DNA from: Affinirhizobium straminoryzae
GTDB taxonomy: Bacteria > Pseudomonadota > Alphaproteobacteria > Rhizobiales > Rhizobiaceae
Reading direction: 5' to 3'
Length of the DNA stretch: 64,000 nt
Assembly (NCBI RefSeq): GCF_007004135.1
Contig: NZ_VJMG01000011.1
Span: 1-64,000 of the forward strand
Below the pieces are notes generated by a model, which did not search any database, was not told where the DNA came from, and worked only from the letters and a program-made list of their open reading frames with translations. The position numbers and the translations under genes were made by a program. This document shows, one piece after another, positions 1-64,000 of this stretch; positions within the stretch are counted from its first letter, which is position 1, and each line of letters opens with the position of its first letter.

Positions 1-65
1 ACGACGGCATAGGTGGTGGCAAGCGGCACGACGAGCGTGACGCGGGCCACCACCTATGCCGTCGT
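1..65. repeat. Perfect 20-bp inverted repeat at the window edge (1-20 and 46-65), probable assembly fold-back
   Basis: Bases 1-20 are the exact reverse complement of bases 46-65, with a 25-base loop between. Read in the permease frame, this places a TAG stop at 10-12 and cuts off the expected N-terminal third of the protein. A perfect hairpin at the very first base, inside a conserved coding region, is better explained by a fold-back or chimeric read at a contig end than by biology. That is inference; the repeat itself is seen directly. Confidence 0.8.
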
Positions 66-582
66 CGGCCTCATCGGCCGCCTGATCTTCAACCGCGATT
101 TCGGCGTCGCCAACTGGTTCCTCGATCTGTTCGGGATCGGCGCGCTGGACTGGCTGGGCTCGCAGGCCGGCGCCTTCGCAGCGATCGTCATCATGGATGT
201 CTGGCAGTGGACGCCGTTCTGCGCGCTGATCTTCCTCGCCGGCCTCTCCATGGTGCCGGGCGAGATCGAGGAGGCGGCCCGGCTGGAAACCTCGTCCAAA
301 TGGGCGCTGCTGAAGCATGTGCAGCTTCCCTATCTGATGCCGGGGTTGACCGCGCTTTTGATCCTGCGCTCCGCCGACGTGCTGAAGTTGTTCGACATGG
401 TGTTCGTCATGACCCGCGGCGGCCCGGGTTCGGCGACCGATCTCGTCTCGGTCTATATCCAGCGCGTCGGCTTCCGCGTCTTCGATCTCGGCACGGCCTC
501 GGCGCAGGCGATCCTGCTGCTCATCCTCACCATCCTGATCAGCCGTCTTTATATCCGCGTTCTCTACAAGGAAGTGAACTGA
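13..582 (+). CDS. Sugar/polyol ABC transporter permease (CUT1, MalF/SmoF-like), 5' truncated
   Basis: This is the C-terminal two thirds of an inner-membrane permease of the CUT1 (binding-protein-dependent sugar) class. Hydrophobic segments alternate with the EAA loop ([12 protein letters not shown] about residue 85, then LPYLMPGL), which docks on the ATPase. The family is usually about 290-300 residues; only about 189 are present, because an in-frame TAG at 10-12 lies in the inverted repeat at the window edge. The first eleven codons are therefore doubtful. It overlaps the next permease by one base (TGATG). The matching binding protein is expected upstream, outside the window. Its neighbours suggest transport of ribitol, xylitol or a related polyol, which is inference. 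Confidence 0.85.
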
Positions 583-1400
583 TGCGCGTCTCGTCGGACA
601 AGATCCTGCACGCCCTCGGCCTCACCGCCGTCATTCTTTTCACGCTGTTCCCGTTCTACTGGATGGTGTCGGCGAGCTTCAAGACGCAGGCCGATATTCT
701 TGCCTCGCCGCCGGTCTGGCTGTTTACTCCGACGCTCGATCACTACCGCGAGATTTTTGCGGATTCGAAGGTGCTGGGCGCGGTCGGCAATTCGTTGATC
801 ATCGCCACCGCCACGACGGCGCTCGCCGTGCTGCTCGGCGCCCCCGCCGCCTTCGCACTGGCCCGCTATGACTTTCGCGGCAAGTCGGATCTCTGGTTCT
901 GGTTCATCTCCAACCGGATGACGAGCCCGATCGTGCTGGCGCTTCCGGTCTATATCCTGGCGCTACAACTGAAGATGCTCGATACGCATCTGGTGCTGAT
1001 CCTCATCTATCTCACCTTCAATCTGCCGATCGTGGTGTGGATCTGCACCGACCAGTTCAAGTCCATTCCGCCGGATCTGGAGCAGGCAGCGCGTCTGGAT
1101 GGCGCCGACCAGTTCACCATCTTCCGCAAGATCTATCTGCCGCTCGGGGCGCCGGGCATCGCGGTCTCGGCGATCTTCTCCTTCATATTCTCGTGGAACG
1201 AGCTGCTCTATGCCCTTGTTCTGACACGCCGTGACGTTCAGACGGCGCCGGTCGTCGCCACCAGTTTCATGTCCGGCTACGAACTGCCCTGGGGCAAGAT
1301 CATGGCCACCGGCACCGTTATCGTCCTGCCCGTCACCATCTTCGCGCTGATCGTCTCACGACACATGGTGCGCGGCCTGACCATGGGAGCGACCAAATGA
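582..1400 (+). CDS. Sugar/polyol ABC transporter permease (CUT1, MalG/SmoG-like)
   Basis: Second inner-membrane permease of the CUT1 importer, 272 aa, with the normal length and about six hydrophobic segments. The N terminus has the family pattern LFPFYWMVSASFK, and an EAA loop follows later (LEQAARLDGADQFTIF, then IYLPLGAPG). The ATG at 582 overlaps the stop of the preceding permease, and the stop overlaps the next ATG (ATGA at 1397), so the genes are probably translationally coupled. It should pair with the truncated permease before it and with the ATPase at 3380. The substrate is inferred from the ribitol and xylitol enzymes downstream, not read from this protein. Confidence 0.92.
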   Translation: MRVSSDKILHALGLTAVILFTLFPFYWMVSASFKTQADILASPPVWLFTPTLDHYREIFADSKVLGAVGNSLIIATATTALAVLLGAPAAFALARYDFRGKSDLWFWFISNRMTSPIVLALPVYILALQLKMLDTHLVLILIYLTFNLPIVVWICTDQFKSIPPDLEQAARLDGADQFTIFRKIYLPLGAPGIAVSAIFSFIFSWNELLYALVLTRRDVQTAPVVATSFMSGYELPWGKIMATGTVIVLPVTIFALIVSRHMVRGLTMGATK

Positions 1401-2302
1401 CCGCCTCTTCTCCGCTCGGCATCAATCTTTCCTTCTGCGTCAAGCGCTGGGTGACGCCTCAGCTTTGGGCACCGGTGGTGCGCGATCGCCTGGGCCTTGA
1501 CCTTGTGCAATTCTCCTTCGATCTGGTCGATCCCATGTGGCCCGCCGCGATCCTGTCACGTCATGCGAAAGACGTGCGGCAGGCGGCCGATGATCATGGT
1601 ATCGCCATCCACAGCGCCTTCATCGGACTGGCCCACTACACGTTCAACCAGTTGCTGCATCCCGACCCGGATGTGCGCAGTTATGCCGAACACTGGCTGG
1701 AACGCGCCTATGGCTTTGCCGCCGAAGCCGGCATTCCGGGCGTCGGCGGGCCGCTTGGCGCCATCGCGTCCCGGACGGATGGGACCGAGGCGGATACGCT
1801 TGATGACCGCGACTATGCGGATCTTATCGAGCGCATGCTGCGGCTTGGCGAAAAGGCCCGCGCGGCGGGACTTGATGCGCTGTATGTGGAGCCGACGCCG
1901 ATGCGCCGCGAATGGCCCTGGACCATCGGTCAGGCGAGGCGGATGATGCAGGATGTCTCCGGCAGCGCAACACGCTGGCAGCTGTGCGTGGACTGGGGGC
2001 ATGGCACCATCCTGCCGCTCTACGGCCCGGCGGCGGATACGATGGAGCCGTGGTTCTCGAGCCTCAGCGATGTGATCGGTGCGATCCACATCCAGCAGAC
2101 CGATTTCCAGTTTGACCGCCACTGGGATTTCACCGAGCCTGGTCGTGTGGACCCGGCCGAGGCGAAGGCGCAGCTTGCTCGCACGGGGCTTGCACAATCT
2201 CCGGTGTTCCTTGAAGTGTTCTATCCTTTCGAACGGGATAGCGCATCCATTCTGGATGCCCTGACGGCATCGGCCTTGTCGCTCCGGCAGGCCTTTGCCT
2301 GA
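1397..2302 (+). CDS. TIM-barrel sugar (phosphate) isomerase/epimerase, AP-endonuclease-2 family
   Basis: A 301-aa protein of the xylose-isomerase-like TIM-barrel family, which binds a divalent metal and isomerises or epimerises small sugars. Barrel-end metal-ligand patterns are visible: YVEPTP near residue 156, CVDWGHG near 196, IHIQQTD near 224 and FLEVFYPFE near 275. The family includes EryC, the tetrulose-phosphate isomerase of Brucella/rhizobial erythritol catabolism, and the SorC regulator that follows resembles the EryD group, so a tetrulose or pentulose (phosphate) isomerase is plausible. The simple ribitol route (dehydrogenase plus kinase) does not need it. Coupled by ATGA to the upstream permease. 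Exact reaction unknown. Confidence 0.75.
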   Translation: MTASSPLGINLSFCVKRWVTPQLWAPVVRDRLGLDLVQFSFDLVDPMWPAAILSRHAKDVRQAADDHGIAIHSAFIGLAHYTFNQLLHPDPDVRSYAEHWLERAYGFAAEAGIPGVGGPLGAIASRTDGTEADTLDDRDYADLIERMLRLGEKARAAGLDALYVEPTPMRREWPWTIGQARRMMQDVSGSATRWQLCVDWGHGTILPLYGPAADTMEPWFSSLSDVIGAIHIQQTDFQFDRHWDFTEPGRVDPAEAKAQLARTGLAQSPVFLEVFYPFERDSASILDALTASALSLRQAFA

Positions 2303-2322
2303 GCCAAGGAGACGAGCACGCA

Positions 2323-3327
2323 ATGGCCACCAAGGGAACCGACACCGCAACGACCGGCATCGAGGATCTCGACGCGCAGCAGATCCGCGCGCGCGTTGCC
2401 TGGCTCTATTTCATCGGTGGCCTGACCCAGCAGGAAATCGCCGATCAGCTGGGCCTGACGCGCCTGCGGGTCAACAAGACCCTCGGCCAGTTGCGCACCG
2501 ATGGTTCCGTGGTGGTGGATATCCGTCTGCCGATGGCCAATTGCATCGATCTCGAAAACCGCATGAAGGAGCGGTTCGGCCTGGATGACGTGTCGGTCAT
2601 CCCGACGCTGCCCGATGATTCGGAAAACCAGCGGGCGGTCGGCGATGCGGCCGGCGGCATGCTGGACAGGCTGCTGGAAGATGGCATGGGCCTTGGCGTC
2701 GGCTGGGGCAAGACGCTGACGGCGGGGCTCAAGCGTCTCACGCCCCGCCCTCTTCCCGGCAGCTGGGTGACGTCCGTGATGGGCGGGCTGACGCGCGGCT
2801 CGGGATCGAGCACCTTCGAGGTTGCCACCGGTTATGCGCGGGCCATTTCGGCCGAATGCTATTATCTCACGGCGCCGCTCTATTTTCCCTCGGTGGAAAG
2901 CCGCGAGGCCCTGCTCTCCCACCACGGAATCCGCGAAACCATGCGGCGCGCACGGTCCGTCGATGTCGCGCTCGTGTCCTGCGGTGATATGACCGCCCGC
3001 TCGCTGCTCGTGCAGACGCCGACGGTGTCTGAAAATCTCGCGACCCTGCAGGCGGCCGGCGCCGTGGGCGACCTCCTCGGCGTCTTCCTCGACGAGGCCG
3101 GACGGCCGGTGGACCATCCGCTCAACGAGCGCGTGTTGTCGGTCACGCCGGAGCAGCTGAAATCCGTTCGCCATTCCATCCTCGCCTCGGGCGGCTGGTA
3201 CAAGGTGAACATCATCCGCGCCATTCTGCGCGGCGGTTATGTCACGCGGCTCGTCACCGACGAGATGTGTGCCGCCGCCATCCTTGACGACACGGGCCAG
3301 ACCCCAACCAACAGCCAACAGACATGA
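2323..3327 (+). CDS. SorC/DeoR-family sugar-binding transcriptional regulator
   Basis: A 334-aa regulator with an N-terminal helix-turn-helix (residues about 25-60: [20 protein letters not shown], then LRVNKTL) and a long SorC-type effector domain. The GVGWGKT stretch at about 126 and the VTDE segment near the C terminus are typical of the phosphosugar-binding fold. SorC, EryD and DalR-type proteins control polyol operons and answer to phosphorylated intermediates. It lies inside the operon, so it probably regulates its own transcript; the operator must be upstream of the window. The upstream gene is 20 bases away. Effector unknown, likely a pentulose or tetrulose phosphate. Confidence 0.88.
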
Positions 3328-3379
3328 CGTGACGCCGGCGGCCTGGCCGCGGCATCGCCGGATCGGGAGTAACGAGAGC

Positions 3380-4462
3380 ATGACCTTCCTGCAGCTGGAC
3401 AACATCAAGAAGACGTTCGGGGAACTCAGCGTCATCAAGGGTGTCGATATTTCCGCCTCGCGCGGCGAGTTCGTGGTGTTCGTCGGTCCGTCCGGCTGTG
3501 GCAAGTCCACGCTGCTGCGAATGATTGCCGGACTGGAGGATGTCTCTTCGGGCATGCTCTCGATCGACGGCAAGGACGTAACCTATGAAGAGCCCGCCAA
3601 GCGCGAGGTCTCCATGGTTTTCCAGTCCTATGCGCTCTATCCGCATATGAGCGTGTTCGAGAACATGGCCTTTGGCCTGCGCATGGCAAAGCTGCCGGAA
3701 GACGAGATCAAGCGCCGGGTCGCGGAAGCTGCCCGCATTCTGCAGATCGAAGCGCTTCTGGAGCGCAAGCCGCGGGCGCTGTCCGGTGGCCAGCGTCAAC
3801 GCGTCGCCATCGGTCGCTCCATCGTGCGCAACCCGAAGATCTTCCTGTTCGACGAGCCGCTGTCGAACCTCGACGCTGAGCTGCGCAGCCAGATGCGTGT
3901 CGAGATCGCCAAGCTGCACCGCAATCTCGGCGCAACCATGGTCTATGTTACCCATGATCAGGTCGAGGCGATGACGCTGGCAGACCGGATCGTCGTGCTG
4001 CGCGCCGGGCTTGTCGAACAGATCGGCACGCCGACGGAGCTTTACGATCGCCCCGCCAACACCTTTGTCGCAGGCTTCATCGGCTCGCCCAAGATGAACT
4101 TCCTCACCGCCTCCGTCACCGCCACGGACGGCAGCAGCCTGACCTTGCGACACTCCGCTTTCACCGATGGAGCGATGACGCTCGCCCATGCCGCCGCGAC
4201 CAAGGTCAAGGCGGGCGATGCCGTGACCGTTGGGTTGCGGCCGGAGCATCTGGATGTGGCAAGCGCTCGTCCGCTTCTGCGGCTGACACTGGATTTCGCC
4301 GAAAACCTCGGCGGGTCGACCCAGCTTTATGCCCGCACCGACACCGATACCGTAACCATTCTGGCGAATGGACGGCCGGAGATTCGCCCGGGCGACGCCA
4401 TGGTCGCCGGCATCGACCCGCGCCATATCTATCTCTTCACCCCCGCAGGCGCAGCCCTCTGA
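3380..4462 (+). CDS. Sugar ABC transporter ATP-binding protein (CUT1, SmoK/MsmK/UgpC-like)
   Basis: A 360-aa ATPase that powers the CUT1 importer. Visible are Walker [10 protein letters not shown] (about 36-44), the signature [16 protein letters not shown] (about 135), Walker [12 protein letters not shown] (about 155-165), the H-loop in [11 protein letters not shown], and a C-terminal TOBE/regulatory domain with [11 protein letters not shown]. The ATG at 3380 was chosen because GGGAG stands about 11 bases upstream and the protein then starts at the usual family position ([14 protein letters not shown]). The operon order permease, permease, isomerase, regulator, ATPase, dehydrogenases is common for rhizobial polyol loci. 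Confidence 0.95.
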
Positions 4463-4478
4463 CCACAGGAAGACGAAC

Positions 4479-5516
4479 ATGAAAGCCCTCGTTCTGGAAC
4501 GCAAAGGCGAACTCGCCATCCGCGACATCGAACTTCCCCGCGAGGTCGGGCCGGAAGATGTGAAGATCGCCATCCATACCGTCGGCGTCTGTGGCAGCGA
4601 CGTTCATTATTACACCCATGGAGCGATCGGCTCCTTCATCTTGCGCGAACCCATGGTGCTGGGTCACGAGGCGGCGGGTGTCGTGCTGGAGGTGGGCGCG
4701 GCCGTCAAGAACCTGAAGGTCGGTGACCGGGTGTGCATGGAGCCTGGCATTCCCAACATGGCCTCGCGTGCCTCGAAACTCGGCATCTACAATGTGGATC
4801 CGGATGTGCGTTTCTGGGCAACGCCGCCGATCCACGGCGTGCTGACGCCGGAAGTGGTGCACCCGGCCGCCTTCACCTACAAGCTGCCGGACACTGTATC
4901 CTTTGCGGAGGGCGCGATGGTCGAGCCCTTTGCCGTCGGCATGCAGGCCGCCACGCGCGCCCGCATCACGCCCGGCGACGTGGCCGTCGTCATCGGCTGT
5001 GGCCCGATCGGCATCATGACGGCGCTGGCGGCACTGGCCGGCGGCTGCTCCCGCGTGTTCATCTCCGATCTCAGCGCCCCGAAGCTTGCGATTGCCGGCC
5101 AGTATGGCGGGATCACGCCGGTCAACATCACCGAAGCCTCGCTGCTGGAAACGGTCATGGCCGCCACGGATGGCTGGGGTGCGGATGTGATCTTCGAGGC
5201 GAGCGGCAGTCCGCGCGCCTATCAGGGTATCTTCGATCTCATGCGCCCGGGCGGCACGCTGGTGCTGGTCGGCCTTCCGGTCGAGCCCGTTGCTTTCGAT
5301 GTGCCGGCCTCGATCTTCAAGGAGGCGCGCATCGAAACCGTGTTCCGCTATGCCAACAATTTTGATCGTGCCGTCAACCTGATCGCCGCCGGCAAGGTGG
5401 ATCTGAAGCCGTTGATCGCCGAAACCTTCGCCTTCGAGGACAGCATTGCCGCTTTCGAACGAGCGGCAAAGGGCCTTCCGGACGATGTGAAGCTGCAGAT
5501 CCGGATGCCCGGCTGA
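4479..5516 (+). CDS. Zinc-dependent polyol dehydrogenase, xylitol (D-xylulose-forming) type
   Basis: A 345-aa medium-chain dehydrogenase of the sorbitol/xylitol group that should oxidise a polyol at C2 with NAD+. Catalytic-zinc ligands are visible at C38 (VCGSDVHYY) and H63-E64 (LGHEAAG), with a Rossmann motif near 173 (GCGPIGIM). The stretch [19 protein letters not shown] and VVHPAAF match the bacterial D-xylulose reductase subfamily, which replaces the structural-zinc cysteine loop with this segment. The ATG at 4479 is preceded by CAGGAAGAC. Together with the ribitol enzymes it suggests that the operon handles more than one pentitol. L-threitol or another polyol is possible; specificity cannot be read from sequence. 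Confidence 0.85.
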
Positions 5517-5561
5517 AACCGCCCTTCGTCTCATATTCGATTATGCAAGGAAGCGAGAACC

Positions 5562-6290
5562 ATGACGAACACGCTGGAAGGAAAGGTGGCGGCCATTACA
5601 GGCGCCGCTTCCGGGATCGGGCTTGCCTGCGCCCGAAAGCTGATAGCCGAAGGTGCGACGGTGGTGCTGATTGACCGCGCGGAAGACCGGCTGGCTGCGC
5701 TCTGCCGGGAACTCGGTGAGCGGAGCCGAAGCCTCGTCGTTGATCTGCTGGATGGTCCGCAGGTCTCCGGCCTTCTGCCGCGCATCCTCGATGTGGCGGG
5801 CCGGCTCGACATCTTCCACGCCAATGCCGGCGCCTATGTCGGCGGTCCCGTGGCCGAAGGCGATCCCGATGCCTGGGACCGCATGCTGAACCTCAACATC
5901 AATGCCGCTTTCCGTAGCGTGCATGCCGTCCTGCCGCACATGATTGCGGAAAAGACCGGCGACATCCTGTTCACAAGCTCCGTAGCGGGCGTCGTTCCCG
6001 TGGTCTGGGAGCCGATCTACACGGCCTCGAAGTTTGCCGTGCAGGCCTTTGTCCACACCACCCGGCGGCAGGTGTCCCAGTACGGCGTGCGGGTGGGCGC
6101 AGTGCTGCCGGGCCCGGTGGTGACGGCACTGCTGGATGACTGGCCGAAGGAGAAAATGGACGAGGCGCTCGCCAATGGCAGCCTGATGCAGCCGCAGGAG
6201 GTGGCGGAAGCCGTGTTCTTCATGCTGTCGCGCCCGCGCAATGTCGTCATCCGTGACCTTGTCATTTTACCGAACAGCGTGGATCTGTAA
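5562..6290 (+). CDS. rbtD: Ribitol 2-dehydrogenase (short-chain dehydrogenase)
   Basis: A 242-aa SDR that should oxidise ribitol to D-ribulose with NAD+. The cofactor motif TGAASGIG is at 13-20, the NAG motif at 88-90, and the catalytic S140, Y153 and K157 lie in YTASKFA. Long stretches agree with the Klebsiella ribitol dehydrogenase as I recall it, including [52 protein letters not shown] and the C terminus VILPNSVDL. This makes the call much firmer than a generic SDR assignment. Rhizobial ribitol loci call the equivalent gene rbtA. Its product is the substrate of the kinase encoded next. Confidence 0.93.
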
Positions 6291-6330
6291 GCGTATACAA
6301 GCAGGATCTGACGCAGCGGGAGGAAACGGC

Positions 6331-7941
6331 ATGAGCGGTCGCAGGCATTTCATCGGCGTGGATGTGGGAACGGGCAGTGCCCGCGCCGGTGTTTTCAACG
6401 AGGCAGGCGAGTGCCTCGGAACCGGCAAGCGCGACATCGACATCTACCGCGATGGAGCGCACCGGGTGGAGCAGTCCAGCGCCAATATCTGGCAGGCGGT
6501 GTGCACGGCGGTTCGCACCGCTGTCTCCGCGGCCGGCATTACGCCGGAAAGCGTCACGGGGCTTGGCTTCGATGCCACCTGCTCGCTGGTCGTCCTCGGC
6601 GAAGGTGGTCAGTCGCTGCCCGTCGGCCCTGCCGGCATTGCCGAGCGCGACATCATCGTCTGGATGGATCACCGCGCGGTCGAACAGGCGGAACGCATCA
6701 ACGCCCAGGGACATGAGGTGCTGCGCTATGTCGGCGGACGCATCTCTCCGGAAATGCAGACCCCGAAACTGCTCTGGCTGAAGGAGAACCTGCCGGAGAT
6801 ATTTGCGAAGGCCTGGCAGTTCTTCGATCTCGCGGATTTCCTTACCTGGCGCTCGACGGGAAGCCTTGCGCGCTCCACCTGCACGGTGGCCTGCAAGTGG
6901 ACCTATCTCGCCCATGAGCAGCGCTGGGATCCCGGCTATTTCCATGAAATCGGGCTCGGCGCACTGGCGGACGAAGAGTTCCGTCGTATCGGTCAGCAGA
7001 TCGTCGAGCCCGGCACGGCGCTCGGCGCTGGATTGACCGATGCTGCCGCACGCGACCTCGGCCTCGTGGCCGGAACGCCGGTCTCCGCCGGCATGATCGA
7101 TGCCCATGCGGGCGGCATCGGCACGGTCGGCATCGGCGGCACGCCGGAACGCAACATGGGCTATGTGTTCGGCACTTCGTCCTGCACGCTGACCTCGACC
7201 GAAAGCCCGAAATTCGTCCCCGGCGTCTGGGGTCCCTATTTTTCCGCCATGGTGCCCGGTCTCTGGCTGAACGAAGGCGGCCAGAGCGCGGCAGGAGCCG
7301 CGATCGACCAGCTCATCAGCCTGCATCCGGCCTTTGCCATCGCCAGCGAACGCGCCCGTGCCGATGGAATATCGCTGCCGGTGCTGCTCGCCAATCTTGC
7401 TGTCGCGACACAGCCGAATGCATCCGCTGTCGTCTCGCTGGCCCGCGGTCTGCATGTGGTGCCGGAATTCCTCGGCAATCGCGCCCCCTTTGCCGATCCG
7501 GCCGCGCGCGCGGCGATCGCCGGGCTTGGCATGGAACGTGATCTCGACAATCTCGTCGCGCTCTATGTCGCCGGCCTCTGTGGCATCGGCTATGGCCTGC
7601 GGCAGATCATTGCCGTCCAGGAGGAGGAAGGCGCCGGTGTCGACCAGATCATCATCAGCGGCGGCGCCGGCCAGCACGATCTGACCCGCCAGATCCTGGC
7701 CGATGCCAGCGGCAAGACGGTGATTGCACCGGAAACGCCGGAGCCGGTGCTGCTGGGGGCGGCGCTGCTTGGCGCAACCGCCGCCCGCGCTTTTCCGGAT
7801 CTGAAGGAGGCCATGCAGGCGCTGAGCCGCGCCGGACGCGTCTACGAACCGGCCGGCGGCGAAATCGCCAGCATTCATGCGCGCCGGTACGAAGCCTTCC
7901 GGACCCTGCAAGCCGACCTGCGCACGATGCGGGATTTCTGA
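6331..7941 (+). CDS. rbtK: D-ribulokinase (FGGY carbohydrate kinase)
   Basis: A 536-aa FGGY-family kinase that should phosphorylate D-ribulose to D-ribulose 5-phosphate, feeding the pentose-phosphate pathway. The N-terminal phosphate-binding motif GVDVGTGSARAGVF is at about 9-22, with FDATCSL near 80, WMDHRA near 112, the hinge AGMIDAHAGGIGTVG near 254-268 and the C-terminal IISGGAGQHDLTRQI. These features fit the pentulose-kinase branch (RbtK/FGGY) rather than xylulokinase or glycerol kinase. The ATG at 6331 was chosen because GGGAGGAAACGGC precedes it. It is the last gene of the operon; a strong hairpin follows. Confidence 0.92.
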   Translation: MSGRRHFIGVDVGTGSARAGVFNEAGECLGTGKRDIDIYRDGAHRVEQSSANIWQAVCTAVRTAVSAAGITPESVTGLGFDATCSLVVLGEGGQSLPVGPAGIAERDIIVWMDHRAVEQAERINAQGHEVLRYVGGRISPEMQTPKLLWLKENLPEIFAKAWQFFDLADFLTWRSTGSLARSTCTVACKWTYLAHEQRWDPGYFHEIGLGALADEEFRRIGQQIVEPGTALGAGLTDAAARDLGLVAGTPVSAGMIDAHAGGIGTVGIGGTPERNMGYVFGTSSCTLTSTESPKFVPGVWGPYFSAMVPGLWLNEGGQSAAGAAIDQLISLHPAFAIASERARADGISLPVLLANLAVATQPNASAVVSLARGLHVVPEFLGNRAPFADPAARAAIAGLGMERDLDNLVALYVAGLCGIGYGLRQIIAVQEEEGAGVDQIIISGGAGQHDLTRQILADASGKTVIAPETPEPVLLGAALLGATAARAFPDLKEAMQALSRAGRVYEPAGGEIASIHARRYEAFRTLQADLRTMRDF

Positions 7942-7945
7942 TCAC

Positions 7946-8002
7946 GCCAGGGACTGAAGCGCGGCAACCTGTTCCATACGGGTTGCCGGGGTCCCGCCTG
8001 GC
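7946..8002. terminator. Nested hairpin between convergent rbtK and the LacI gene, likely shared terminator
   Basis: An inner stem CGGCAACC (7962-7969) pairs exactly with GGTTGCCG (7981-7988), and an outer pair GCCAGGGAC (7946-7954) with GTCCCGCCTGGC (7991-8002) extends it imperfectly. The structure lies between two convergent stops, one of which it touches. No clear T-run is present, so termination is inferred from position and stem strength. Confidence 0.6.
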
Positions 8003-9024
8003 TATCGCGAGCTCTCGCGTACGATGAGTTGCGGCTGCAGCGTCACGTCGGCTATCGTCTGTTCGCCGTTGAGGAGATCGAGGATGAGCGCCCCGGTGCG
8101 TTCGCCGATCTGGCGGGCATGGGCGTTGACGGTGGTCAGTGCCGGCACGGAAATGCCGCCGATCTCATAATCCCCGAAGCCGCCGATGGCCATTTGGTCC
8201 GGCACCCGCACACCGCGCCGCTGGCATTCTGTCAGGGCGCCGAAGGCTGAGAGGTCGGACACGCAGATGACCGCCTCCGTATCGGGCAGTTCGGTCAGCA
8301 AGCGGCCCATGGCATTGGCCCCTTCTCGCATGGAAATCGGCGGCGCTCCGGCATCGATCAGCCGCGACGCATCGAGCCCGTGATCCTTCAGAGCCGCGAT
8401 GAAGCCGTGACGGCGATCGGTGCCGCGCGTGTCCCGGCTGGCGTCACCGCCGATGAAGGCAATCCGGCGATAGCCGACGGCGACGAAATGATCGACCATG
8501 CCACGCACGGCCTTGGCATTGGAAAAGCCGACGAAATGGCCGATCGGTTCGGCCGGCACGTCCCAGGTCTCGATGACCGGAATTTTTGCGTTTTCGAGAA
8601 GCTTGCGGGCGCGCCGCGTGTGCTTGCCGCCAGTCACCGCGATCGCCTGCGGCTTGCGGCGCAGCAGATGCTCGATCAGCCGTTCTTCTTCCTCGACATC
8701 GTAATTGGTGTAGCCGAGCAGGATCTGGAAACCGCGGGCGCTGAGCACGGAGGACAGGCCGCCCACCGTATCGGCAAAGTTCGCATTGTTGATGGAGGGA
8801 ATGGTGACGGCGATGAAATCCGTTTTCTTCGAGCGCAGGTTGGAGGCCGTGGAATCGAAGACGTAGCCCAGTTCCTCCGCCGCCTTCAGGATGGCGTCGC
8901 GCGTTTCCTTGTTGATGAGGCTGCCGGACTTGAAGGCACGCGACACCGTCATCGGGGACACGCCCGTCTTGCGCGCAATATCCGCCATGGTCGGCGTTCT
9001 GTCGTTCTCCATGTCCCGCCCCAT
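8002..9024 (-). CDS. LacI-family regulator, GntR/IdnR-like (idonate/gluconate cluster)
   Basis: A 340-aa repressor-type protein. The N-terminal helix-turn-helix and hinge are clear (MADIARKTGVSPMTVSRAF, about residues 13-31), followed by a periplasmic-binding-protein-like effector domain (FIAVTIPSINN, ETWDVP, GFSNAKAV, IAFIGGD, VCVSDLSAFG, IGGFGDYEIGG). The wording around VGFSNAKA and FGALTECQRRG resembles the gluconate/idonate LacI group. It is the last gene of the minus operon (ATPase-permease-binding protein-lactonase-LacI). Its likely operators are the two TGTTATCGATAACA-like palindromes at 13786 and 13908. ATG at 9012 (fifth codon) is an alternative start. Confidence 0.9.
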   Translation of the reverse strand: MGRDMENDRTPTMADIARKTGVSPMTVSRAFKSGSLINKETRDAILKAAEELGYVFDSTASNLRSKKTDFIAVTIPSINNANFADTVGGLSSVLSARGFQILLGYTNYDVEEEERLIEHLLRRKPQAIAVTGGKHTRRARKLLENAKIPVIETWDVPAEPIGHFVGFSNAKAVRGMVDHFVAVGYRRIAFIGGDASRDTRGTDRRHGFIAALKDHGLDASRLIDAGAPPISMREGANAMGRLLTELPDTEAVICVSDLSAFGALTECQRRGVRVPDQMAIGGFGDYEIGGISVPALTTVNAHARQIGERTGALILDLLNGEQTIADVTLQPQLIVRESSR

Positions 9025-9036
9025 TTCTGCTGCCGC

Positions 9037-9942
9037 CTATCTTTGCCAGCCGATATGGCCGCGAATGGCGAGCGATACCGCATAGACCGAGGTGGTGGCC
9101 GTGATAAAGAGCCGATGGCCGTGCCGCCCGCCGAAACAGACGTTGGACACGGTTTCCGGCACCAGGATCTTGCCGAGGCGATGCCCGTCCGGCGCGATGC
9201 AATGAACGCCATCTGCGGCGGAGGACCAGAGATTGCCCGCCGCATCCACCCGCATGCCATCCGCACAACCGGGTGCTATGGTGTGGAACAGCTCACCGCC
9301 GGTCAGCCGCCAGCCGTCGCCGACGTCGAACACGCGGATATGGCGCGGATCATCGGAAAACATCCGGCCGGTATCTGCGACATAGAGCTTCGTCTCATCC
9401 GGACTGAAGGCAAGCCCGTTCGGGCAGGCGAAATCCGTCAGGACCGCCTGGATCTCGCCGTTCAGGGGATCGACACGGTAAACATTGCAGGGCAGTTCCT
9501 GCTCGCTGCGCGTGCCTTCGTAGTCGGTGGAGATGCCGTAGTGGGGATCACTGAACCAGATCGCGCCGTCCGAGGCGACGATCACGTCGTTCGGTGAATT
9601 CAGACGCCTGCCCTGGTAGCGATCGGCAATCACCGTGATCGTCCCGTCATGCTCGGTGCGGGTCACGCGGCGACCGCCATGTTCGCAGCTCACCAGCCGG
9701 CCCTGACGGTCGCGCGTGTGACCGTTCGAAAAATTGGAGGGCTCGCGATGGATGCTGACGCCGGTCACCGGGCTCCAGCGCATGATGCGGTTGTTGGGAA
9801 TGTCGGAAAACAGCAGACAGTCGTGGTCGCCGAACCAGACCGGCCCCTCCACCCAGTCAAACCCGCCGGCCAGCTTCTTGAGGGGCGCATTGCCCAGTAC
9901 AAAGGTGGAAAAGACCGGATCTTCAGCGTCGAAAAACGACAT
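9037..9942 (-). CDS. SMP-30/gluconolactonase-family lactonase
   Basis: A 301-aa six-bladed beta-propeller of the SMP-30/gluconolaconase/LRE family, enzymes that hydrolyse sugar lactones using a divalent metal. Typical elements are WVEGPVWFG near the N terminus (metal Glu), SNGHTRDRQGRLVSCEHGGR, LNSPNDVIVASDGAIWFSD, CPNGLAFSPDETKLYVADT and the later GCADGMRVDAAGNLWS. The ATG at 9942 was preferred to one twelve codons earlier, because GAGGAAAGAGG lies about 7 bases before it. No signal peptide is apparent, so it is probably cytoplasmic. It would open an imported aldonolactone to the acid that IdnD and IdnO act on; this role is inferred. Confidence 0.9.
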   Translation of the reverse strand: MSFFDAEDPVFSTFVLGNAPLKKLAGGFDWVEGPVWFGDHDCLLFSDIPNNRIMRWSPVTGVSIHREPSNFSNGHTRDRQGRLVSCEHGGRRVTRTEHDGTITVIADRYQGRRLNSPNDVIVASDGAIWFSDPHYGISTDYEGTRSEQELPCNVYRVDPLNGEIQAVLTDFACPNGLAFSPDETKLYVADTGRMFSDDPRHIRVFDVGDGWRLTGGELFHTIAPGCADGMRVDAAGNLWSSAADGVHCIAPDGHRLGKILVPETVSNVCFGGRHGHRLFITATTSVYAVSLAIRGHIGWQR

Positions 9943-9987
9943 GCGGCTGCCTCTTTCCTCGATAGGTTTCGGGCGCAAGATAGCGAA

Positions 9988-10022
9988 GGCGCGGGCCGCG
10001 GCAAGGTTCGCAAGCCCGCGCC
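9988..10022. other. Intercistronic hairpin after the sugar-binding-protein gene
   Basis: GGCGCGGGC (9988-9996) pairs perfectly with GCCCGCGCC (10014-10022) around a 17-base loop. On the minus-strand transcript it sits just after the stop of the binding-protein gene and before the lactonase gene. Such structures commonly protect or attenuate the mRNA so that the binding protein is made in excess; that role is inferred. Confidence 0.55.
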
Positions 10023-10031
10023 GTTTCTGTC

Positions 10032-11132
10032 TTACTTGCCCCAGATCTTCTTGTATTCGTTGCGATAGCCGTTATCGGGGTCGAAAGTGTTCTTCGGTCC
10101 GCCATCGAACTCGACATTCTCTACCGTCACCACATGCAGCGGAGACACGTAGCCCGACCACTTTTCGCCGGAGAAGGCGCGGTTCAGTTCATCCACCAGC
10201 TGCCAGCCCTGCAGGTTGAGCGGTTCCGCCACCGTCACCGACTGGTACTGCTTGGCGCGGATGCGCTGATAGGCGCTTTCAGAACCGTCGCCAGCGGCAA
10301 CGCTTTTCGGCGCGCCGTCGCCGGCAATGCCGGAGGCCGAAAGCGACGGGCCCATGAAGTCGAAATAGATGTCGTTGATCGCCAGAGAATGCGTCCATTT
10401 GGCGCCGTATTTCTGCAGCAGCGTGGTCGTCAGTTGCGGCATGCGCTGTGATGTCTCGGCAATCGGCGTATCGACATATTCGAGCACCTTGCCGCCGAGC
10501 GCCTCGATCTCGGCCTTCATCTTGTCGGCCTTGGCGATCGCGATCGCATAGGTGGAGTCGGTGAAGATCACCACGCCCGGCTTGCCGCCGGCATCGACGT
10601 AAGCATAGTCGGCGGCAGCCTTGGAGACCTGCATGGCATCGGTGGTGACGTTGGCGAACACGCCGACATCCTCGACCGGACCGACGGCCGGCGCCGCGTG
10701 CCAGGCAACCATGGGAATGCCGGCCTTCTTGGCTTCAGCCATCGAGGGCTTCTGCTCGACGGCATCGAAGCCGGCGATGATGATGCCGTTCGGCTTCAGC
10801 GTCAGCGCCTGACCGAAGGCGGCCGTGCGGCCTTCGATGGAGCCGGCGCTATCGAGAACATTGACCTTCCAGCCGATCGCCTTGGCAGCCTCCTGAATGC
10901 CATTGACGACGCCGAGAATGCCACCATTCTTCATGTCTGCTGCAACGATGACCACCGACTTGCCGGCAGCGGCCTTAGGCCCCGTGGTCGGGCCGTCCCA
11001 TTTGTCGACCTTGGTCGCGTATTTGGCAACGACCGCCTTGGCGTCGGCCATGGCATCGGCCAGCGCGGGGCCGGCAATCATGATGGCAAGCGCGGCCGGT
11101 GCAACGGTTGCCAGGAAATGTCTGCGTTTCAC
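10032..11132 (-). CDS. Sugar ABC transporter substrate-binding protein (RbsB-like, CUT2)
   Basis: A 366-aa periplasmic binding protein of the type-1 (ribose/galactose-binding) fold. The N terminus is a signal peptide (basic MKRRHF, hydrophobic core, AGPALADA cleavage region). The mature part shows the classic alternation of this fold: SVVIVAADMKNGGILGVVNGIQ in pieces, NGIIIAGFDAVEQ, IPMVAWHA, VVIFTDSTYAIAIAKAD, and a final region with EPLNLQGWQLVDELNRA. The substrate is probably a sugar acid or its lactone, judged from the idonate/gluconate enzymes divergently encoded. Two short genes downstream complete the operon. Confidence 0.92.
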   Translation of the reverse strand: MKRRHFLATVAPAALAIMIAGPALADAMADAKAVVAKYATKVDKWDGPTTGPKAAAGKSVVIVAADMKNGGILGVVNGIQEAAKAIGWKVNVLDSAGSIEGRTAAFGQALTLKPNGIIIAGFDAVEQKPSMAEAKKAGIPMVAWHAAPAVGPVEDVGVFANVTTDAMQVSKAAADYAYVDAGGKPGVVIFTDSTYAIAIAKADKMKAEIEALGGKVLEYVDTPIAETSQRMPQLTTTLLQKYGAKWTHSLAINDIYFDFMGPSLSASGIAGDGAPKSVAAGDGSESAYQRIRAKQYQSVTVAEPLNLQGWQLVDELNRAFSGEKWSGYVSPLHVVTVENVEFDGGPKNTFDPDNGYRNEYKKIWGK

Positions 11133-11171
11133 GGTGTATCCTCCCTATGGACGTGAGACTTTCGACGATGA

Positions 11172-12239
11172 TCAGGATGACTTTTCGGGCGTCTTCGGCG
11201 GCAGGCCGAGCGGCTTGATGGCACCGATGGCGCCACGGCGTCGCTGGGCGTAGCCGGCAATGCCGATGGCGACCAGCAGCGTGACCCCATTGAACAGCGG
11301 CTCGACGAAGAAGGAGCCACCGAACTGCTGGATGCCCGCAATGCCGACGGCGAGGATGATGACGCCGATCATGGTGCCCCAGACGTTGACGCGGCCGGGC
11401 TTGATGGTGGTGGAGCCTAGGAAGGCACCGACCAGCGCCGGCAGCAGATATTCTAGGCCCACGCTTGCCTGACCGATCCTGAGACGCGAGGCGAGCAGCA
11501 CGCCGGCAAGAGCCGAGAGCAGGCCAGAGGTGATGAAGGCGCCGACGACGAAGCGCCGAACCGGAATGCCATTGAGGGCCGCCGCCTTCGGATTGGCACC
11601 GATGGCATAGACGTAGCGCCCGATCGGCAGGTATTCGAGCACGATCCACATCACGAGCGCCAACGCCAGAACGTAATAACCGGTGATCGGCAGGCCGAAC
11701 AGCATTGTACCGTTGAGCGCGAGGAAACCCTCCGGCAGGACGCCGACAACCTGCCTGCCGCCGGTGTGCCACAGCGCAATCGCATAGATCACCGTTCCTG
11801 TGCCAAGCGTGGCGATAAAGCTGTCGATCCTGGCGATTTCGACCAGAACGCCATTGAGCAGGCCGGTCAGTGCCCCAAGCGCGAGCACGATGACGACGGC
11901 CACCGGCCACGGCAGGCCGAACATGGTCTGCAGGCTGATCGCGAGAATGTGCCAGAGAACAATGCCATAGCCGATGGTGAGGTCGATGCGGCCGCAGGCC
12001 ATCGGGATCATCGCCGCCAGCGACAGAATGGCGATGATCGTCTTGTTGGCGATGATGGAGCGAAGGTTGAGGACGGTCGGGAACGTATCCGGCAGCAGCA
12101 CGGAGAAGAACAGGATCAGCAGGACCGTCAGGATTACAAGACCGTAGACCGGCAGCAGACGCTTCAGCCTGTCGCCTGTCGAAAGGCCCCGCAGGTCCGA
12201 CTTGGTCGGCTCAAGCGCATTGGACTGGATGGATTGCAT
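11172..12239 (-). CDS. Sugar ABC transporter permease (RbsC-like, CUT2)
   Basis: A 355-aa inner-membrane permease with roughly nine to ten hydrophobic segments. Family signatures are visible: IIALSLAAMIPMACGRIDLTIG in part, VVIVLALGALTGLLNGVLV, FIATLGTGTVIYAIALW, GRYVYAIGANPKAAALNGIPV (the CUT2 coupling loop, given here in sections) and a C-terminal GVTLLVAIGIAGYAQRRR. The variant CGRIDLTIG replaces the usual GGIDLSVG of RbsC. It lies 16 bases after the ATPase gene and 39 bases before the binding protein gene, all in one minus operon. Confidence 0.92.
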   Translation of the reverse strand: MQSIQSNALEPTKSDLRGLSTGDRLKRLLPVYGLVILTVLLILFFSVLLPDTFPTVLNLRSIIANKTIIAILSLAAMIPMACGRIDLTIGYGIVLWHILAISLQTMFGLPWPVAVVIVLALGALTGLLNGVLVEIARIDSFIATLGTGTVIYAIALWHTGGRQVVGVLPEGFLALNGTMLFGLPITGYYVLALALVMWIVLEYLPIGRYVYAIGANPKAAALNGIPVRRFVVGAFITSGLLSALAGVLLASRLRIGQASVGLEYLLPALVGAFLGSTTIKPGRVNVWGTMIGVIILAVGIAGIQQFGGSFFVEPLFNGVTLLVAIGIAGYAQRRRGAIGAIKPLGLPPKTPEKSS

Positions 12240-12255
12240 CGTCTTTCTCCAGAGA

Positions 12256-13752
12256 TCAGGCCGCTTCGGCGGCGGAGGCGGCAGCGATGACGGCAGGGGT
12301 GGTCAGCGCGTTGCCCGACAGTTCGCGAACAATGGCTCCGCGCGAAAACACAAGCGCGCGGTGGCAGATATGAGCGATTTCCTCGAAATCGGTTGAGATC
12401 ACCACAACCGCGAGCCCCGCTTCGACGGCGGCGGCGATCAGGCGGTAGATGTCGGCCTTGGCTCCGACATCGACGCCGGCAGTCGGGTCCTCGGCGATCA
12501 GCAGCTTGCGGCCGGTGGCCAGCCAGCGGCCAACCACGACCTTCTGCTGGTTGCCTCCGGACAAGGCCTCGATGGCCAGAGACTGGTCGTTGGGGCGAAG
12601 CCCCACCTTTTCACCGAGCGCATGTGCCATTTCCGCCTCCTGCAAGGGCGACAGCATCTTGAACAGGCCGCGGCCGGAGGCGCCGGGATTGAGATAGGTG
12701 TTTTCCCGCAGGGTCAGCGACATGGCGACCGACTCTTCCGTGCGGTCGCGCGCGATCAACCCGATGCCGGAAGCAATTGCCGTTTCGGGGCTGCGGAGAT
12801 CCGGCTGCGTGCCGCGTACCCGCACGTCACCAGTCGATGGTTCTGCGCCGAACAGCGCACGGCCGATCAGTTCCTGTCCCGCACCGCGCAGGCCGACAAG
12901 GCCCAGCAGTTCTCCCTGCCTGAGATCGAACGAGACGGGGCCGGCGCCACGGCATGCAAGGTTCTTCACCGACACCAGTGTGTCGCCGGGTATCGTATCC
13001 GCCTTGGCAAACAACTGGTCCGCCTTGCGCCCGACGATCATGCGGATCAGTTCGTCGGGATTTGTCTCCTTCACCGGCTTTTCGCCGACAAGCCGCCCGT
13101 CACGCAGCACGGCGACGCGGTCGGCGATGCGGAACACCTCATCCAGTCGATGCGAGACATAGATCATGGCGACACCGCGCTCCTTCAGCGGGCGGATGGC
13201 GGCGAACAGGCGTTCCACCTCGTCGGCGGGCAGGCTGGCGGTCGGCTCGTCCAGCACCAGAACGTCAGCTTCGACGGCGAGTGCGCGGGCAATTGCCACC
13301 AGCGATTTTTCCGTGCGGGTCAGGCTCTGGACGCGGGTCGAGGGATCAAAATCGCAGCCGACCAGTTTCAATGCATCGGCAGTACGACGCGCCGTCTCAT
13401 TCCAGTCGATCAGCTTCCTGCGCATGGAAAAGCCCTGGGCCAGGCCGACATTTTCCGCCACCGTCATCCATTCGATGAGGCCGAGATCCTGATGGATGAA
13501 GGCCACCGGCTGGCGCTGGTTCGGCTTCGGCGGGCGATGATGATAAGGCGCGCCGCGAAACAGGATCTCTCCACCATCCGGCTTGAAAATGCCCGCCAGC
13601 GTCTTGATGAGGGTGGATTTGCCCGCGCCGTTCTCACCAAGAAGGGCCAGGATTTCGCCGCGCTTGAGGCTCAGCGAAACCTCCGTCAGGGCCTTGGTGC
13701 CGCCGAATTCCTTCGAGACGGACCGAAACTCCAGAAATGCATCCGATGCCAT
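12256..13752 (-). CDS. Sugar ABC transporter ATP-binding protein (RbsA/MglA-like, CUT2, double ATPase)
   Basis: A 498-aa tandem ATPase with two nucleotide-binding domains. The first has Walker A GENGAGKST near residue 38 and Walker B VLVLDEPTASLP near 160. The second has a degenerate P-loop (GLRGAGQELIG near 290), signature LSGGNQQKVVVGRWL and IAEDPTAGVDVGAK, as usual for RbsA, where only one site hydrolyses ATP. It is the first gene of the minus operon; a LacI-type operator lies 34-47 bases before its start codon, in the region shared with the divergent idonate operon. Confidence 0.93.
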   Translation of the reverse strand: MASDAFLEFRSVSKEFGGTKALTEVSLSLKRGEILALLGENGAGKSTLIKTLAGIFKPDGGEILFRGAPYHHRPPKPNQRQPVAFIHQDLGLIEWMTVAENVGLAQGFSMRRKLIDWNETARRTADALKLVGCDFDPSTRVQSLTRTEKSLVAIARALAVEADVLVLDEPTASLPADEVERLFAAIRPLKERGVAMIYVSHRLDEVFRIADRVAVLRDGRLVGEKPVKETNPDELIRMIVGRKADQLFAKADTIPGDTLVSVKNLACRGAGPVSFDLRQGELLGLVGLRGAGQELIGRALFGAEPSTGDVRVRGTQPDLRSPETAIASGIGLIARDRTEESVAMSLTLRENTYLNPGASGRGLFKMLSPLQEAEMAHALGEKVGLRPNDQSLAIEALSGGNQQKVVVGRWLATGRKLLIAEDPTAGVDVGAKADIYRLIAAAVEAGLAVVVISTDFEEIAHICHRALVFSRGAIVRELSGNALTTPAVIAAASAAEAA

Positions 13753-13785
13753 CCGCTCCTCCCAAAGTCAGATGCAATAGGCTTA

Positions 13786-13799
13786 TGGTATCGATAACA
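13786..13799. promoter_or_regulatory. LacI-type operator 1 (TGGTATCGATAACA)
   Basis: A 14-bp near-palindrome, one mismatch from the perfect TGTTATCGATAACA at 13908. It lies 34-47 bases upstream of the minus-strand ATPase start, where it would overlap or adjoin that promoter. The half-sites TGTTA/TAACA are those of the GntR/IdnR branch of LacI regulators; the regulator encoded at 8002-9024 is the likely ligand (inference). Confidence 0.75.
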
Positions 13800-13907
13800 T
13801 ATGTGTCAAGTTCATTTTCGGCGAACCCACAGAGGCGTGACCGGCGTCGCGATCCGTTGCGGCCGCATGCCAAAATCGACGCTGGACAAAGCCGGAGGCG
13901 ACTCATA

Positions 13908-13921
13908 TGTTATCGATAACA
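13908..13921. promoter_or_regulatory. LacI-type operator 2 (perfect palindrome TGTTATCGATAACA)
   Basis: A perfect 14-bp palindrome 22-35 bases upstream of the TTG start at 13944. Its centre is 122 bp from that of operator 1, so one tetrameric or two dimeric repressors could bridge the two divergent promoters. Confidence 0.8.
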
Positions 13922-13943
13922 AAATCATTTCGGAGGAGATGTC

Positions 13944-14891
13944 TTGAGCAAAATCGAAATCCTTCAGGTCGGCCCCTACCCTGCTTGGGACGAGGAGCGC
14001 CTGAACGCCCGCTTCACCCTGCACCGCTATTTCGAGGCTGCCGACAAGGCGGCCTTTCTCGCTGAAAACGGCGCGGGCATTCGCGGCATCGCGACGCGCG
14101 GCGAACTGGGAGCCAGCCGCGCCATGATCGAAGCGCTGCCAAACCTGGAGGTCATCAGCGTCTACGGCGTCGGCTATGATGCCGTTGATCTGGAGGCGGC
14201 GCGCGCGCGCGGCATCCGCGTCACCAACACGCCGGATGTGCTGACGAAAGATGTTGCCGATCTCGGCGTTGCCATGATGCTGGCGCAGGCCCGCGGCATG
14301 GTGGGCGGCGAGGCATGGGTGCGAAGCGGTGACTGGGTGACACGAGGCCTCTATCCCCTCAAGTCGCGCGTTCATGGCAAGCGTGCCGGCATTCTTGGGC
14401 TTGGCCGCATCGGCTATGAGGTCGCCCGACGCCTTGCCGGCTTCGACATGGACATCGCCTATAGCGACACCGGCCCCAAGGATCATGCCGGAGACTGGAG
14501 CTTCGTGGCCGATCCTGTGGCGCTGGCCGAACGGTCCGATTTCCTTTTCGTCACGCTTGCAGCCTCCGCTGCCACGCGCCACATCGTCGGTCGCTCCGTT
14601 ATCGAGGCGCTGGGGCCGGACGGCATGCTGATCAATATTTCGCGCGCCTCCAACATCGATGAAGAGGCCCTGCTCGAGGCGCTGGAGACGGGGCGGCTTG
14701 GTTCCGCGGCGCTCGATGTGTTCGAGGGGGAACCGAAGCTCAATCCGCGCTTCCTCGCGCTCGACAATGTGCTGCTGCAGCCGCACATGGCCTCGGGCAC
14801 TGTCGAGACGCGCAAGGCCATGGGTGCCCTCGTCTTTGAAAACCTGTCGGCCCATTTCGAAGGCCGCCCCCTGCCGACGCCCGTTCTGTGA
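13944..14891 (+). CDS. D-isomer-specific 2-hydroxyacid dehydrogenase (GhrB/2-ketoaldonate-reductase-like)
   Basis: A 315-aa NAD(P)-dependent dehydrogenase of the formate/glycerate family, reducing 2-keto acids to 2-hydroxy acids. It has the GILGLGRIGYEVARRL cofactor motif near residue 150, the substrate Arg region (INISRASNIDEEAL near 233), an acid Glu in VFEGEP (about 260) and the catalytic His in LQPHMASGT (about 280). In a gluconate/idonate setting a 2-ketogluconate or hydroxypyruvate reductase role is likely. The start is TTG at 13944, supported by a near-ideal GGAGGAG at 13932-13938. It is the first gene of the plus operon, directly behind operator 2. Confidence 0.85.
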   Translation: MSKIEILQVGPYPAWDEERLNARFTLHRYFEAADKAAFLAENGAGIRGIATRGELGASRAMIEALPNLEVISVYGVGYDAVDLEAARARGIRVTNTPDVLTKDVADLGVAMMLAQARGMVGGEAWVRSGDWVTRGLYPLKSRVHGKRAGILGLGRIGYEVARRLAGFDMDIAYSDTGPKDHAGDWSFVADPVALAERSDFLFVTLAASAATRHIVGRSVIEALGPDGMLINISRASNIDEEALLEALETGRLGSAALDVFEGEPKLNPRFLALDNVLLQPHMASGTVETRKAMGALVFENLSAHFEGRPLPTPVL

Positions 14892-14899
14892 GGCCTGCC

Positions 14900-15931
14900 A
14901 TGAAAGCGATTGTCATTCACGCGCCGAAAGATCTGCGCATCGAGGAGCGCGAAGCGGAGGCACCCGGCGCCGGCGAGGTGGAGATCCGCCTTGCCGCCGG
15001 CGGCATCTGCGGTTCGGACCTGCATTATTACGCGCATGGCGGCTTTGGCGCCGTGCGCCTGAAGGAGCCGATGATCCTCGGCCATGAAGTGTCCGGCCAT
15101 GTCACGGCGCTGGGCGATGGCGTGTCCGGGCTTGCCATCGGCGATCTGGTCGCCGTATCGCCATCGCGTCCCTGCGGCGCTTGCGAATACTGCCACAAGG
15201 GCCTGCCAAATCACTGCTTCAACATGCGCTTCTATGGGTCGGCCATGCCCTTCCCGCACATCCAGGGCGCCTTCCGGGAGCGATTGGTGGCCAAAGCCAG
15301 TCAATGCGTGAAGGCGGAGGGCCTGAGCGCCGGGGAAGCGGCGATGGCAGAGCCCTTGTCGGTTACCCTGCATGCCACGCGGCGGGCCGGGGAAATGCTG
15401 GGCAAGCGCGTGCTGGTTACCGGCTGCGGTCCGATCGGCACCCTGTCGATCCTCTCCGCGCGCCGTGCCGGCGCAAGCGAGATCGTCGCGGCGGACCTTT
15501 CGGAACGCGCACTCGGTTTTGCCCGCATGGTCGGTGCGGATCGCACCATCAATCTCTCTGAAACGCCGGACGGCCTGGTGCCGTTTGCCGCGAACAAGGG
15601 CTATTTCGATGTGCTCTACGAATGCTCCGGCGCCCAGCCGGCGCTGGTTGCCGGCATCCAGGCGCTCAGGCCGCGCGGCGTGATCGTCCAGCTCGGGCTT
15701 GGCGGTGACATGAATCTGCCGATGATGGCGATCACATCCAAGGAACTCGATCTGCGCGGCTCCTTCCGCTTCCACGAGGAATTCGCCACCGCGATCCGGT
15801 TGATGCAGGGCGGGCTTATCGACGTGAAGCCGTTGATCACCCATGTCCTGCCCCTGTCGGACGCGCCGAAGGCCTTCGAGATCGCCCTCGACAAGGGGCA
15901 GTCGATGAAGACGCAGATCGCCTTCGGCTGA
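14900..15931 (+). CDS. idnD: L-idonate 5-dehydrogenase
   Basis: A 343-aa zinc medium-chain dehydrogenase converting L-idonate to 5-keto-D-gluconate. Catalytic-zinc residues C37 and H62-E63 (CGSDLHYY, GHEVSG) and all four structural-zinc cysteines (C92, C95, C98, C106) are present. The segments MRFYGSAMPFPH and GYFDVLYECSG match the E. coli IdnD pattern closely, separating it from generic sorbitol dehydrogenases. ATG at 14900 is preferred (GAGG seven bases before it); a GTG at 14888 overlaps the preceding stop and is an alternative. It stands between the 2-hydroxyacid dehydrogenase and idnO, so the idonate-to-gluconate order is preserved. Confidence 0.88.
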   Translation: MKAIVIHAPKDLRIEEREAEAPGAGEVEIRLAAGGICGSDLHYYAHGGFGAVRLKEPMILGHEVSGHVTALGDGVSGLAIGDLVAVSPSRPCGACEYCHKGLPNHCFNMRFYGSAMPFPHIQGAFRERLVAKASQCVKAEGLSAGEAAMAEPLSVTLHATRRAGEMLGKRVLVTGCGPIGTLSILSARRAGASEIVAADLSERALGFARMVGADRTINLSETPDGLVPFAANKGYFDVLYECSGAQPALVAGIQALRPRGVIVQLGLGGDMNLPMMAITSKELDLRGSFRFHEEFATAIRLMQGGLIDVKPLITHVLPLSDAPKAFEIALDKGQSMKTQIAFG

Positions 15932-15964
15932 CGCACACGGCCACATCCATTCTGGAGGACATTC

Positions 15965-16720
15965 ATGAGCATTCACCTTTTCGACCTGACGGGCAAGCGC
16001 GCGCTCGTCACCGGCTCCTCGCAGGGCATCGGCTATGCGCTGGCCAGGGGACTGGCTGATGCCGGCGCCGAGGTCATTCTGAACGGCCGTGACGCGGTCA
16101 AGCTGAAGGCGGCGGCAGAAAGCCTCGGCGCCAGCCATGCGCTCGCCTTCGATGCCACCGACCATGCAGCGGTGCGCACGGCGATCGATACCTTCGAGGC
16201 CGAGACCGGGGCGATCGACATTCTCGTCAACAATGCCGGCATGCAGCACCGCACGCCGCTCGAGGATTTTCCGGCGGATGCGTTCGAGCGGCTGATGAAG
16301 ACGAATGTCTCCACCGTCTTCAATGTCGGCCAGGCTGTGGCGCGCCACATGATCAAGCGCGGCGCCGGCAAGATCGTGAACATTGCAAGCGTCCAGACGG
16401 CATTGGCCCGCCCCGGTATCGCACCCTATACCGCCACCAAGGGCGCCGTTGCCAACCTCACCAAGGGCATGGCGACCGACTGGGCGAAATATGGCCTGCA
16501 GTGCAACGCCATCGCGCCCGGCTATTTCGACACGCCGCTGAACGCCGCACTCGTATCCGATCCCGCCTTTTCTGCATGGCTGGAAAAGCGTACGCCAGCG
16601 GGTCGCTGGGGCAATGTCGAGGAACTCGTCGGCGCCTGCATCTTTCTCTCCTCCGGTGCTTCCTCCTTCGTGAACGGCCACATTCTCTATGTGGACGGCG
16701 GCATCACGGCGTCGCTCTGA
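15965..16720 (+). CDS. idnO: Gluconate 5-dehydrogenase (5-ketogluconate reductase), SDR
   Basis: A 251-aa short-chain dehydrogenase reducing 5-keto-D-gluconate to D-gluconate. GSSQGIG sits at 17-23, NNAG at 89-92, and the catalytic Y155/K159 are in YTATKGA. The N terminus LFDLTGKRALVTGSSQGIGY and the IAPGYFDTPLN/TPAGRWG segments are typical of IdnO/Gno. A ribosome-binding GGAGGAC precedes the ATG. It follows idnD by 33 bases and overlaps gntK by one base (TGATG), completing idonate to gluconate 6-phosphate in three adjacent genes. Confidence 0.9.
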   Translation: MSIHLFDLTGKRALVTGSSQGIGYALARGLADAGAEVILNGRDAVKLKAAAESLGASHALAFDATDHAAVRTAIDTFEAETGAIDILVNNAGMQHRTPLEDFPADAFERLMKTNVSTVFNVGQAVARHMIKRGAGKIVNIASVQTALARPGIAPYTATKGAVANLTKGMATDWAKYGLQCNAIAPGYFDTPLNAALVSDPAFSAWLEKRTPAGRWGNVEELVGACIFLSSGASSFVNGHILYVDGGITASL

Positions 16721-17223
16721 TGGGTCATCGTATCGTACTGATGGGCGTTGCCGGCTGCGGCAAGTCCAGCGTCGGGGAAACCCTCGCAGCCAGGCTTGGC
16801 GCCGTCTATGTCGACGGCGACGAACTGCATCCACCTGAAAACATCACGAAGATGAGTCGTGGCGAACCGCTGACCGATGAGGATCGCTGGCCCTGGCTGA
16901 CGCGCGTCGGCCGGAGCCTGGCTTCTGCCGAGGGGATCCGCATCATCGGTTGCTCGGCGCTGAAGCGCCGCTACCGGGACCTCATTCGCCACGAGGCGGT
17001 CTCGCCGGTCGTGTTCGTCCATCTGTCCGGCAGTCGTGATCTGATTGCTGGGCGGATGGCAGCACGCACCGGACATTTCATGCCGACCAGCCTGCTCGAC
17101 AGCCAGTTCGCGGCTCTGGAGCTGCCGGAAGCGGACGAACAGGCCATTACCGTTGATATCGGCCAACCGCTCGAAGCGGTGGTGGCAAAGATCGCCACGT
17201 CATTGGAGGAGAGACAGTCATGA
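16720..17223 (+). CDS. gntK: Gluconokinase
   Basis: A 167-aa P-loop kinase phosphorylating D-gluconate to 6-phosphogluconate. Walker A GVAGCGKSS is at 9-17, followed by the family patterns YVDGDELHPPENI, MSRGEPLTDEDRWPWL, CSALKRRYRD and GHFMPTSLLDSQF. Length is normal for the GntK/IdnK family. It shares one base with idnO and four with the next gene (ATGA at 17220), indicating tight translational coupling. The product enters the Entner-Doudoroff pathway, whose genes are not in this window. Confidence 0.95.
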   Translation: MGHRIVLMGVAGCGKSSVGETLAARLGAVYVDGDELHPPENITKMSRGEPLTDEDRWPWLTRVGRSLASAEGIRIIGCSALKRRYRDLIRHEAVSPVVFVHLSGSRDLIAGRMAARTGHFMPTSLLDSQFAALELPEADEQAITVDIGQPLEAVVAKIATSLEERQS

Positions 17224-18107
17224 GCAACAGGGTCGCCCTGATTGGCGCGGGTGCCATGGGCAGTGCCATCGGCACGCGTCTGGCGGAAACCGGCAATCAT
17301 CTCGTGGTGTTTGACCTCGATCCGGAAAAGGTCCAGGCGCTGGTCGACAAGGGAGCAAAGGCTGCGGCTACGGCAGCAGATGCCGCTTCCACCACCGATT
17401 ATGTGATCCTCAGCCTGAATTCGCCGGCAATCGTGCGCAGGGCCGTGTTCGGCGAGGCTGGCGTGGCCGCGGGCGCCAAGCCCGGGACGCTGATCATCGA
17501 CATGTCATCGATCGATCCGGATGCGACGAAGCAGCTTGCTGCCGATGCATCGGAGCGGGATCTGCGCTGGGTGGACAGCCCTCTTTCCGGCGGTGCGCCG
17601 AAGGCGCTGGTCGGGCAATTGACACTGATGGCGGGGGGCACGGCGGAAGATGTGGCGGATGCGCATGCGGTTCTGCAGCATGTTGCCAGCAACTATACGC
17701 ATATGGGGCCGGTGGGGTCCGGTCAGACGACCAAGCTGATCAATCAGGTTCTCTGCGGACTCGGCTTCCTTGCTGTGGCCGAGGCGACCCAGCTTGCGCT
17801 TGATGCCGGCGTCGATGCGGCAAAGATCCCGCAGGCGCTGAAAGGTGGTCGCGCCGACAGCGCGATCCTGCAGGAATACATGCCGCGCTTCGTGGCGAAG
17901 GATTATCGCCGCACCGGCCGCATCGACAACATGGTGAAGGATCTGAACGGCGCGCAGGATCTTGCCCGCCGCACCAACACCGCCATGCCGTTGACGGCAA
18001 TTTGCGCCGAGGTTCATCGCATGCTGACGGCTGCGGGCCTCGGTGGCGAGGACCAGGCGGCTTTGATGGAATTTTTCCGGGGACCGAACAAGGAGAATTT
18101 GCAATGA
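17220..18107 (+). CDS. NAD(P)-dependent 3-hydroxyacid dehydrogenase (GarR/3-hydroxyisobutyrate dehydrogenase family)
   Basis: A 295-aa beta-hydroxyacid dehydrogenase. The N-terminal GAGAMGSAIGTRLAETG is the dinucleotide motif, DMSSIDPDATKQLA and DSPLSGGAPKALVGQLTLM (in part) are the substrate-loop signature, and GSGQTTKLINQ near residue 167 carries the catalytic Lys. Family members act on tartronate semialdehyde, 3-hydroxyisobutyrate or C4-C6 aldonates. Neighbours do not fix the substrate: it is not part of the E. coli idonate route, so here it may handle a side product or a second sugar acid. Coupled on both sides by ATGA overlaps. Confidence 0.82.
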   Translation: MSNRVALIGAGAMGSAIGTRLAETGNHLVVFDLDPEKVQALVDKGAKAAATAADAASTTDYVILSLNSPAIVRRAVFGEAGVAAGAKPGTLIIDMSSIDPDATKQLAADASERDLRWVDSPLSGGAPKALVGQLTLMAGGTAEDVADAHAVLQHVASNYTHMGPVGSGQTTKLINQVLCGLGFLAVAEATQLALDAGVDAAKIPQALKGGRADSAILQEYMPRFVAKDYRRTGRIDNMVKDLNGAQDLARRTNTAMPLTAICAEVHRMLTAAGLGGEDQAALMEFFRGPNKENLQ

Positions 18108-18436
18108 TCACCCGTTTCGCGCTGTTCGAGGGCAAGGTGAAGGAGGGCCAGACCGAAGCCTTCCGTCAGGCGGTTATCGACCGTATCCTGCCGAAGTGGC
18201 GTCAGTTTCCACATGCCACTGATGTGCGCGTGTCCTTCGCCGAGGCGCGCGATGACGGCGCCCCGGAACTGCCGATGATCCTTGCCGTCAACTATCCGAG
18301 CCTTGCGGCTGTGGACGAGGCTCTGGCAAGCCCGGTCCGTGCCGAAGCGCGCGCCGCCACCGAGTCCGTGCTCGCGGAATTCTTCGAAGGCCGCATTCAT
18401 CATCATGTGACGCTTGCCAACGAGTACAAGCTCTGA
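18104..18436 (+). CDS. Small EthD/Dabb-like protein of unknown function
   Basis: A 110-aa protein starting at the ATG of the ATGA overlap with the preceding dehydrogenase. Its pattern, an N-terminal strand (ITRFALFEGKVKEGQ), a helix with a Trp (ILPKWRQFPHA), a strand (MILAVNYPS) and a helix rich in Ala and Glu, fits a ferredoxin-like alpha/beta dimeric barrel as in EthD or Dabb proteins. Such proteins are often stability or accessory factors in catabolic operons. No catalytic residues can be assigned. It closes the idonate operon; a hairpin follows 12 bases later. Confidence 0.75.
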   Translation: MITRFALFEGKVKEGQTEAFRQAVIDRILPKWRQFPHATDVRVSFAEARDDGAPELPMILAVNYPSLAAVDEALASPVRAEARAATESVLAEFFEGRIHHHVTLANEYKL

Positions 18437-18448
18437 CGGAAACGCAAA

Positions 18449-18476
18449 GCCGGTGCGGCACTTGTGTCGCACCGGC
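18449..18476 (+). terminator. Hairpin ending the idonate operon
   Basis: A 12-bp stem (GCCGGTGCGGCA with TGTCGCACCGGC, one G-U pair) around a CTTG loop lies 12 bases after the last stop. There is no T-run, so it may need Rho or act as a 3' stabiliser; position argues for a terminator. Confidence 0.65.
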
Positions 18477-18643
18477 CAGACGGCCCGGCAGAGTGCCGTA
18501 GACCCGAAGATCGATCGTAAAATGCACGAATGCAGACCGATTGTTCAGATCTTTGCGGTTAAAATCCCCGCCAGACTTGCGGCATCAGGGTCTTCCGTCC
18601 TATATGCCGGGGGTGGTGGCGCCGGCAGAACAAGCAATCGGAC

Positions 18644-19099
18644 ATGTTGACGAAAAAAGGGAAGTACGGCCTCAAGGCGCTCATTCATCTGGCGCGCCTC
18701 GAGAGTGGCGAGACGGCATTCGTGGCGGATATTGCCGCGAAGAACAATATTTCCAAGAAGTTCCTTGATACGATCCTCCTTGAACTGCGCAATGGCGGTC
18801 TGCTGCGCTCCAAGAAGGGACCGGGCGGAGGCTACGCGCTGTCCAAGCCGGCCAACGAAATCTTCATCGGTCAGGCCATCCGCATTCTCGATGGTCCGCT
18901 TGCCCCCATCCGCTGTGCGAGCAAGACCGCCTTCGAGCCCTGCGAGGATTGCGATCATCCGCAGGACTGTCAGATCCGCGCGACCATGACCGATGTTCGT
19001 GATGCCATTGCCTCGATCCTGGACAACATGTCGCTTGAGGAACTGGTGAACAAGAGTTCCCCCTCCGCCTCGGCGGTGAGCAGCCTGACCCAAGTCTGA
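18644..19099 (+). CDS. Rrf2-family transcriptional regulator
   Basis: A 151-aa winged-helix regulator of the Rrf2 family (IscR, NsrR, RirA, CymR). The N terminus MLTKKGKYGLKALIHLA and ISKKFLDTILLELRNGGLL, then KKGPGGGYAL, are typical. Four cysteines (C-x8-C-x2-C-x5-C, about residues 90-108) could bind an Fe-S cluster, although the spacing differs from IscR. It stands at the border of the idonate cluster and directly before the sulfur genes, so a CymR-like role in cysteine/sulfur supply is a reasonable guess; candidate sites are TCTA-N9-TAGA at 20962 and 26937. Unproven. Confidence 0.85.
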   Translation: MLTKKGKYGLKALIHLARLESGETAFVADIAAKNNISKKFLDTILLELRNGGLLRSKKGPGGGYALSKPANEIFIGQAIRILDGPLAPIRCASKTAFEPCEDCDHPQDCQIRATMTDVRDAIASILDNMSLEELVNKSSPSASAVSSLTQV

Positions 19100-19112
19100 G
19101 GGTTATGAACCT

Positions 19113-20186
19113 TCAATAGGCGAATGGCCAGCGTGCCGGAATCGCGCCGCGGACATGGAGTTGTCCGAGCCTGCGTTTGGCCAGCTCATTTCGCACAGCC
19201 CAGGTGTCCGATTGCGATGGCAACCGGGCCGCGTCAAGGTCCTTCAGGATCTCCGCCGCCATCACGCAGGCCGAGCGGCACGACAGAGAGGCCTGCAATG
19301 CAAGCTGCGGGGTTGGGTCAACCTGCACCGAATCGACATGCTGCCCCGCCCGTTCGATAAGCGCGGACACGCCATCCAGGCGCGCAGCAAGCTCACCCAG
19401 CCTCACGAACTCCGCAGGGTATTCCGTCGGATTGCCCGCCTTTTCCTCAGCAGACAGGGCCAATTCGTTGAACACCCGCCGCGCCCGGCCCAGATCGACG
19501 GCAGCCTGCAACAGGCTTGCCAGACGTGTCAGCGTTGTCGTCTCGATGTCATCCTCTGCAAGCTCGACCAGGCTGCCTGCCGGAACCGCGATGCCCGAAC
19601 CTGCGGCGTCGTCCTCTATCGGTGCAAGCAGAGCCAGGAGACGCCGTCCCGCCGGATCAATGCAGGGGACCGCCAACCAGACGGGCCCAGCCTCTTCCTG
19701 TCGCGGCAGCGCCTCCGCCGGAAGCAGGAAACCTGCCTTGCCGGCGACAAGTGCGGGCCAGGAGACGGTCTCCTCCGCAATGGGATCGGCCGCAAGCAGA
19801 AAGATATCGCCGGCAAGCGCGCGCGTCAGCCACTCGGATGTCTGCCGACCGCCATCGGCGGCGCGAATGGCTTCCACCACGAGAAAATGACCGACCAGTC
19901 GTTGCGCCAGAGACGTGTCGCTGGCGGCAGCCAGAGCGATCATTTCGGCGATAACCGCATTGGCGATGTCCGCACCACCAAGATCGGCGGGCACCGACGT
20001 CCCGAGAAGACCGGCCTTGCCGAAGGAAAGCAGCGAAGGCGGGAGAGCATGGACCATCCGGTCATCCCCGTTCTGGCCGCTGGTTCGCTCCAGCAGCTGC
20101 CGGGTGGTGGTAATCACCTCCAGCTCGGTCGAAGGGTGGGTCATGGGAAAGGCGCGCTGATCAGGCAAGCGGTACACGTTGTGCAT
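19113..20186 (-). CDS. SfnB/DszC-type flavin-dependent monooxygenase (acyl-CoA dehydrogenase fold)
   Basis: A 357-aa protein with the acyl-CoA dehydrogenase fold but aligned best, by eye, with the desulfurisation monooxygenases (SfnB, DszC). These use reduced flavin from a partner reductase to oxidise organosulfur compounds. Visible are the N-terminal helical domain (SFGKAGLLGTSVPADLGGAD in sections), a weak middle beta domain and a C-terminal helical bundle (LSCRSACVMAAEILKDLDAA in part). The usual acyl-CoA catalytic Glu cannot be placed. The ATG at 20186 was chosen for GGAGG seven bases upstream. A flavin reductase gene precedes it on the same strand, fitting a two-component system. Substrate unknown. 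Confidence 0.75.
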   Translation of the reverse strand: MHNVYRLPDQRAFPMTHPSTELEVITTTRQLLERTSGQNGDDRMVHALPPSLLSFGKAGLLGTSVPADLGGADIANAVIAEMIALAAASDTSLAQRLVGHFLVVEAIRAADGGRQTSEWLTRALAGDIFLLAADPIAEETVSWPALVAGKAGFLLPAEALPRQEEAGPVWLAVPCIDPAGRRLLALLAPIEDDAAGSGIAVPAGSLVELAEDDIETTTLTRLASLLQAAVDLGRARRVFNELALSAEEKAGNPTEYPAEFVRLGELAARLDGVSALIERAGQHVDSVQVDPTPQLALQASLSCRSACVMAAEILKDLDAARLPSQSDTWAVRNELAKRRLGQLHVRGAIPARWPFAY

Positions 20187-20327
20187 GGATGACCTCCAGA
20201 GCTGACGGGAAATGCTGACATACCCCCGGTTTGCCCGGAAGGGCGAAATCCTGCACGCAACTGCGCCGCTGGAGCAAATTTTGCCCAAAGGCGCGCAGAC
20301 CGCGAAACCACGACGGCGATGATCCCG

Positions 20328-20879
20328 TCAACGCGGGCTGAGCCGGTGATAGGCGCCACCCTGATAGACCAGGGATTGCTCCCCGATCAGCCGTATGCCC
20401 TGCACGGCACCGATGACGATGACGTGGCTATGGCGTTCGATGGCTTCCTCGACAAGGCAGTCGATGCCGGCGATGGCGTCTTCCAGCAAGGGAGCACCCG
20501 TCGCAAGCGAAGTCCATTCGTGACCATTGTAGCGATCTGCGCCCTTCAGTCCGCCAACGCCTGCGAACTGATTGGCCAGGCCTTCATGGCCCGGACCAAC
20601 GATGTTGACGCCAAACCAGCCACTTTTCTGCAGGATGGGCCAGGTCGAAGAACTCCGGTTGAGAGCAACCATCATGCGTGGCGGATCGACGGAAAGCGCG
20701 GTCGCCGAGGTGACGGTCGCTCCGGTTCTCTCCTGGCCGCTGCCCGTGGTGATGATGCTCACGCCGCCGGCAAGCGTGCGGAGTGCGGCCTTCAGGCTTT
20801 CTGCATCGCCCGGACGTACGGCCGCGACGGGCTTCGCCGCATGCGTTTCGAAGACTTCGGGAGAAAACTGTTTCGTCAT
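20328..20879 (-). CDS. Flavin reductase (FMN-binding split-barrel, SsuE/DszD-like role)
   Basis: A 183-aa flavin reductase-like protein. Typical patterns are LRTLAGGVSIITT (near 32), TGATVTSATALSVDPPRMMVALN (in sections), GWFGVNIVG, WTSLATGAPLLEDAIAGIDC and HVIVIGAVQGIRL. It should supply FMNH2 to flavin-dependent monooxygenases by NAD(P)H oxidation. Here the partners would be the SfnB/DszC-like enzyme downstream and the SsuD domain at 22567-25248. It is divergent from the FAD gene at 21037, sharing a 157-base promoter region that holds a TCTA-N9-TAGA repeat. Confidence 0.88.
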   Translation of the reverse strand: MTKQFSPEVFETHAAKPVAAVRPGDAESLKAALRTLAGGVSIITTGSGQERTGATVTSATALSVDPPRMMVALNRSSSTWPILQKSGWFGVNIVGPGHEGLANQFAGVGGLKGADRYNGHEWTSLATGAPLLEDAIAGIDCLVEEAIERHSHVIVIGAVQGIRLIGEQSLVYQGGAYHRLSPR

Positions 20880-20961
20880 CTGTGGTGGATCCTGATAACA
20901 ATCGCTGAAGATGCAAGCTTAGCCTCACGAACATGACGGCTCTAGACAGCGGTTTTCGTAA

Positions 20962-20978
20962 TCTATAAACTTTGTAGA
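20962..20978. promoter_or_regulatory. TCTA-N9-TAGA inverted repeat in the flavin reductase/FAD-gene promoter region
   Basis: TCTA at 20962-20965 and TAGA at 20975-20978 with a 9-base spacer, in an A+T-rich stretch between divergent genes. The same arrangement occurs before the sulfate-binding-protein gene at 26937. A shared sulfur regulator (Rrf2 or LysR) is inferred; four-base arms alone are weak evidence. Confidence 0.4.
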
Positions 20979-21036
20979 AATTTCCCCTACCGGAGCGGCC
21001 TCAACAAAGCCTGCGAAACCAGAGGTGAAAGTTGCG

Positions 21037-22515
21037 ATGCTGAAGCTTACCCTGCCTTCCAGAGCGGCGGCATTGCCCGCCAGGAGCCGCCGCATCGCCA
21101 TCGTCGGTGGTGGCTTCACCGGTGCTAGCCTTGCGCGCGTTCTGTCACGGCGTGCGCCTGACGATCGCGACGAAATCATCGTGTTCGAGCCGCGGGAACG
21201 GCTCGGTACAGGTCTTGCCTACGATACAACCGATCCGGATCTGCGTCTGCACGTGGCGGCCCATCGTATGAGGGCAATACCTGGCGATCCCGGCGCCTTC
21301 CTCGCCTGGCTGAAGCGCACGGGTCGCCTGGATGCCGACCCGCAGGCGCGCGATGGCGACGTGATCTATGCGCGGCGCGCGGATTTCGGTGCCTTCATGG
21401 AGGCAGAACTCGCTCCGCATCTCGAAAATGGCCGTGTCCGTCACATCAGGCGCCGTATCCAGGCGATAACCCGCGAAAACGGACACTGGCTGCTGACCGA
21501 CGCAACCGGTGAAGAGCATGCTGCGGATGTTGTCGTCATCGCCACCTCGCATCCGCCGGCAGCACCCGTGCCCGCGGTCCAATCCTCAGGCACCGCGTTT
21601 CCCCTGACGCCACAGCCCGGCCTGCTGGCGGTCGATCACATCAGCCCCGAAGACAGCGTCATCATCGCAGGCAGTGGCCTGACTGCGCTCGATCTGGTGA
21701 GCCTGCTGGCCGCACGCGGCCATCGCGGTCACATTACCCTGGTGTCGCGTCGCGGTCTTCTGCCGCGTCGCCAACCGGATGGCAACTTCACGCCGCATGG
21801 GGAGGCCCTGTTCGGCGATCCGCATTCGGCGCTCGAGCTGTTGCGTCGCGTGCGGGCTGCCGTCGATCGCGTCACCGGGCAGGGACTGCCCTGGCAGAGC
21901 GTGATGGACGCTCTGCGCCATGAGGCTCCCCGGCTTTGGGCGGCGCTTCCGGTCGGCGAACGGCGACGTGTCCGCCGCCACCTCTCCCGATGGTATGATG
22001 TCCATCGGCATCGCATGACGCCAGCCATGGCCGATTTGATCAGCACCCTGCAGGCTGAGCACCGTCTGACCACCATGGCAGGGCATATCCTCGCTGTGGA
22101 GGCGGATGCGCGTGGTGTTGTGATGACGCTAAGGAGCCAGTCGTCGCCTCGCATCGTGCGGGCCGATCATCTGATGGTCGCCACGGGTCCGGATTGCGCG
22201 CATGTGATCGCACATCAACCCTACCTGCAGCATCTGCAGGCCGCCGGGTTCGTGGTGCCGGATGCCTTCGGGTTCGGCCTTGCCTGCGACAGTGACAGCC
22301 GGGCGCTTGCGCGCGACGGTCACCCGGTTACCGATCTCTACATTGCCGGACCTCTGGCGCGCGGCACGTTTGGCGAGTTGATGGCCGTGCCGGAAATCGC
22401 CGCGCAGACGGAGCAGGTCGCCCGTCACATCCTGCGGCCGGCCAGCCGCACCTCCCGCACCCTGTTCATTCGCAGCCTGCCCTCACCGGTTCCCGTCGCA
22501 GTGGCCAGCCCCTAG
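21037..22515 (+). CDS. FAD/NAD(P)-binding protein (NAD_binding_9-type)
   Basis: A 492-aa flavoprotein-like protein with an N-terminal dinucleotide motif IAIVGGGFTGASLARVL (about 19-35), the GTGLAYDTTDPDLRLHVAAHRM region (read in sections) and the second motif VIIAGSGLTALDLVSLLA near residue 211. It belongs to the poorly characterised group of FAD-NAD(P)-binding proteins often found near sulfonate or siderophore genes. It is a paralogue of the N-terminal half of the fusion protein encoded convergently at 22567-25248 (same [28 protein letters not shown] segments). ATG at 21037 is preferred; GTG at 21025 is possible. Function unknown. Confidence 0.8.
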   Translation: MLKLTLPSRAAALPARSRRIAIVGGGFTGASLARVLSRRAPDDRDEIIVFEPRERLGTGLAYDTTDPDLRLHVAAHRMRAIPGDPGAFLAWLKRTGRLDADPQARDGDVIYARRADFGAFMEAELAPHLENGRVRHIRRRIQAITRENGHWLLTDATGEEHAADVVVIATSHPPAAPVPAVQSSGTAFPLTPQPGLLAVDHISPEDSVIIAGSGLTALDLVSLLAARGHRGHITLVSRRGLLPRRQPDGNFTPHGEALFGDPHSALELLRRVRAAVDRVTGQGLPWQSVMDALRHEAPRLWAALPVGERRRVRRHLSRWYDVHRHRMTPAMADLISTLQAEHRLTTMAGHILAVEADARGVVMTLRSQSSPRIVRADHLMVATGPDCAHVIAHQPYLQHLQAAGFVVPDAFGFGLACDSDSRALARDGHPVTDLYIAGPLARGTFGELMAVPEIAAQTEQVARHILRPASRTSRTLFIRSLPSPVPVAVASP

Positions 22516-22525
22516 CGAAAGAAAC

Positions 22526-22555
22526 GCGGCTTGCGGGAATGATCCCGCAAGCCGC
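22526..22555. terminator. Strong bidirectional hairpin between two convergent FAD-protein genes
   Basis: A perfect 13-bp stem (22526-22538 with 22543-22555) closes a 4-base ATGA loop, 10 bases after one stop and 11 bases before the other. No T-run on either side. Position between convergent genes makes a shared terminator likely. Confidence 0.8.
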
Positions 22556-22566
22556 CCATAAGATCC

Positions 22567-25248
22567 TCACGAGCCGGAGGCAACACGCACATTGCCGCCG
22601 TGACCGCCGCCGCCAAACACCTGGCGCTTGCCGAACGACGAGCGGATCTGGTTGCGCGGACCGGCGAGCCCGATTTCCGGGAACAGCAGTTCCGAGACGC
22701 GGTAGGCCTCTTCGAGATGCGGATAACCGGAGGCGATCACCGTATCGATACCGATCTCCTGATATTCGCGCAGCCGCGCGGCAATCGTTTTCGGCGAGCC
22801 GACCAGCGCTGTCCCTGCTCCGGAGCGCACCAGTCCGATGCCGGCCCAGAGATTGGGCGAAACCTCCAGCTTGTCGCGACGGCCCTGGTGGAGGGCAACC
22901 ATGCGTGCCTGCCCGACGGAATCGGAATTCTTCGCAAAGACCTCCTGTGCAGCGGCAATCGTCTCGTCAGACAGGCGCGAGATCAGCCGGTCCGCTGCTG
23001 CCCAGGCCTCTTCATCCGTTTCGCGGACGATGAAATGCAGACGAATGCCGAAGCTCACCTGCCGGCCCTTCGCCGCCGCCGCCCTTTTCACCTTTTCAAC
23101 CTTTTCGGCCACCTGTGCCGGCGGTTCGCCCCAGGTGAGATACTTGTCGATGATGCCTGCCGAGAAATCGATGGCTGCATCGGAGGAGCCGCCGAAGTAG
23201 ATGGGCGGGCGCGGCGACTGGACCGGCGGCAGTCCCAGTTCGGCATTGTGGGCCTGGATGTATTTTCCATCGAGATGCGCCTTGCCGTTCTCAATGAGCC
23301 CGTTGAACACCTGGAAGAACTCGTCCGCATGGGCGTAGCGCTCGTCATGCGGCAAAAAGATGCCGTCGCCGGCCAGTTCCTGTGCACTGCCGCCCACGAC
23401 GATGTTGAGCAGAAGCCTGCCATTGCTGACGCGGTCCAAGGTCGAGGTCAGCCGCGCATAGTAGGCGGGCGAGGCAACACCCGGACGGATCGCCACCAGA
23501 AACTTCAGCTGTTCTGTGTGGGCGGCCAGATCGGCGGCCAGAATGAAGGATTCCTCGCAGGCAACACCCGTCGGGATGAGAACGCCGGAATAGCCCAGGC
23601 GATCGACGGCCCTGGCAATCTCGCGAAAATAACCGGGATCGGCGGGACGGGCGAGTTCGTCGGAGCCGAGATAGGCTCCATCGCCAGACGAGGGTATGAA
23701 CCACAGGAAATCGAGCGGTTTGTCGGCGGCTGCCATATTGAAAATCCTTGCTGAGGGAGAAGGGGCGCGGCGCACCTGGCTCGCGTCCGAGGAAAGCGAA
23801 ACGAACTGATCCGGTTGCGACGGCGGTGGGTTCACGCTGCCGCTTCGGCGTTGGGCGACTGCTGCAAGAGTTTCTGCCACATGATCGGCCACGAAGACGG
23901 CATGCTCCGCCACCTGCGGCAGCCCCATGAGTTCGCCGAAGGTGCCGCGCGCCAGCGGTCCTGCAATGAGCAGGGACGGATCGGCCGTGCCATCGGCACG
24001 GATCGCGCGTGACGCAAGATCGCAGGCGATGCCAAGCCCCGTCGGGCAGAGCTGAAGATGTCCGGCCTGTGCGAGATCTCGGAGGAAAGGCTGGGAATTG
24101 AGGATGGTATCGTGGGCCGGCCCGGTCGTGACGACGATACGATCGACATCGACCTCAAGGTGCCCTTTGCCACGGATACGAAGATGCACCCGGAACCCTC
24201 TGTCGTTCGCCTCCACGTCCGTCACTGCAGCGGCGAGAATCCGAAGCTGGTCCGTGGCGAGAGCCGTCTCCACCACCTGCTCGACCTGGGGGGCGATGCG
24301 AAAGCGATGAACATCCCAGTAGGGACGTGCGTGGCGGGCCAGGCGGCGACGCTCGAGAACGGGCAGAGCTTGCCAGATGGTCAGAGCCTGCGCGCGCACA
24401 GCATCGATCACTGCATGCCAGCTGAGATTTGCGGCGTCTGCTGTACGTAGAGCCACACGGATATGGCGGAGAAGCTCCGAGGCCGTTTTCGCCGGTTGTG
24501 TCGAGAAATCGCCATGCGGATCCTGTGACACCGGCGCATGGCCGCGGGAGCGCAGACCCCTGCGGGAGATCGCAACGATGCTACCGCGATGACCGAAACG
24601 GCTCAGCGATGCTATGACATCGGCCGATGTGAGCCCGTTACCGACAATCAGCACGCGATCATCGGGTTCAATGCCGGAGATGGCCTCGACCTTCGAGGCA
24701 TCCGCGACGAGATGTGGATGGTCGGCAACCGCGCGCAAGGGGGCAGGCAGCTTCGGCATCGGATGGGTTGTGGCAAGAACGAGAATATCGGCCGTCCAAC
24801 TTGCGCCATGCTCGTCCGTAATGCGCCAGCTCTCAGCCTCGCGGAGAACGGATACAACAAGCGCGCGCCTGTGCTCGATAGCGCCTCCTGCTATATGCGG
24901 TTGCAATTCGGAGGCGACATAGGCGCCGAACACCGCCCGGCTCGGATAGAGTTCACCGTCCGTACCCACGACATCGGGGTCAGCGAGCACGGAGGCATCG
25001 CTGGCGGCAAAGCGCTGAAAGCTGTCGGGATCCGCCGGATCGATCGACATCCGGGATGCCGGTACATTGATCCGGTGTGCCGGGTCGCGCGCGCCATAAG
25101 CGAGGCCTGCGCCAAGCCGGGCGCTCGGTTCGAAGAGGATGATGCGGCCCACCTGTCCGTGACGCCGCAGCAAGTGCAGCGCCACAGCTGCGCCACTGAA
25201 ACCGCCGCCGATCACGGCTACGGTCTTCCCCTTGCCACTGAACGTCAT
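22567..25248 (-). CDS. Fused FAD/NAD(P)-binding protein and FMNH2-dependent alkanesulfonate monooxygenase (SsuD-like)
   Basis: An 893-aa open frame carrying two complete proteins. Residues 1 to about 460 are an FAD/NAD(P)-binding protein ([17 protein letters not shown] at about 10-26; [17 protein letters not shown] near 205). Residues 505-893 are a full-length bacterial luciferase-type SsuD ([63 protein letters not shown]), which oxidises alkanesulfonates to aldehyde and sulfite with FMNH2. A Pro/Ser/Gln-rich linker of about 45 residues joins them. An internal ATG at 23736 with AAGGA upstream could also give free SsuD. ATG 25248 is preferred (GGAGAGG before it). Two small genes precede it in the operon. 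Confidence 0.85.
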
Positions 25249-25288
25249 GCACCTCTCCACTGACGATTACGAATTGTGACGCTTCCCG

Positions 25289-25429
25289 TCACACGGCGAG
25301 AACCATCAGGAGAATGAAGGCAAAGGACGCTGCACATGCCACACCCGCCAGCAGATCTTGGAACTGGATCGGTGGGCGGGAGATGACGTCCACGGTGCGA
25401 TGCGTGAAGCGGTCGGTAATATAGGCCAT
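25289..25429 (-). CDS. Small single-pass membrane protein, 46 aa, unknown
   Basis: A very short gene whose ATG at 25429 has GGGAG about eight bases upstream. The product has a polar N-terminal half (MAYITDRFTHRTVDVIS) and one hydrophobic C-terminal helix (FQDLLAGVACAASFAFILL and on), so a single membrane span is likely. It lies between a second small gene and the FAD-SsuD fusion, all on the minus strand with gaps of 13 and 40 bases. I recognise no family. The good ribosome site and operon position favour a real gene, but it is small enough to be chance. Confidence 0.55.
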   Translation of the reverse strand: MAYITDRFTHRTVDVISRPPIQFQDLLAGVACAASFAFILLMVLAV

Positions 25430-25442
25430 GATCGCTCTCCCT

Positions 25443-25637
25443 TCAGAGAACCGGGAAGGCGACGAGACCCCAGAAGGCCACGTCCTCGTTGATCCGACGG
25501 GTCCGCTCGTCATCAGTCTCGTCGGCACGATGCGATGGATCGACAAGCGGTGCTGCCGGACGGGGCTCCGTTACCGGATGCGGGCGGCGCAGGAATGCGA
25601 ACAAGTCGAAGGAAAATCCATGAAATGCGTGCGGCAT
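25443..25637 (-). CDS. Small hypothetical protein, 64 aa
   Basis: A 64-aa reading frame with ATG at 25637 and GGAG-AAGG upstream. The sequence is rich in Pro, His, Asp and Arg, with a charged middle (SHRADETDDERTRRINED) and a short hydrophobic end (VAFWGLVAFPVL). It would be the first gene of the operon leading to the FAD-SsuD fusion. No family recognised; an accessory or leader role cannot be judged from sequence. Confidence 0.5.
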   Translation of the reverse strand: MPHAFHGFSFDLFAFLRRPHPVTEPRPAAPLVDPSHRADETDDERTRRINEDVAFWGLVAFPVL

Positions 25638-26035
25638 GACCCTTCTCCAAACCTGTTGTTTAACCTTCCTTAGTGTCGTTCGGACACATCGTGATCGTCA
25701 ATATAGTCCATAAAATTAGTATTCTATAAGCGCGCCATCGCGTGGAAACTTTCCCTCTGCAAACCCCTATCTTCCGCAAAACTTAACTTTATCGCATTCC
25801 AATGCGCCATTCGGTGAAGGCCGAGGACGCCGGAGACTCGCATCACCGATGAACCATTCGAACAGCTGCACGGGGTGCCGCCACCCGGATGGAGGACATT
25901 GTTCCCCCGTCGCCATACCGCCCGCGCGATGCGGCTCACATTTACTACTTCTTATATAGAATTTAGCGTATTTTTCCTTCCTGCCTGCTGCGTCACAATT
26001 TACCTTGCCGCCAACATCTTTCGGAGGGCTTCGCG
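25638..26035. other. 398-bp divergent intergenic region
   Basis: No convincing gene. It separates the minus-strand small-gene/FAD-SsuD operon from the plus-strand hydrolase gene. Two A+T-rich patches, 25701-25730 and 25940-25975, are unusual in this G+C-rich window and are the likely promoters. They contain ATTCTATA (25721-25728) and its inverse TATAGAAT (25956-25963). TATAG and CTATA (25703-25707 and 25723-25727 approximately) also flank the first patch. No terminator or RNA was seen. Confidence 0.5.
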
Positions 26036-26683
26036 ATGGCAACGACGCTGATTCTTCCCGGGCTGTATGGCTCCGGTGATAGCCACTGGCAGCGCATCTG
26101 GGCTGCGGATTGTCCCGACTGCGAGGTTGTCGAGCAGGAAAACTGGGCCTGCCCCGATCTCCTTCGCTGGGCCGATGTTCTGGAGCGGCGACTGGCGGAT
26201 ACGCAGGATGCGGTTCATCTCGTCGCGCACAGCCTTGGCTGCCTGCTGGTTGCACATCTGGCGGCTTCCCCGGTGGCGAGCCGGATCCGCTCGGCCTTTC
26301 TCGTTGCGCCGTGCGATATGGAGGCCGTCGAAACGCTGCACCCGTGTACCGTGCGCCTGCATCGGAAGCCGGATATCCCTCTGCCGTTTCACAGCCTCGT
26401 CATCGGCAGTGAAAATGATCCCTACATGACCAGGGAGAAGCTGCTGGCTCAGGCCGCCATCTGGGGCAGCGACGTGAAAATCCTTGGCCGTGTCGGTCAC
26501 ATCAATGTCGCCAGCGGTTTCGGTCGGTGGCGTGCCGGCTATGAATTGTTCAACGCGTTCACCCACCGCCTTGCCGAGCACACCCAAGGCAGCAACGCCT
26601 CCCCTTCCACGTCACAAAAGCCCCCGCGGATCGATCTGCTGGATGCGGTGGTGACATCCGGCCTTTCGGCCATTGCCCACTGA
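26036..26683 (+). CDS. RBBP9/YdeN-family serine hydrolase
   Basis: A 215-aa small alpha/beta hydrolase. The N terminus TLILPGLYGSGDSHWQRIW is typical of this family, the nucleophile serine is in VAHSLGCLLVAHL (about residue 66), and the late IGSENDPY and GRVGHINVASGFG carry the acid and histidine. Physiological substrates of these proteins are unknown in most bacteria. It is preceded by GGAGGGCTTCGCG. The gene stands alone between two sulfur operons, so a link to sulfur ester metabolism is possible but only positional. Confidence 0.85.
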   Translation: MATTLILPGLYGSGDSHWQRIWAADCPDCEVVEQENWACPDLLRWADVLERRLADTQDAVHLVAHSLGCLLVAHLAASPVASRIRSAFLVAPCDMEAVETLHPCTVRLHRKPDIPLPFHSLVIGSENDPYMTREKLLAQAAIWGSDVKILGRVGHINVASGFGRWRAGYELFNAFTHRLAEHTQGSNASPSTSQKPPRIDLLDAVVTSGLSAIAH

Positions 26684-26934
26684 CAAGCCCGTTCAGGCCT
26701 GTGCGCGAATCCGACGGGACGGCGGAGGCTTTTCTTTATGCCTTCGACCATCACGCGAGCGATTTTCGCGGTTGAAACAGCCTTCTCCCTCTCCTTTTCA
26801 TCTCCCGAATGTTCCACGATCCCGCAGCAAGGTAGCGCGCCCGTTCTGCCGCTGCCCGCTTTTCCAGATCGTCCGTCTTCCCGTAAATGCCCAAAGTGAA
26901 ACACTTTTCTGATTGCAACGGGGTTCGTTGACTT

Positions 26935-26955
26935 AGTCTACTGCGATAATAGACT
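26935..26955. promoter_or_regulatory. AGTCTA-N9-TAGACT inverted repeat upstream of sbp
   Basis: AGTCTA (26935-26940) is the exact inverse of TAGACT (26950-26955) with a 9-base spacer, 28 bases before the sbp start. It shares the TCTA-N9-TAGA core with 20962-20978. The position suits an operator or activator site controlling sulfate uptake. The 299 bases between the hydrolase stop and sbp hold no other feature I can support. Confidence 0.6.
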
Positions 26956-26982
26956 GAACGCATCGAAACGGAGGAAGCCATC

Positions 26983-28005
26983 ATGTCCAGATCCAAACGA
27001 CTCCTGGGGCTTGCCGCAGCCGGCCTCTTTGCATCACTCCTGGTTGCGCCGCAGGTCTTGGCGGACACCAAGCTGCTGAACGTCTCCTACGACCCCACAC
27101 GTGAATTCTACAAGGAATTCAACGCAGCCTTCGCCAAGGACTGGAAGACCAAGACCGGCGAGACGGTCACGATCCAGCAGTCGCACGGCGGTTCCGGTGC
27201 GCAGGCGCGCTCGGTCATCGACGGCTTGGATGCTGACGTCGTGACGCTCGGCCTGGAAAGCGATATTGACGCGATTGCTTCGAAGACCAAGAAAATCCCG
27301 GCCGACTGGCGCAAGCGCCTGCCGAACGCTTCCGCTCCCTACACCTCCACTGTGGTCTTCCTGGTCCGCAAGGGTAACCCGAAGGGCATCAAGGACTGGC
27401 CGGATCTGGTGAAGGACGGCGTGCAGATCATCACGCCGAACCCGAAGACCTCTGCCGGCGGCCGCTGGAACTATCTGGCTGCCTGGCTGTGGGCTGCCAA
27501 GCAGTACAATAACGACGATGCCAAGATTAAGGCCTATATCGCCGATATCTACAAGCATGCGCCGGTTCTCGACACCGGTGCGCGCGGCTCGACGGTAACC
27601 TTCGCGCAGCGCCAGCTGGGCGACGTGCTGCTGGCCTGGGAAAACGAGGCCTACCTTGCCAAGCAGGAATTCGGCGATGGCGATTTCGACATCGTGGTTC
27701 CGAAGCTTTCGATCCTGGCGGAGCCGCCGGTCTCCCTGGTGGACGGCAATGCCGATGCCAAGGGCACGCGGAAGGTTGCCGAAGCCTATCTGCAATATCT
27801 CTATTCCGCGGAAGGCCAGACGCTCGCCGCCAAGTGGTTCTATCGCCCCGCCAAGCCCGAACTCGTTCCTGCCGACAAGCTCACCCTGCCCAAGGTGGAT
27901 GTTGTCTCCATCGACGATCCGATCTTCGGCGGCTGGAAGGTTGTGCAGGCGAAGCACTTCGACGATGGCGGCATCTTCGACCAGCTCTACAAGCCCGGCA
28001 AGTAA
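26983..28005 (+). CDS. sbp: Periplasmic sulfate-binding protein
   Basis: A 340-aa sulfate/thiosulfate-binding protein. It begins with a signal peptide (RSKRLLGLAAAGLFASLLV, cleavage near VLADT). The mature start LLNVSYDPTREFYKEFNAAF and the sulfate-loop patterns QQSHGGSGAQARSVIDGLDA (read in sections), VTPNPKTSAGGRWNYLAAW-like, and WENEAYLA are family hallmarks. GGAGGAAGCC precedes the ATG. It is the first gene of a four-gene sulfate importer with cysT, cysW and cysA, and a hairpin separates it from cysT. Confidence 0.96.
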   Translation: MSRSKRLLGLAAAGLFASLLVAPQVLADTKLLNVSYDPTREFYKEFNAAFAKDWKTKTGETVTIQQSHGGSGAQARSVIDGLDADVVTLGLESDIDAIASKTKKIPADWRKRLPNASAPYTSTVVFLVRKGNPKGIKDWPDLVKDGVQIITPNPKTSAGGRWNYLAAWLWAAKQYNNDDAKIKAYIADIYKHAPVLDTGARGSTVTFAQRQLGDVLLAWENEAYLAKQEFGDGDFDIVVPKLSILAEPPVSLVDGNADAKGTRKVAEAYLQYLYSAEGQTLAAKWFYRPAKPELVPADKLTLPKVDVVSIDDPIFGGWKVVQAKHFDDGGIFDQLYKPGK

Positions 28006-28041
28006 CGCGTCTTCACCGCCTCCCAAGGCAAAAATGCGAGG

Positions 28042-28064
28042 AGCCCCGGCATCACGTCGGGGCT
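28042..28064 (+). other. Intercistronic hairpin between sbp and cysT
   Basis: AGCCCCG (28042-28048) pairs with CGGGGCT (28058-28064) around a 9-base loop in the 104-base gap after sbp. It probably stabilises the sbp message or partly terminates, lowering permease expression; the role is inferred. Confidence 0.55.
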
Positions 28065-28109
28065 TGTCGCATCGTTGAAGACTGGCAATGATGGACCTCA
28101 CGCGATTTC

Positions 28110-28961
28110 ATGACGACAGGTAACCTGATGACACGCTGGCGCCAGCCGAGCATCCTTCCCGGCTTCGGCCTGACGCTCGGCTATACATTGCTCTATCTGA
28201 CGCTGATCATTCTCGTGCCGCTTGCGGCGCTGGTCTGGCGTTCCACCGGGATTGGCTGGAGTGCCTTCTGGGCGCTGGCCTTCGACCAGCGCACGCTTCT
28301 GGCGTTGCGCGTGAGTTTTGGTGCAGCCCTCATTGCGGCGGCGGTCAACGTGGTGTTCGGCGTGGTTGTCGCCTGGGTGCTCGTGCGCTACGATTTTCCC
28401 GGCCGCCGTCTGGTCGATGCCATCATCGATCTTCCCTTTGCCCTGCCAACCGCCGTCGCGGGCATTTCGCTGGCCGCCCTTTATGCGCCTAAGGGCTGGA
28501 TCGGCCAGATCTTTGCCCCGCTCGGCATCAAGATTGCCTTCACCCCGCTTGGTATCGTCATTGCATTGATCTTCGTCGGCCTGCCCTTCGTCGTGCGCAC
28601 CGTGCAGCCGGTCATGGCCGAACTCGACCGCGAGGTGGAGGAAGCTGCGGCGACACTGGGGGCCAATCGCTTCCAGACGCTGGCACAGGTGGTGCTGCCG
28701 ATGCTGGTGCCTGCCATCCTTACCGGTTTCGCGCTCGCCTTTGCCCGCGCGGTTGGCGAGTACGGCTCTGTCATCTTCATTGCCGGCAACGTGCCCTACG
28801 TGTCGGAAATCGCCCCGCTGCTGATCGTCATCCGGCTGGAAGAATTCAATTATGCAGGTGCAACCTCGATTGCCTGCATCATGCTGATCATCTCCTTCTG
28901 CATGCTGCTGATCATCAACATGCTGCAGATGTGGAGCCGCCGGAGGTATTCCAATGTCTGA
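28110..28961 (+). CDS. cysT: Sulfate ABC transporter permease CysT (CysU)
   Basis: A 283-aa inner-membrane permease with about six spans. Markers are LPGFGLTLGYTLLYLTLI at the N terminus, VVAWVLVRYDFPGRRLVDAI, DLPFALPTAVAGI, the EAA loop (EEAAATLGANRFQTL, then VVLPMLVPAILTG) and FARAVGEYGSVIFIAGN. These are typical for CysT. ATG at 28110 is used; ATG 28128 is an in-frame alternative. It overlaps cysW by eight bases. Confidence 0.95.
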   Translation: MTTGNLMTRWRQPSILPGFGLTLGYTLLYLTLIILVPLAALVWRSTGIGWSAFWALAFDQRTLLALRVSFGAALIAAAVNVVFGVVVAWVLVRYDFPGRRLVDAIIDLPFALPTAVAGISLAALYAPKGWIGQIFAPLGIKIAFTPLGIVIALIFVGLPFVVRTVQPVMAELDREVEEAAATLGANRFQTLAQVVLPMLVPAILTGFALAFARAVGEYGSVIFIAGNVPYVSEIAPLLIVIRLEEFNYAGATSIACIMLIISFCMLLIINMLQMWSRRRYSNV

Positions 28962-29814
28962 GGCCGTCTCCCGTTACCGCGATCCTGCTGGCGAAAGCCC
29001 GACCTGGCGCGTGCTTCTGACGCTTGTTGCGGTCGCCTTTCTGGCGATTGTCGTGATCCTGCCGCTGATCACCGTGTTCTACGAGGCCTTCCGCAAGGGA
29101 GCGGCCGCCTTTTTCGAGGCCTTTCAGGAACCGGATGCGATTGCTGCCATCCGCCTGACGCTGACGGTCGCCGCCATTGCCGTGCCGCTCAACCTGGTTT
29201 TCGGGGTTGCTGCCGCCTGGGCGATTGCCAAATTCGATTTCCGGGGCAAGACCTTTCTCGTCACGCTGATCGACCTGCCCTTCTCGATCTCACCGGTGAT
29301 TTCCGGTCTGGTCTATGTCCTGCTGTTTGGTGCCCAGAGCTATCTGGGGCCGATCCTGAAATCGCAGGGCATCCAGATCATCTTCGCCTTGCCGGGCATC
29401 GTGCTTGCCACGGTCTTCGTCACATTTCCCTTCATCGCGCGCGAACTTATCCCGTTGATGCAGGAACAGGGCACGGGTGACGAGGAGGCAGCCCTTTCGC
29501 TCGGCGCGACCGGATGGCAGACGTTCTGGTATGTGACGCTGCCGAACGTGAAATGGGGCCTGCTATACGGCGTGCTGCTCTGCAATGCGCGTGCCATGGG
29601 CGAATTCGGCGCCGTGTCGGTGGTGTCCGGCCATGTGCGCGGCCTGACCGAGACGATGCCGCTGCACATCGAAATTCTCTACAATGAGTATAATTTTGCC
29701 GCGGCCTTTGCCATTGCCACACTGCTTGCGCTGCTTGCGCTGGTTACCCTGGCGCTGAAGACACTTCTGGAACTGCGCTATGGCGACGAGATCGCCGCCG
29801 GTCGGAAACACTGA
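28954..29814 (+). CDS. cysW: Sulfate ABC transporter permease CysW
   Basis: A 286-aa inner-membrane partner of CysT. The pattern FGVAAAWAIAKFDFRGKTFL, DLPFSISPVISGLVYVLLFG, EEAALSLGATGWQTFWYVTLP (in pieces; the EAA loop) and NARAMGEFGAVSVVSGHVRG is characteristic. GGAGG stands nine bases before ATG 28954, inside the end of cysT. Together they form the sulfate channel energised by CysA. Confidence 0.96.
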   Translation: MSEAVSRYRDPAGESPTWRVLLTLVAVAFLAIVVILPLITVFYEAFRKGAAAFFEAFQEPDAIAAIRLTLTVAAIAVPLNLVFGVAAAWAIAKFDFRGKTFLVTLIDLPFSISPVISGLVYVLLFGAQSYLGPILKSQGIQIIFALPGIVLATVFVTFPFIARELIPLMQEQGTGDEEAALSLGATGWQTFWYVTLPNVKWGLLYGVLLCNARAMGEFGAVSVVSGHVRGLTETMPLHIEILYNEYNFAAAFAIATLLALLALVTLALKTLLELRYGDEIAAGRKH

Positions 29815-29829
29815 GGACCTTTCAGGACT

Positions 29830-30867
29830 ATGGACGTTAGAATCAAGAACATCCGCAAGGAATTCGCCCGCTTTCCGGCCCTCAACGGCCTGTCGCTGGA
29901 TATTGCCTCCAGTGAACTGATTGCATTGCTCGGACCATCCGGCTCGGGCAAGACCACACTGCTGCGACTGATTGCTGGCCTCGAGCAGCCGACGGAGGGG
30001 CAGATCTTTTTCGGCGATGAGGATGCGTCCCTGAAAAGCGTGCAGGAGCGCAATATCGGTTTCGTCTTCCAACATTATGCGCTGTTCCGCCATATGACGG
30101 TCGCCGAGAATATTGCCTTCGGCCTGAAGGTGCGCCCGGCCGACACTCGCCCGGCCAAATCGGAGATCCGCAAGCGCGTCAGCGATCTCCTCGACATGGT
30201 GCATCTCTCCGGTCTGGAAAAGCGGTATCCCAACCAGCTCTCGGGTGGTCAGCGGCAGCGTGTCGCTTTGGCGCGCGCCATGGCGATCGAACCGCGTGTG
30301 CTGTTGCTGGACGAGCCCTTTGGCGCGCTCGATGCCAAGGTGCGCAAGGAACTGCGCAAGTGGCTGCGTGAATTTCACGACCGCACGGGCCACACCACGG
30401 TCTTCGTGACCCATGACCAGGAAGAGGCACTGGAACTCGCTGATCGCGTTGTGGTGATGAGCCAGGGCCGTATCGAGCAGGTCGGCTCGGCAGACGATGT
30501 CTATGACCGTCCCGGTTCGCCCTTCGTGCACCGCTTCATCGGCGAAGCGTCGGAGGTGCCGGTGCGGATCGAAAATGGCGAGGTTTGGATCGATGATCGC
30601 ACCGTCGGTCTGAAGGCCGAAGGCAACGGCCCGGCCACGCTGTTCTTCCGTCCGCATGATGTGGATTTTCTGGAAGGCTGCGGCGGGTGCTTTGAAGGCG
30701 TGGTTGTCGGCAGCCGACGTCTGGCGGGCGCGCGCCGGCTGGAGGTTGAACTCGGCGGGAGTCGTCATCGCATTGAGGTTGACGTACCCGTCGATCATCC
30801 GGCAGCCATGAAGTCCGGCCTTAACTTCCGACCGCGCCACTGGGCGGTCTTCCCGACAAACGGGTGA
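29830..30867 (+). CDS. cysA: Sulfate ABC transporter ATP-binding protein CysA
   Basis: A 345-aa ATPase. Walker [10 protein letters not shown] (about 35-43), signature [15 protein letters not shown], Walker [12 protein letters not shown], and the H-loop in [12 protein letters not shown] are intact. The C-terminal domain has [10 protein letters not shown], as in CysA. It closes the operon, and a G+C hairpin at 30873 separates it from the convergent ssu operon. Confidence 0.95.
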
Positions 30868-30872
30868 TCAAG

Positions 30873-30894
30873 GCCGCCCCGCGTGCGGGGCGGC
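30873..30894. terminator. GC-rich hairpin between convergent cysA and ssuB
   Basis: GCCGCCCC (30873-30880) pairs with GGGGCGGC (30887-30894), with a 6-base GCGTGC loop. It lies 5 bases after the cysA stop and 25 bases before the ssuB end, so it can serve both operons. Confidence 0.75.
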
Positions 30895-30918
30895 GAGCTT
30901 TGGTGCAGAGCCGGCGGT

Positions 30919-31671
30919 TCAGACCGCCTCGAGAATCTGACGCTGCAGATCAACTGCGCGGGGATCGGCAAGCTCCCGTCGCGGCCGCTCAATGTCGATC
31001 GTGATATCGAGGGCCGTTTCACCGTTCTTCAGCACGATGACACGGTCGGCAAGTGCTACGGCTTCGGCGACGTCATGGGTGATGAGAATGGTGGTGAAGC
31101 GTCGCTCCCGCCAGAGCCCTTCCAGCAGCCGGTGCATTTCAAGGCGGGTCAGAGCGTCGAGCGCGCCGAAGGGTTCGTCGAGCAGCAGCACGCCTGGACG
31201 CCCGACGAGCGCGCGGGCCAGCGCGACACGCTGCTTCTGGCCGCCTGAGAGCACGCTCGGCCACTCCTGACCGCGGCCTGCAAGGCCGACGTCGGCAAGC
31301 GTTGCCTCGGCACGCGCGCGCCAGTCCGGGCCGCGGGCGATCCCGACATTGTCCAGAACCGTCTGCCAGGGTACCAGCCGCGCCTCCTGAAACAGCAGGC
31401 GCAGATCCGGATGGAGACCGTTGACCGGCTGCCCGCCGATCGTCAGCCGCCCGCCGCTTGGCTGCTCCAGCCCGGCGATCAGGCGCATCAGCGTGGACTT
31501 GCCACCGCCGGACCGACCGACCACGGCGACGAATTGCGAGGCGGGAACCTCCAGATGAAAGCCCTGCAATACCGGAACCGCGCCGAACGATTTCTTCACA
31601 CCGGCAAGCGAAAGCGACAGGCCGGCAGAGGCCGGATCTGCCGCAAGCGAGGAAAGTGCGACCTGTGCCAT
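30919..31671 (-). CDS. ssuB: Aliphatic sulfonate ABC transporter ATP-binding protein SsuB
   Basis: A 250-aa ATPase with Walker A GRSGGGKST, the Q-loop LLFQEARLVPWQTV typical of the taurine/nitrate/sulfonate group, signature [15 protein letters not shown], and Walker [15 protein letters not shown]. The ATG at 31671 shares one base with the ssuC stop (TGATG), which fixes the start. Last gene of the minus operon ssuA-ssuC-ssuB. Confidence 0.93.
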   Translation of the reverse strand: MAQVALSSLAADPASAGLSLSLAGVKKSFGAVPVLQGFHLEVPASQFVAVVGRSGGGKSTLMRLIAGLEQPSGGRLTIGGQPVNGLHPDLRLLFQEARLVPWQTVLDNVGIARGPDWRARAEATLADVGLAGRGQEWPSVLSGGQKQRVALARALVGRPGVLLLDEPFGALDALTRLEMHRLLEGLWRERRFTTILITHDVAEAVALADRVIVLKNGETALDITIDIERPRRELADPRAVDLQRQILEAV

Positions 31672-32510
31672 CAGTTGCGGTCTCCGTGGTTTGCCTGGTA
31701 GGCAGGGTGCCAGCGCAGAAGGCGACGTTCCAGCAGCCGGGTCGCGAGATCGGCGAGCTTGCCGAGCAGCGCGTAAAGAATGATGCCGAGCAGAACGACA
31801 TCGGTCATGAAGAATTCGCGCGCATTCATCGTCATGTAGCCGATACCGGCATTGGCGGAGATGGTTTCCGCGACGATCAGCGTCAACCACATCAGGCCGA
31901 GCGAATAGCGCAGGCCGACGAGAATGGAGGGCAAGGCCCCAGGCAGGATGATCCGGCGGATCAGGGCGGCGCGATCGAGACCATAGACACGGGCCATCTC
32001 GATGACCTGCGGATCGACGGTGCGTACGCCATGGAAGGTGTTGATGTAGAGCGGAAAGAAAACGCCGATCGCCACGAGGAAGATCTTTGCGGTCTCATCG
32101 ATGCCGAACCACAGGATGACGAGCGGGATCAGCGCCAGATGCGGAATGTTGCGCAGCATCTGCAGCGTGCTGTCGAGCAGGGTCTCGGCCGGTTTCCAAA
32201 GCCCGTTCAGCAGACCGAGCAGGAAGCCGAGACCGCCGCCGATCACAAGCCCCACCAGCGCGCGCTGCGTGGAGATCAACGTGTGGTGGACGAGCGTACC
32301 ATCCAGCAGCGCTTTCCAACCGGCGAGCGCCACCGTCGACGGTGCCGGCATCAGGCGCGCGGTGACGAGGCCGAAACGGGCTGCCGCCTCCCAGAGGAGA
32401 AGCAGTACGAGCGGCACGATCCAGGGTGCGAAGGAAGCAAGCAGGGGCCGGATGCGCGAGGGACGAACCGCCTCCTCGCGCGCTTCGGAAACGACGGCGC
32501 TCCAGGCCAT
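31671..32510 (-). CDS. ssuC: Aliphatic sulfonate ABC transporter permease SsuC
   Basis: A 279-aa inner-membrane permease with about six spans. LLLLWEAAARFGLV near the N terminus, LLGLLNGLWKPAETLLDST, MLRNIPHLALIPLVILWFG and LRYSLGLMWLTLIVAETISA are family hallmarks of the SsuC/TauC/NrtB group. It overlaps ssuA and ssuB by one base on each side. Confidence 0.93.
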   Translation of the reverse strand: MAWSAVVSEAREEAVRPSRIRPLLASFAPWIVPLVLLLLWEAAARFGLVTARLMPAPSTVALAGWKALLDGTLVHHTLISTQRALVGLVIGGGLGFLLGLLNGLWKPAETLLDSTLQMLRNIPHLALIPLVILWFGIDETAKIFLVAIGVFFPLYINTFHGVRTVDPQVIEMARVYGLDRAALIRRIILPGALPSILVGLRYSLGLMWLTLIVAETISANAGIGYMTMNAREFFMTDVVLLGIILYALLGKLADLATRLLERRLLRWHPAYQANHGDRN

Positions 32511-33472
32511 CAGGCCGCACCCTTGCGCACGACATCGGCGATGACGAGCTTGGTCGGGATCAGCCCCAGAGCAAAGAAGGTGTCGGCAATGGCCTGCTGC
32601 TGGGCAATGACCGTCTTGTCGAGCGCCTTGACGCCATAGGACTGCCGCTCCAGCGCGCGCACCAGGGTCGGTTCCGGAATGCCGACGGAGGGGGCAAGTT
32701 CGGCGGCCGCAGCGGCGGTGTTCGCCTTCGTCCAGTCATCGATCTCCGCAATGGCCTGGAGGGTCAGATCGAGTGCCTGGGCATTGCCCTCCACGAAGGG
32801 GCGCGCACCGAGATAGAACTGATGGTTCGGCACCAGCCCCTCGCCATTGCGCAGTTCGCGCGCCTCGATGGCAATCTCAGCCGCCGCCTGGAACGGGTCC
32901 CAGATCACCCAGGCATCGACGGCACCGCGTTCGAAGGCGGCACGGGCGTCGGCGGGGGGCAGAAAGGAGGTCTTGATATCGGTATAGGCAAGGCCGGCTT
33001 CTTCCAGCGCCTTGACGAGCAGATAATGGACGTTGGAGCCCTTGTTAAGCGCCACCGTCTTGCCCTTCAACTGGGCCACCGAGGTGATGGGACTCCCCTT
33101 CGGCACAAGGATCGCTTCGCCGCGCGGTGCTGGCGGCTCGTGCGCCACATAGACGAGCGGCGCGCCGGCTGCCTGGGCGAAGATCGGCGGCGTCTCGCCA
33201 GTCGACCCGAAATCGACGGCGCCCACGTTCAGGGCTTCGAGCAACTGCGGACCAGCCGGAAACTCGGTCCATTTGACCTGATAGCCGATCTTTTCAAGCT
33301 TCTTTTCGAGAAGCCCCTTGCCCTTCAAGAGCACGAGCGTGCCGTATTTCTGATAGCCGATGCGCAAAACCTTGTCGGCGGCGCGCGACGCCGTCGCTCC
33401 GGCAAACGGTGCGGCCATCGCACCGGCGAGGAGACCCGAAAATGTGCGGCGAGACAGTGTCATGATCTGCAT
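32510..33472 (-). CDS. ssuA: Aliphatic sulfonate-binding protein SsuA
   Basis: A 320-aa periplasmic binding protein. It begins with a Tat-like or Sec signal (SRRTFSGLLAGAMAAPFAG). Mature features are VLRIGYQKYGTLVLLKGKG, TEFPAGPQLLEALNVGAVDF, GSTGETPPIFAQAAG and VDAWVIWDPFQAAAEI, all typical for SsuA. AGGGGA is close to ATG 33472; ATG 33463 has better spacing and cannot be excluded. The FAD-SsuD fusion and the flavin reductase elsewhere in the island would process the imported sulfonate. Confidence 0.93.
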   Translation of the reverse strand: MQIMTLSRRTFSGLLAGAMAAPFAGATASRAADKVLRIGYQKYGTLVLLKGKGLLEKKLEKIGYQVKWTEFPAGPQLLEALNVGAVDFGSTGETPPIFAQAAGAPLVYVAHEPPAPRGEAILVPKGSPITSVAQLKGKTVALNKGSNVHYLLVKALEEAGLAYTDIKTSFLPPADARAAFERGAVDAWVIWDPFQAAAEIAIEARELRNGEGLVPNHQFYLGARPFVEGNAQALDLTLQAIAEIDDWTKANTAAAAAELAPSVGIPEPTLVRALERQSYGVKALDKTVIAQQQAIADTFFALGLIPTKLVIADVVRKGAA

Positions 33473-33660
33473 TTTCCCCTGATCGGATGGCTGGCCATCG
33501 CTTGTCACTGGGACAGAAGCCTATCCGAATAGCCCATAGATTTAGAGGAATGTACCGCCATGCTGTCGCCGGCTGCGGAAATTCTCAGCCATTGAAAGAG
33601 CGCGTGACGCAAAGTTTTGCCTCGTTCGTTCGGAGAACAGAGGAGGTGGCAGCCCCCGTA

Positions 33661-34683
33661 TCATCCCGGGCGTACGGTTGATCGCCACACCGGTGGTGCC
33701 GGAAAGAGGTGATGCGCTTCCGCAGGTTCGGTTTCTGCGGCTTGCTCCAGAAGGGTGATGATCGCATCCGCCATCTCGTGAAGCGGCTGGGCGAAAGTGG
33801 TCAGTTGATAGCTCGACCAGCCGGCCATCTCGATATCGTCGAAGCCGACAATGCAGAGATCGCGCGGAATGGAAAGCCCGAATTCCTGGCGTGCGCCATC
33901 CAGGAAGCCGCAGGCAATCAGGTCGGTGACGCAGAACACGCCGTCGGGGCGGTCGCGGGCCGCAAGCAATCGGCGCGCGGCTTCTCGACCGGTGGCATAA
34001 CTGGTCGGGCCGGCGCGCAGCACGCGGCAGTCGTGCCCGGCGGCTTCCGCAGCATCACAGAACAGGCGTTCGCGGGCAGTCAAGCTTGGCGAACCGATGG
34101 TGGAGGAGACGACCGCCAGCCGTCGGCAACCGGCACGAGCCAGCATGTGATGCGCATCGGCCATGGCGGCGGGATGGTCCACCGCAATATGGTCGGCGCC
34201 GGCAAACTGGCCGGCGCGGTTGACCAGGATGACATGCTGGCCGCTCTTCACGCAGGTTTCCACCAGCGAGGCCGGCGGCGTGCCGGACAGGACGATCGTG
34301 GCGGAGGCGCGGTAGTTCAGCGTCTGGCGCAGGGCGGCGCTCGCCGTCGCCTCGCCGCCGGCGGTGTTGATCAGCATTACGGCGCGCCCGGCCTGTTGCA
34401 GGCGCTGTGTCAGAGCATCGAGAAGCCGCGCCTGATAGGGTGCGTTGAGGTCAGCGCCGAGAATGCAGACCGGCCGGCTGCGTTCGGTGGAAAGCCCGCG
34501 TGCCAGATGGTTGACGTGATAGTTCAGCTGTTCGGCGGCCGCGAGGACACGCTCCCGCGTCTCGTCCGACACGCTGGCACCCGGCGTGAAGGTGCGTGAG
34601 ACGGCTGAACGGGAAACGCCGGCAAGGCGGGCCACCTCGGCGGCGCTGGCAATCGTCTTCGGCGTCTTCCCCGTCATCCGCAT
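33661..34683 (-). CDS. LacI-family transcriptional regulator of the putative organophosphate cluster
   Basis: A 340-aa LacI-type regulator. The helix-turn-helix (ASAAEVARLAGVSRSAVSRTF) and hinge (NYHVNHLARGLSTERS) are clear, followed by an effector domain (VCILGADLNAPYQARLLDAL, VLSGTPPASL, VGFDDIEMAGWSSYQLTTF). It is the last gene of the minus-strand cluster that starts with the permease at 40389. Likely targets are the paired TTTGCA-N6-TGCAAA palindromes at 40485 and 40593, although the GntR regulator at 41012 is a rival candidate. ATG 34677 is an alternative start with GGA six bases upstream. Confidence 0.88.
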   Translation of the reverse strand: MRMTGKTPKTIASAAEVARLAGVSRSAVSRTFTPGASVSDETRERVLAAAEQLNYHVNHLARGLSTERSRPVCILGADLNAPYQARLLDALTQRLQQAGRAVMLINTAGGEATASAALRQTLNYRASATIVLSGTPPASLVETCVKSGQHVILVNRAGQFAGADHIAVDHPAAMADAHHMLARAGCRRLAVVSSTIGSPSLTARERLFCDAAEAAGHDCRVLRAGPTSYATGREAARRLLAARDRPDGVFCVTDLIACGFLDGARQEFGLSIPRDLCIVGFDDIEMAGWSSYQLTTFAQPLHEMADAIITLLEQAAETEPAEAHHLFPAPPVWRSTVRPG

Positions 34684-34690
34684 TCCGTTG

Positions 34691-35308
34691 TCAGAGGCCG
34701 TAGCCTGCCTGTTTCAGAAGCTTTGCCATGGCGGCGGCGCGTTCGGCAAGGTGTACGAGTTCCGGCTTCGGCGTCTCGTGCCATTCGTCCGGATGCAGCG
34801 ACCGGGCCTGCCGCACATGGGCGATGGCATCGGAAAGCGCCGGATAGCGATCCGGGAATTCCAGATGCAGGAAGAGCGCCACCAGCGACACCGAGCGGCT
34901 GCGCCCGCCACGGCAATTGACCAGCACATGCCCCTTCTCCCGCAGGGGATAAGAGGGCTTGTCCGGCAGGTCCTGATCGAGCAGCGCGCGCAGCAGATGA
35001 TAGCCGGCCAGTATCATCACTTCGGGATTGCCGGGTCCATCGACCAGCCCAAGTTTGTAATAGCGCACATGGGCGGCGCCATGCCGCAACAGGTGGGCGG
35101 AGACGCCGGTCTTCGCCACATCGACCAGATCGATATCGAGATTGACGGCGCAGTTCAGCACGACCTTGATGCCGTGTTCGGCAAGCAGGGCCGCATCGGC
35201 TGCGCCATCGGAGCCGCCGACATAGAGGTTGACGCCCCAGCCGGGCAGGTTTTCGGCAATCAGGCTGAGCGGCGGGCGGGGATAGTGTTTCGTGGCAGGT
35301 GCGGACAT
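34691..35308 (-). CDS. Dual-specificity/tyrosine-type phosphatase (CX5R)
   Basis: A 205-aa phosphatase of the dual-specificity type. The catalytic loop is VLVNCRGGRSRS, giving C132-X5-R138, with N in place of the usual histidine before the cysteine. The general-acid aspartate is probably D90 (LGLVDGPGNP). The ATG at 35308 is preferred over longer starts that run into the next gene. Bacterial members act on phosphoproteins or on phosphorylated sugars and inositols. Lying between an inositol-phosphatase-like gene and a LacI gene in a transporter operon, small-molecule dephosphorylation is more likely than protein signalling (inference). Confidence 0.82.
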   Translation of the reverse strand: MSAPATKHYPRPPLSLIAENLPGWGVNLYVGGSDGAADAALLAEHGIKVVLNCAVNLDIDLVDVAKTGVSAHLLRHGAAHVRYYKLGLVDGPGNPEVMILAGYHLLRALLDQDLPDKPSYPLREKGHVLVNCRGGRSRSVSLVALFLHLEFPDRYPALSDAIAHVRQARSLHPDEWHETPKPELVHLAERAAAMAKLLKQAGYGL

Positions 35309-35331
35309 GGCGTTCTCGGCCTCTCGAAGGA

Positions 35332-36177
35332 TCAGGCGGCGGACGGGGCAAGCGGGATTGCGACGGCGGCGGACAGGGCTTCCGCCACGGCGGGGGCGCT
35401 GGCGATGATCGGTCCGCCCTCGGCAATCTCCCCATGGGAGGCCGGGAAGAGGCCGATGCGGCCGCCGGCCTCGCGGACCATCAGCAGGCCTGCCAGACAA
35501 TCCCAGGCATTCATATGGGCTTCGATATAGGCATCCGTACGCCCTTCGGCGACCCAGGCGAGCGCCAGGGCACCGGAGGCGCCGCGGCGGATGTTGGCGC
35601 CAGTCTCCAGAATGGCACCAAAGGTGTTCAGATAGGCAGCATTGCCGATGCGCGGCGACCAGCCGAGCTCGATGGTGGCCTGCGCAAGCTCCGGCGTCGC
35701 GGCGATGGAGAGCGGCCTGCCATTCTTGGTGGCGCCATGGCCGTGCCTTGCCAGGTAAAGCTCATCCGTCACCGGGTTGAAGGTGGCCCCAAGTTCCGTG
35801 ACACCCTGGCGGACAAAGGCCATCGAAACACAGAAATGATCGATGCCGCGGGCGAAATTGGCGGTGCCATCGATCGGGTCGGCGACCCAGAGGTTCTGTG
35901 CATCCACAGTGCCGCCGGTTTCCTCGCCTAGCAACCCATCCTCCGGCAAAGCCATGGCCAGTTCGGCGCGGATATGCGCCTCCACCAGTCCATCGGCCTC
36001 GGTGAGAAAATCCTGCCGGCCCTTGAGGCTGAAATCGCCGGGCTTTCGGGCGCGATAACAGGAGAGCGCGAGCGCACCAGCCCTGCGGATGATGTCACGC
36101 AGCACGGTTTCGCGCCGGTCGATCTCGTGCTCGGTGCTGTGTGCGTGCACCGGGATGTCGGTCTTCGTATCGGTCAA
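35332..36177 (-). CDS. Inositol monophosphatase-family phosphatase
   Basis: A 281-aa Mg-dependent phosphatase (IMPase/SuhB/HisN superfamily). The metal motifs are complete: GEETGG near 84, DPIDGTANFARG at 100-111, and AWDCLAGLLMVREAGG near the C terminus. Substrates of the family include inositol phosphates, histidinol phosphate, and PAP. No ATG suits the family length without overlapping the preceding gene, so I chose TTG at 36177, which has GGAAAG eight bases upstream; ATG 36270 would overlap the binding-protein gene. It follows that gene in the operon. Confidence 0.87.
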   Translation of the reverse strand: MTDTKTDIPVHAHSTEHEIDRRETVLRDIIRRAGALALSCYRARKPGDFSLKGRQDFLTEADGLVEAHIRAELAMALPEDGLLGEETGGTVDAQNLWVADPIDGTANFARGIDHFCVSMAFVRQGVTELGATFNPVTDELYLARHGHGATKNGRPLSIAATPELAQATIELGWSPRIGNAAYLNTFGAILETGANIRRGASGALALAWVAEGRTDAYIEAHMNAWDCLAGLLMVREAGGRIGLFPASHGEIAEGGPIIASAPAVAEALSAAVAIPLAPSAA

Positions 36178-36202
36178 GGGACTGTCTTTCCGGATTTTGT
36201 GA

Positions 36203-36232
36203 AGGGCCGTCCGGAACGGTCCGGCCGGCCCT
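36203..36232. other. Intercistronic hairpin after the binding-protein gene
   Basis: AGGGCCG (36203-36209) pairs with CGGCCCT (36226-36232), and an inner CCGG...CCGG can extend the stem. It sits just after the stop of the minus-strand binding-protein gene, like the hairpins at 9988 and 28042. Confidence 0.5.
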
Positions 36233-36245
36233 GCTCGCAATTGGA

Positions 36246-37358
36246 TTACTTCTTGTAGTTCAGGCTCCACAGATCCTGCCAGTCCTGGCGGCGCTGCCAG
36301 TCGTCACTGGCGGTCGAAGCGTCATAGCCCATGATCTGGCTGCTGATCTTGGCAATGCCGGAAGGTTCGTCGGCCGGCAGGGTCGCCTTGGCATTCGTCG
36401 ACATCTTGCCGTCGTCGGCCTGGGGGGCGATGCCTTCGGCCGTCATCATGTAGCGGATGAACAGCTTTGCCGCATTCGGGCTCTTGGAGCCGGTGGCGAT
36501 CAGGCCGAACGAAGGATAGTTCCAGCCGGCAAAGGGCTGCAGGCCGGCGCAGATGCCAAGCTTCATGCCATTCTTGTTCTCGCGGTATTTCGCGGTGCTG
36601 ACGAGGCCGACAAAGGCGTTCTTCACATCGGGTGCGCCGACGGCATCAGCGGCAGCACCATCGGAATCGGTCAGCAGCGGGCCGTTGGCGGCCAGCGCCT
36701 TGACGAAGGCGGCGGTTGCGCTTTCCTCGCCGGCCGGCAGCGGCTTGCCGAATTCGGCCTCATAGGCCTTGGCCAGTTCCTTGTCGTGATGCTTGGCCAT
36801 CTGGTTGAACCAGTCGGTATAGGAGGGCTTGCCGACCGGATCCTGCATTGAAACCTTGCCCTTCCACTTCGGCTCGGTCAGCTGCCAGATATTGGTGACC
36901 GGGCAGGAGGCGTTGAGCGCGGTGTTGTAGGTCCACACATTCGGGGCCAGCAGCACGGTGAGCGGGTTCTGGTAGGTGGCGGGAATATCGGCAGCGAGAT
37001 CGCCCGGGACCCAGCTCACGGCATAGCCCTTGGCGATCAGCTGCTCCTGCGCGGCCGGCGCGTCGGAGATGATTGCGACATCAGCCTGCACGTTCCTGGC
37101 CTGGGCTTCGCGGCTGACGATTTCGAGAATGTCCGGCGCCTTGGCCTTGGTGCCAATCGCCTGCACGCCATACTTGGCTGAGAAGGCCTTGGCCTGCTCG
37201 ACGATCTTGCCGGTGGAATCGTAGACGTGTATGGGCGCCTCCTTGCGGGCGGCCGCGATCAGCGCGTCGAGGTCGAAGGGTTCGGCGGCAAAGGCGCCGG
37301 AAACGGCGGAAAGGCAGGCCGCGCATGCCAGAAGGCTGGTCTTCATGGAAAAGGTCAT
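36246..37358 (-). CDS. ABC transporter substrate-binding protein, AfuA/Fbp (family 1/POPT) type
   Basis: A 370-aa periplasmic binding protein with a signal peptide (MKTSLLACAACLSAVSG, cleavage near AFAAE). The mature part has IHVYDSTGKIVEQAKAF, YGVQAIGTKAKAPDILEIVS, PNVWTYNTALN and KGKVSMQDPVGKPSYTDWF, typical of the ferric/phosphonate/sugar-phosphate cluster of binding proteins. The Tyr-Tyr pair of ferric-binding FbpA is not seen near the C terminus, so iron is unlikely. With two phosphatases in the same operon, an organophosphate such as a hexose or inositol phosphate (as for AfuA) or a phosphonate is likelier. Start may be M5 at 37346. Confidence 0.85.
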   Translation of the reverse strand: MTFSMKTSLLACAACLSAVSGAFAAEPFDLDALIAAARKEAPIHVYDSTGKIVEQAKAFSAKYGVQAIGTKAKAPDILEIVSREAQARNVQADVAIISDAPAAQEQLIAKGYAVSWVPGDLAADIPATYQNPLTVLLAPNVWTYNTALNASCPVTNIWQLTEPKWKGKVSMQDPVGKPSYTDWFNQMAKHHDKELAKAYEAEFGKPLPAGEESATAAFVKALAANGPLLTDSDGAAADAVGAPDVKNAFVGLVSTAKYRENKNGMKLGICAGLQPFAGWNYPSFGLIATGSKSPNAAKLFIRYMMTAEGIAPQADDGKMSTNAKATLPADEPSGIAKISSQIMGYDASTASDDWQRRQDWQDLWSLNYKK

Positions 37359-37442
37359 GGTCGTCTTCCGTTAAGGGTGAAAATGCACCGGAGAGATATC
37401 CGGCAGAGTGGTGGCGACCGCAGCACTCCGCGGCTGCCCGTG

Positions 37443-38552
37443 TCAGGCGGCTTCGGAAAGGCCGAAGCCGGGAATGGTGAGACGCCGCCCCTCGGCGTTA
37501 AACAGATGCAGCGCCTCGTCGGGCAGCAGGCAACCGACCGTTTCGGCAGGCTTCAGCCGCGGCCGGCTCTGGGTGGAGAAAAACAGCCGGTCTTCGCCAT
37601 GCGCCAGCTCGATCACCCAGCTGCCGCCGGTCGGCATGATGCCGGCGACCGTGACTGGCAGGGCATCGGGAGAGACGTCTGGCACCAGCCGGATTTCCTC
37701 CGGACGGATGCCGCAGGCGACAGCACCCGCGCCCGCTGGCAGACGGCGGATGAGATGGGCCGCAAGCCCCTGCCCTGCCCCTGCCGGCGTGTCTGCGAGA
37801 TTCACCATGTTGATGCGCGGATTGCCGATGAATTCCGCGACGAAGCGGTTGGCGGGGCGTGCATAGATCTCGTCGGGCGTGCCGACCTGCTGCAACTGGC
37901 CGCGATCCATTACGGCAATCGTGGTGGCGAGCGTCATTGCCTCCCACTGGTCGTGGCTGACGAAGATGATCGTTGTGCCAAAGGTCTCGTGAATGCGCCG
38001 CAGTTCCGCCCGCATCTCCAGACGCAGGGCCGCGTCGAGATTGGAGAGCGGCTCGTCGAGCAGCAGCACATCCGGGTTCAGCGCCAGCATGCGGGCAAGC
38101 GCCACGCGCTGCTGCTGGCCGCCGGACAACTGGGCCGGATAACGCTTCGCATAGTCGGCGATTTTCAGCTTGGTCATCACGTCGCGGCAGCGCGCTTCGC
38201 GCTCGGCGGGCGAGACGTTCTGCAGGCGCAGGCCGAAATCCACGTTGCGCGCCACCGTCATGTGCGGCCAGAGCGCATAGTTCTGGAAGACGAGGCCGAC
38301 ACGGCGGCGTTCCGGCGGCACGAAGCGGGACTGCTCCACGCTGTCCACCGCCTCACCATCCATCAGGATGGTGCCGCCGCTCGCATGCTCGATGCCGGCG
38401 ATCATCCGCAGGATCGTGGTCTTGCCACAGCCGGAAGGGCCGAGCAGGCAGAGGAATTCGCCATGCGGCACGGTGAGGCTTACCCGGTCGACGGCGGGGG
38501 TGGCACCCTTGGTATAGGTCTTGGTCAGGCCTTGAAGGATGATGTCGGGCAT
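37443..38552 (-). CDS. ABC transporter ATP-binding protein (PotA/FbpC/AfuC-like)
   Basis: A 369-aa ATPase with Walker A GPSGCGKTT (about 36-44), signature [15 protein letters not shown], Walker [13 protein letters not shown] and H-loop FVSHDQWEAMT, followed by a TOBE-type C-terminal domain (GIRPEEIRLV). It lies one base after the permease gene (start 38552; permease ends 38554) and energises it. The wording of the C domain does not discriminate iron, polyamine or organophosphate. Confidence 0.92.
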   Translation of the reverse strand: MPDIILQGLTKTYTKGATPAVDRVSLTVPHGEFLCLLGPSGCGKTTILRMIAGIEHASGGTILMDGEAVDSVEQSRFVPPERRRVGLVFQNYALWPHMTVARNVDFGLRLQNVSPAEREARCRDVMTKLKIADYAKRYPAQLSGGQQQRVALARMLALNPDVLLLDEPLSNLDAALRLEMRAELRRIHETFGTTIIFVSHDQWEAMTLATTIAVMDRGQLQQVGTPDEIYARPANRFVAEFIGNPRINMVNLADTPAGAGQGLAAHLIRRLPAGAGAVACGIRPEEIRLVPDVSPDALPVTVAGIMPTGGSWVIELAHGEDRLFFSTQSRPRLKPAETVGCLLPDEALHLFNAEGRRLTIPGFGLSEAA

Positions 38553-38553
38553 G

Positions 38554-40389
38554 TCAGCTCTCCAGTCCGCGCGCCAGCCCCGTGCCGCAGATCCGCTGGA
38601 TCAGCACGGTTCCAAGCCAAGCAATCAGGGCGATCATCAGCACCACCGCATTGGCGGCCTGATCGTAATTGTAATCCAGGAGGCGCAGCGAATAGGTCGT
38701 CAGCACGTCGGTCGCCGGCACGGCGAGGATGACGAAGAGGCTGACGCCCTTGATGCCGGAGATGAAGGGCAGCAGGATCGCGGTTGCGAGCGGGCCTGCC
38801 TGGATGGGGATGATGATGCGGCGCATGCGGATGAAGAAGCCGGCGCCGGCCACGCGCGCCGCCTCTTCCGGCTCGCGTCCGAGCTGGGTCATCGCGGCAA
38901 TGCCGGAGCGGCTGGCAAAGGGCATCTGTTCGGCGACCAGCGCGAGGATCAGGATGACGGGCGTGCCGTAGAGCGCCGGAATCGGGCCGCGGCTGACGGC
39001 AAACAGCGACAGGAAGGCGGCGGCAAAGGCAATGCCCGGCACCAGATAGGGCAGGAAGGTGATCTGCCGCAGCACCTGGCCGATCAGCCGCACGGGGCTT
39101 CTCAGCACCGCATAGCCGACCAGCAGGCCAAGCGTGCCGGAAAGGACGGCGGCGATACCGACGATGCGCACGGTGTTCCAGGCCGCCGCCCAGAAATCCG
39201 GCGTCAGCAGGATGCCGCTGCGCAGCGCCACCGTATGCAGATTGCTGCCGATCCAGTAATCGAGGGTGAAGTTTTCCGGCGTGAAGCGGCCGGGCAGGAT
39301 CATCACGGTGGAAAGAAACAGCGTCAGCAGCGGCAGCGCCACGCCGATCAGCACGACGCCTGCCGGCAGCAGCGCCGCGATGTGCCGCAGCCGCCCGAGC
39401 GACTGGCGACGCTGCATACCGCCCTTGCCGCCGACGGTGACGAAACGCCGGGCCTCGCGCATCATCCTCAGATCGATCATCAGCGTGACGACACCCATGA
39501 TCATGATCGCGCCGGCGAGCACGGCGGCGACGCCTGTCTGGCGCGAGGAGAGCGCGCGGTAGAGCCCGGTGGACAGGGTATCGTAATTGACCGGCAGGCC
39601 GAGAATATAGGGGACGGCGAATTCGCCGATGCAATCGGCAAAGATCAGCAGGGCCGCCGACAGAAGGGCCGGCCGCACCAGCGGCAGCACGATGGAAAAG
39701 GCGATGACACGCGGGCTTGCGCCGAGAATGCGGGCGCATTCCTCCATCTGCACGTCGAGCCGGTGCAGCGCATTGCCGACGATCAGCAGCACGAGCGGCG
39801 TGTAATGCAGGACCAGGATCACCACGATCGGCAGTGTGCCATAGGCGAGCCAGTTCGGCGTGGCAAAGCCCATGGCCTGCAACCAGCCCGGCTGGCCACC
39901 CACCACACCGTTCTTGAAGATTGTCGTCCAGGCGAGCGCAAAGGTCCAGGTGGGCAGCATGAACGGCACGATGAGCGCGGTCGCGAACCAGCTCCTGCCG
40001 AAAAGATCCGTGCGGTTCACCAGCCAGGCCAGCACCACGCCGAGGCTGACGGACACGGTGACCGTGGCCGCGGCAATCGAAAGCGTGTTGACGAGCGGCC
40101 CCCAGAGCAGGATGCCCGACATGCGCGAGGCAAAGGCACGGGCCAGATAATAGAGTGTGAGCGCCCCCTCCTCCTGCCGCAGTCGCGTCGAATCTCCGGC
40201 CTGCACGAGAATTGCCTGCAGCAGGATCGAGATCACCGGCGCGACAATCAGATAGGCAAAGACGAGGGTCAGGATGGCGCCGATGGCAAGCGCTGGCTCA
40301 TGCCGCATCACGGCCATCATGCGCTGCAGGCGGCGAGAGAGGGTGGGCCTATGACCCGTCTCGGTCGGCAGATCAAGCGTCATCGCCAT
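38554..40389 (-). CDS. ABC transporter permease, fused double-domain (FbpB/AfuB-like)
   Basis: A 611-aa inner-membrane protein with two tandem permease domains and about twelve spans. Each half carries an EAA loop: MEECARILGASPRVIAFS then VLPLVRPALL in the first, EEAARVAGAGFFIRMRRI then IIPIQAGPLATAI in the second. This architecture is typical for FbpB/AfuB/ThiP transporters with one polypeptide forming the channel. ATG 40389 (GGGG eight bases upstream) was chosen. An earlier in-frame ATG at 40491 would place the start inside a palindromic operator. First gene of the minus operon. Confidence 0.88.
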   Translation of the reverse strand: MAMTLDLPTETGHRPTLSRRLQRMMAVMRHEPALAIGAILTLVFAYLIVAPVISILLQAILVQAGDSTRLRQEEGALTLYYLARAFASRMSGILLWGPLVNTLSIAAATVTVSVSLGVVLAWLVNRTDLFGRSWFATALIVPFMLPTWTFALAWTTIFKNGVVGGQPGWLQAMGFATPNWLAYGTLPIVVILVLHYTPLVLLIVGNALHRLDVQMEECARILGASPRVIAFSIVLPLVRPALLSAALLIFADCIGEFAVPYILGLPVNYDTLSTGLYRALSSRQTGVAAVLAGAIMIMGVVTLMIDLRMMREARRFVTVGGKGGMQRRQSLGRLRHIAALLPAGVVLIGVALPLLTLFLSTVMILPGRFTPENFTLDYWIGSNLHTVALRSGILLTPDFWAAAWNTVRIVGIAAVLSGTLGLLVGYAVLRSPVRLIGQVLRQITFLPYLVPGIAFAAAFLSLFAVSRGPIPALYGTPVILILALVAEQMPFASRSGIAAMTQLGREPEEAARVAGAGFFIRMRRIIIPIQAGPLATAILLPFISGIKGVSLFVILAVPATDVLTTYSLRLLDYNYDQAANAVVLMIALIAWLGTVLIQRICGTGLARGLES

Positions 40390-40484
40390 GGCCGCATCCC
40401 CGTCTGTCTTCCGGCCTGCCAAAGGCCCGGGCTTCCTCGTTGCGGCTCCCTGCTTAGGGCGCTCGAATGACAGGCGGATGACAG

Positions 40485-40502
40485 TTTGCACCTATGTGCA
40501 AA
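40485..40502. promoter_or_regulatory. Palindromic operator 1, TTTGCA-N6-TGCAAA
   Basis: TTTGCA (40485-40490), spacer CCTATG, TGCAAA (40497-40502). It lies 96-113 bases before the permease start and is repeated at 40593 with an almost identical spacer (AGTATG). Likely bound by the LacI regulator at 33661 or the GntR regulator at 41012. Confidence 0.7.
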
Positions 40503-40592
40503 TTTCTGTTGCCAGATTTTAAAGGATGAACGGTGCAAGACAGGACCATCCTCGCGGATGCCCGCCCCTGGGATGCAGATCAGACATTCGAA

Positions 40593-40610
40593 TTTGCAAG
40601 TATGTGCAAA
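40593..40610. promoter_or_regulatory. Palindromic operator 2, TTTGCA-N6-TGCAAA
   Basis: TTTGCA (40593-40598), AGTATG, TGCAAA (40605-40610). Centre-to-centre distance to operator 1 is 108 bp, close to ten helical turns, which suits cooperative binding or looping. Confidence 0.7.
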
Positions 40611-40660
40611 CAGGCCCAGACTTCGCGGCGATGCCGGCCGGCGCGGTACAGCGGAGGCTC

Positions 40661-40880
40661 CCCTCGTCGCCGATGACGATGGCGCGGAAATCGTTGACAT
40701 TGGTGCCGGTCGGGTAAAGGCAGGGTTGTCACCGGGAATGTCGCAGACGATCAGGCTGACGACACGGGCCTTCGTCGTCGCGGCGAGACATCCACCCTTG
40801 ATGGTGGAGAGATGCTTGCGCACCGCGTTCATCGCGGAGATTGGCGGACTGGACGCCGGCTGCGCCTCGTTGAGTGCAAT
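40661..40880 (-). pseudogene. Remnant of a MOFRL-type glycerate 2-kinase gene with internal deletion
   Basis: Reading the minus strand, the frame ending at 40832 spells MNAVRKHLSTIKGG, then ARVVSLIVCDIPGDNPAF, which is the mid-protein signature of glycerate 2-kinase (TtuD/GckA, about 420 aa). Before it, ALNEAQPASSPPISA matches the usual ALNE-x-LLASGAPI helix. Directly after it, in another frame, TGTNVNDFRAIVIGDEG (40663-40710) matches the extreme C terminus. About 200 residues are missing between, a TAA stands upstream of the helix, and no start survives. The 622 bases from 40390 to 41011 hold only this relic and the two operators. Confidence 0.75.
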
Positions 40881-41011
40881 TTATCCCTTCCTCCCTGGCC
40901 GCAGAACGCAGCAAGCGGAAAGGTTCGCAAGTCCCTGCTCTCCTGCTCTTGTGACGCAGTCGGAGGCAATGCTATCGCTGGCGCAACACCTCATGAACCT
41001 GGGAATACAAT

Positions 41012-41704
41012 GTGAAGACTCCCGCGCGGATCGGTCTTGGCACCATTGAAACGGTGCCGCTGCACGAACTGGTCTACCAACGGCTCAACCATGCCCTGAT
41101 GGCGGGGCAGATCCGGCCCGGCCAGAAGCTCACGTCGCGGAAGCTTGCACAGGAACTCGGCACCAGCGACATGCCGGTGCGCGCGGCCCTTTCCAAGCTG
41201 CAGGCGCTGAAAGCGCTCGAGCAACTGCCGAACGGCTCGATGGTGCTGCCCGGTATGACGCGACAGCGCTTCGAGGACCTGACAAAAAGCCGACTGATCT
41301 GCGAGCCTGCGGCCACGCAGGCCGCGGCGGCGCTGGTCGGCAAGGTTGAGCTTCGCGCAATCCAGCGCGAATCCGTCGCGCTGACGGCGGCTGCGAAGAA
41401 CGAGGATCTCGACGAATACCTGCTGCGCAACCACGCCTTCAAGTTCAGCATCTACCGGGCAAGCGGTTCGGACTCGCTGCAGTTTCTGATCGAAACGCTC
41501 TGGCTGCAGATCGGCCCCTTCCTGCGCCAGTTCGGCGCGGGCTTTGGCGGGCATCTGGCCGGCATCCTCGATCTCGATTACCACGAGGAAATCGTAGACG
41601 CCCTCGAAAAACGCGACGGGACGACCGCCGCGGAACTGATCCGCAAGGATATCTTCGAAGGCGCCGAATTTCTTCTCGATCATGGAGCCTTTGCGGCGGC
41701 GTGA
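41012..41704 (+). CDS. GntR-family transcriptional regulator (FadR subfamily, FCD domain)
   Basis: A 230-aa regulator with an N-terminal winged helix (LHELVYQRLNHALMAGQI, KLTSRKLAQELGTSDMPVR in sections, about 15-65) and a C-terminal all-helical FCD ligand domain (EDLTKSRLICEPAATQAA, NHAFKFSIYRAS, LEKRDGTTAAELIRKDI). The start is GTG at 41012 with GGGAA upstream. FadR-type proteins bind small carboxylates. It is convergent with quiC (27-base gap) and downstream of the glycerate-kinase relic, so it may be the surviving regulator of a lost glycerate/tartrate operon or may control the adjacent transporter cluster. Confidence 0.88.
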   Translation: MKTPARIGLGTIETVPLHELVYQRLNHALMAGQIRPGQKLTSRKLAQELGTSDMPVRAALSKLQALKALEQLPNGSMVLPGMTRQRFEDLTKSRLICEPAATQAAAALVGKVELRAIQRESVALTAAAKNEDLDEYLLRNHAFKFSIYRASGSDSLQFLIETLWLQIGPFLRQFGAGFGGHLAGILDLDYHEEIVDALEKRDGTTAAELIRKDIFEGAEFLLDHGAFAAA

Positions 41705-41731
41705 CCTTAGAGGCGGCGGCCAGAGCGAGGC

Positions 41732-43669
41732 CTATCGTCGTGGCATGCCGGCCGGTCGGGCGAGACGTCGCTGGGCCGCGATGCGGAACGGCGCGTTCAT
41801 CGCACCATAGCCCGCATAGTCGCCGCGTCGCTCGACGATCTCAAAGAAGAAACCTTCGCCGAAGGTCCGGCTGTAGATCTGGAAATATTCTCCGCGCTCG
41901 TCCCGGTCATAGAGAATGCTGGCGGCCCGCAGGGCATCGGAAAAATCCGGCTCAAGCCCGAAGCGCGCTTCCAGATCATCGTAATAGTTGCGGGAGATCG
42001 GCAGCGCCTGGAAGCCGTTTGCCGCGAGCCGGACGGCGGTGGCAAAAATGTCGTCGGTGGCAAATGCGATGTGCTGAATGCTGGTGCCAAAGCCTTCCGC
42101 AAGGAACTTGCCGGCAAAGGTCTTGCGGTTGTCGGCGCCGTTCATCGTCACGCGGAACCTGCCCTCGCCTTCGCTTTCCAGCGCCTGGCTGCGGACCAGA
42201 CCGCCGGGATCGACCACATCCACCATCGGCGCACGGCGAATGGCGAAGATCGAGCTGTAGAACAGCATCCAGGTCAGCATTTCCTCGTATTGGGTGGTCT
42301 GGGCAATATGGTCGACATGCTGCAGCAGGGCCGATTGACCCGCCACCGTCGGATCCACCGGCAGGAACTCTCTCTGCCAGATGCCGGCGAGATCCTCGCT
42401 GTCATCAAGCAGATAGACGACGCCGTGGCCGACGCCGCGAATGGCAGGCACGGCAGTTTCGCCGGGTTTGCGCGGTTCGGAAAAGGCGGCCGCATCCAGC
42501 GCTGTGGCACGCACCAGTGCATTCTGCGCATCGTCCACCTTGAGGCCGAAGGCATAGGCATTGGTCCCATGCACGGAATAGGAGGCACCGGCGAAGGTCT
42601 CACCATCCGTATCCGTGTTGAGCACGATGCGGATATCGCCTTGCGTGAAGAGGTCGACATCGCGGTTGCGGTGACGTCCGGTTCTCGCAAAGCCCAGGGT
42701 GCCAAGCAGCGCCTCCAGGACCGGCTTCTCCTCCGTAGAGGTGGTGAACTCGACAAACTCGATGCCGCGGGCCACGACGCGATCCGGCATGGCGGGAGCC
42801 TCGATGCGGATGTCCGGCTCCAGCCGCGCCACCCGGTCCATCAGGTTGACCAGCGAGCGGTGTCCGTCTTCGGCAATGGCCTTGGCCGAGCCGCCGCGGA
42901 ACTGGTCGTTGAAGATTTCGAGCGAGAGCGGCCCTGTATAGCCGGTCGCCGCGACGGCGCGCATGAAGTCGATAACCGGCAGGTCCCCTTCGCCCGGCAT
43001 GTTGCGGAAATGGCGGCTCCAGTAGAGCAGGTCCATGTCAAACAGCGGCGCATCGGCCAGTTGCACGATGAAGATCTTGTCACCCGGAATGGCGCGGATC
43101 GAATTCGGGTCGATCTTGCGCGACAGGGTGTGGAAACTGTCGAGGATGATGCCGATATGGCTGTGGTCTGCCCGGCGAACAATTTCCCAGGCATCGCGAT
43201 GGTCGTTGATGTGGCGTCCCCAGGCAAGCGCTTCGTAACCGACGCGCACGCCATGACGACGGGCAAGGTCGCCAAGCGCATGAAAATCGGCTGCAGCGCG
43301 GTCGATACCGCCGAGAGACACTGGCGAAACGTTGGAGCAGATCAGCATCAGGTCGGTGCCAAGCTCGCCCATCACCTCGAACTTGCGCTCTGCACGCTCG
43401 AAAGCTCGGCTGCGATGCGGCTCCGGCATGCCTTCGAAATCGCGGAACGGCTGAAACAGGGTAATCGCCAGGCCATGATCGGCCGCCATGCGGGCCACTT
43501 CGCGCGGCGAAGCATCATAGGTCAGAAAATCGTTCTCGAAGATCTCGACCCCGGAAAATCCTGCCTTGGCAATGGCCGCCAGCTTTTCCGGAAATTCGCC
43601 GCTGATGGACACGGTCGCAATCGAGGTCTTGAGCGGCGTGCGCAGCCGTGGGGTGTCCGTGATTGCCAT
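41732..43669 (-). CDS. quiC: 3-Dehydroshikimate dehydratase (TIM-barrel/HPPD-like two-domain type)
   Basis: A 645-aa enzyme converting 3-dehydroshikimate to protocatechuate. The N-terminal half (about 1-290) is a xylose-isomerase-like barrel with metal-site segments SGVEIFENDFL, YEALAWGRHINDH, GIILDSFHTLS and PLSLEIFNDQFRGG. The C-terminal half is a 4-hydroxyphenylpyruvate-dioxygenase-like domain (VVYLLDD, LQHVDHIAQTT, QHIAFATDDIFATAVRL, FFFEIVERRGDYAGYG). This two-domain layout is that of QuiC/QsuB-type dehydratases. It is divergent from the TetR gene at 43749 and is the last unique step of quinate breakdown, feeding the pca genes 8 kb away. Confidence 0.92.
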   Translation of the reverse strand: MAITDTPRLRTPLKTSIATVSISGEFPEKLAAIAKAGFSGVEIFENDFLTYDASPREVARMAADHGLAITLFQPFRDFEGMPEPHRSRAFERAERKFEVMGELGTDLMLICSNVSPVSLGGIDRAAADFHALGDLARRHGVRVGYEALAWGRHINDHRDAWEIVRRADHSHIGIILDSFHTLSRKIDPNSIRAIPGDKIFIVQLADAPLFDMDLLYWSRHFRNMPGEGDLPVIDFMRAVAATGYTGPLSLEIFNDQFRGGSAKAIAEDGHRSLVNLMDRVARLEPDIRIEAPAMPDRVVARGIEFVEFTTSTEEKPVLEALLGTLGFARTGRHRNRDVDLFTQGDIRIVLNTDTDGETFAGASYSVHGTNAYAFGLKVDDAQNALVRATALDAAAFSEPRKPGETAVPAIRGVGHGVVYLLDDSEDLAGIWQREFLPVDPTVAGQSALLQHVDHIAQTTQYEEMLTWMLFYSSIFAIRRAPMVDVVDPGGLVRSQALESEGEGRFRVTMNGADNRKTFAGKFLAEGFGTSIQHIAFATDDIFATAVRLAANGFQALPISRNYYDDLEARFGLEPDFSDALRAASILYDRDERGEYFQIYSRTFGEGFFFEIVERRGDYAGYGAMNAPFRIAAQRRLARPAGMPRR

Positions 43670-43692
43670 ATTGCCATCCTTCCCGGTGTTCT

Positions 43693-43707
43693 GTACTGGT
43701 TGGTTAA
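43693..43707. promoter_or_regulatory. GTACTGGTTGGTTAA element between quiC and the TetR gene
   Basis: A 15-base element (43693-43707) resembling GTACCAGTTAGTTCA at 48862-48876, upstream of the quinate transporter operon. Eleven of the first fifteen positions agree (GTAC--GTT-GTT-A). The TetR protein encoded next door is the likely binder; this is inferred from location only. Confidence 0.45.
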
Positions 43708-43748
43708 ATCGATACTATCGAATGACCGCCCCTTCGAGAAGAGACCCG

Positions 43749-44441
43749 ATGAAGCGAACTGCCGCAGCGGTGAAGGCCAAGGATGCCAAGCCGGCGACCC
43801 GGGACCCGGAAGGCGTGCGTCGCGACATCCTGACGGTAGCCATGGAGGAGTTTTCGCAGAACGGCCTGTCGGGCGCACGCATCGACGAGATCGCGGCGCG
43901 CACGCGCACCTCCAAGCGGATGATTTACTATTATTTCGGCGACAAGGAAGGGCTTTACCGGCGGGTGCTGGAGGAGGCCTATGGCAAGGTGCGCGGCGGG
44001 GAGACCGAACTGGACCTGGAGGGGCTGGATCCTGTCGCGGCGCTGGAACGCCTCTGTCGCTTCACCTTCGAGCACCATCGGGCCAACCCCGCCTTCATCC
44101 GCATGGTGATGATCGAAAACATCCACCACGGTCGCCACATGCAGACCTCTGACGCCATTCGCGGCCTCAACCAGCCCGCAATCGAAGCACTTCAGGGTGT
44201 CTTGCGGCGCGGGCAGGCGCAGGATCTGTTCCGCAAGGGCATCGATCCGCTGGAACTGCACTGGCAGATCAGTGCTCTTTCCTTCTTCAATGTGTCGAAC
44301 AGCGCCACATTCTCGCACATTTTCGGCGGCGATCTCTTTACCTCGGAGGGACAGGAGATCCTGTCCCGGCATGTGGCCGAGATGGTGCTGCGCTATGTGC
44401 TCCGCCCGGATCATCTCAGCGCGATCGGGAAAACCGATTGA
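43749..44441 (+). CDS. TetR-family regulator of the quinate/shikimate genes
   Basis: A 230-aa TetR-type repressor. The helix-turn-helix ([40 protein letters not shown] in sections, about 26-68) is classic; the C-terminal domain is the variable ligand part ([19 protein letters not shown]). ATG 43749 was chosen for GAAGAGA upstream; earlier in-frame starts run antisense into the quiC promoter. It is divergent from quiC and its end overlaps the aroQ end by 26 bases tail to tail. The inducer is likely quinate, shikimate or protocatechuate; not determined. Confidence 0.88.
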
Positions 44442-44859
44442 TGAGGTGGCGCAGCGCCAGTTCGTAACCTTCTGTCCCGAAGCCGGCCAGAACACCATCA
44501 GCCCGCGTCGATACGTAGGAGTGGTGCCGGAAGACCTCACGCTTGTGGATGTTGGAGATATGCACTTCGAAGACCGGACCCTCGAAGGTGTTGAGCGCAT
44601 CGAGAATTGCGACCGACGTGTGCGTGAAGGCGCCCGGATTGATGATGATGCCGGCGGCCTCGATGCGCGCGGCATGGATCCAGTCGATCAGTTCGTATTC
44701 ACGGTTGCTCTGGGCAAAGAAGAGGATATGCCCCGCCGCTTCGGCGAGTGTCCGGCAGCGCGCCTCGATATCGGCCAGCGTATCGCGGCCATAGATTTCC
44801 GGCTGACGTTGGCCCAGCAGGTTCAGGTTCGGGCCATTGAGAATGTAGACGAGGCTCAT
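44416..44859 (-). CDS. aroQ: 3-Dehydroquinate dehydratase, type II
   Basis: A 147-aa type II dehydroquinase (dehydroquinate to dehydroshikimate). Signatures are [20 protein letters not shown] (catalytic Tyr at the end; Arg in the loop), [18 protein letters not shown], and [19 protein letters not shown] with the catalytic His. ATG 44859 overlaps the end of the preceding dehydrogenase by four bases (ATGA). In this catabolic operon it acts in quinate breakdown; a biosynthetic copy is expected elsewhere. Confidence 0.95.
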
Positions 44860-45725
44860 CGTGCCGTCTCCACGGCACAAAGTTCGTGGAAATGCCGCGT
44901 CATCCGCTCCGCGTCCGGTTCGCGACCGCAAAACAGACGGAAGGCGCCAACGGCCTGGTAAACGGTCATGCCCCCACCCGGCAGGGTTCGGCAGCCCTTT
45001 GCCGCAGCCGTTGCCAGGAGTTCGGTGATCAGCGGCACGTAGACGATATCGGCCACCCAGTGGCGCGGCTCAAGCAAGGCCGGCTCCACGGGAATGCCGG
45101 GATGGGCCAGCATGCCGACCGGCGTGGCATTGATGAAGCCGTCGGCCCATGGCAGCGATTGCGCCGGGTCGTCAACGGCAAAGGCGCGTTCCGCACCAAA
45201 GCGCAGGTTCAGTTCCGCGGCCAGGGCCTCGCCCCTACCGCGGTCCTGATCAAAGATGTCGAGATGGCCAACGCCAAGCTTCAGCGCCGCATGGGCAACG
45301 GCCACTCCTGCACCGCCGGCGCCGGCCAGAAGCACGCGCCCCTTCGCCACATTAGGAAGGCCTCGCGCCACGTTTTCATAGAAGCCGTACCAGTCTGTAT
45401 TGTGGCCGATGCGACGCCCCTCTTGGAAGACGACGGTGTTGACGGCGCCCAGCATGCGGGCGTCATCAGACAGTTCATGCAGCAGCGGTATGACCGCCTG
45501 CTTGAAGGGATGCGTGATATTCGTGCCGCAGAAGCCTCGACCTTCCAGTTCGTCGAGAAGGTCCGGAAGCGCGCTGTCGGGCAGATTGCGGGCGGTCACG
45601 TCCACCAGTTCGTAGAGATAATCGAGGCCATGGGCTGCCCCTTCCTGCATGTGGAGCGCCGGCGATTTGGAAAGCTGGATCCCTGCGCCGATCAGGCCGA
45701 CGCGAAACGAGGTTTGCTGTGTCAT
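44856..45725 (-). CDS. Shikimate/quinate dehydrogenase
   Basis: A 289-aa AroE-type dehydrogenase. The substrate site [19 protein letters not shown], the catalytic Lys in [11 protein letters not shown], the Asp in GHNTDWYGF and the nucleotide motif [15 protein letters not shown] (about 127) are intact. The HMQEG in place of the biosynthetic HN pattern is typical of catabolic quinate/shikimate dehydrogenases (QsuD/AroE2-like), usually NAD-dependent. With aroQ and quiC it completes quinate/shikimate to protocatechuate. Whether it prefers quinate or shikimate cannot be read from the sequence. Confidence 0.88.
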
Positions 45726-45776
45726 GGTCCCATGCCGTTCAGGCGGAGTGGATCGAAGGGGCGCGTGCGCGCTTCC

Positions 45777-46538
45777 TCAGTGGTGTGCGAGGATTTCACC
45801 CAGGAAGGCACGCGTGCGCTGATGCTGCGGATTGCGGAAAAACTCTTCGGGCGGGCCTTCCTCGATGATTTCGCCGGAGGCCATGAACACCACACGATCG
45901 GCCACCTGGCGGGCAAAGCCCATTTCATGGGTGACGCAGATCATCGTCATGCCGTCGCGCGCGAGACCGATCATGGTGTCGAGCACTTCCTTGACCATTT
46001 CCGGATCGAGCGCCGAGGTCGGTTCGTCGAACAGCATTGCCTTCGGCTCCATGCAGAGCGCCCGCGCGATCGCTGCCCGCTGCTGCTGCCCGCCGGAAAG
46101 CTGGGCCGGATATTTGTCCGCCTGGTCGAGAATGCGCACCCGTTCCAGATATTTGCGTGCGGTGGCTTCGGCCTCGGCCTTTGCCATCTTCTTCACCCGC
46201 ATGGGCGCGAGGATGCAGTTTTCCAGAATGGTCATGTGCGGGAAGAGATTGAAACTCTGGAACACCATGCCCACCTCGCGCCGCACCGCATCGACGGTAC
46301 TGGCGGAATGGTTGAGCACCGTGCCTTCCACGGTAATCTTCCCCTCCTGGATCTCCTCCAGGTGATTGATACACCGGATCAGGGTGGACTTTCCCGATCC
46401 GGACGGGCCGCAAAGGACGATTTTCTCGCCCTTCGCCACCGTCAGATTCACGCTCCTGAGCGCGTGATAGGCTCCATACCACTTGCCGACGCCCTCGAGC
46501 GCAATCAGTGGGACATGCTGGGAGACGGATTGCGGCAT
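45777..46538 (-). CDS. Polar-amino-acid-type (PAAT) ABC transporter ATP-binding protein
   Basis: A 253-aa ATPase of the GlnQ/HisP group. Walker [16 protein letters not shown] (about 44-58), signature [15 protein letters not shown], Walker [15 protein letters not shown] and H-loop [15 protein letters not shown] are intact. It sits between a binding-protein gene and the quinate dehydrogenase gene on the same strand, 12 and 51 bases away. Family members normally move amino acids, but every metabolic gene of this operon acts on quinate/shikimate. Confidence 0.92.
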
Positions 46539-46550
46539 GGAAACCTCCGC

Positions 46551-47384
46551 TTACTTGACCGTGAAGGGGATGTCCGGCAGCGAGTCCGGGAAGGCCGGCA
46601 CATCGCGCTTCATCCACTTGGCATAGATCTTGGCGAGCGTGCCATCGGCCTTGATCTTGTCGATGAAGGTGTTGACGGACTCGTTCCAGTCCTTCTCGCC
46701 CGGACGGGTGCCGGCGCCGTTGTAGAGCGTCGTGAGATCGAACTTGGATTCGTACTTGCCAGCGGCAGCCGCGTTCAGGCGGTCGCCGTAGAACTGGTTG
46801 CCGCCGACGGCTTCCACCTGACCGGCAATGAGGGCCTGGATGTTGGCGGCATCATCGTCGAAACGCAGGATATTGGCGGTTTTCGCGCCGGCGGTCAGCG
46901 AGGTGTCCATTGCGCTCGACTTCGGAACGCCGACATTCATCCCCTTCAGGTCGTCGTATCCGGCAATCTTCTTGTCCTTCGGGCCATAGACCGAGAGAAC
47001 GTTACCGGCATAGGGCTTGGAATACTGGATGGTCTTGGCGCGCTCGGCCGTCATGCCCATCGTTGCGAAGAGCACATCGACCTTGCCTGTCAGCAGGGCC
47101 GGAATGCGGTTTGCGACCGCGAGCGGAACGAATTCCACCTTGACACCGAGGCTGTCGGCGAAGGCCTTGCCGATATCGGCATCGAGTCCGTCCTGTACGC
47201 CGCTCGAGTTGACGAAGCCCCAGGGGGAGTTGTCGCCCTGGATGCCGATGACAACCTTGCCCTTCGACTTGGCTTCGGCGACCGTGCCGGCGAAGGCGTC
47301 GGTTGCCTGGATCGCCGGCAGAGCGGCAACGCAGGCCGCCAGCGCAAGCAGGCTGCGGCGGGTGATCTTGCGGAATTCCTTCAT
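46551..47384 (-). CDS. PAAT-type periplasmic substrate-binding protein (family 3)
   Basis: A 277-aa periplasmic binding protein with a signal peptide (RRSLLALAACVAALPAIQA). Mature features are GKVVIGIQGDNSPWGFVNSS (in sections), QDGLDADIGKAFADSLGVKVEFVPLAVANRIPALLTGKVDVLFATM (family-3 hallmark, read in pieces), and a C-terminal GTLAKIYAKWM. Family-3 proteins usually bind polar amino acids through an Arg-Asp pair; the Arg-containing segment here (VANRIPALL, MTAERAKTI) is compatible with binding of a carboxylate such as quinate. The proposed substrate is inferred from the operon. Confidence 0.88.
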   Translation of the reverse strand: MKEFRKITRRSLLALAACVAALPAIQATDAFAGTVAEAKSKGKVVIGIQGDNSPWGFVNSSGVQDGLDADIGKAFADSLGVKVEFVPLAVANRIPALLTGKVDVLFATMGMTAERAKTIQYSKPYAGNVLSVYGPKDKKIAGYDDLKGMNVGVPKSSAMDTSLTAGAKTANILRFDDDAANIQALIAGQVEAVGGNQFYGDRLNAAAAGKYESKFDLTTLYNGAGTRPGEKDWNESVNTFIDKIKADGTLAKIYAKWMKRDVPAFPDSLPDIPFTVK

Positions 47385-47417
47385 CTTTTGCTCCTCCTTA
47401 ACAAAGCTGATGAACGG

Positions 47418-48068
47418 TTAACGGGATGCTGTCTGCAGGCTGCGCTCGGCGCGGGCGCCCCAGAGCGACAGCGGCCAGCAGATCAGGAAATAGATAAGGC
47501 CGACGATGGCGAAGACGGTCAGCGGGCGGAATGTCTGGTTGGAGACGATCTGGCCAGCGCGTGACAGTTCCACGAAGCCGACGATGGCGGCGAGCGAGGT
47601 GCCCTTGATCAACTGCACGAGGAAGCCGATGGTCGCCGGCAGCGCGATCTTGAGCGCCTGCGGCAGGATGACGTCGCGGACGCGCGAGACATAGTGCAGG
47701 CCAAGCGCCTTGGCGGCTTCTGTCTGCCCCTTCGGCACGGCCTGGATGCCGCCCCGCCAGATCTCACCCAGAAAGGCGCTGGCATGCAGCGTAAAGGCAA
47801 TGGCAACCGCGAGCCAGGCATCGACATCCAGCCCAACGAGTGCCACGCCGTAATAGACGACGAACAACTGCATCAGGAGCGGCGTACCCTGGAAGACTGC
47901 GATATAGCCGGCCGTGGCGCGCTGCAGAACCCGATTTTCCGCCGTGCGCGCGAGGGCCACCATGAGGCCGAACACGCCACCGCCGATGAAGCCGATCAGG
48001 GTCAGCGCCAGCGTCCACTTCAGACCCTGCAGGAGGAAGTACAATTCGTTGAAGCCGATCGACGCCAT
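47418..48068 (-). CDS. PAAT-type ABC transporter permease
   Basis: A 216-aa inner-membrane permease of the HisMQ/GlnP type. VFQGTPLLMQLFVVYYGVAL, FTLHASAFLGEIWRGGIQAV, GQTEAAKALGLHYVSRVRDV (EAA loop) and ILPQALKIALPATIGFLVQLI are characteristic; each is read in part. TGAGGACAAGAC precedes the ATG. It pairs with the next permease to form the channel. Confidence 0.92.
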   Translation of the reverse strand: MASIGFNELYFLLQGLKWTLALTLIGFIGGGVFGLMVALARTAENRVLQRATAGYIAVFQGTPLLMQLFVVYYGVALVGLDVDAWLAVAIAFTLHASAFLGEIWRGGIQAVPKGQTEAAKALGLHYVSRVRDVILPQALKIALPATIGFLVQLIKGTSLAAIVGFVELSRAGQIVSNQTFRPLTVFAIVGLIYFLICWPLSLWGARAERSLQTASR

Positions 48069-48077
48069 GTCTTGTCC

Positions 48078-48746
48078 TCACTTGACCGGATAGCTGAAGG
48101 AGAGGCGGTTGATGATGGCAAAAACGCCCATCATCAGCGAGGAAATCACCAGATAGAGCAGGGTGATCGAGAAATAGACCTCGAAGGAGCGGAAGGTATC
48201 CGCCTCGATCTTCTGGGCCACAGAGGTCAGTTCATAGGCGGCAATCGAGGTGCAGACTGAGGTCGTCAGCGTCAGCATGATGAACTGGCTGGTCAGTGAT
48301 GGATAGACCGCCCTCAGCGCCGGCTTCAAAACGATGAAGCGGAAGATCTGCGCCTTGTGCAGGCCAAGCGCCAGCCCCGCCTCCACCTGCCCCTTCGGAA
48401 TGGCATCCACCCCGCCGCGAATGATTTCGATGGCATAGGCGCCGCCGTTGAGGGCAAGCGCGATGATGGCCGTGACGGTCGGATTGAGGCGGATGCCGAA
48501 CTGCGGCAGCGCGAAAAAGATGAAGAAGATCTGCACGAGGAAGGGCGTGTTGCGGATAACCTCGACAAACGCAATCACCGCAGCGCGCAGCGGCCGGATG
48601 GTCGAGCGCCGGGCTATGACGCCCAGGATGCCGATGATCGTCGCAAGCGACATGCCGGCGATCGCAAGGCCGATCGTGGACAGGCAGGCCAGCAGCAGTT
48701 CGGGAAGTCGCTCCACGACGGCCGAGAAATCCAGGCTGTATGACAT
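48078..48746 (-). CDS. PAAT-type ABC transporter permease
   Basis: A 222-aa inner-membrane permease. FVEVIRNTPFLVQIFFIFFA, LNGGAYAIEIIRGGVDAI, GQVEAGLALGLHKAQIFRFI (EAA loop) and VLKPALRAVYPSLTSQFI mark the family. ATG 48746 is preferred (GGGAGG four bases before) over a TTG one codon upstream. It is the first gene of the quinate operon; the shared GTAC element lies 116 bases before it. Confidence 0.92.
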   Translation of the reverse strand: MSYSLDFSAVVERLPELLLACLSTIGLAIAGMSLATIIGILGVIARRSTIRPLRAAVIAFVEVIRNTPFLVQIFFIFFALPQFGIRLNPTVTAIIALALNGGAYAIEIIRGGVDAIPKGQVEAGLALGLHKAQIFRFIVLKPALRAVYPSLTSQFIMLTLTTSVCTSIAAYELTSVAQKIEADTFRSFEVYFSITLLYLVISSLMMGVFAIINRLSFSYPVK

Positions 48747-48861
48747 CAATCCTCCCGGCCCGTCCGGGGATGCCGGCGATGAACGTCGCCTCCCCTCGGG
48801 TCCCCAATCCTCCCTGCGTCTCCGGCCGCACTCACGGCGGCATCTGAAGACAGGAATGTTT

Positions 48862-48876
48862 GTACCAGTTAGTTCA
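48862..48876. promoter_or_regulatory. GTACCAGTTAGTTCA element upstream of the quinate transporter operon
   Basis: Similar to the element at 43693-43707 between quiC and the TetR gene, in the same orientation relative to the controlled minus-strand gene. It lies about 116-130 bases before the first permease. Candidate TetR site. Confidence 0.45.
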
Positions 48877-49181
48877 TAATGTGGTCAACAGGTTTGACGT
48901 CTGTCAGGTCGGTGATTTTCGGTTCTTGCGGAAACAGATGGTGGAGGGTGACAGCGCCGGCATGCCGGCTCCCAGCTGTGAAAGCGCGGCTGCTGAATAA
49001 ATGCAGGCGCGCATGGCCCCCCTTTGGCTTCTGTCGAGCCTCGGTGGGTACCGAAGGTCTCATGGGCACCCGCTTCGCATTGCGCGTCCTGAAAGACGTT
49101 CGCTGCTGCGTCAGGCGCCGACCATGCTCATCGATCGTCCCGTGCCCTATGTGGAGAGGCATATGATCGATGTGAAAAGAA

Positions 49182-49206
49182 ATGGCGGCAACCGGGGTGC
49201 CGCCAT
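49182..49206 (-). terminator. Terminator after the fucU-like gene
   Basis: A perfect 9-bp stem (ATGGCGGCA with TGCCGCCAT) around a 7-base loop. On the minus strand it is followed by TTCTTTTC, a classic intrinsic terminator, 40 bases after the fucU-like stop. Confidence 0.85.
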
Positions 49207-49245
49207 GCTTCATCTCAGGCGCAAACCGTGCGCGGGTGGCGCCGG

Positions 49246-49665
49246 TCAGCTTCTGACCACGCCCTTTTTAAGGATGATGTTTCCATAAAGGCGGGTTTCC
49301 CCGGTCTGGACGATGGCGAAGCAGTCGCGGGCGCGGGCGTAGAAGGCGTGTCGCTCCAGCGTGCCGCAGGCGCCGCGCTCGCCAACCAGTGCACGCAGTT
49401 CGGCGACCGCCGGCGGTACCTCCTCGGGGCTGCCGACCACCTCCATCGTGAAGACGGGAACATCGACGAAATCGTCGAGTGGCAGCACGGTCAGGATTGC
49501 CCGCGTCGCCTCCGTCACGCTGATTCCGTCCAGACGCACCAGCCGACGCGCATTGGTCGTACCCGGAAAATTTGCGTCGACAATGGCGATTTCATCGCCA
49601 TGCCCCATGGCGCGCAGCACATGCAGCAGGTCCGGAGACAGAAGCGGATCGATGTTGATAAGCAT
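49246..49665 (-). CDS. fucU: L-fucose mutarotase-like protein (RbsD/FucU family)
   Basis: A 139-aa pyranase/mutarotase that interconverts sugar anomers. MLINIDPLLSPDLLHVLRAM (in part), MGHGDEIAIVDANFPG with the catalytic His, and the C-terminal YGNIILKKGV are hallmarks of FucU. GGGAGG precedes the ATG. No fucose catabolic gene is nearby: it lies alone between the quinate and pca operons, with its own terminator. It may serve another sugar or be a stranded gene. Confidence 0.9.
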   Translation of the reverse strand: MLINIDPLLSPDLLHVLRAMGHGDEIAIVDANFPGTTNARRLVRLDGISVTEATRAILTVLPLDDFVDVPVFTMEVVGSPEEVPPAVAELRALVGERGACGTLERHAFYARARDCFAIVQTGETRLYGNIILKKGVVRS

Positions 49666-49851
49666 AAAGAAAATCCTCCCTGATGGCCTTCAGGCCAAAA
49701 CGCGCGCACACTACCGCATTGTCTTAAAAACGGGAACGGCTGGCGCATAAAATATAAGGCGTCAATTCAATGGGTTAGGTGGTTGTCATCTCAGGCGCGC
49801 TGTTGTCTGCCAGGCCCAGGCGTAAGATAATCTCCCTGCTGGGGCTAAGCC

Positions 49852-50907
49852 TCAAACGGTCCCAAGCGAGCGGATCTTGCCAACGAGATCTGTTGCCAGA
49901 CGCAGCGACGCGCCGCAGGCCACCGCCAAGGAGGGCAACAGCAGCCATTCCAGCGTCCAGGCAGCACCCGAACGCTCCTGCTCGTGGACCAGCGCATGAT
50001 GCATGCCCGACATCTGCACGGCGTTGAAGCGCGCAAGGGACACGAGCGCTTCGGCGGCCACCGGGTTCTGCTTGTGGGCCATGGCAGACGAACCGCCGCC
50101 GCCGGACAGGCTGATCTCGCCGCCCATCTGCGCCAGCAGCGCGACGTCCTGTCCAAACTTGCCAAGACTGCCGGAAATGCGCGAAAAGAGATCGGCGACT
50201 TCGACCAGGCGGTCACGCTGGCTCTGCCATTGGGGAACATCGGCGAGCCCAAGTTCTGCGGCGAGCCCTGCCCTCACCGCTGCAGCCTTGTCCGCCAGCC
50301 TGTCCAGCGTCCCGGCAGCGCCGCCGAACTGCAACGGCAGGCGGGCCGCGAGGATCGACTGGGCCAGCACCGCATGGCGTTGCAGAGGATCGGACCAGGA
50401 GCGAATACGATCGGAGACCGTGATCGGGATCGCCGCCTGCATACGGGTATGCCCCATCAGCCGACGGTCGCCATGGGCCTGGTCGAGGGCGTGAAAGGCT
50501 GCAACCAGATCGTCAAGCCTTTGCCGGTGCAGGGACAGCACGGAGGAGAGCCGCAGCATCAGGCTGGTGTCTATGACATCCTGACTGGTGGCACCCACAT
50601 GGACATGGGCGGCGTCCTCGCCGCCCACGGCCGATCGCAACTGCTTGACCAGTTCTGCAACCACCACCCCATCACGCGCGACGCCCTCGCGCAGACCGTC
50701 CATATCGGGCCAGAAACGGCCCATGTGATCGGCAATGCGGCGCGCTGCGTCTGCCGGAATGACGCCCGCCCGCCCTTCCGAAAGCGCCAGCGCGCGCTCG
50801 AAAGCCAGCATTGCCTTGATGTCGGCACCGGCGCGAAAGAAGGCACCGGTCTCCTCGTCACCGAGAAGACCGGACAGGAAGGGGTGGTCGAATGCGGAAA
50901 TGGCCAA
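49852..50907 (-). CDS. pcaB: 3-Carboxy-cis,cis-muconate cycloisomerase
   Basis: A 351-aa fumarase/aspartase superfamily enzyme turning 3-carboxymuconate into 4-carboxymuconolactone. Conserved segments are HVGATSQDVIDTSLMLRL, GHTRMQAAIPITVSDRI, and the superfamily signature GGGGSSAMAHKQNPVAAE near residue 270. The start is TTG at 50907, with GAGG six bases upstream right after the pcaG stop; no ATG is available. Last gene of the pcaDCHGB operon. No clear terminator was seen after it. At 351 aa it is at the short end of the family. Confidence 0.93.
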   Translation of the reverse strand: MAISAFDHPFLSGLLGDEETGAFFRAGADIKAMLAFERALALSEGRAGVIPADAARRIADHMGRFWPDMDGLREGVARDGVVVAELVKQLRSAVGGEDAAHVHVGATSQDVIDTSLMLRLSSVLSLHRQRLDDLVAAFHALDQAHGDRRLMGHTRMQAAIPITVSDRIRSWSDPLQRHAVLAQSILAARLPLQFGGAAGTLDRLADKAAAVRAGLAAELGLADVPQWQSQRDRLVEVADLFSRISGSLGKFGQDVALLAQMGGEISLSGGGGSSAMAHKQNPVAAEALVSLARFNAVQMSGMHHALVHEQERSGAAWTLEWLLLPSLAVACGASLRLATDLVGKIRSLGTV

Positions 50908-50914
50908 GGCTGCC

Positions 50915-51532
50915 TCAGATGTCGAAGAACACGGTTTCGTTTTCGCCCTGAAGATAGATATCGAAGGTTACCGTATTGCCTTCGCGCTTGCCGATAAGGG
51001 TCGGCACGCGTACGCGGTGCTCTATGCGGTTGAGCACCGGGTCCTCCGCATTGGCGGCCTCCTCGTCGGAGAAGTACATGCGCGTATGAAGGCCGATATT
51101 GATCCCGCGCGCAACGATCCACAGCGTGACATGCGGTGCCATCAACCTGCCGTCATTGAACGGTACGCGGCCCGGCTTGATCGTCTCGAACACGAATTCG
51201 CCTGTCGCCATGTCCGCCGGGCATCGCCCCCAGCCGAAGAAGTTCGGATCGGCCTTGCCGCGTGTTTCCGACGGGCTGTTGTAGTAACCATCGGCATCCG
51301 CCTGCCAGATTTCCACGAGCGCGTCGCGCAGCGGCGTGCCCGACCCGTCGATCACCCGCCCCCTGATGGTGATGCGCTCGCCACGGGTCTTGTCGTTGCA
51401 CAGCGGTCCGGAACCGAGATCCGTCTCGTAGACGCCGTGGATGCCCGTGAAGTTCGGCGTGCAGCCGATATGGACATAGGGCCCTGCCGTCTGCGACGGG
51501 GATTCCTTGAGGTAGTTGAGCGGCTGAACCAT
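50915..51532 (-). CDS. pcaG: Protocatechuate 3,4-dioxygenase alpha subunit
   Basis: A 205-aa intradiol dioxygenase alpha chain. SPSQTAGPYVHIGCTP, GRVIDGSGTPLRDALVEIWQ, NFFGWGRCPAD and LMAPHVTLWIVARGINIGLH are characteristic. As usual for alpha chains it lacks the full Fe ligand set. The ATG at 51532 gives the standard length and leaves two bases to pcaH. Confidence 0.96.
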   Translation of the reverse strand: MVQPLNYLKESPSQTAGPYVHIGCTPNFTGIHGVYETDLGSGPLCNDKTRGERITIRGRVIDGSGTPLRDALVEIWQADADGYYNSPSETRGKADPNFFGWGRCPADMATGEFVFETIKPGRVPFNDGRLMAPHVTLWIVARGINIGLHTRMYFSDEEAANAEDPVLNRIEHRVRVPTLIGKREGNTVTFDIYLQGENETVFFDI

Positions 51533-51534
51533 GG

Positions 51535-52691
<1,157 letters not shown>

Positions 52692-52693
52692 GT

Positions 52694-53491
52694 CTAGTCT
52701 CCAGGCAGGTCTGCAATGAAGGTGCGCAGAAGGGTGATGAATTTTTCCGGCGTTTCCACGCAAGGGATATGTGCTGCCCCCGCAATCACGGCAAAGCGGG
52801 CGCCCGGCACGAGATCGGCGAGCGAACGTACGAGATCGGGCGGTGTCGAGCCATCCTGGTCTCCCACCACGCAGAGGGCGGGAACCGCAACATTGCGCGC
52901 CACCTCGGTGAAGTCTGCATCGCGGATCGCCGCACAGGTGCCCGCATAGCCAAGCTTCGGCTGGCGCACGAGCATGGTGCAGTAGCCCTGATAGGCGGCA
53001 TTGTCCGCAGAGCGATAGGGGGGCGTGAACCAGCGCGACATGATTGGTTCGAGAATGCTCTCGATCCCGCCCTCCATCACCGCATCGATACGGGTCTTCC
53101 AGAATTCAGGCGTGCCGATCTTGTGCGCGGTATCGGCGAACAGGATGGCGCGCACGAGATCTGGCCGGCTCTGGTACAGACCGAGCGCAATCAGGCCGCC
53201 GACCGACAGGCCGCAGACGATCACGTTGGTGAGGCCATAGTGATCGAGAAGGCCGGCCAGATCCTGCGAAAACTCCTCGATCCGGTAGGGCGGCGAGCCG
53301 AGATCCGACAGGCCGTGGCCGCGCTTGTCGAAAGTGAGGATGGTAAAATCATCGCGCAGTCCAGCGACGACCGCATCCCAGATGCGCCGATCGGTGCCGA
53401 GCGAATTGATGAAACAGAGCGCCGGCTTGCCGCTGCCGAGACCATGAATGTCATGGCTCAGCACCACGTCGCCGATCCTGAGAAATTGCAT
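52694..53491 (-). CDS. pcaD: 3-Oxoadipate enol-lactonase
   Basis: A 265-aa alpha/beta hydrolase producing 3-oxoadipate. The nucleophile Ser is in VCGLSVGGLIALGLYQ (about 95), the oxyanion region in FINSLGTDRRIWD, and the late VVGDQDGSTPPDLV and GAAHIPCVE carry Asp and His. First gene of the pca operon; the PcaQ box lies 72-87 bases upstream. Confidence 0.95.
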   Translation of the reverse strand: MQFLRIGDVVLSHDIHGLGSGKPALCFINSLGTDRRIWDAVVAGLRDDFTILTFDKRGHGLSDLGSPPYRIEEFSQDLAGLLDHYGLTNVIVCGLSVGGLIALGLYQSRPDLVRAILFADTAHKIGTPEFWKTRIDAVMEGGIESILEPIMSRWFTPPYRSADNAAYQGYCTMLVRQPKLGYAGTCAAIRDADFTEVARNVAVPALCVVGDQDGSTPPDLVRSLADLVPGARFAVIAGAAHIPCVETPEKFITLLRTFIADLPGD

Positions 53492-53562
53492 GATGTGTTC
53501 CTCCGTTGCCTTTATTGCATCTCCAAAATGGTTAGGTAAAATGACATTTCAGCGCTTCATCG

Positions 53563-53578
53563 TTAACCGAAGGGTTAT
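53563..53578. promoter_or_regulatory. PcaQ box ATAACC-N4-GGTTAA
   Basis: On the minus strand the sequence reads ATAACC CTTC GGTTAA, which is the consensus known for PcaQ in Sinorhizobium and Agrobacterium. It faces pcaD and ends only three bases before the pcaQ TTG start, so binding should block pcaQ translation-start-proximal transcription (autorepression) while activating pcaD. Confidence 0.88.
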
Positions 53579-53581
53579 GTA

Positions 53582-54505
53582 TTGATTGGCTCCCGCGTCA
53601 AATACCGGCATCTGCACACCTTCGTGGAGGTGGCGCGGCAGAAGAGCGTGGTGAAGGCTGCCGACGTTCTGCATATCAGCCAGCCGGCGGTGACGAAGAC
53701 GATCCGCGAACTGGAAGACGCCCTCGGCGTATCGCTTTTTGAACGCGACGGTCGCGGCATCCGGCTGACGCGGCCCGGCGAGGTGTTTCTGCGCCATGCC
53801 GGCGCCTCGCTGACCGCCCTGCGGCAAGGTATTGATTCCGTCTCTCAGGAACTGCTCGACAATGTTCCGCCGGTACGCGTCGGCGCGCTTCCGACCGTCT
53901 CCACCCGTATCATGCCAAGGGCCATGGCGCTGTTCCTCGATGAGCAGACGCGCAGCCGCATCAAGATCGTTACCGGTGAAAATGCCGTTCTGCTGGAGCA
54001 GTTGCGGCTTGGGGAACTGGATCTTGTTGTCGGACGACTGGCAGCGCCTGAGAAAATGACCGGCTTCTCCTTCGAGCATCTGTATTCGGAGCAGGTGCTG
54101 TTCGTGGTCCGCGCCGGCCATCCGCTCTTGTCCGGCGGCTCGGTCTACGCGGGGCTGGCGCACTACCCGGTTCTGATGCCGACGCGGGGCTCGATCATCC
54201 GCCCGGTGGTGGAGCAGTTCCTGATCGCCAACGGCGTGGCCAGCCTGCCGACGCAGGTGGAGACCGTCTCCGACGCCTTCGGCCGCGCCTTCGTGCGCAT
54301 GAGCGATGCGATCTGGATCATTTCGAGTGGTGTCGTCGCGGGCGACATTGTCGATGGAATGCTGGCGGCATTGCCGATCGATACCAGCGAAACCAAGGGG
54401 CCGGTGGGGCTGACGCTACGCACCGATATGCCTCCCTCGCTGCCGCTCTCGATTCTCATGCAGACCATCCGGCAGGCGGCGGCTGAGGTTGTGTCGTCCG
54501 GGTAA
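53582..54505 (+). CDS. pcaQ: LysR-family regulator of protocatechuate catabolism
   Basis: A 307-aa LysR activator. The helix-turn-helix (FVEVARQKSVVKAADVLHIS, QPAVTKTIRELEDALG) and the effector domain (VRVGALPTVSTRIMPRAM, KIVTGENAVLLEQLRLG, VVGRLAAPEKMTGFSFEHLY in part) agree closely with rhizobial PcaQ as I recall it. The start is TTG at 53582 (AAGGG eight bases upstream), as no in-frame ATG exists. Its gene ends three bases from the convergent MFS gene. The inducer of PcaQ in relatives is 3-carboxymuconate or the lactone. Confidence 0.94.
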   Translation: MIGSRVKYRHLHTFVEVARQKSVVKAADVLHISQPAVTKTIRELEDALGVSLFERDGRGIRLTRPGEVFLRHAGASLTALRQGIDSVSQELLDNVPPVRVGALPTVSTRIMPRAMALFLDEQTRSRIKIVTGENAVLLEQLRLGELDLVVGRLAAPEKMTGFSFEHLYSEQVLFVVRAGHPLLSGGSVYAGLAHYPVLMPTRGSIIRPVVEQFLIANGVASLPTQVETVSDAFGRAFVRMSDAIWIISSGVVAGDIVDGMLAALPIDTSETKGPVGLTLRTDMPPSLPLSILMQTIRQAAAEVVSSG

Positions 54506-54508
54506 CGC

Positions 54509-55717
54509 TCAGCCTGTCCGCCGTCCAGCCTGCTCCAGCGCAAACAGCACAACGCCCAGTACGCCGAGCCCGGCGCCGACACTGGCGGTGCCCGTCCAGC
54601 CACCCCAGTGATAGGTGAGTGTGCCGAGCGTCGAGCCGAAGGCGCCGCCGATGAAGGCGGAGGTCATGTAAATGGCGTTGAGGCGGCCGCGCTTTTCGGG
54701 GGCGATGGCGAAGATGATACGCTGGCTGACAATCTGGTTGGCCTGCACCGCAGCATCTATCAGCACGGCCGAAATCGCGAGCAGAACCAGCGCACCGGCC
54801 ATCACCGCATAGCCGCTGACGGCGAAGAAGACGGCTAGCCCCACCATGGCCGTCGCGGACAGGACGAGCCCGAGGCCACGATCGGCCAGACGTCCGACGA
54901 TGGGAGCGGCCAGCGCACCGCCGGCACCCGCCAGCGCGAACAGGCCAATCTGGTGCTGACTGAGGGCAAAGCGCTCGGTCAGCGCAAAAGGGATTGCCGT
55001 CCAGAACAGGTTGAAGGCGCAGAAGATGATCGCCTGATAGGCGGAGCGCCAGCGCAGCACCGGTGTTTCGCGCAGCAGCGTGCCCATCGAGGCGATCACC
55101 TGATGATAGCGCATGCGGCTTTCCGGCGCCTGTGTCGGCATCATGCGGAACAGCGCGAGGCCTATGGCAGCCATCAGGGCGGCAGAGAGGAAGAATATCG
55201 CCCGCCAGCCGAAGGTGCCTGCGACGAACAGTGACACGGGCCTTGCCAGCATGATGCCGGTCAGCACCGCCGCCATCACATTGCCGACGACGCGGCCGCG
55301 CTTTTCCACCGGCACCTTGTGCGCGATGAAGGGGATCAGTACCTGCGCACCGGTGGAGCAGACGCCGATGAGGAAGGAGAACAGAAAGAAGGGTACGACG
55401 GAGGTCGACAGCCCCATGCCGATCAGGCCGATCAGCGTGATGCTCAGCGTCACCAGCACCAGGCGGCGGTTTTCCACCAGATCCGCCAGAGAGACGAGGA
55501 AAAACAGCCCGATGCCATAGCCGATCTGGGTTGTCGAGGTGAGCGCGCCCGCCAGATCCGGATCGATGCCGAGTTCGCCGGCGATTTCCCGCACCAGGGG
55601 CTGCGCGTAATAGATATTGGCCACCAGCGAGCCGGCGGCCAGTCCGATCGTGGCAATGAGGGCCGTGGACGGTCCCTCCGTGGAACCGTCGGCCCCGGTA
55701 CGATGCGGATCGGACAT
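54509..55717 (-). CDS. MFS transporter (drug/metabolite exporter type)
   Basis: A 402-aa major facilitator with twelve predicted spans. The N terminus has the family-A pattern NIYYAQPLVREIAGELG and DLVENRRLVLVTL after span 2; PVEKRGRVVGNVMAA and APEKRGRLNAIYM are the repeated loop motifs between domains. This subfamily (YgaY/Sugar-efflux-like) usually exports drugs or sugars. It adjoins pcaQ (3-base gap), so movement of an aromatic acid is possible. The substrate is unknown. Confidence 0.85.
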   Translation of the reverse strand: MSDPHRTGADGSTEGPSTALIATIGLAAGSLVANIYYAQPLVREIAGELGIDPDLAGALTSTTQIGYGIGLFFLVSLADLVENRRLVLVTLSITLIGLIGMGLSTSVVPFFLFSFLIGVCSTGAQVLIPFIAHKVPVEKRGRVVGNVMAAVLTGIMLARPVSLFVAGTFGWRAIFFLSAALMAAIGLALFRMMPTQAPESRMRYHQVIASMGTLLRETPVLRWRSAYQAIIFCAFNLFWTAIPFALTERFALSQHQIGLFALAGAGGALAAPIVGRLADRGLGLVLSATAMVGLAVFFAVSGYAVMAGALVLLAISAVLIDAAVQANQIVSQRIIFAIAPEKRGRLNAIYMTSAFIGGAFGSTLGTLTYHWGGWTGTASVGAGLGVLGVVLFALEQAGRRTG

Positions 55718-55864
55718 GAAAACTCCTGAACAAGACGGGACTGCAAGCGGCGACGGGATCTTGCGATGACGCCTGCTATGCAGGTTGATCTGCTGTCTGT
55801 CGATGGCTTTTCCACGGCAGGATCAGCGAAGACCGGAAGGGCAATCACCGGAGGCAAAACGCTG

Positions 55865-55896
55865 CATCGGGGCGGGACTTTCATCCCGCCCCGATG
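55865..55896 (-). terminator. Strong hairpin downstream of the alcohol dehydrogenase gene
   Basis: A perfect 13-bp stem (55865-55877 with 55884-55896) with a 6-base loop, 14 bases after the dehydrogenase stop; the minus-strand transcript continues into CAGCGTTTT. A terminator is very likely. Confidence 0.85.
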
Positions 55897-55910
55897 TTTC
55901 TGGGATGCGA

Positions 55911-56960
55911 TCAGGCAGCGGGAAGCGTCGCCATGTCGATCACGAAGCGGTAGCGCACATCGCTTCTGATCACGCGCTCGTAGGCCTCGTTGATATCCTT
56001 GATGTCGATCCGTTCAATATCGGCGGTGATGTCGTGCTTGCCGCAGAAATCCAGCATTTCCTGGGTTTCCTTGATCGAGCCGATCATGGAGCCGGAGAGG
56101 CTGCGGCGACCGGGGATCAGCGCGAAGGCATGCACCGGTACCGGGTTTTCCGGAGCGCCGACCAGCACCATGGATCCGTCGACCTTGAGCAGGTTGAGAT
56201 AGGCGTTCCAGTCGATCCCGGCACTGACCGTGCAGATGATGAGGTCGAAGGTGCCGGCGAGCTTGGTGAAGGTTTCGGCATCCGAGGTTGCGTAATAATC
56301 CTTGGCGCCGAACTTCAGGCCGTCGTCCTTCTTGGAGAGCGACTGGCTGAGTACCGTGATGTCTGCCCCCATGGCGGCGCCGATCTTGACGCCCATATGG
56401 CCGAGACCACCCATGCCGACGATCGCCACCTTCTTGCCGGGGCCGGCCTTCCAGTGGGCGAGCGGCGAATAGAGCGTGATGCCGGCGCAGAGCAGTGGCG
56501 CTGCCTTGTCCAGCGGCAGATTGTCCGGAATGGACAGCACATAGCCTTCCTTGACGACGATCGAATCCGAATAGCCGCCATAGGTCGGCGTTTCGCCATC
56601 GGCTTCCACGTCGTTATAGGTCTGGACGAGACCCGGCATGTAATGTTCGTTGTCGAGATCGCGCGTCTGGCAATGGATGCAGGAATCGACTAAGCAGCCG
56701 ACGCCGACATGGTCGCCGACCTTGAACTTCGTCACATTGGCACCGACGGCGGTGACGACACCGGCAATCTCGTGGCCGGGAACCATGGGAAAACGCGAAT
56801 TGCCCCACTCATTGCGGGCCTGGTGGATGTCCGAATGGCAGACGCCGGAATATTTGATGGAGATGACGACATCGTCCTCGCGCGGCTCCCGACGCTCGAA
56901 CGTGAACGGTTCGAGGGGCTTGGACGCATCCGTTGCCGCATAGCCTCGTGCAATAGCCAT
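55911..56960 (-). CDS. Alcohol/aldehyde dehydrogenase, YahK/CAD-like MDR with altered structural zinc site
   Basis: A 349-aa medium-chain dehydrogenase reducing aldehydes with NADPH. Catalytic-zinc residues C41 (GVCHSDIHQ) and H63-E64 (PGHEIAG) are present, as is the cofactor motif [13 protein letters not shown] (about 185). The structural-zinc loop keeps C94 and C97 but has R100 and M108 where the family has cysteines, so that metal is probably not bound. ATG 56960 (AAGG eight bases upstream) was chosen over ATG 56966. It lies between the MFS and pobA genes; a role on aromatic aldehydes or alcohols is possible but unproven. Confidence 0.85.
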
Positions 56961-57105
56961 GGTCATGACCTTCTGATCTGAGTGAAAATGGGGTGCTGCT
57001 TCGCGAGTGGAAGCAGCACGGACCATAACGCAGGAGAGGCCGGGCCGGTTTGTTTGATCCGCCGGATTTCTTGCACGATCCTCCGGCGGATCGCTCCTGC
57101 TCGTT

Positions 57106-59295
<2,190 letters not shown>

Positions 59296-59410
59296 AGAGC
59301 GTTCCGAAACGGTATGAACGTAACGGGACTGGGACATGGAAACGGCAGACGGAAACAGATCTCCCCCTCGGGCAGGTCTGTTTCCGGCACCCCATACGGC
59401 GGAGACGGCA

Positions 59411-59749
59411 ATGAGCGAGCACCTGCAGGAAGCGTCAAGCAACGGCAAGCTGGAGGTTGGCGGCCGCCAGTCGGAGGTGGGCTACAAGCTGGTCGCCACC
59501 CGTGAGCACGACGAAGCCGTCCGCGTCCGCATCAGCGTCATGGCGCCGCGCGACTGGCTGCTGAAGCAGGGCTTTCGCCATGAGGGAATGCTAGTGCGCC
59601 AGAGCGGCGAACGGCTTCCCGTGACCTTCGACGGCGAACTGGACGTGTCCGACAACATCTCCGTCACGCTCGGCGCCAGCGACATCATCTGCCCTTCCAT
59701 CGACGTCGCGCGGGAGAAATTTCCCGAACTGGGAACGGTGGCGGGGTAA
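59411..59749 (+). CDS. Hypothetical protein, 112 aa
   Basis: An acidic 112-aa protein starting at ATG 59411 (GGAG six bases upstream). It has no signal peptide or membrane span; its pattern of short strands (EVGYKLVATRE, AVRVRISVMAP, DISVTLGASD-like) and one helix (WLLKQGFRHEG) suggests a small beta-rich domain. I recognise no family. It stands alone between pobR and the alpha-glucosidase; the gap after it holds a nested hairpin. Confidence 0.7.
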   Translation: MSEHLQEASSNGKLEVGGRQSEVGYKLVATREHDEAVRVRISVMAPRDWLLKQGFRHEGMLVRQSGERLPVTFDGELDVSDNISVTLGASDIICPSIDVAREKFPELGTVAG

Positions 59750-59768
59750 GGTCGACCATTTCCAGTCA

Positions 59769-59795
59769 GAGCCCTCGCAGGCGAGGTACCGGCTC
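59769..59795 (+). terminator. Nested hairpin after the hypothetical gene
   Basis: GAGCC (59769-59773) can pair with GGCTC (59791-59795), and inside it CTCGC (59774-59778) with GCGAG (59781-59785). Twenty bases after the stop; no T-run. Modest support. Confidence 0.4.
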
Positions 59796-59931
59796 CTTGG
59801 TGAAATCGTCAAGCCGCATCGGATTGCTTGGAGTATCTTTCTCCCCGGCCCCTTTTTACCGAAAACGGGGGTGACGCTGCATCAGAATGTCCTAGGTTGA
59901 CGAGGCAGATGCAGTCTCTCGAGGAGGAACC

Positions 59932-61605
59932 ATGACCGACGCCGCCCGTCCGAACCCCGCGGTCAATCAGGAGCGCCACTGGTGGCATTCCTCGACCGTC
60001 TACCAGATCTATCCGCGCAGCTTCTCCGATTCGAACGGCGATGGCATCGGCGACATTCCGGGCATGATCGAGCGGCTGGATTATCTGGAAGAGCTTGGCA
60101 TCGACGTGATCTGGCTGTCGCCGATCTACACCTCGCCGATGGACGACAACGGTTACGATATCGCCGATTATCAGGATATCGCGCCGGAATTCGGCACGCT
60201 TTCCGATTTCGACCGCCTGGTGGCTGAGGCGAAAGCGCGTGGCATCGGCATCGTGCTGGACCTTGTCGTCAACCACACCTCGGATGAACATCTCTGGTTT
60301 GCCGAAGCCTGCAAGGGGCGCGACAACCCGTTCCGCGACTTCTATGTGTGGCGCGATCCCGCCCCGGATGGGGGCGTGCCGAACGAGCTTGCCTCCTATT
60401 TTGGCGGCTCGGCCTGGGAATTCCATGCGCCCAGTGGCCAGTATTATCTGCACCTCTTCTCCCGCCGGCAGCCGGATCTCAACTGGGAAAATCCGAAGGT
60501 GCGCGCCGAAGTCCATCGGATGATGAACTGGTGGCTGGATCGCGGCATTGCCGGCTTTCGCATGGACGTGATCGACCTGATCGGCAAGCAGGTGGATGCG
60601 AAGATAACCAGCGATGGCCCGCATCTGCATGATTACCTTCAGGACATGCACCGCGAAACACTGGCAGGTCGCGACGTGCTGACGGTGGGCGAAACCTGGA
60701 GCGTCACCCCCTCCTCCGCGCTTCTCTATTCAGGCCGGGCACGCGGCGAACTCTCGATGGTCTTCCAGTTCGAGCATGTGACGCAGCGCTGGGACGAAAC
60801 CTATGGCAAGTGGCGCTCGAAGCCCGCCGATCTGGTGGCGCTGAAGGCCGTATTTTCCAAGTGGCAGCAGGCGTTGTCGGAGGATGGCTGGAACTCGCTG
60901 TTCTGGGGAAATCACGATCTGCCACGCGCCGTTTCCCGTTATGGCGACGACACGGCGTTTCCGGTGGAGTCGGCCAAGACGCTGGCGACCGTTCTGCATC
61001 TGATGAAGGGCACGCCCTATATCTATCAGGGCGAGGAAATCGGCATGACCAATGTGCCATTCCAGTCGATCGACCAATACCGCGACATCGAGACGCTCAA
61101 CATGTATCGGCTTCAGACGGAGACGGGCCTTTCGCCGGAGGCCTTCATTCGTGGCGCCAACGAGAACAGCCGTGACAATGCGCGTACGCCCATGCAGTGG
61201 ACCGGCGGTGCCCACGGTGGCTTCACCACAGGCACGCCGTGGATCGAGGCGAACCCCAACCATGTGACAATCAACGCCGAAGCGGCGGTTGCCGAGGAAA
61301 CCTCCGTCTTTCACCATTACCGCCGGCTGATTGCGCTGCGCAAAACCCATGACGTGATCGTCTATGGTCACTACCAGTCCTGGCTCGACCAGCATCCGCA
61401 GGCCTTCGTCTACACGCGCAGCCTCGGCGGGGAACGCCTGACAGTGATTGCCAACATGTCGTCCGAGCCGCTGTCGCTGGAACTGCCGGATGAAATTGTG
61501 GGCGAAGGTGAACCACTGATCTGGACGCATGAGCCGATCACGGCGATCGGTCAAAGCCTGCAATTGGCGCCCTGGGAATCCTTCGCGCTGCTGCGCCGCA
61601 GGTAA
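59932..61605 (+). CDS. aglA: Alpha-glucosidase (GH13)
   Basis: A 557-aa GH13 alpha-glucosidase (AglA/oligo-1,6 type). The four conserved regions are complete: DLVVNHTSDEH, GFRMDVIDLIG (nucleophile Asp), LTVGETWSV (acid/base Glu) and FWGNHDLPR. No signal peptide, so it acts in the cytoplasm on imported alpha-glucosides. GAGGAGGAACC precedes the ATG. In rhizobia aglA normally sits in the aglEFGAK transport operon; here it has no transporter neighbour. Convergent with the allophanate-hydrolase gene (29-base gap). Confidence 0.92.
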   Translation: MTDAARPNPAVNQERHWWHSSTVYQIYPRSFSDSNGDGIGDIPGMIERLDYLEELGIDVIWLSPIYTSPMDDNGYDIADYQDIAPEFGTLSDFDRLVAEAKARGIGIVLDLVVNHTSDEHLWFAEACKGRDNPFRDFYVWRDPAPDGGVPNELASYFGGSAWEFHAPSGQYYLHLFSRRQPDLNWENPKVRAEVHRMMNWWLDRGIAGFRMDVIDLIGKQVDAKITSDGPHLHDYLQDMHRETLAGRDVLTVGETWSVTPSSALLYSGRARGELSMVFQFEHVTQRWDETYGKWRSKPADLVALKAVFSKWQQALSEDGWNSLFWGNHDLPRAVSRYGDDTAFPVESAKTLATVLHLMKGTPYIYQGEEIGMTNVPFQSIDQYRDIETLNMYRLQTETGLSPEAFIRGANENSRDNARTPMQWTGGAHGGFTTGTPWIEANPNHVTINAEAAVAEETSVFHHYRRLIALRKTHDVIVYGHYQSWLDQHPQAFVYTRSLGGERLTVIANMSSEPLSLELPDEIVGEGEPLIWTHEPITAIGQSLQLAPWESFALLRRR

Positions 61606-61634
61606 ACGCGCTGTCGTCCAACCGTCGGAAAGCG

Positions 61635-63368
61635 TCAGCGGCGCACCGACAGCCAGGCCCGCCAGCCGCCATGTTCGCTGATGTCCTCGGCGGTCACGGT
61701 GGCCGCGGCTTCGACCAGAAAGCCCTTTGCTTCCGTTCCGTCGGCCAGCGAAATGACGCCCATCGAAAGCGGCGCGCCAAGCCCTGCCGCCAGCGCCCCA
61801 AAGGCATCGCGCTCCAGCGACCAGACCTCGGTTTCCACCGGAATTCCCTCTCCCCGCCCGACGCGCAGCAGGCCGGGACGTGCGGGGAGCGGCGAGGATA
61901 GCGCAAACAGGCGATAGTCAGGCACTGTCTGCGTGGTGCGCAGGAAGCTTGCACCCGCCGCCTTCAGTTCCCCATTCAGCGAGAGGCCGGAGAGGTGCGA
62001 TCCGAATACCGCAAGTTCCACGCGTCCGCCCGTGGCGCGAAGCGGCGCAGCGGAGCGCATGCCGGCGCTGGCCATGCGGCCCATGGCCGATAACAGTCCG
62101 TCAGTGCCGCGAGGGCCGATCAGACAGAGGCTGGAGGGGAGCCCGTCGCTGCGCTGTCCCACCGGCACGCTGATTGCCGCAAGATCCAGCAGATTGACGA
62201 AGTTGCTGTAGGTGCCCATGTGCGAGTTGTAGCGCACCGGCTCGCGCGCCAGATCGGACATCGTATAGAAACGCGGTATGGTTGGTACGGCGACACAATC
62301 GAGCCCCTCCATCAGTCCCTCCACACGCCGCTTCAGTTCTGCAAGGCGATAGAAGGAGTCGAAGGCTTCGATGGCACCCATTTGCCGGGCTTCGCTGAGG
62401 ATTCCGAGTGTCACCGGCAGAATGGTGGAGGGCCGCTCCTCGATCAGGGTGCGGAAACGCAGATAGCGCTCCGCAAGCCATGGCCCTTCGTAGAGCAGGC
62501 GGCCCGCTTCGATAAAGGCCATGAAATCAAGCTCCACGATCTCCGCGCCAAGATCGGCCAGCCGTTCAAGGTCTGCTTCATAGGCTGCCTCTGCGGCGGA
62601 ATCACCAAAGAACTGCCGATGGTCGGGATAAGGCACGCCCACCCTTGGACGTGGCGGCACTGCCCCAAGTGACGGTTCTGGCATTCGGCTCGAATAGGGA
62701 TCTTCCGGATCGAAGCCCGCGCAGACCTGCATGACCTTGAAGGCAAGCTCCACCTCCCGTGCAAAGACGGCAACCGTCTCCAGAGAGCGACAGGCCGTGA
62801 CCACGCCTGTTGCTGGCAGCAGGCCGAAGGAGGGCTTCAGTCCGACAATGCCGTTCATCGCGGCAGGGATGCGGCCTGCCCCGGCCGTATCCGTGCCGAG
62901 CGCAAAATCGACGAAGCCGCGCGCGACCGCAACAGCCGAGCCCGAACTGGAACCACCCGGAATGAGATCGGCGCGCAAAGCATTCTGCGGGATGCCGAAG
63001 GGGGAGCGAACACCGACGAGTCCGGTGGCAAACTGGTCCATGTTCGTCTTGCCGACGAGGATGGCACCTGCGGCCTCCAGCCGCTCCACCACGGTGGCAG
63101 ATCGCTCGGGTGTGTAGGAAAAGGCGGCACAGCCGGCAGTGGTCGGCATGCCTGCCACATCGATATTGTCCTTGACGGCAAACAGCATGCCGTAAAGCGG
63201 CTTGCCGGCAACATCGCCGCCTTCCAGGCATTCCGCCTCGGCCAGCGCCTCCTCCCTCTTTTTCAGTGAGATGAAGACGGATCGATCCCTCAGGGTCTCC
63301 AGCTCGCCATAAACACTGGCAACATCGCGGACGAGCGGGAAGAACGAAGACCGTACGGCTGAACGCAT
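61635..63368 (-). CDS. atzF: Allophanate hydrolase (AtzF-type) lacking the catalytic serine
   Basis: A 577-aa amidase-signature protein with the extra C-terminal domain of allophanate hydrolase (after about residue 450: VELAVFGSHLSGLSLNGEL, EVWSLERDAFGALAAG). K66 (AVKDNIDVAG) and cis-Ser S140 (PGGSSSGSA) are present, but the nucleophile position reads A164 in GTDTAGAGRIP (codon GCA at 62874-62876 on the plus strand as TGC), where the family has Ser. The spacing K-74-S-24-X matches the known K91/S165/S189 triad of AtzF. It is probably inactive as an amidase or uses another mechanism. No urea carboxylase gene is next to it. Confidence 0.85.
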   Translation of the reverse strand: MRSAVRSSFFPLVRDVASVYGELETLRDRSVFISLKKREEALAEAECLEGGDVAGKPLYGMLFAVKDNIDVAGMPTTAGCAAFSYTPERSATVVERLEAAGAILVGKTNMDQFATGLVGVRSPFGIPQNALRADLIPGGSSSGSAVAVARGFVDFALGTDTAGAGRIPAAMNGIVGLKPSFGLLPATGVVTACRSLETVAVFAREVELAFKVMQVCAGFDPEDPYSSRMPEPSLGAVPPRPRVGVPYPDHRQFFGDSAAEAAYEADLERLADLGAEIVELDFMAFIEAGRLLYEGPWLAERYLRFRTLIEERPSTILPVTLGILSEARQMGAIEAFDSFYRLAELKRRVEGLMEGLDCVAVPTIPRFYTMSDLAREPVRYNSHMGTYSNFVNLLDLAAISVPVGQRSDGLPSSLCLIGPRGTDGLLSAMGRMASAGMRSAAPLRATGGRVELAVFGSHLSGLSLNGELKAAGASFLRTTQTVPDYRLFALSSPLPARPGLLRVGRGEGIPVETEVWSLERDAFGALAAGLGAPLSMGVISLADGTEAKGFLVEAAATVTAEDISEHGGWRAWLSVRR

Positions 63369-63579
63369 GGAAGGTTCCGTTGAATGCTGGCGAGCTGATT
63401 TGGAAAGAGTCTACCGGATTCCTAAAACAGTTGCAGTCATTTTAGCAATTACATGGGGATTTTTGCGCAAGTGATACTGCACAACCTGTCCCAGACGGAA
63501 TCCCGGCATTGCCGATGTAAGGCGAGGGCCTGCTTCCATCCACTCTTGGCTTCCCGGCTGGCCCTGTCGGGGCAGAGGA

Positions 63580-64000
63580 TCACGCGCCGTAGCGGGAGAG
63601 CGCCCCGGAAAAGATGTCCGGATCGACGTTGCCGCCGGATCCGACGGCGATCACCGCATCGCCCTTGATCTCATCTGGACGGAAAAGCGCTGCAGCAAGC
63701 GCCACCGCACCGCCTGGCTCCAGTACAATCTTGAGGCGGCTGAAGGCAAGTGCCACGGCACGCAGCGCCTCCTCATCGCTGACGGCAAGCCCCGGTCCGC
63801 ACAGGCGGCTGGTGATCGGAAACGTCAATCGCCCGGGTTCCGGGGTGATGATCGCATCGCAGATGCTGCCGCCCAGTCGCACATTGCGTTCGATCTGTCC
63901 GCTTTTCAACGAGCGTGCCGTATCATCGAAGCCCTGTGGCTCCACCGGGCGGGCTCTGAGGCCGGGAGCCCGCGCCTCCAGCGCCAGTGCAATCCCGGCG
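63580..64000 (-). CDS. Threonine/serine dehydratase-like PLP enzyme, C-terminal part (runs off the window)
   Basis: The last about 140 codons of a fold-type II PLP enzyme. VEPQGFDDTARSLKSG, FPITSRLCGPGLAVSDEE, VLEPGGAVALAAAL and VGSGGNVDPDIFS match threonine/serine dehydratases (IlvA/TdcB-like, short form without regulatory domain). The frame is open to the window edge, so the start lies beyond 64000. The gap to the allophanate hydrolase gene (63369-63579) is A+T-richer and carries its likely promoter. Confidence 0.88.
   Translation of the reverse strand, partial: AGIALALEARAPGLRARPVEPQGFDDTARSLKSGQIERNVRLGGSICDAIITPEPGRLTFPITSRLCGPGLAVSDEEALRAVALAFSRLKIVLEPGGAVALAAALFRPDEIKGDAVIAVGSGGNVDPDIFSGALSRYGA

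Follow-up and report, generated by a model that had tools for sequence, protein, structure and literature searches.

A reading frame joining an FAD/NAD(P)-binding protein to the alkanesulfonate monooxygenase SsuD in Affinirhizobium straminoryzae

The fused frame and its neighbourhood

The window, a 64,000-nucleotide stretch of the Affinirhizobium straminoryzae genome, carries on its minus strand a gene of 893 codons plus stop (25248-22567), counted from the ATG at 25248; the ORF listing gives the same frame as 22567-25260 (-), with 897 aa and a GTG start. By the ORF list, Pfam and NCBIfam, the entire frame (22567-25248) encodes a fusion of an FAD protein to SsuD. An uninterrupted 893-codon frame with two domains had been described in the initial annotation, which named no strand but whose coordinates are right; both domains look complete. 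The N-terminal FAD/NAD(P)-binding domain (aa 1-465; 23854-25248, minus strand) contains NAD_binding_9 (PF13454, Pfam) at aa 11-162, with 120.9 bits against a cut-off of 21.8. A linker of low codon score follows (aa 466-504; 23737-23853, minus strand), probably a former C-terminal tail plus spacer, and then SsuD (aa 505-893; 22570-23736, minus strand).

The SsuD assignment rests on NCBIfam and on alignments. TIGR03565, the equivalog family of FMNH2-dependent alkanesulfonate monooxygenases, matches aa 513-859 with 577.7 bits (cut-off 518.2), the second half of the fusion covering profile positions 1-346 of 346, and Pfam places Bac_luciferase at aa 514-835. In a phmmer alignment to 1m41, with E. 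coli residue positions counted by hand, C54, W196, R226, H228, R297 and Y331, which we take to be active-site residues of E. coli SsuD, are identical in the fusion. The protein thus resembles E. coli SsuD (1m41/1nqk) in its full-length family match above the cut-off and in these six conserved residues, and differs from it in the upstream flavoprotein attached to SsuD in this genome. Four more SsuD-like matches occur in the same genome, with identities of 33-47%.

The initial annotation had also pointed to an internal start, and an ATG is indeed present at 23736 with a Shine-Dalgarno-like AAGGA (23745-23749, minus strand) eight bases ahead; translation from it would yield an SsuD of 389 aa. Among the 26 relatives with an adjacent pair in the same order, SsuD is 389 aa long in 19, while upstream of ssuD AAGGA lies within 20 nt in 15 and GGAG occurs in two more. 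Since the start at 23736 is intact and would give the length seen in 19 of these relatives, free SsuD is probably still made beside the fusion.

The fusion is surrounded by sulfur genes on all sides. A flavin reductase gene (PF01613, from profile matches; 20331-20879, minus strand) lies 1.7 kb from it and is a possible source of FMNH2; an Rrf2-type regulator is found at 18644 and, at 19113-20243, a protein that matches SfnB below the threshold. On the other side are a serine hydrolase (26036), a sulfate-binding transport protein (26983), an SsuB-like ATPase scoring below the cut-off (30919) and an SsuC permease (31671). The convergent free paralogue of the first domain that had been noted earlier is confirmed at 21025-22515 (+); it matches PF13454 in Pfam and shares 38% identity with the fused domain. 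Directly upstream of the fusion, a small ORF (25289-25546, minus strand) encodes a hydrophobic C-terminus and has no Pfam match.

Fold of the FAD domain

The AlphaFold2 model of the FAD domain has a mean pLDDT of 91.6 and contains two dinucleotide-binding domains that are arranged, as modelled, as in NMOs of class B. A Foldseek search with this model returned PvdA, SidA and DesB in its first rows, and disulfide reductases match too; the domain is thus predicted to fold like N-hydroxylating monooxygenases and disulfide reductases. Over the domain PF13434 reaches 26.5 bits against a cut-off of 21.3, yet no single stretch passes alone. Among known systems the closest to the FAD domain are the class B flavin N-monooxygenases (PvdA, SidA, DesB and the aspartate N-hydroxylase FzmM), although the domain gave only weak matches against PDB sequences, with FzmM absent among the matches listed. 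Seven conserved arginines (R264, R285, R302, R305, R308, R315 and R317) sit in the helical part of the model and show no more than a resemblance to the arginine site described for FzmM (PMC10404684).

Relatives of the FAD domain are readily aligned, 36 of 49 being 51-61% identical to the fused one. An alignment (A2) that combined the fusion with both FAD and SsuD sequences was discarded, as its FAD rows were misplaced, at 17-23% identity compared with mostly 50-61% in A1.

We searched the fusion for flavin reductase families and found no match to PF01613 or to an FMN reductase family among the matches at E up to 0.001, so that the chain carrying the monooxygenase shows no known domain of that kind. 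This bears on the proposal of the initial annotation that the locus encodes a self-contained desulfonation enzyme, and on the related reading of a fusion kept by selection in which the flavoprotein gives SsuD reduced flavin or electrons, or passes on its substrate. That both domains look intact is consistent with such an enzyme. However, the N-terminal domain has the predicted fold of N-monooxygenases and disulfide reductases and matches no flavin reductase family; class B enzymes, as a matter of general knowledge, hold on to their bound FAD; and in SsuD systems FMNH2 is supplied by a separate reductase. With the PF01613 gene at 20331-20879 nearby, a built-in flavin supply would be unnecessary, though still possible.

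Gene order in relatives

We read 123 loci which, after removal of 16 duplicates and five without ssuD, left 102 distinct ssuD loci. The FAD gene lies upstream of ssuD on the same strand and within 400 nt in 26 of them (within 60 nt in 13 of these), farther upstream in four, downstream on the same strand in 13, and on the opposite strand in 12. It is therefore near ssuD, in any order or strand, in 55 of the 102 loci, a figure biased towards the pairing because the sample was not random: many loci were chosen because both halves of the fusion matched there, and some of the stretches covered no more than about 4 kb. This frequency makes some functional link likely, and counts in favour of a selected fusion; against it, 47 of the 102 loci have no full FAD gene in the fetched stretch, one of these having pieces only. 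That one stands for L052, L053 and L077 (Rhizobium lusitanum, R. leucaenae and R. freirei; about 8000-9265), where the FAD gene matches only in pieces and ssuD is complete, so that SsuD is retained there without an intact FAD partner.

The closest relatives of the locus are other Rhizobiaceae. In Rhizobium lemnae, Agrobacterium rubi and Sinorhizobium the PF13454 protein precedes ssuD in the same order and on the same strand as in the fusion, but as a separate gene with a stop ahead of ssuD. Such a stop is present in all 26 distinct relatives of this order and strand within 400 nt, and lies 22-51 nt ahead of ssuD in 13 of them. In the nearest relative, R. lemnae, SsuD is 92% identical and the FAD gene stops 32 nt ahead of ssuD. 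We infer that the separate gene pair is the ancestral state. The FastTree branch of the fused FAD domain (0.348) is close to that of R. lemnae (0.373), and so the fused domain gives no sign of faster change.

Search for a second fusion

Five overlapping searches, of 60, 57, 394, 397 and 385 genomes, gave an uninterrupted match across both halves only in the window's own genome, among the matches listed. In one of the searches two other genomes (G324 and G265) have matches across both halves, but with stops inside. Seven candidates for a second fusion, in G314 (930 aa), G574 (867), G653 (950), G516 (911), G739 (1147), G1150 (850) and G580 (860), were rejected, as their DNA shows separate or lone genes; the open frames of G314 and G574 are listed at 930 and 867 aa despite stops between their two genes in the DNA. 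Frames shorter than 840 aa were read only in part, in three of the searches no more than two candidates from each genome were scored, and only the matches listed were considered, so a rare fusion could escape. Likewise, genomes very near the window's own may be missing from some of the collections, and sister isolates sharing the fusion could thus be hidden. Among plasmid records (the best 30 of 1125 and the best 10 of 336, judged from record listings rather than bases), the best 30 of 1125 show the FAD protein and ssuD apart, or one alone, where features are named. In the literature, no title among the matches listed concerned an SsuD fusion or the FAD partner, most subscription journals lying outside the scope of the search.

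A Rosetta-stone fusion would be conserved in more than one lineage, whereas none of the 26 adjacent relatives is fused. The lack of fused relatives was half of what the initial annotation had said would count against its reading, and no genome with the same domain order fused appeared among the matches listed. Of that reading, the complete domains and the possible free SsuD find support; the undescribed system does not, the pair being separate in 26 of 26 adjacent relatives with no fused relative among the matches listed, and neither does the self-contained enzyme. Kept in no relative seen, and with a separate flavin reductase gene nearby, a fusion maintained by selection is in our judgement highly improbable.

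Origin of the fusion

No stop is left in frame between the FAD domain and SsuD, and because this stop is missing the two genes read as one long protein. Over aa 457-504 the codon score amounts to -0.134 per codon, which is below that of 48 of 49 tails from relatives (duplicates counted, and with the codon table of the window itself used for scoring), and over aa 100-436 of the fusion it is 0.25. By codon usage the linker thus leans weakly towards a former spacer or a loose tail. Tails of the relatives' FAD proteins extend 12-58 codons beyond the conserved part, which makes it possible that some of the linker is normal tail, and they are too poorly conserved to tell a changed stop from a slipped frame. 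The +1 frame has a TGA at 23832-23834 (minus strand), close to the end of the FAD domain, which is a weak candidate for the ancestral stop given a frame slip. With this TGA left out, the +1 frame outscores the used frame over aa 460-472, as in 2.9% of null stretches for a region picked after looking; with the stop codon counted, the used frame scores -1.94 and the +1 frame -3.92. The linker codon tests are weak throughout, their regions having been picked after looking (2.9% and 3.3% of null stretches). The poor linker score and the TGA in the +1 frame leave both a changed stop and a slipped frame possible.

The same observations bear on whether one or a few wrong bases, from sequencing or assembly, mask a stop between two ordinary genes. 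The fusion is absent from every relative examined, the source assembly is a draft of 137 contigs, and the +1 frame, with its TGA, is the better one over aa 460-472 as long as the stop is not counted. Once it is counted, however, the used frame is not worse, and the gene layout, an informal gauge of the error rate, has no obvious run of broken genes, with 60 coding-like ORFs over 89.6% of the window. As the fusion occurs in one genome only, a true mutation looks the same as a sequence error without reads; we regard an error as the less probable origin, though one to be taken seriously.

We favour, with some but by no means full confidence, a loss of the stop in this one genome that fused two operon neighbours, kept the start of free SsuD and created a link that adds little. 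The FAD enzyme (PF13454, with its N-monooxygenase-like fold) and SsuD would have been joined when the intervening stop was lost, either by a change at the stop itself or by a one-base frame slip towards the 3' end of the FAD gene. Ribosomes reading through would then make the long two-domain protein, of about 97 kDa by the estimate of the initial annotation, while the intact old ssuD start would still give the free 389-residue SsuD. FMNH2 would come from a separate flavin reductase, perhaps that at 20331-20879, as in known SsuD systems, and SsuD would act as it does in relatives.

Meaning of the FAD-SsuD pairing

As a single case without known relatives, the fusion as such carries little weight; a joining that happened once, or an error in the sequence, seems a better description of it than a new kind of enzyme. 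The point deserving work is why an arginine-rich FAD enzyme so often adjoins SsuD: in Rhizobiaceae, and in some other alphaproteobacteria too, its gene frequently accompanies ssuD for no evident reason, before or after it and on either strand. The modelled fold of this enzyme is more in keeping with an oxygenase or reductase than with a protein that supplies flavin.

One way to view the FAD partner is as an unrecognised NADPH-dependent monooxygenase of Rhizobiales sulfonate assimilation, whose arginine-rich helical domain would bind cysteate or taurine to be oxidised for SsuD, the fusion tying both steps together; we think this improbable. Binding of anionic amino-sulfonates would then resemble, by an analogy that we hold just as doubtful, the handling of aspartate and sulfate by aspartate N-hydroxylase. 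On the same supposition, the fusion might reveal by accident that both steps share one pathway, an outcome to which we give little credence. If the FAD enzyme does act on sulfonates, it would supply a missing step in sulfur acquisition by soil bacteria.

A second type of FAD protein, 36-42% identical to the fused one, is encoded convergently to ssuD in nine loci (L063, L064, L073, L074, L078, L081, L084, L093 and L099). Six of these nine proteins, aligned with the window's own paralogue at 21025-22515, show 44-48% identity to it, and the window carries both FAD types beside ssuD.
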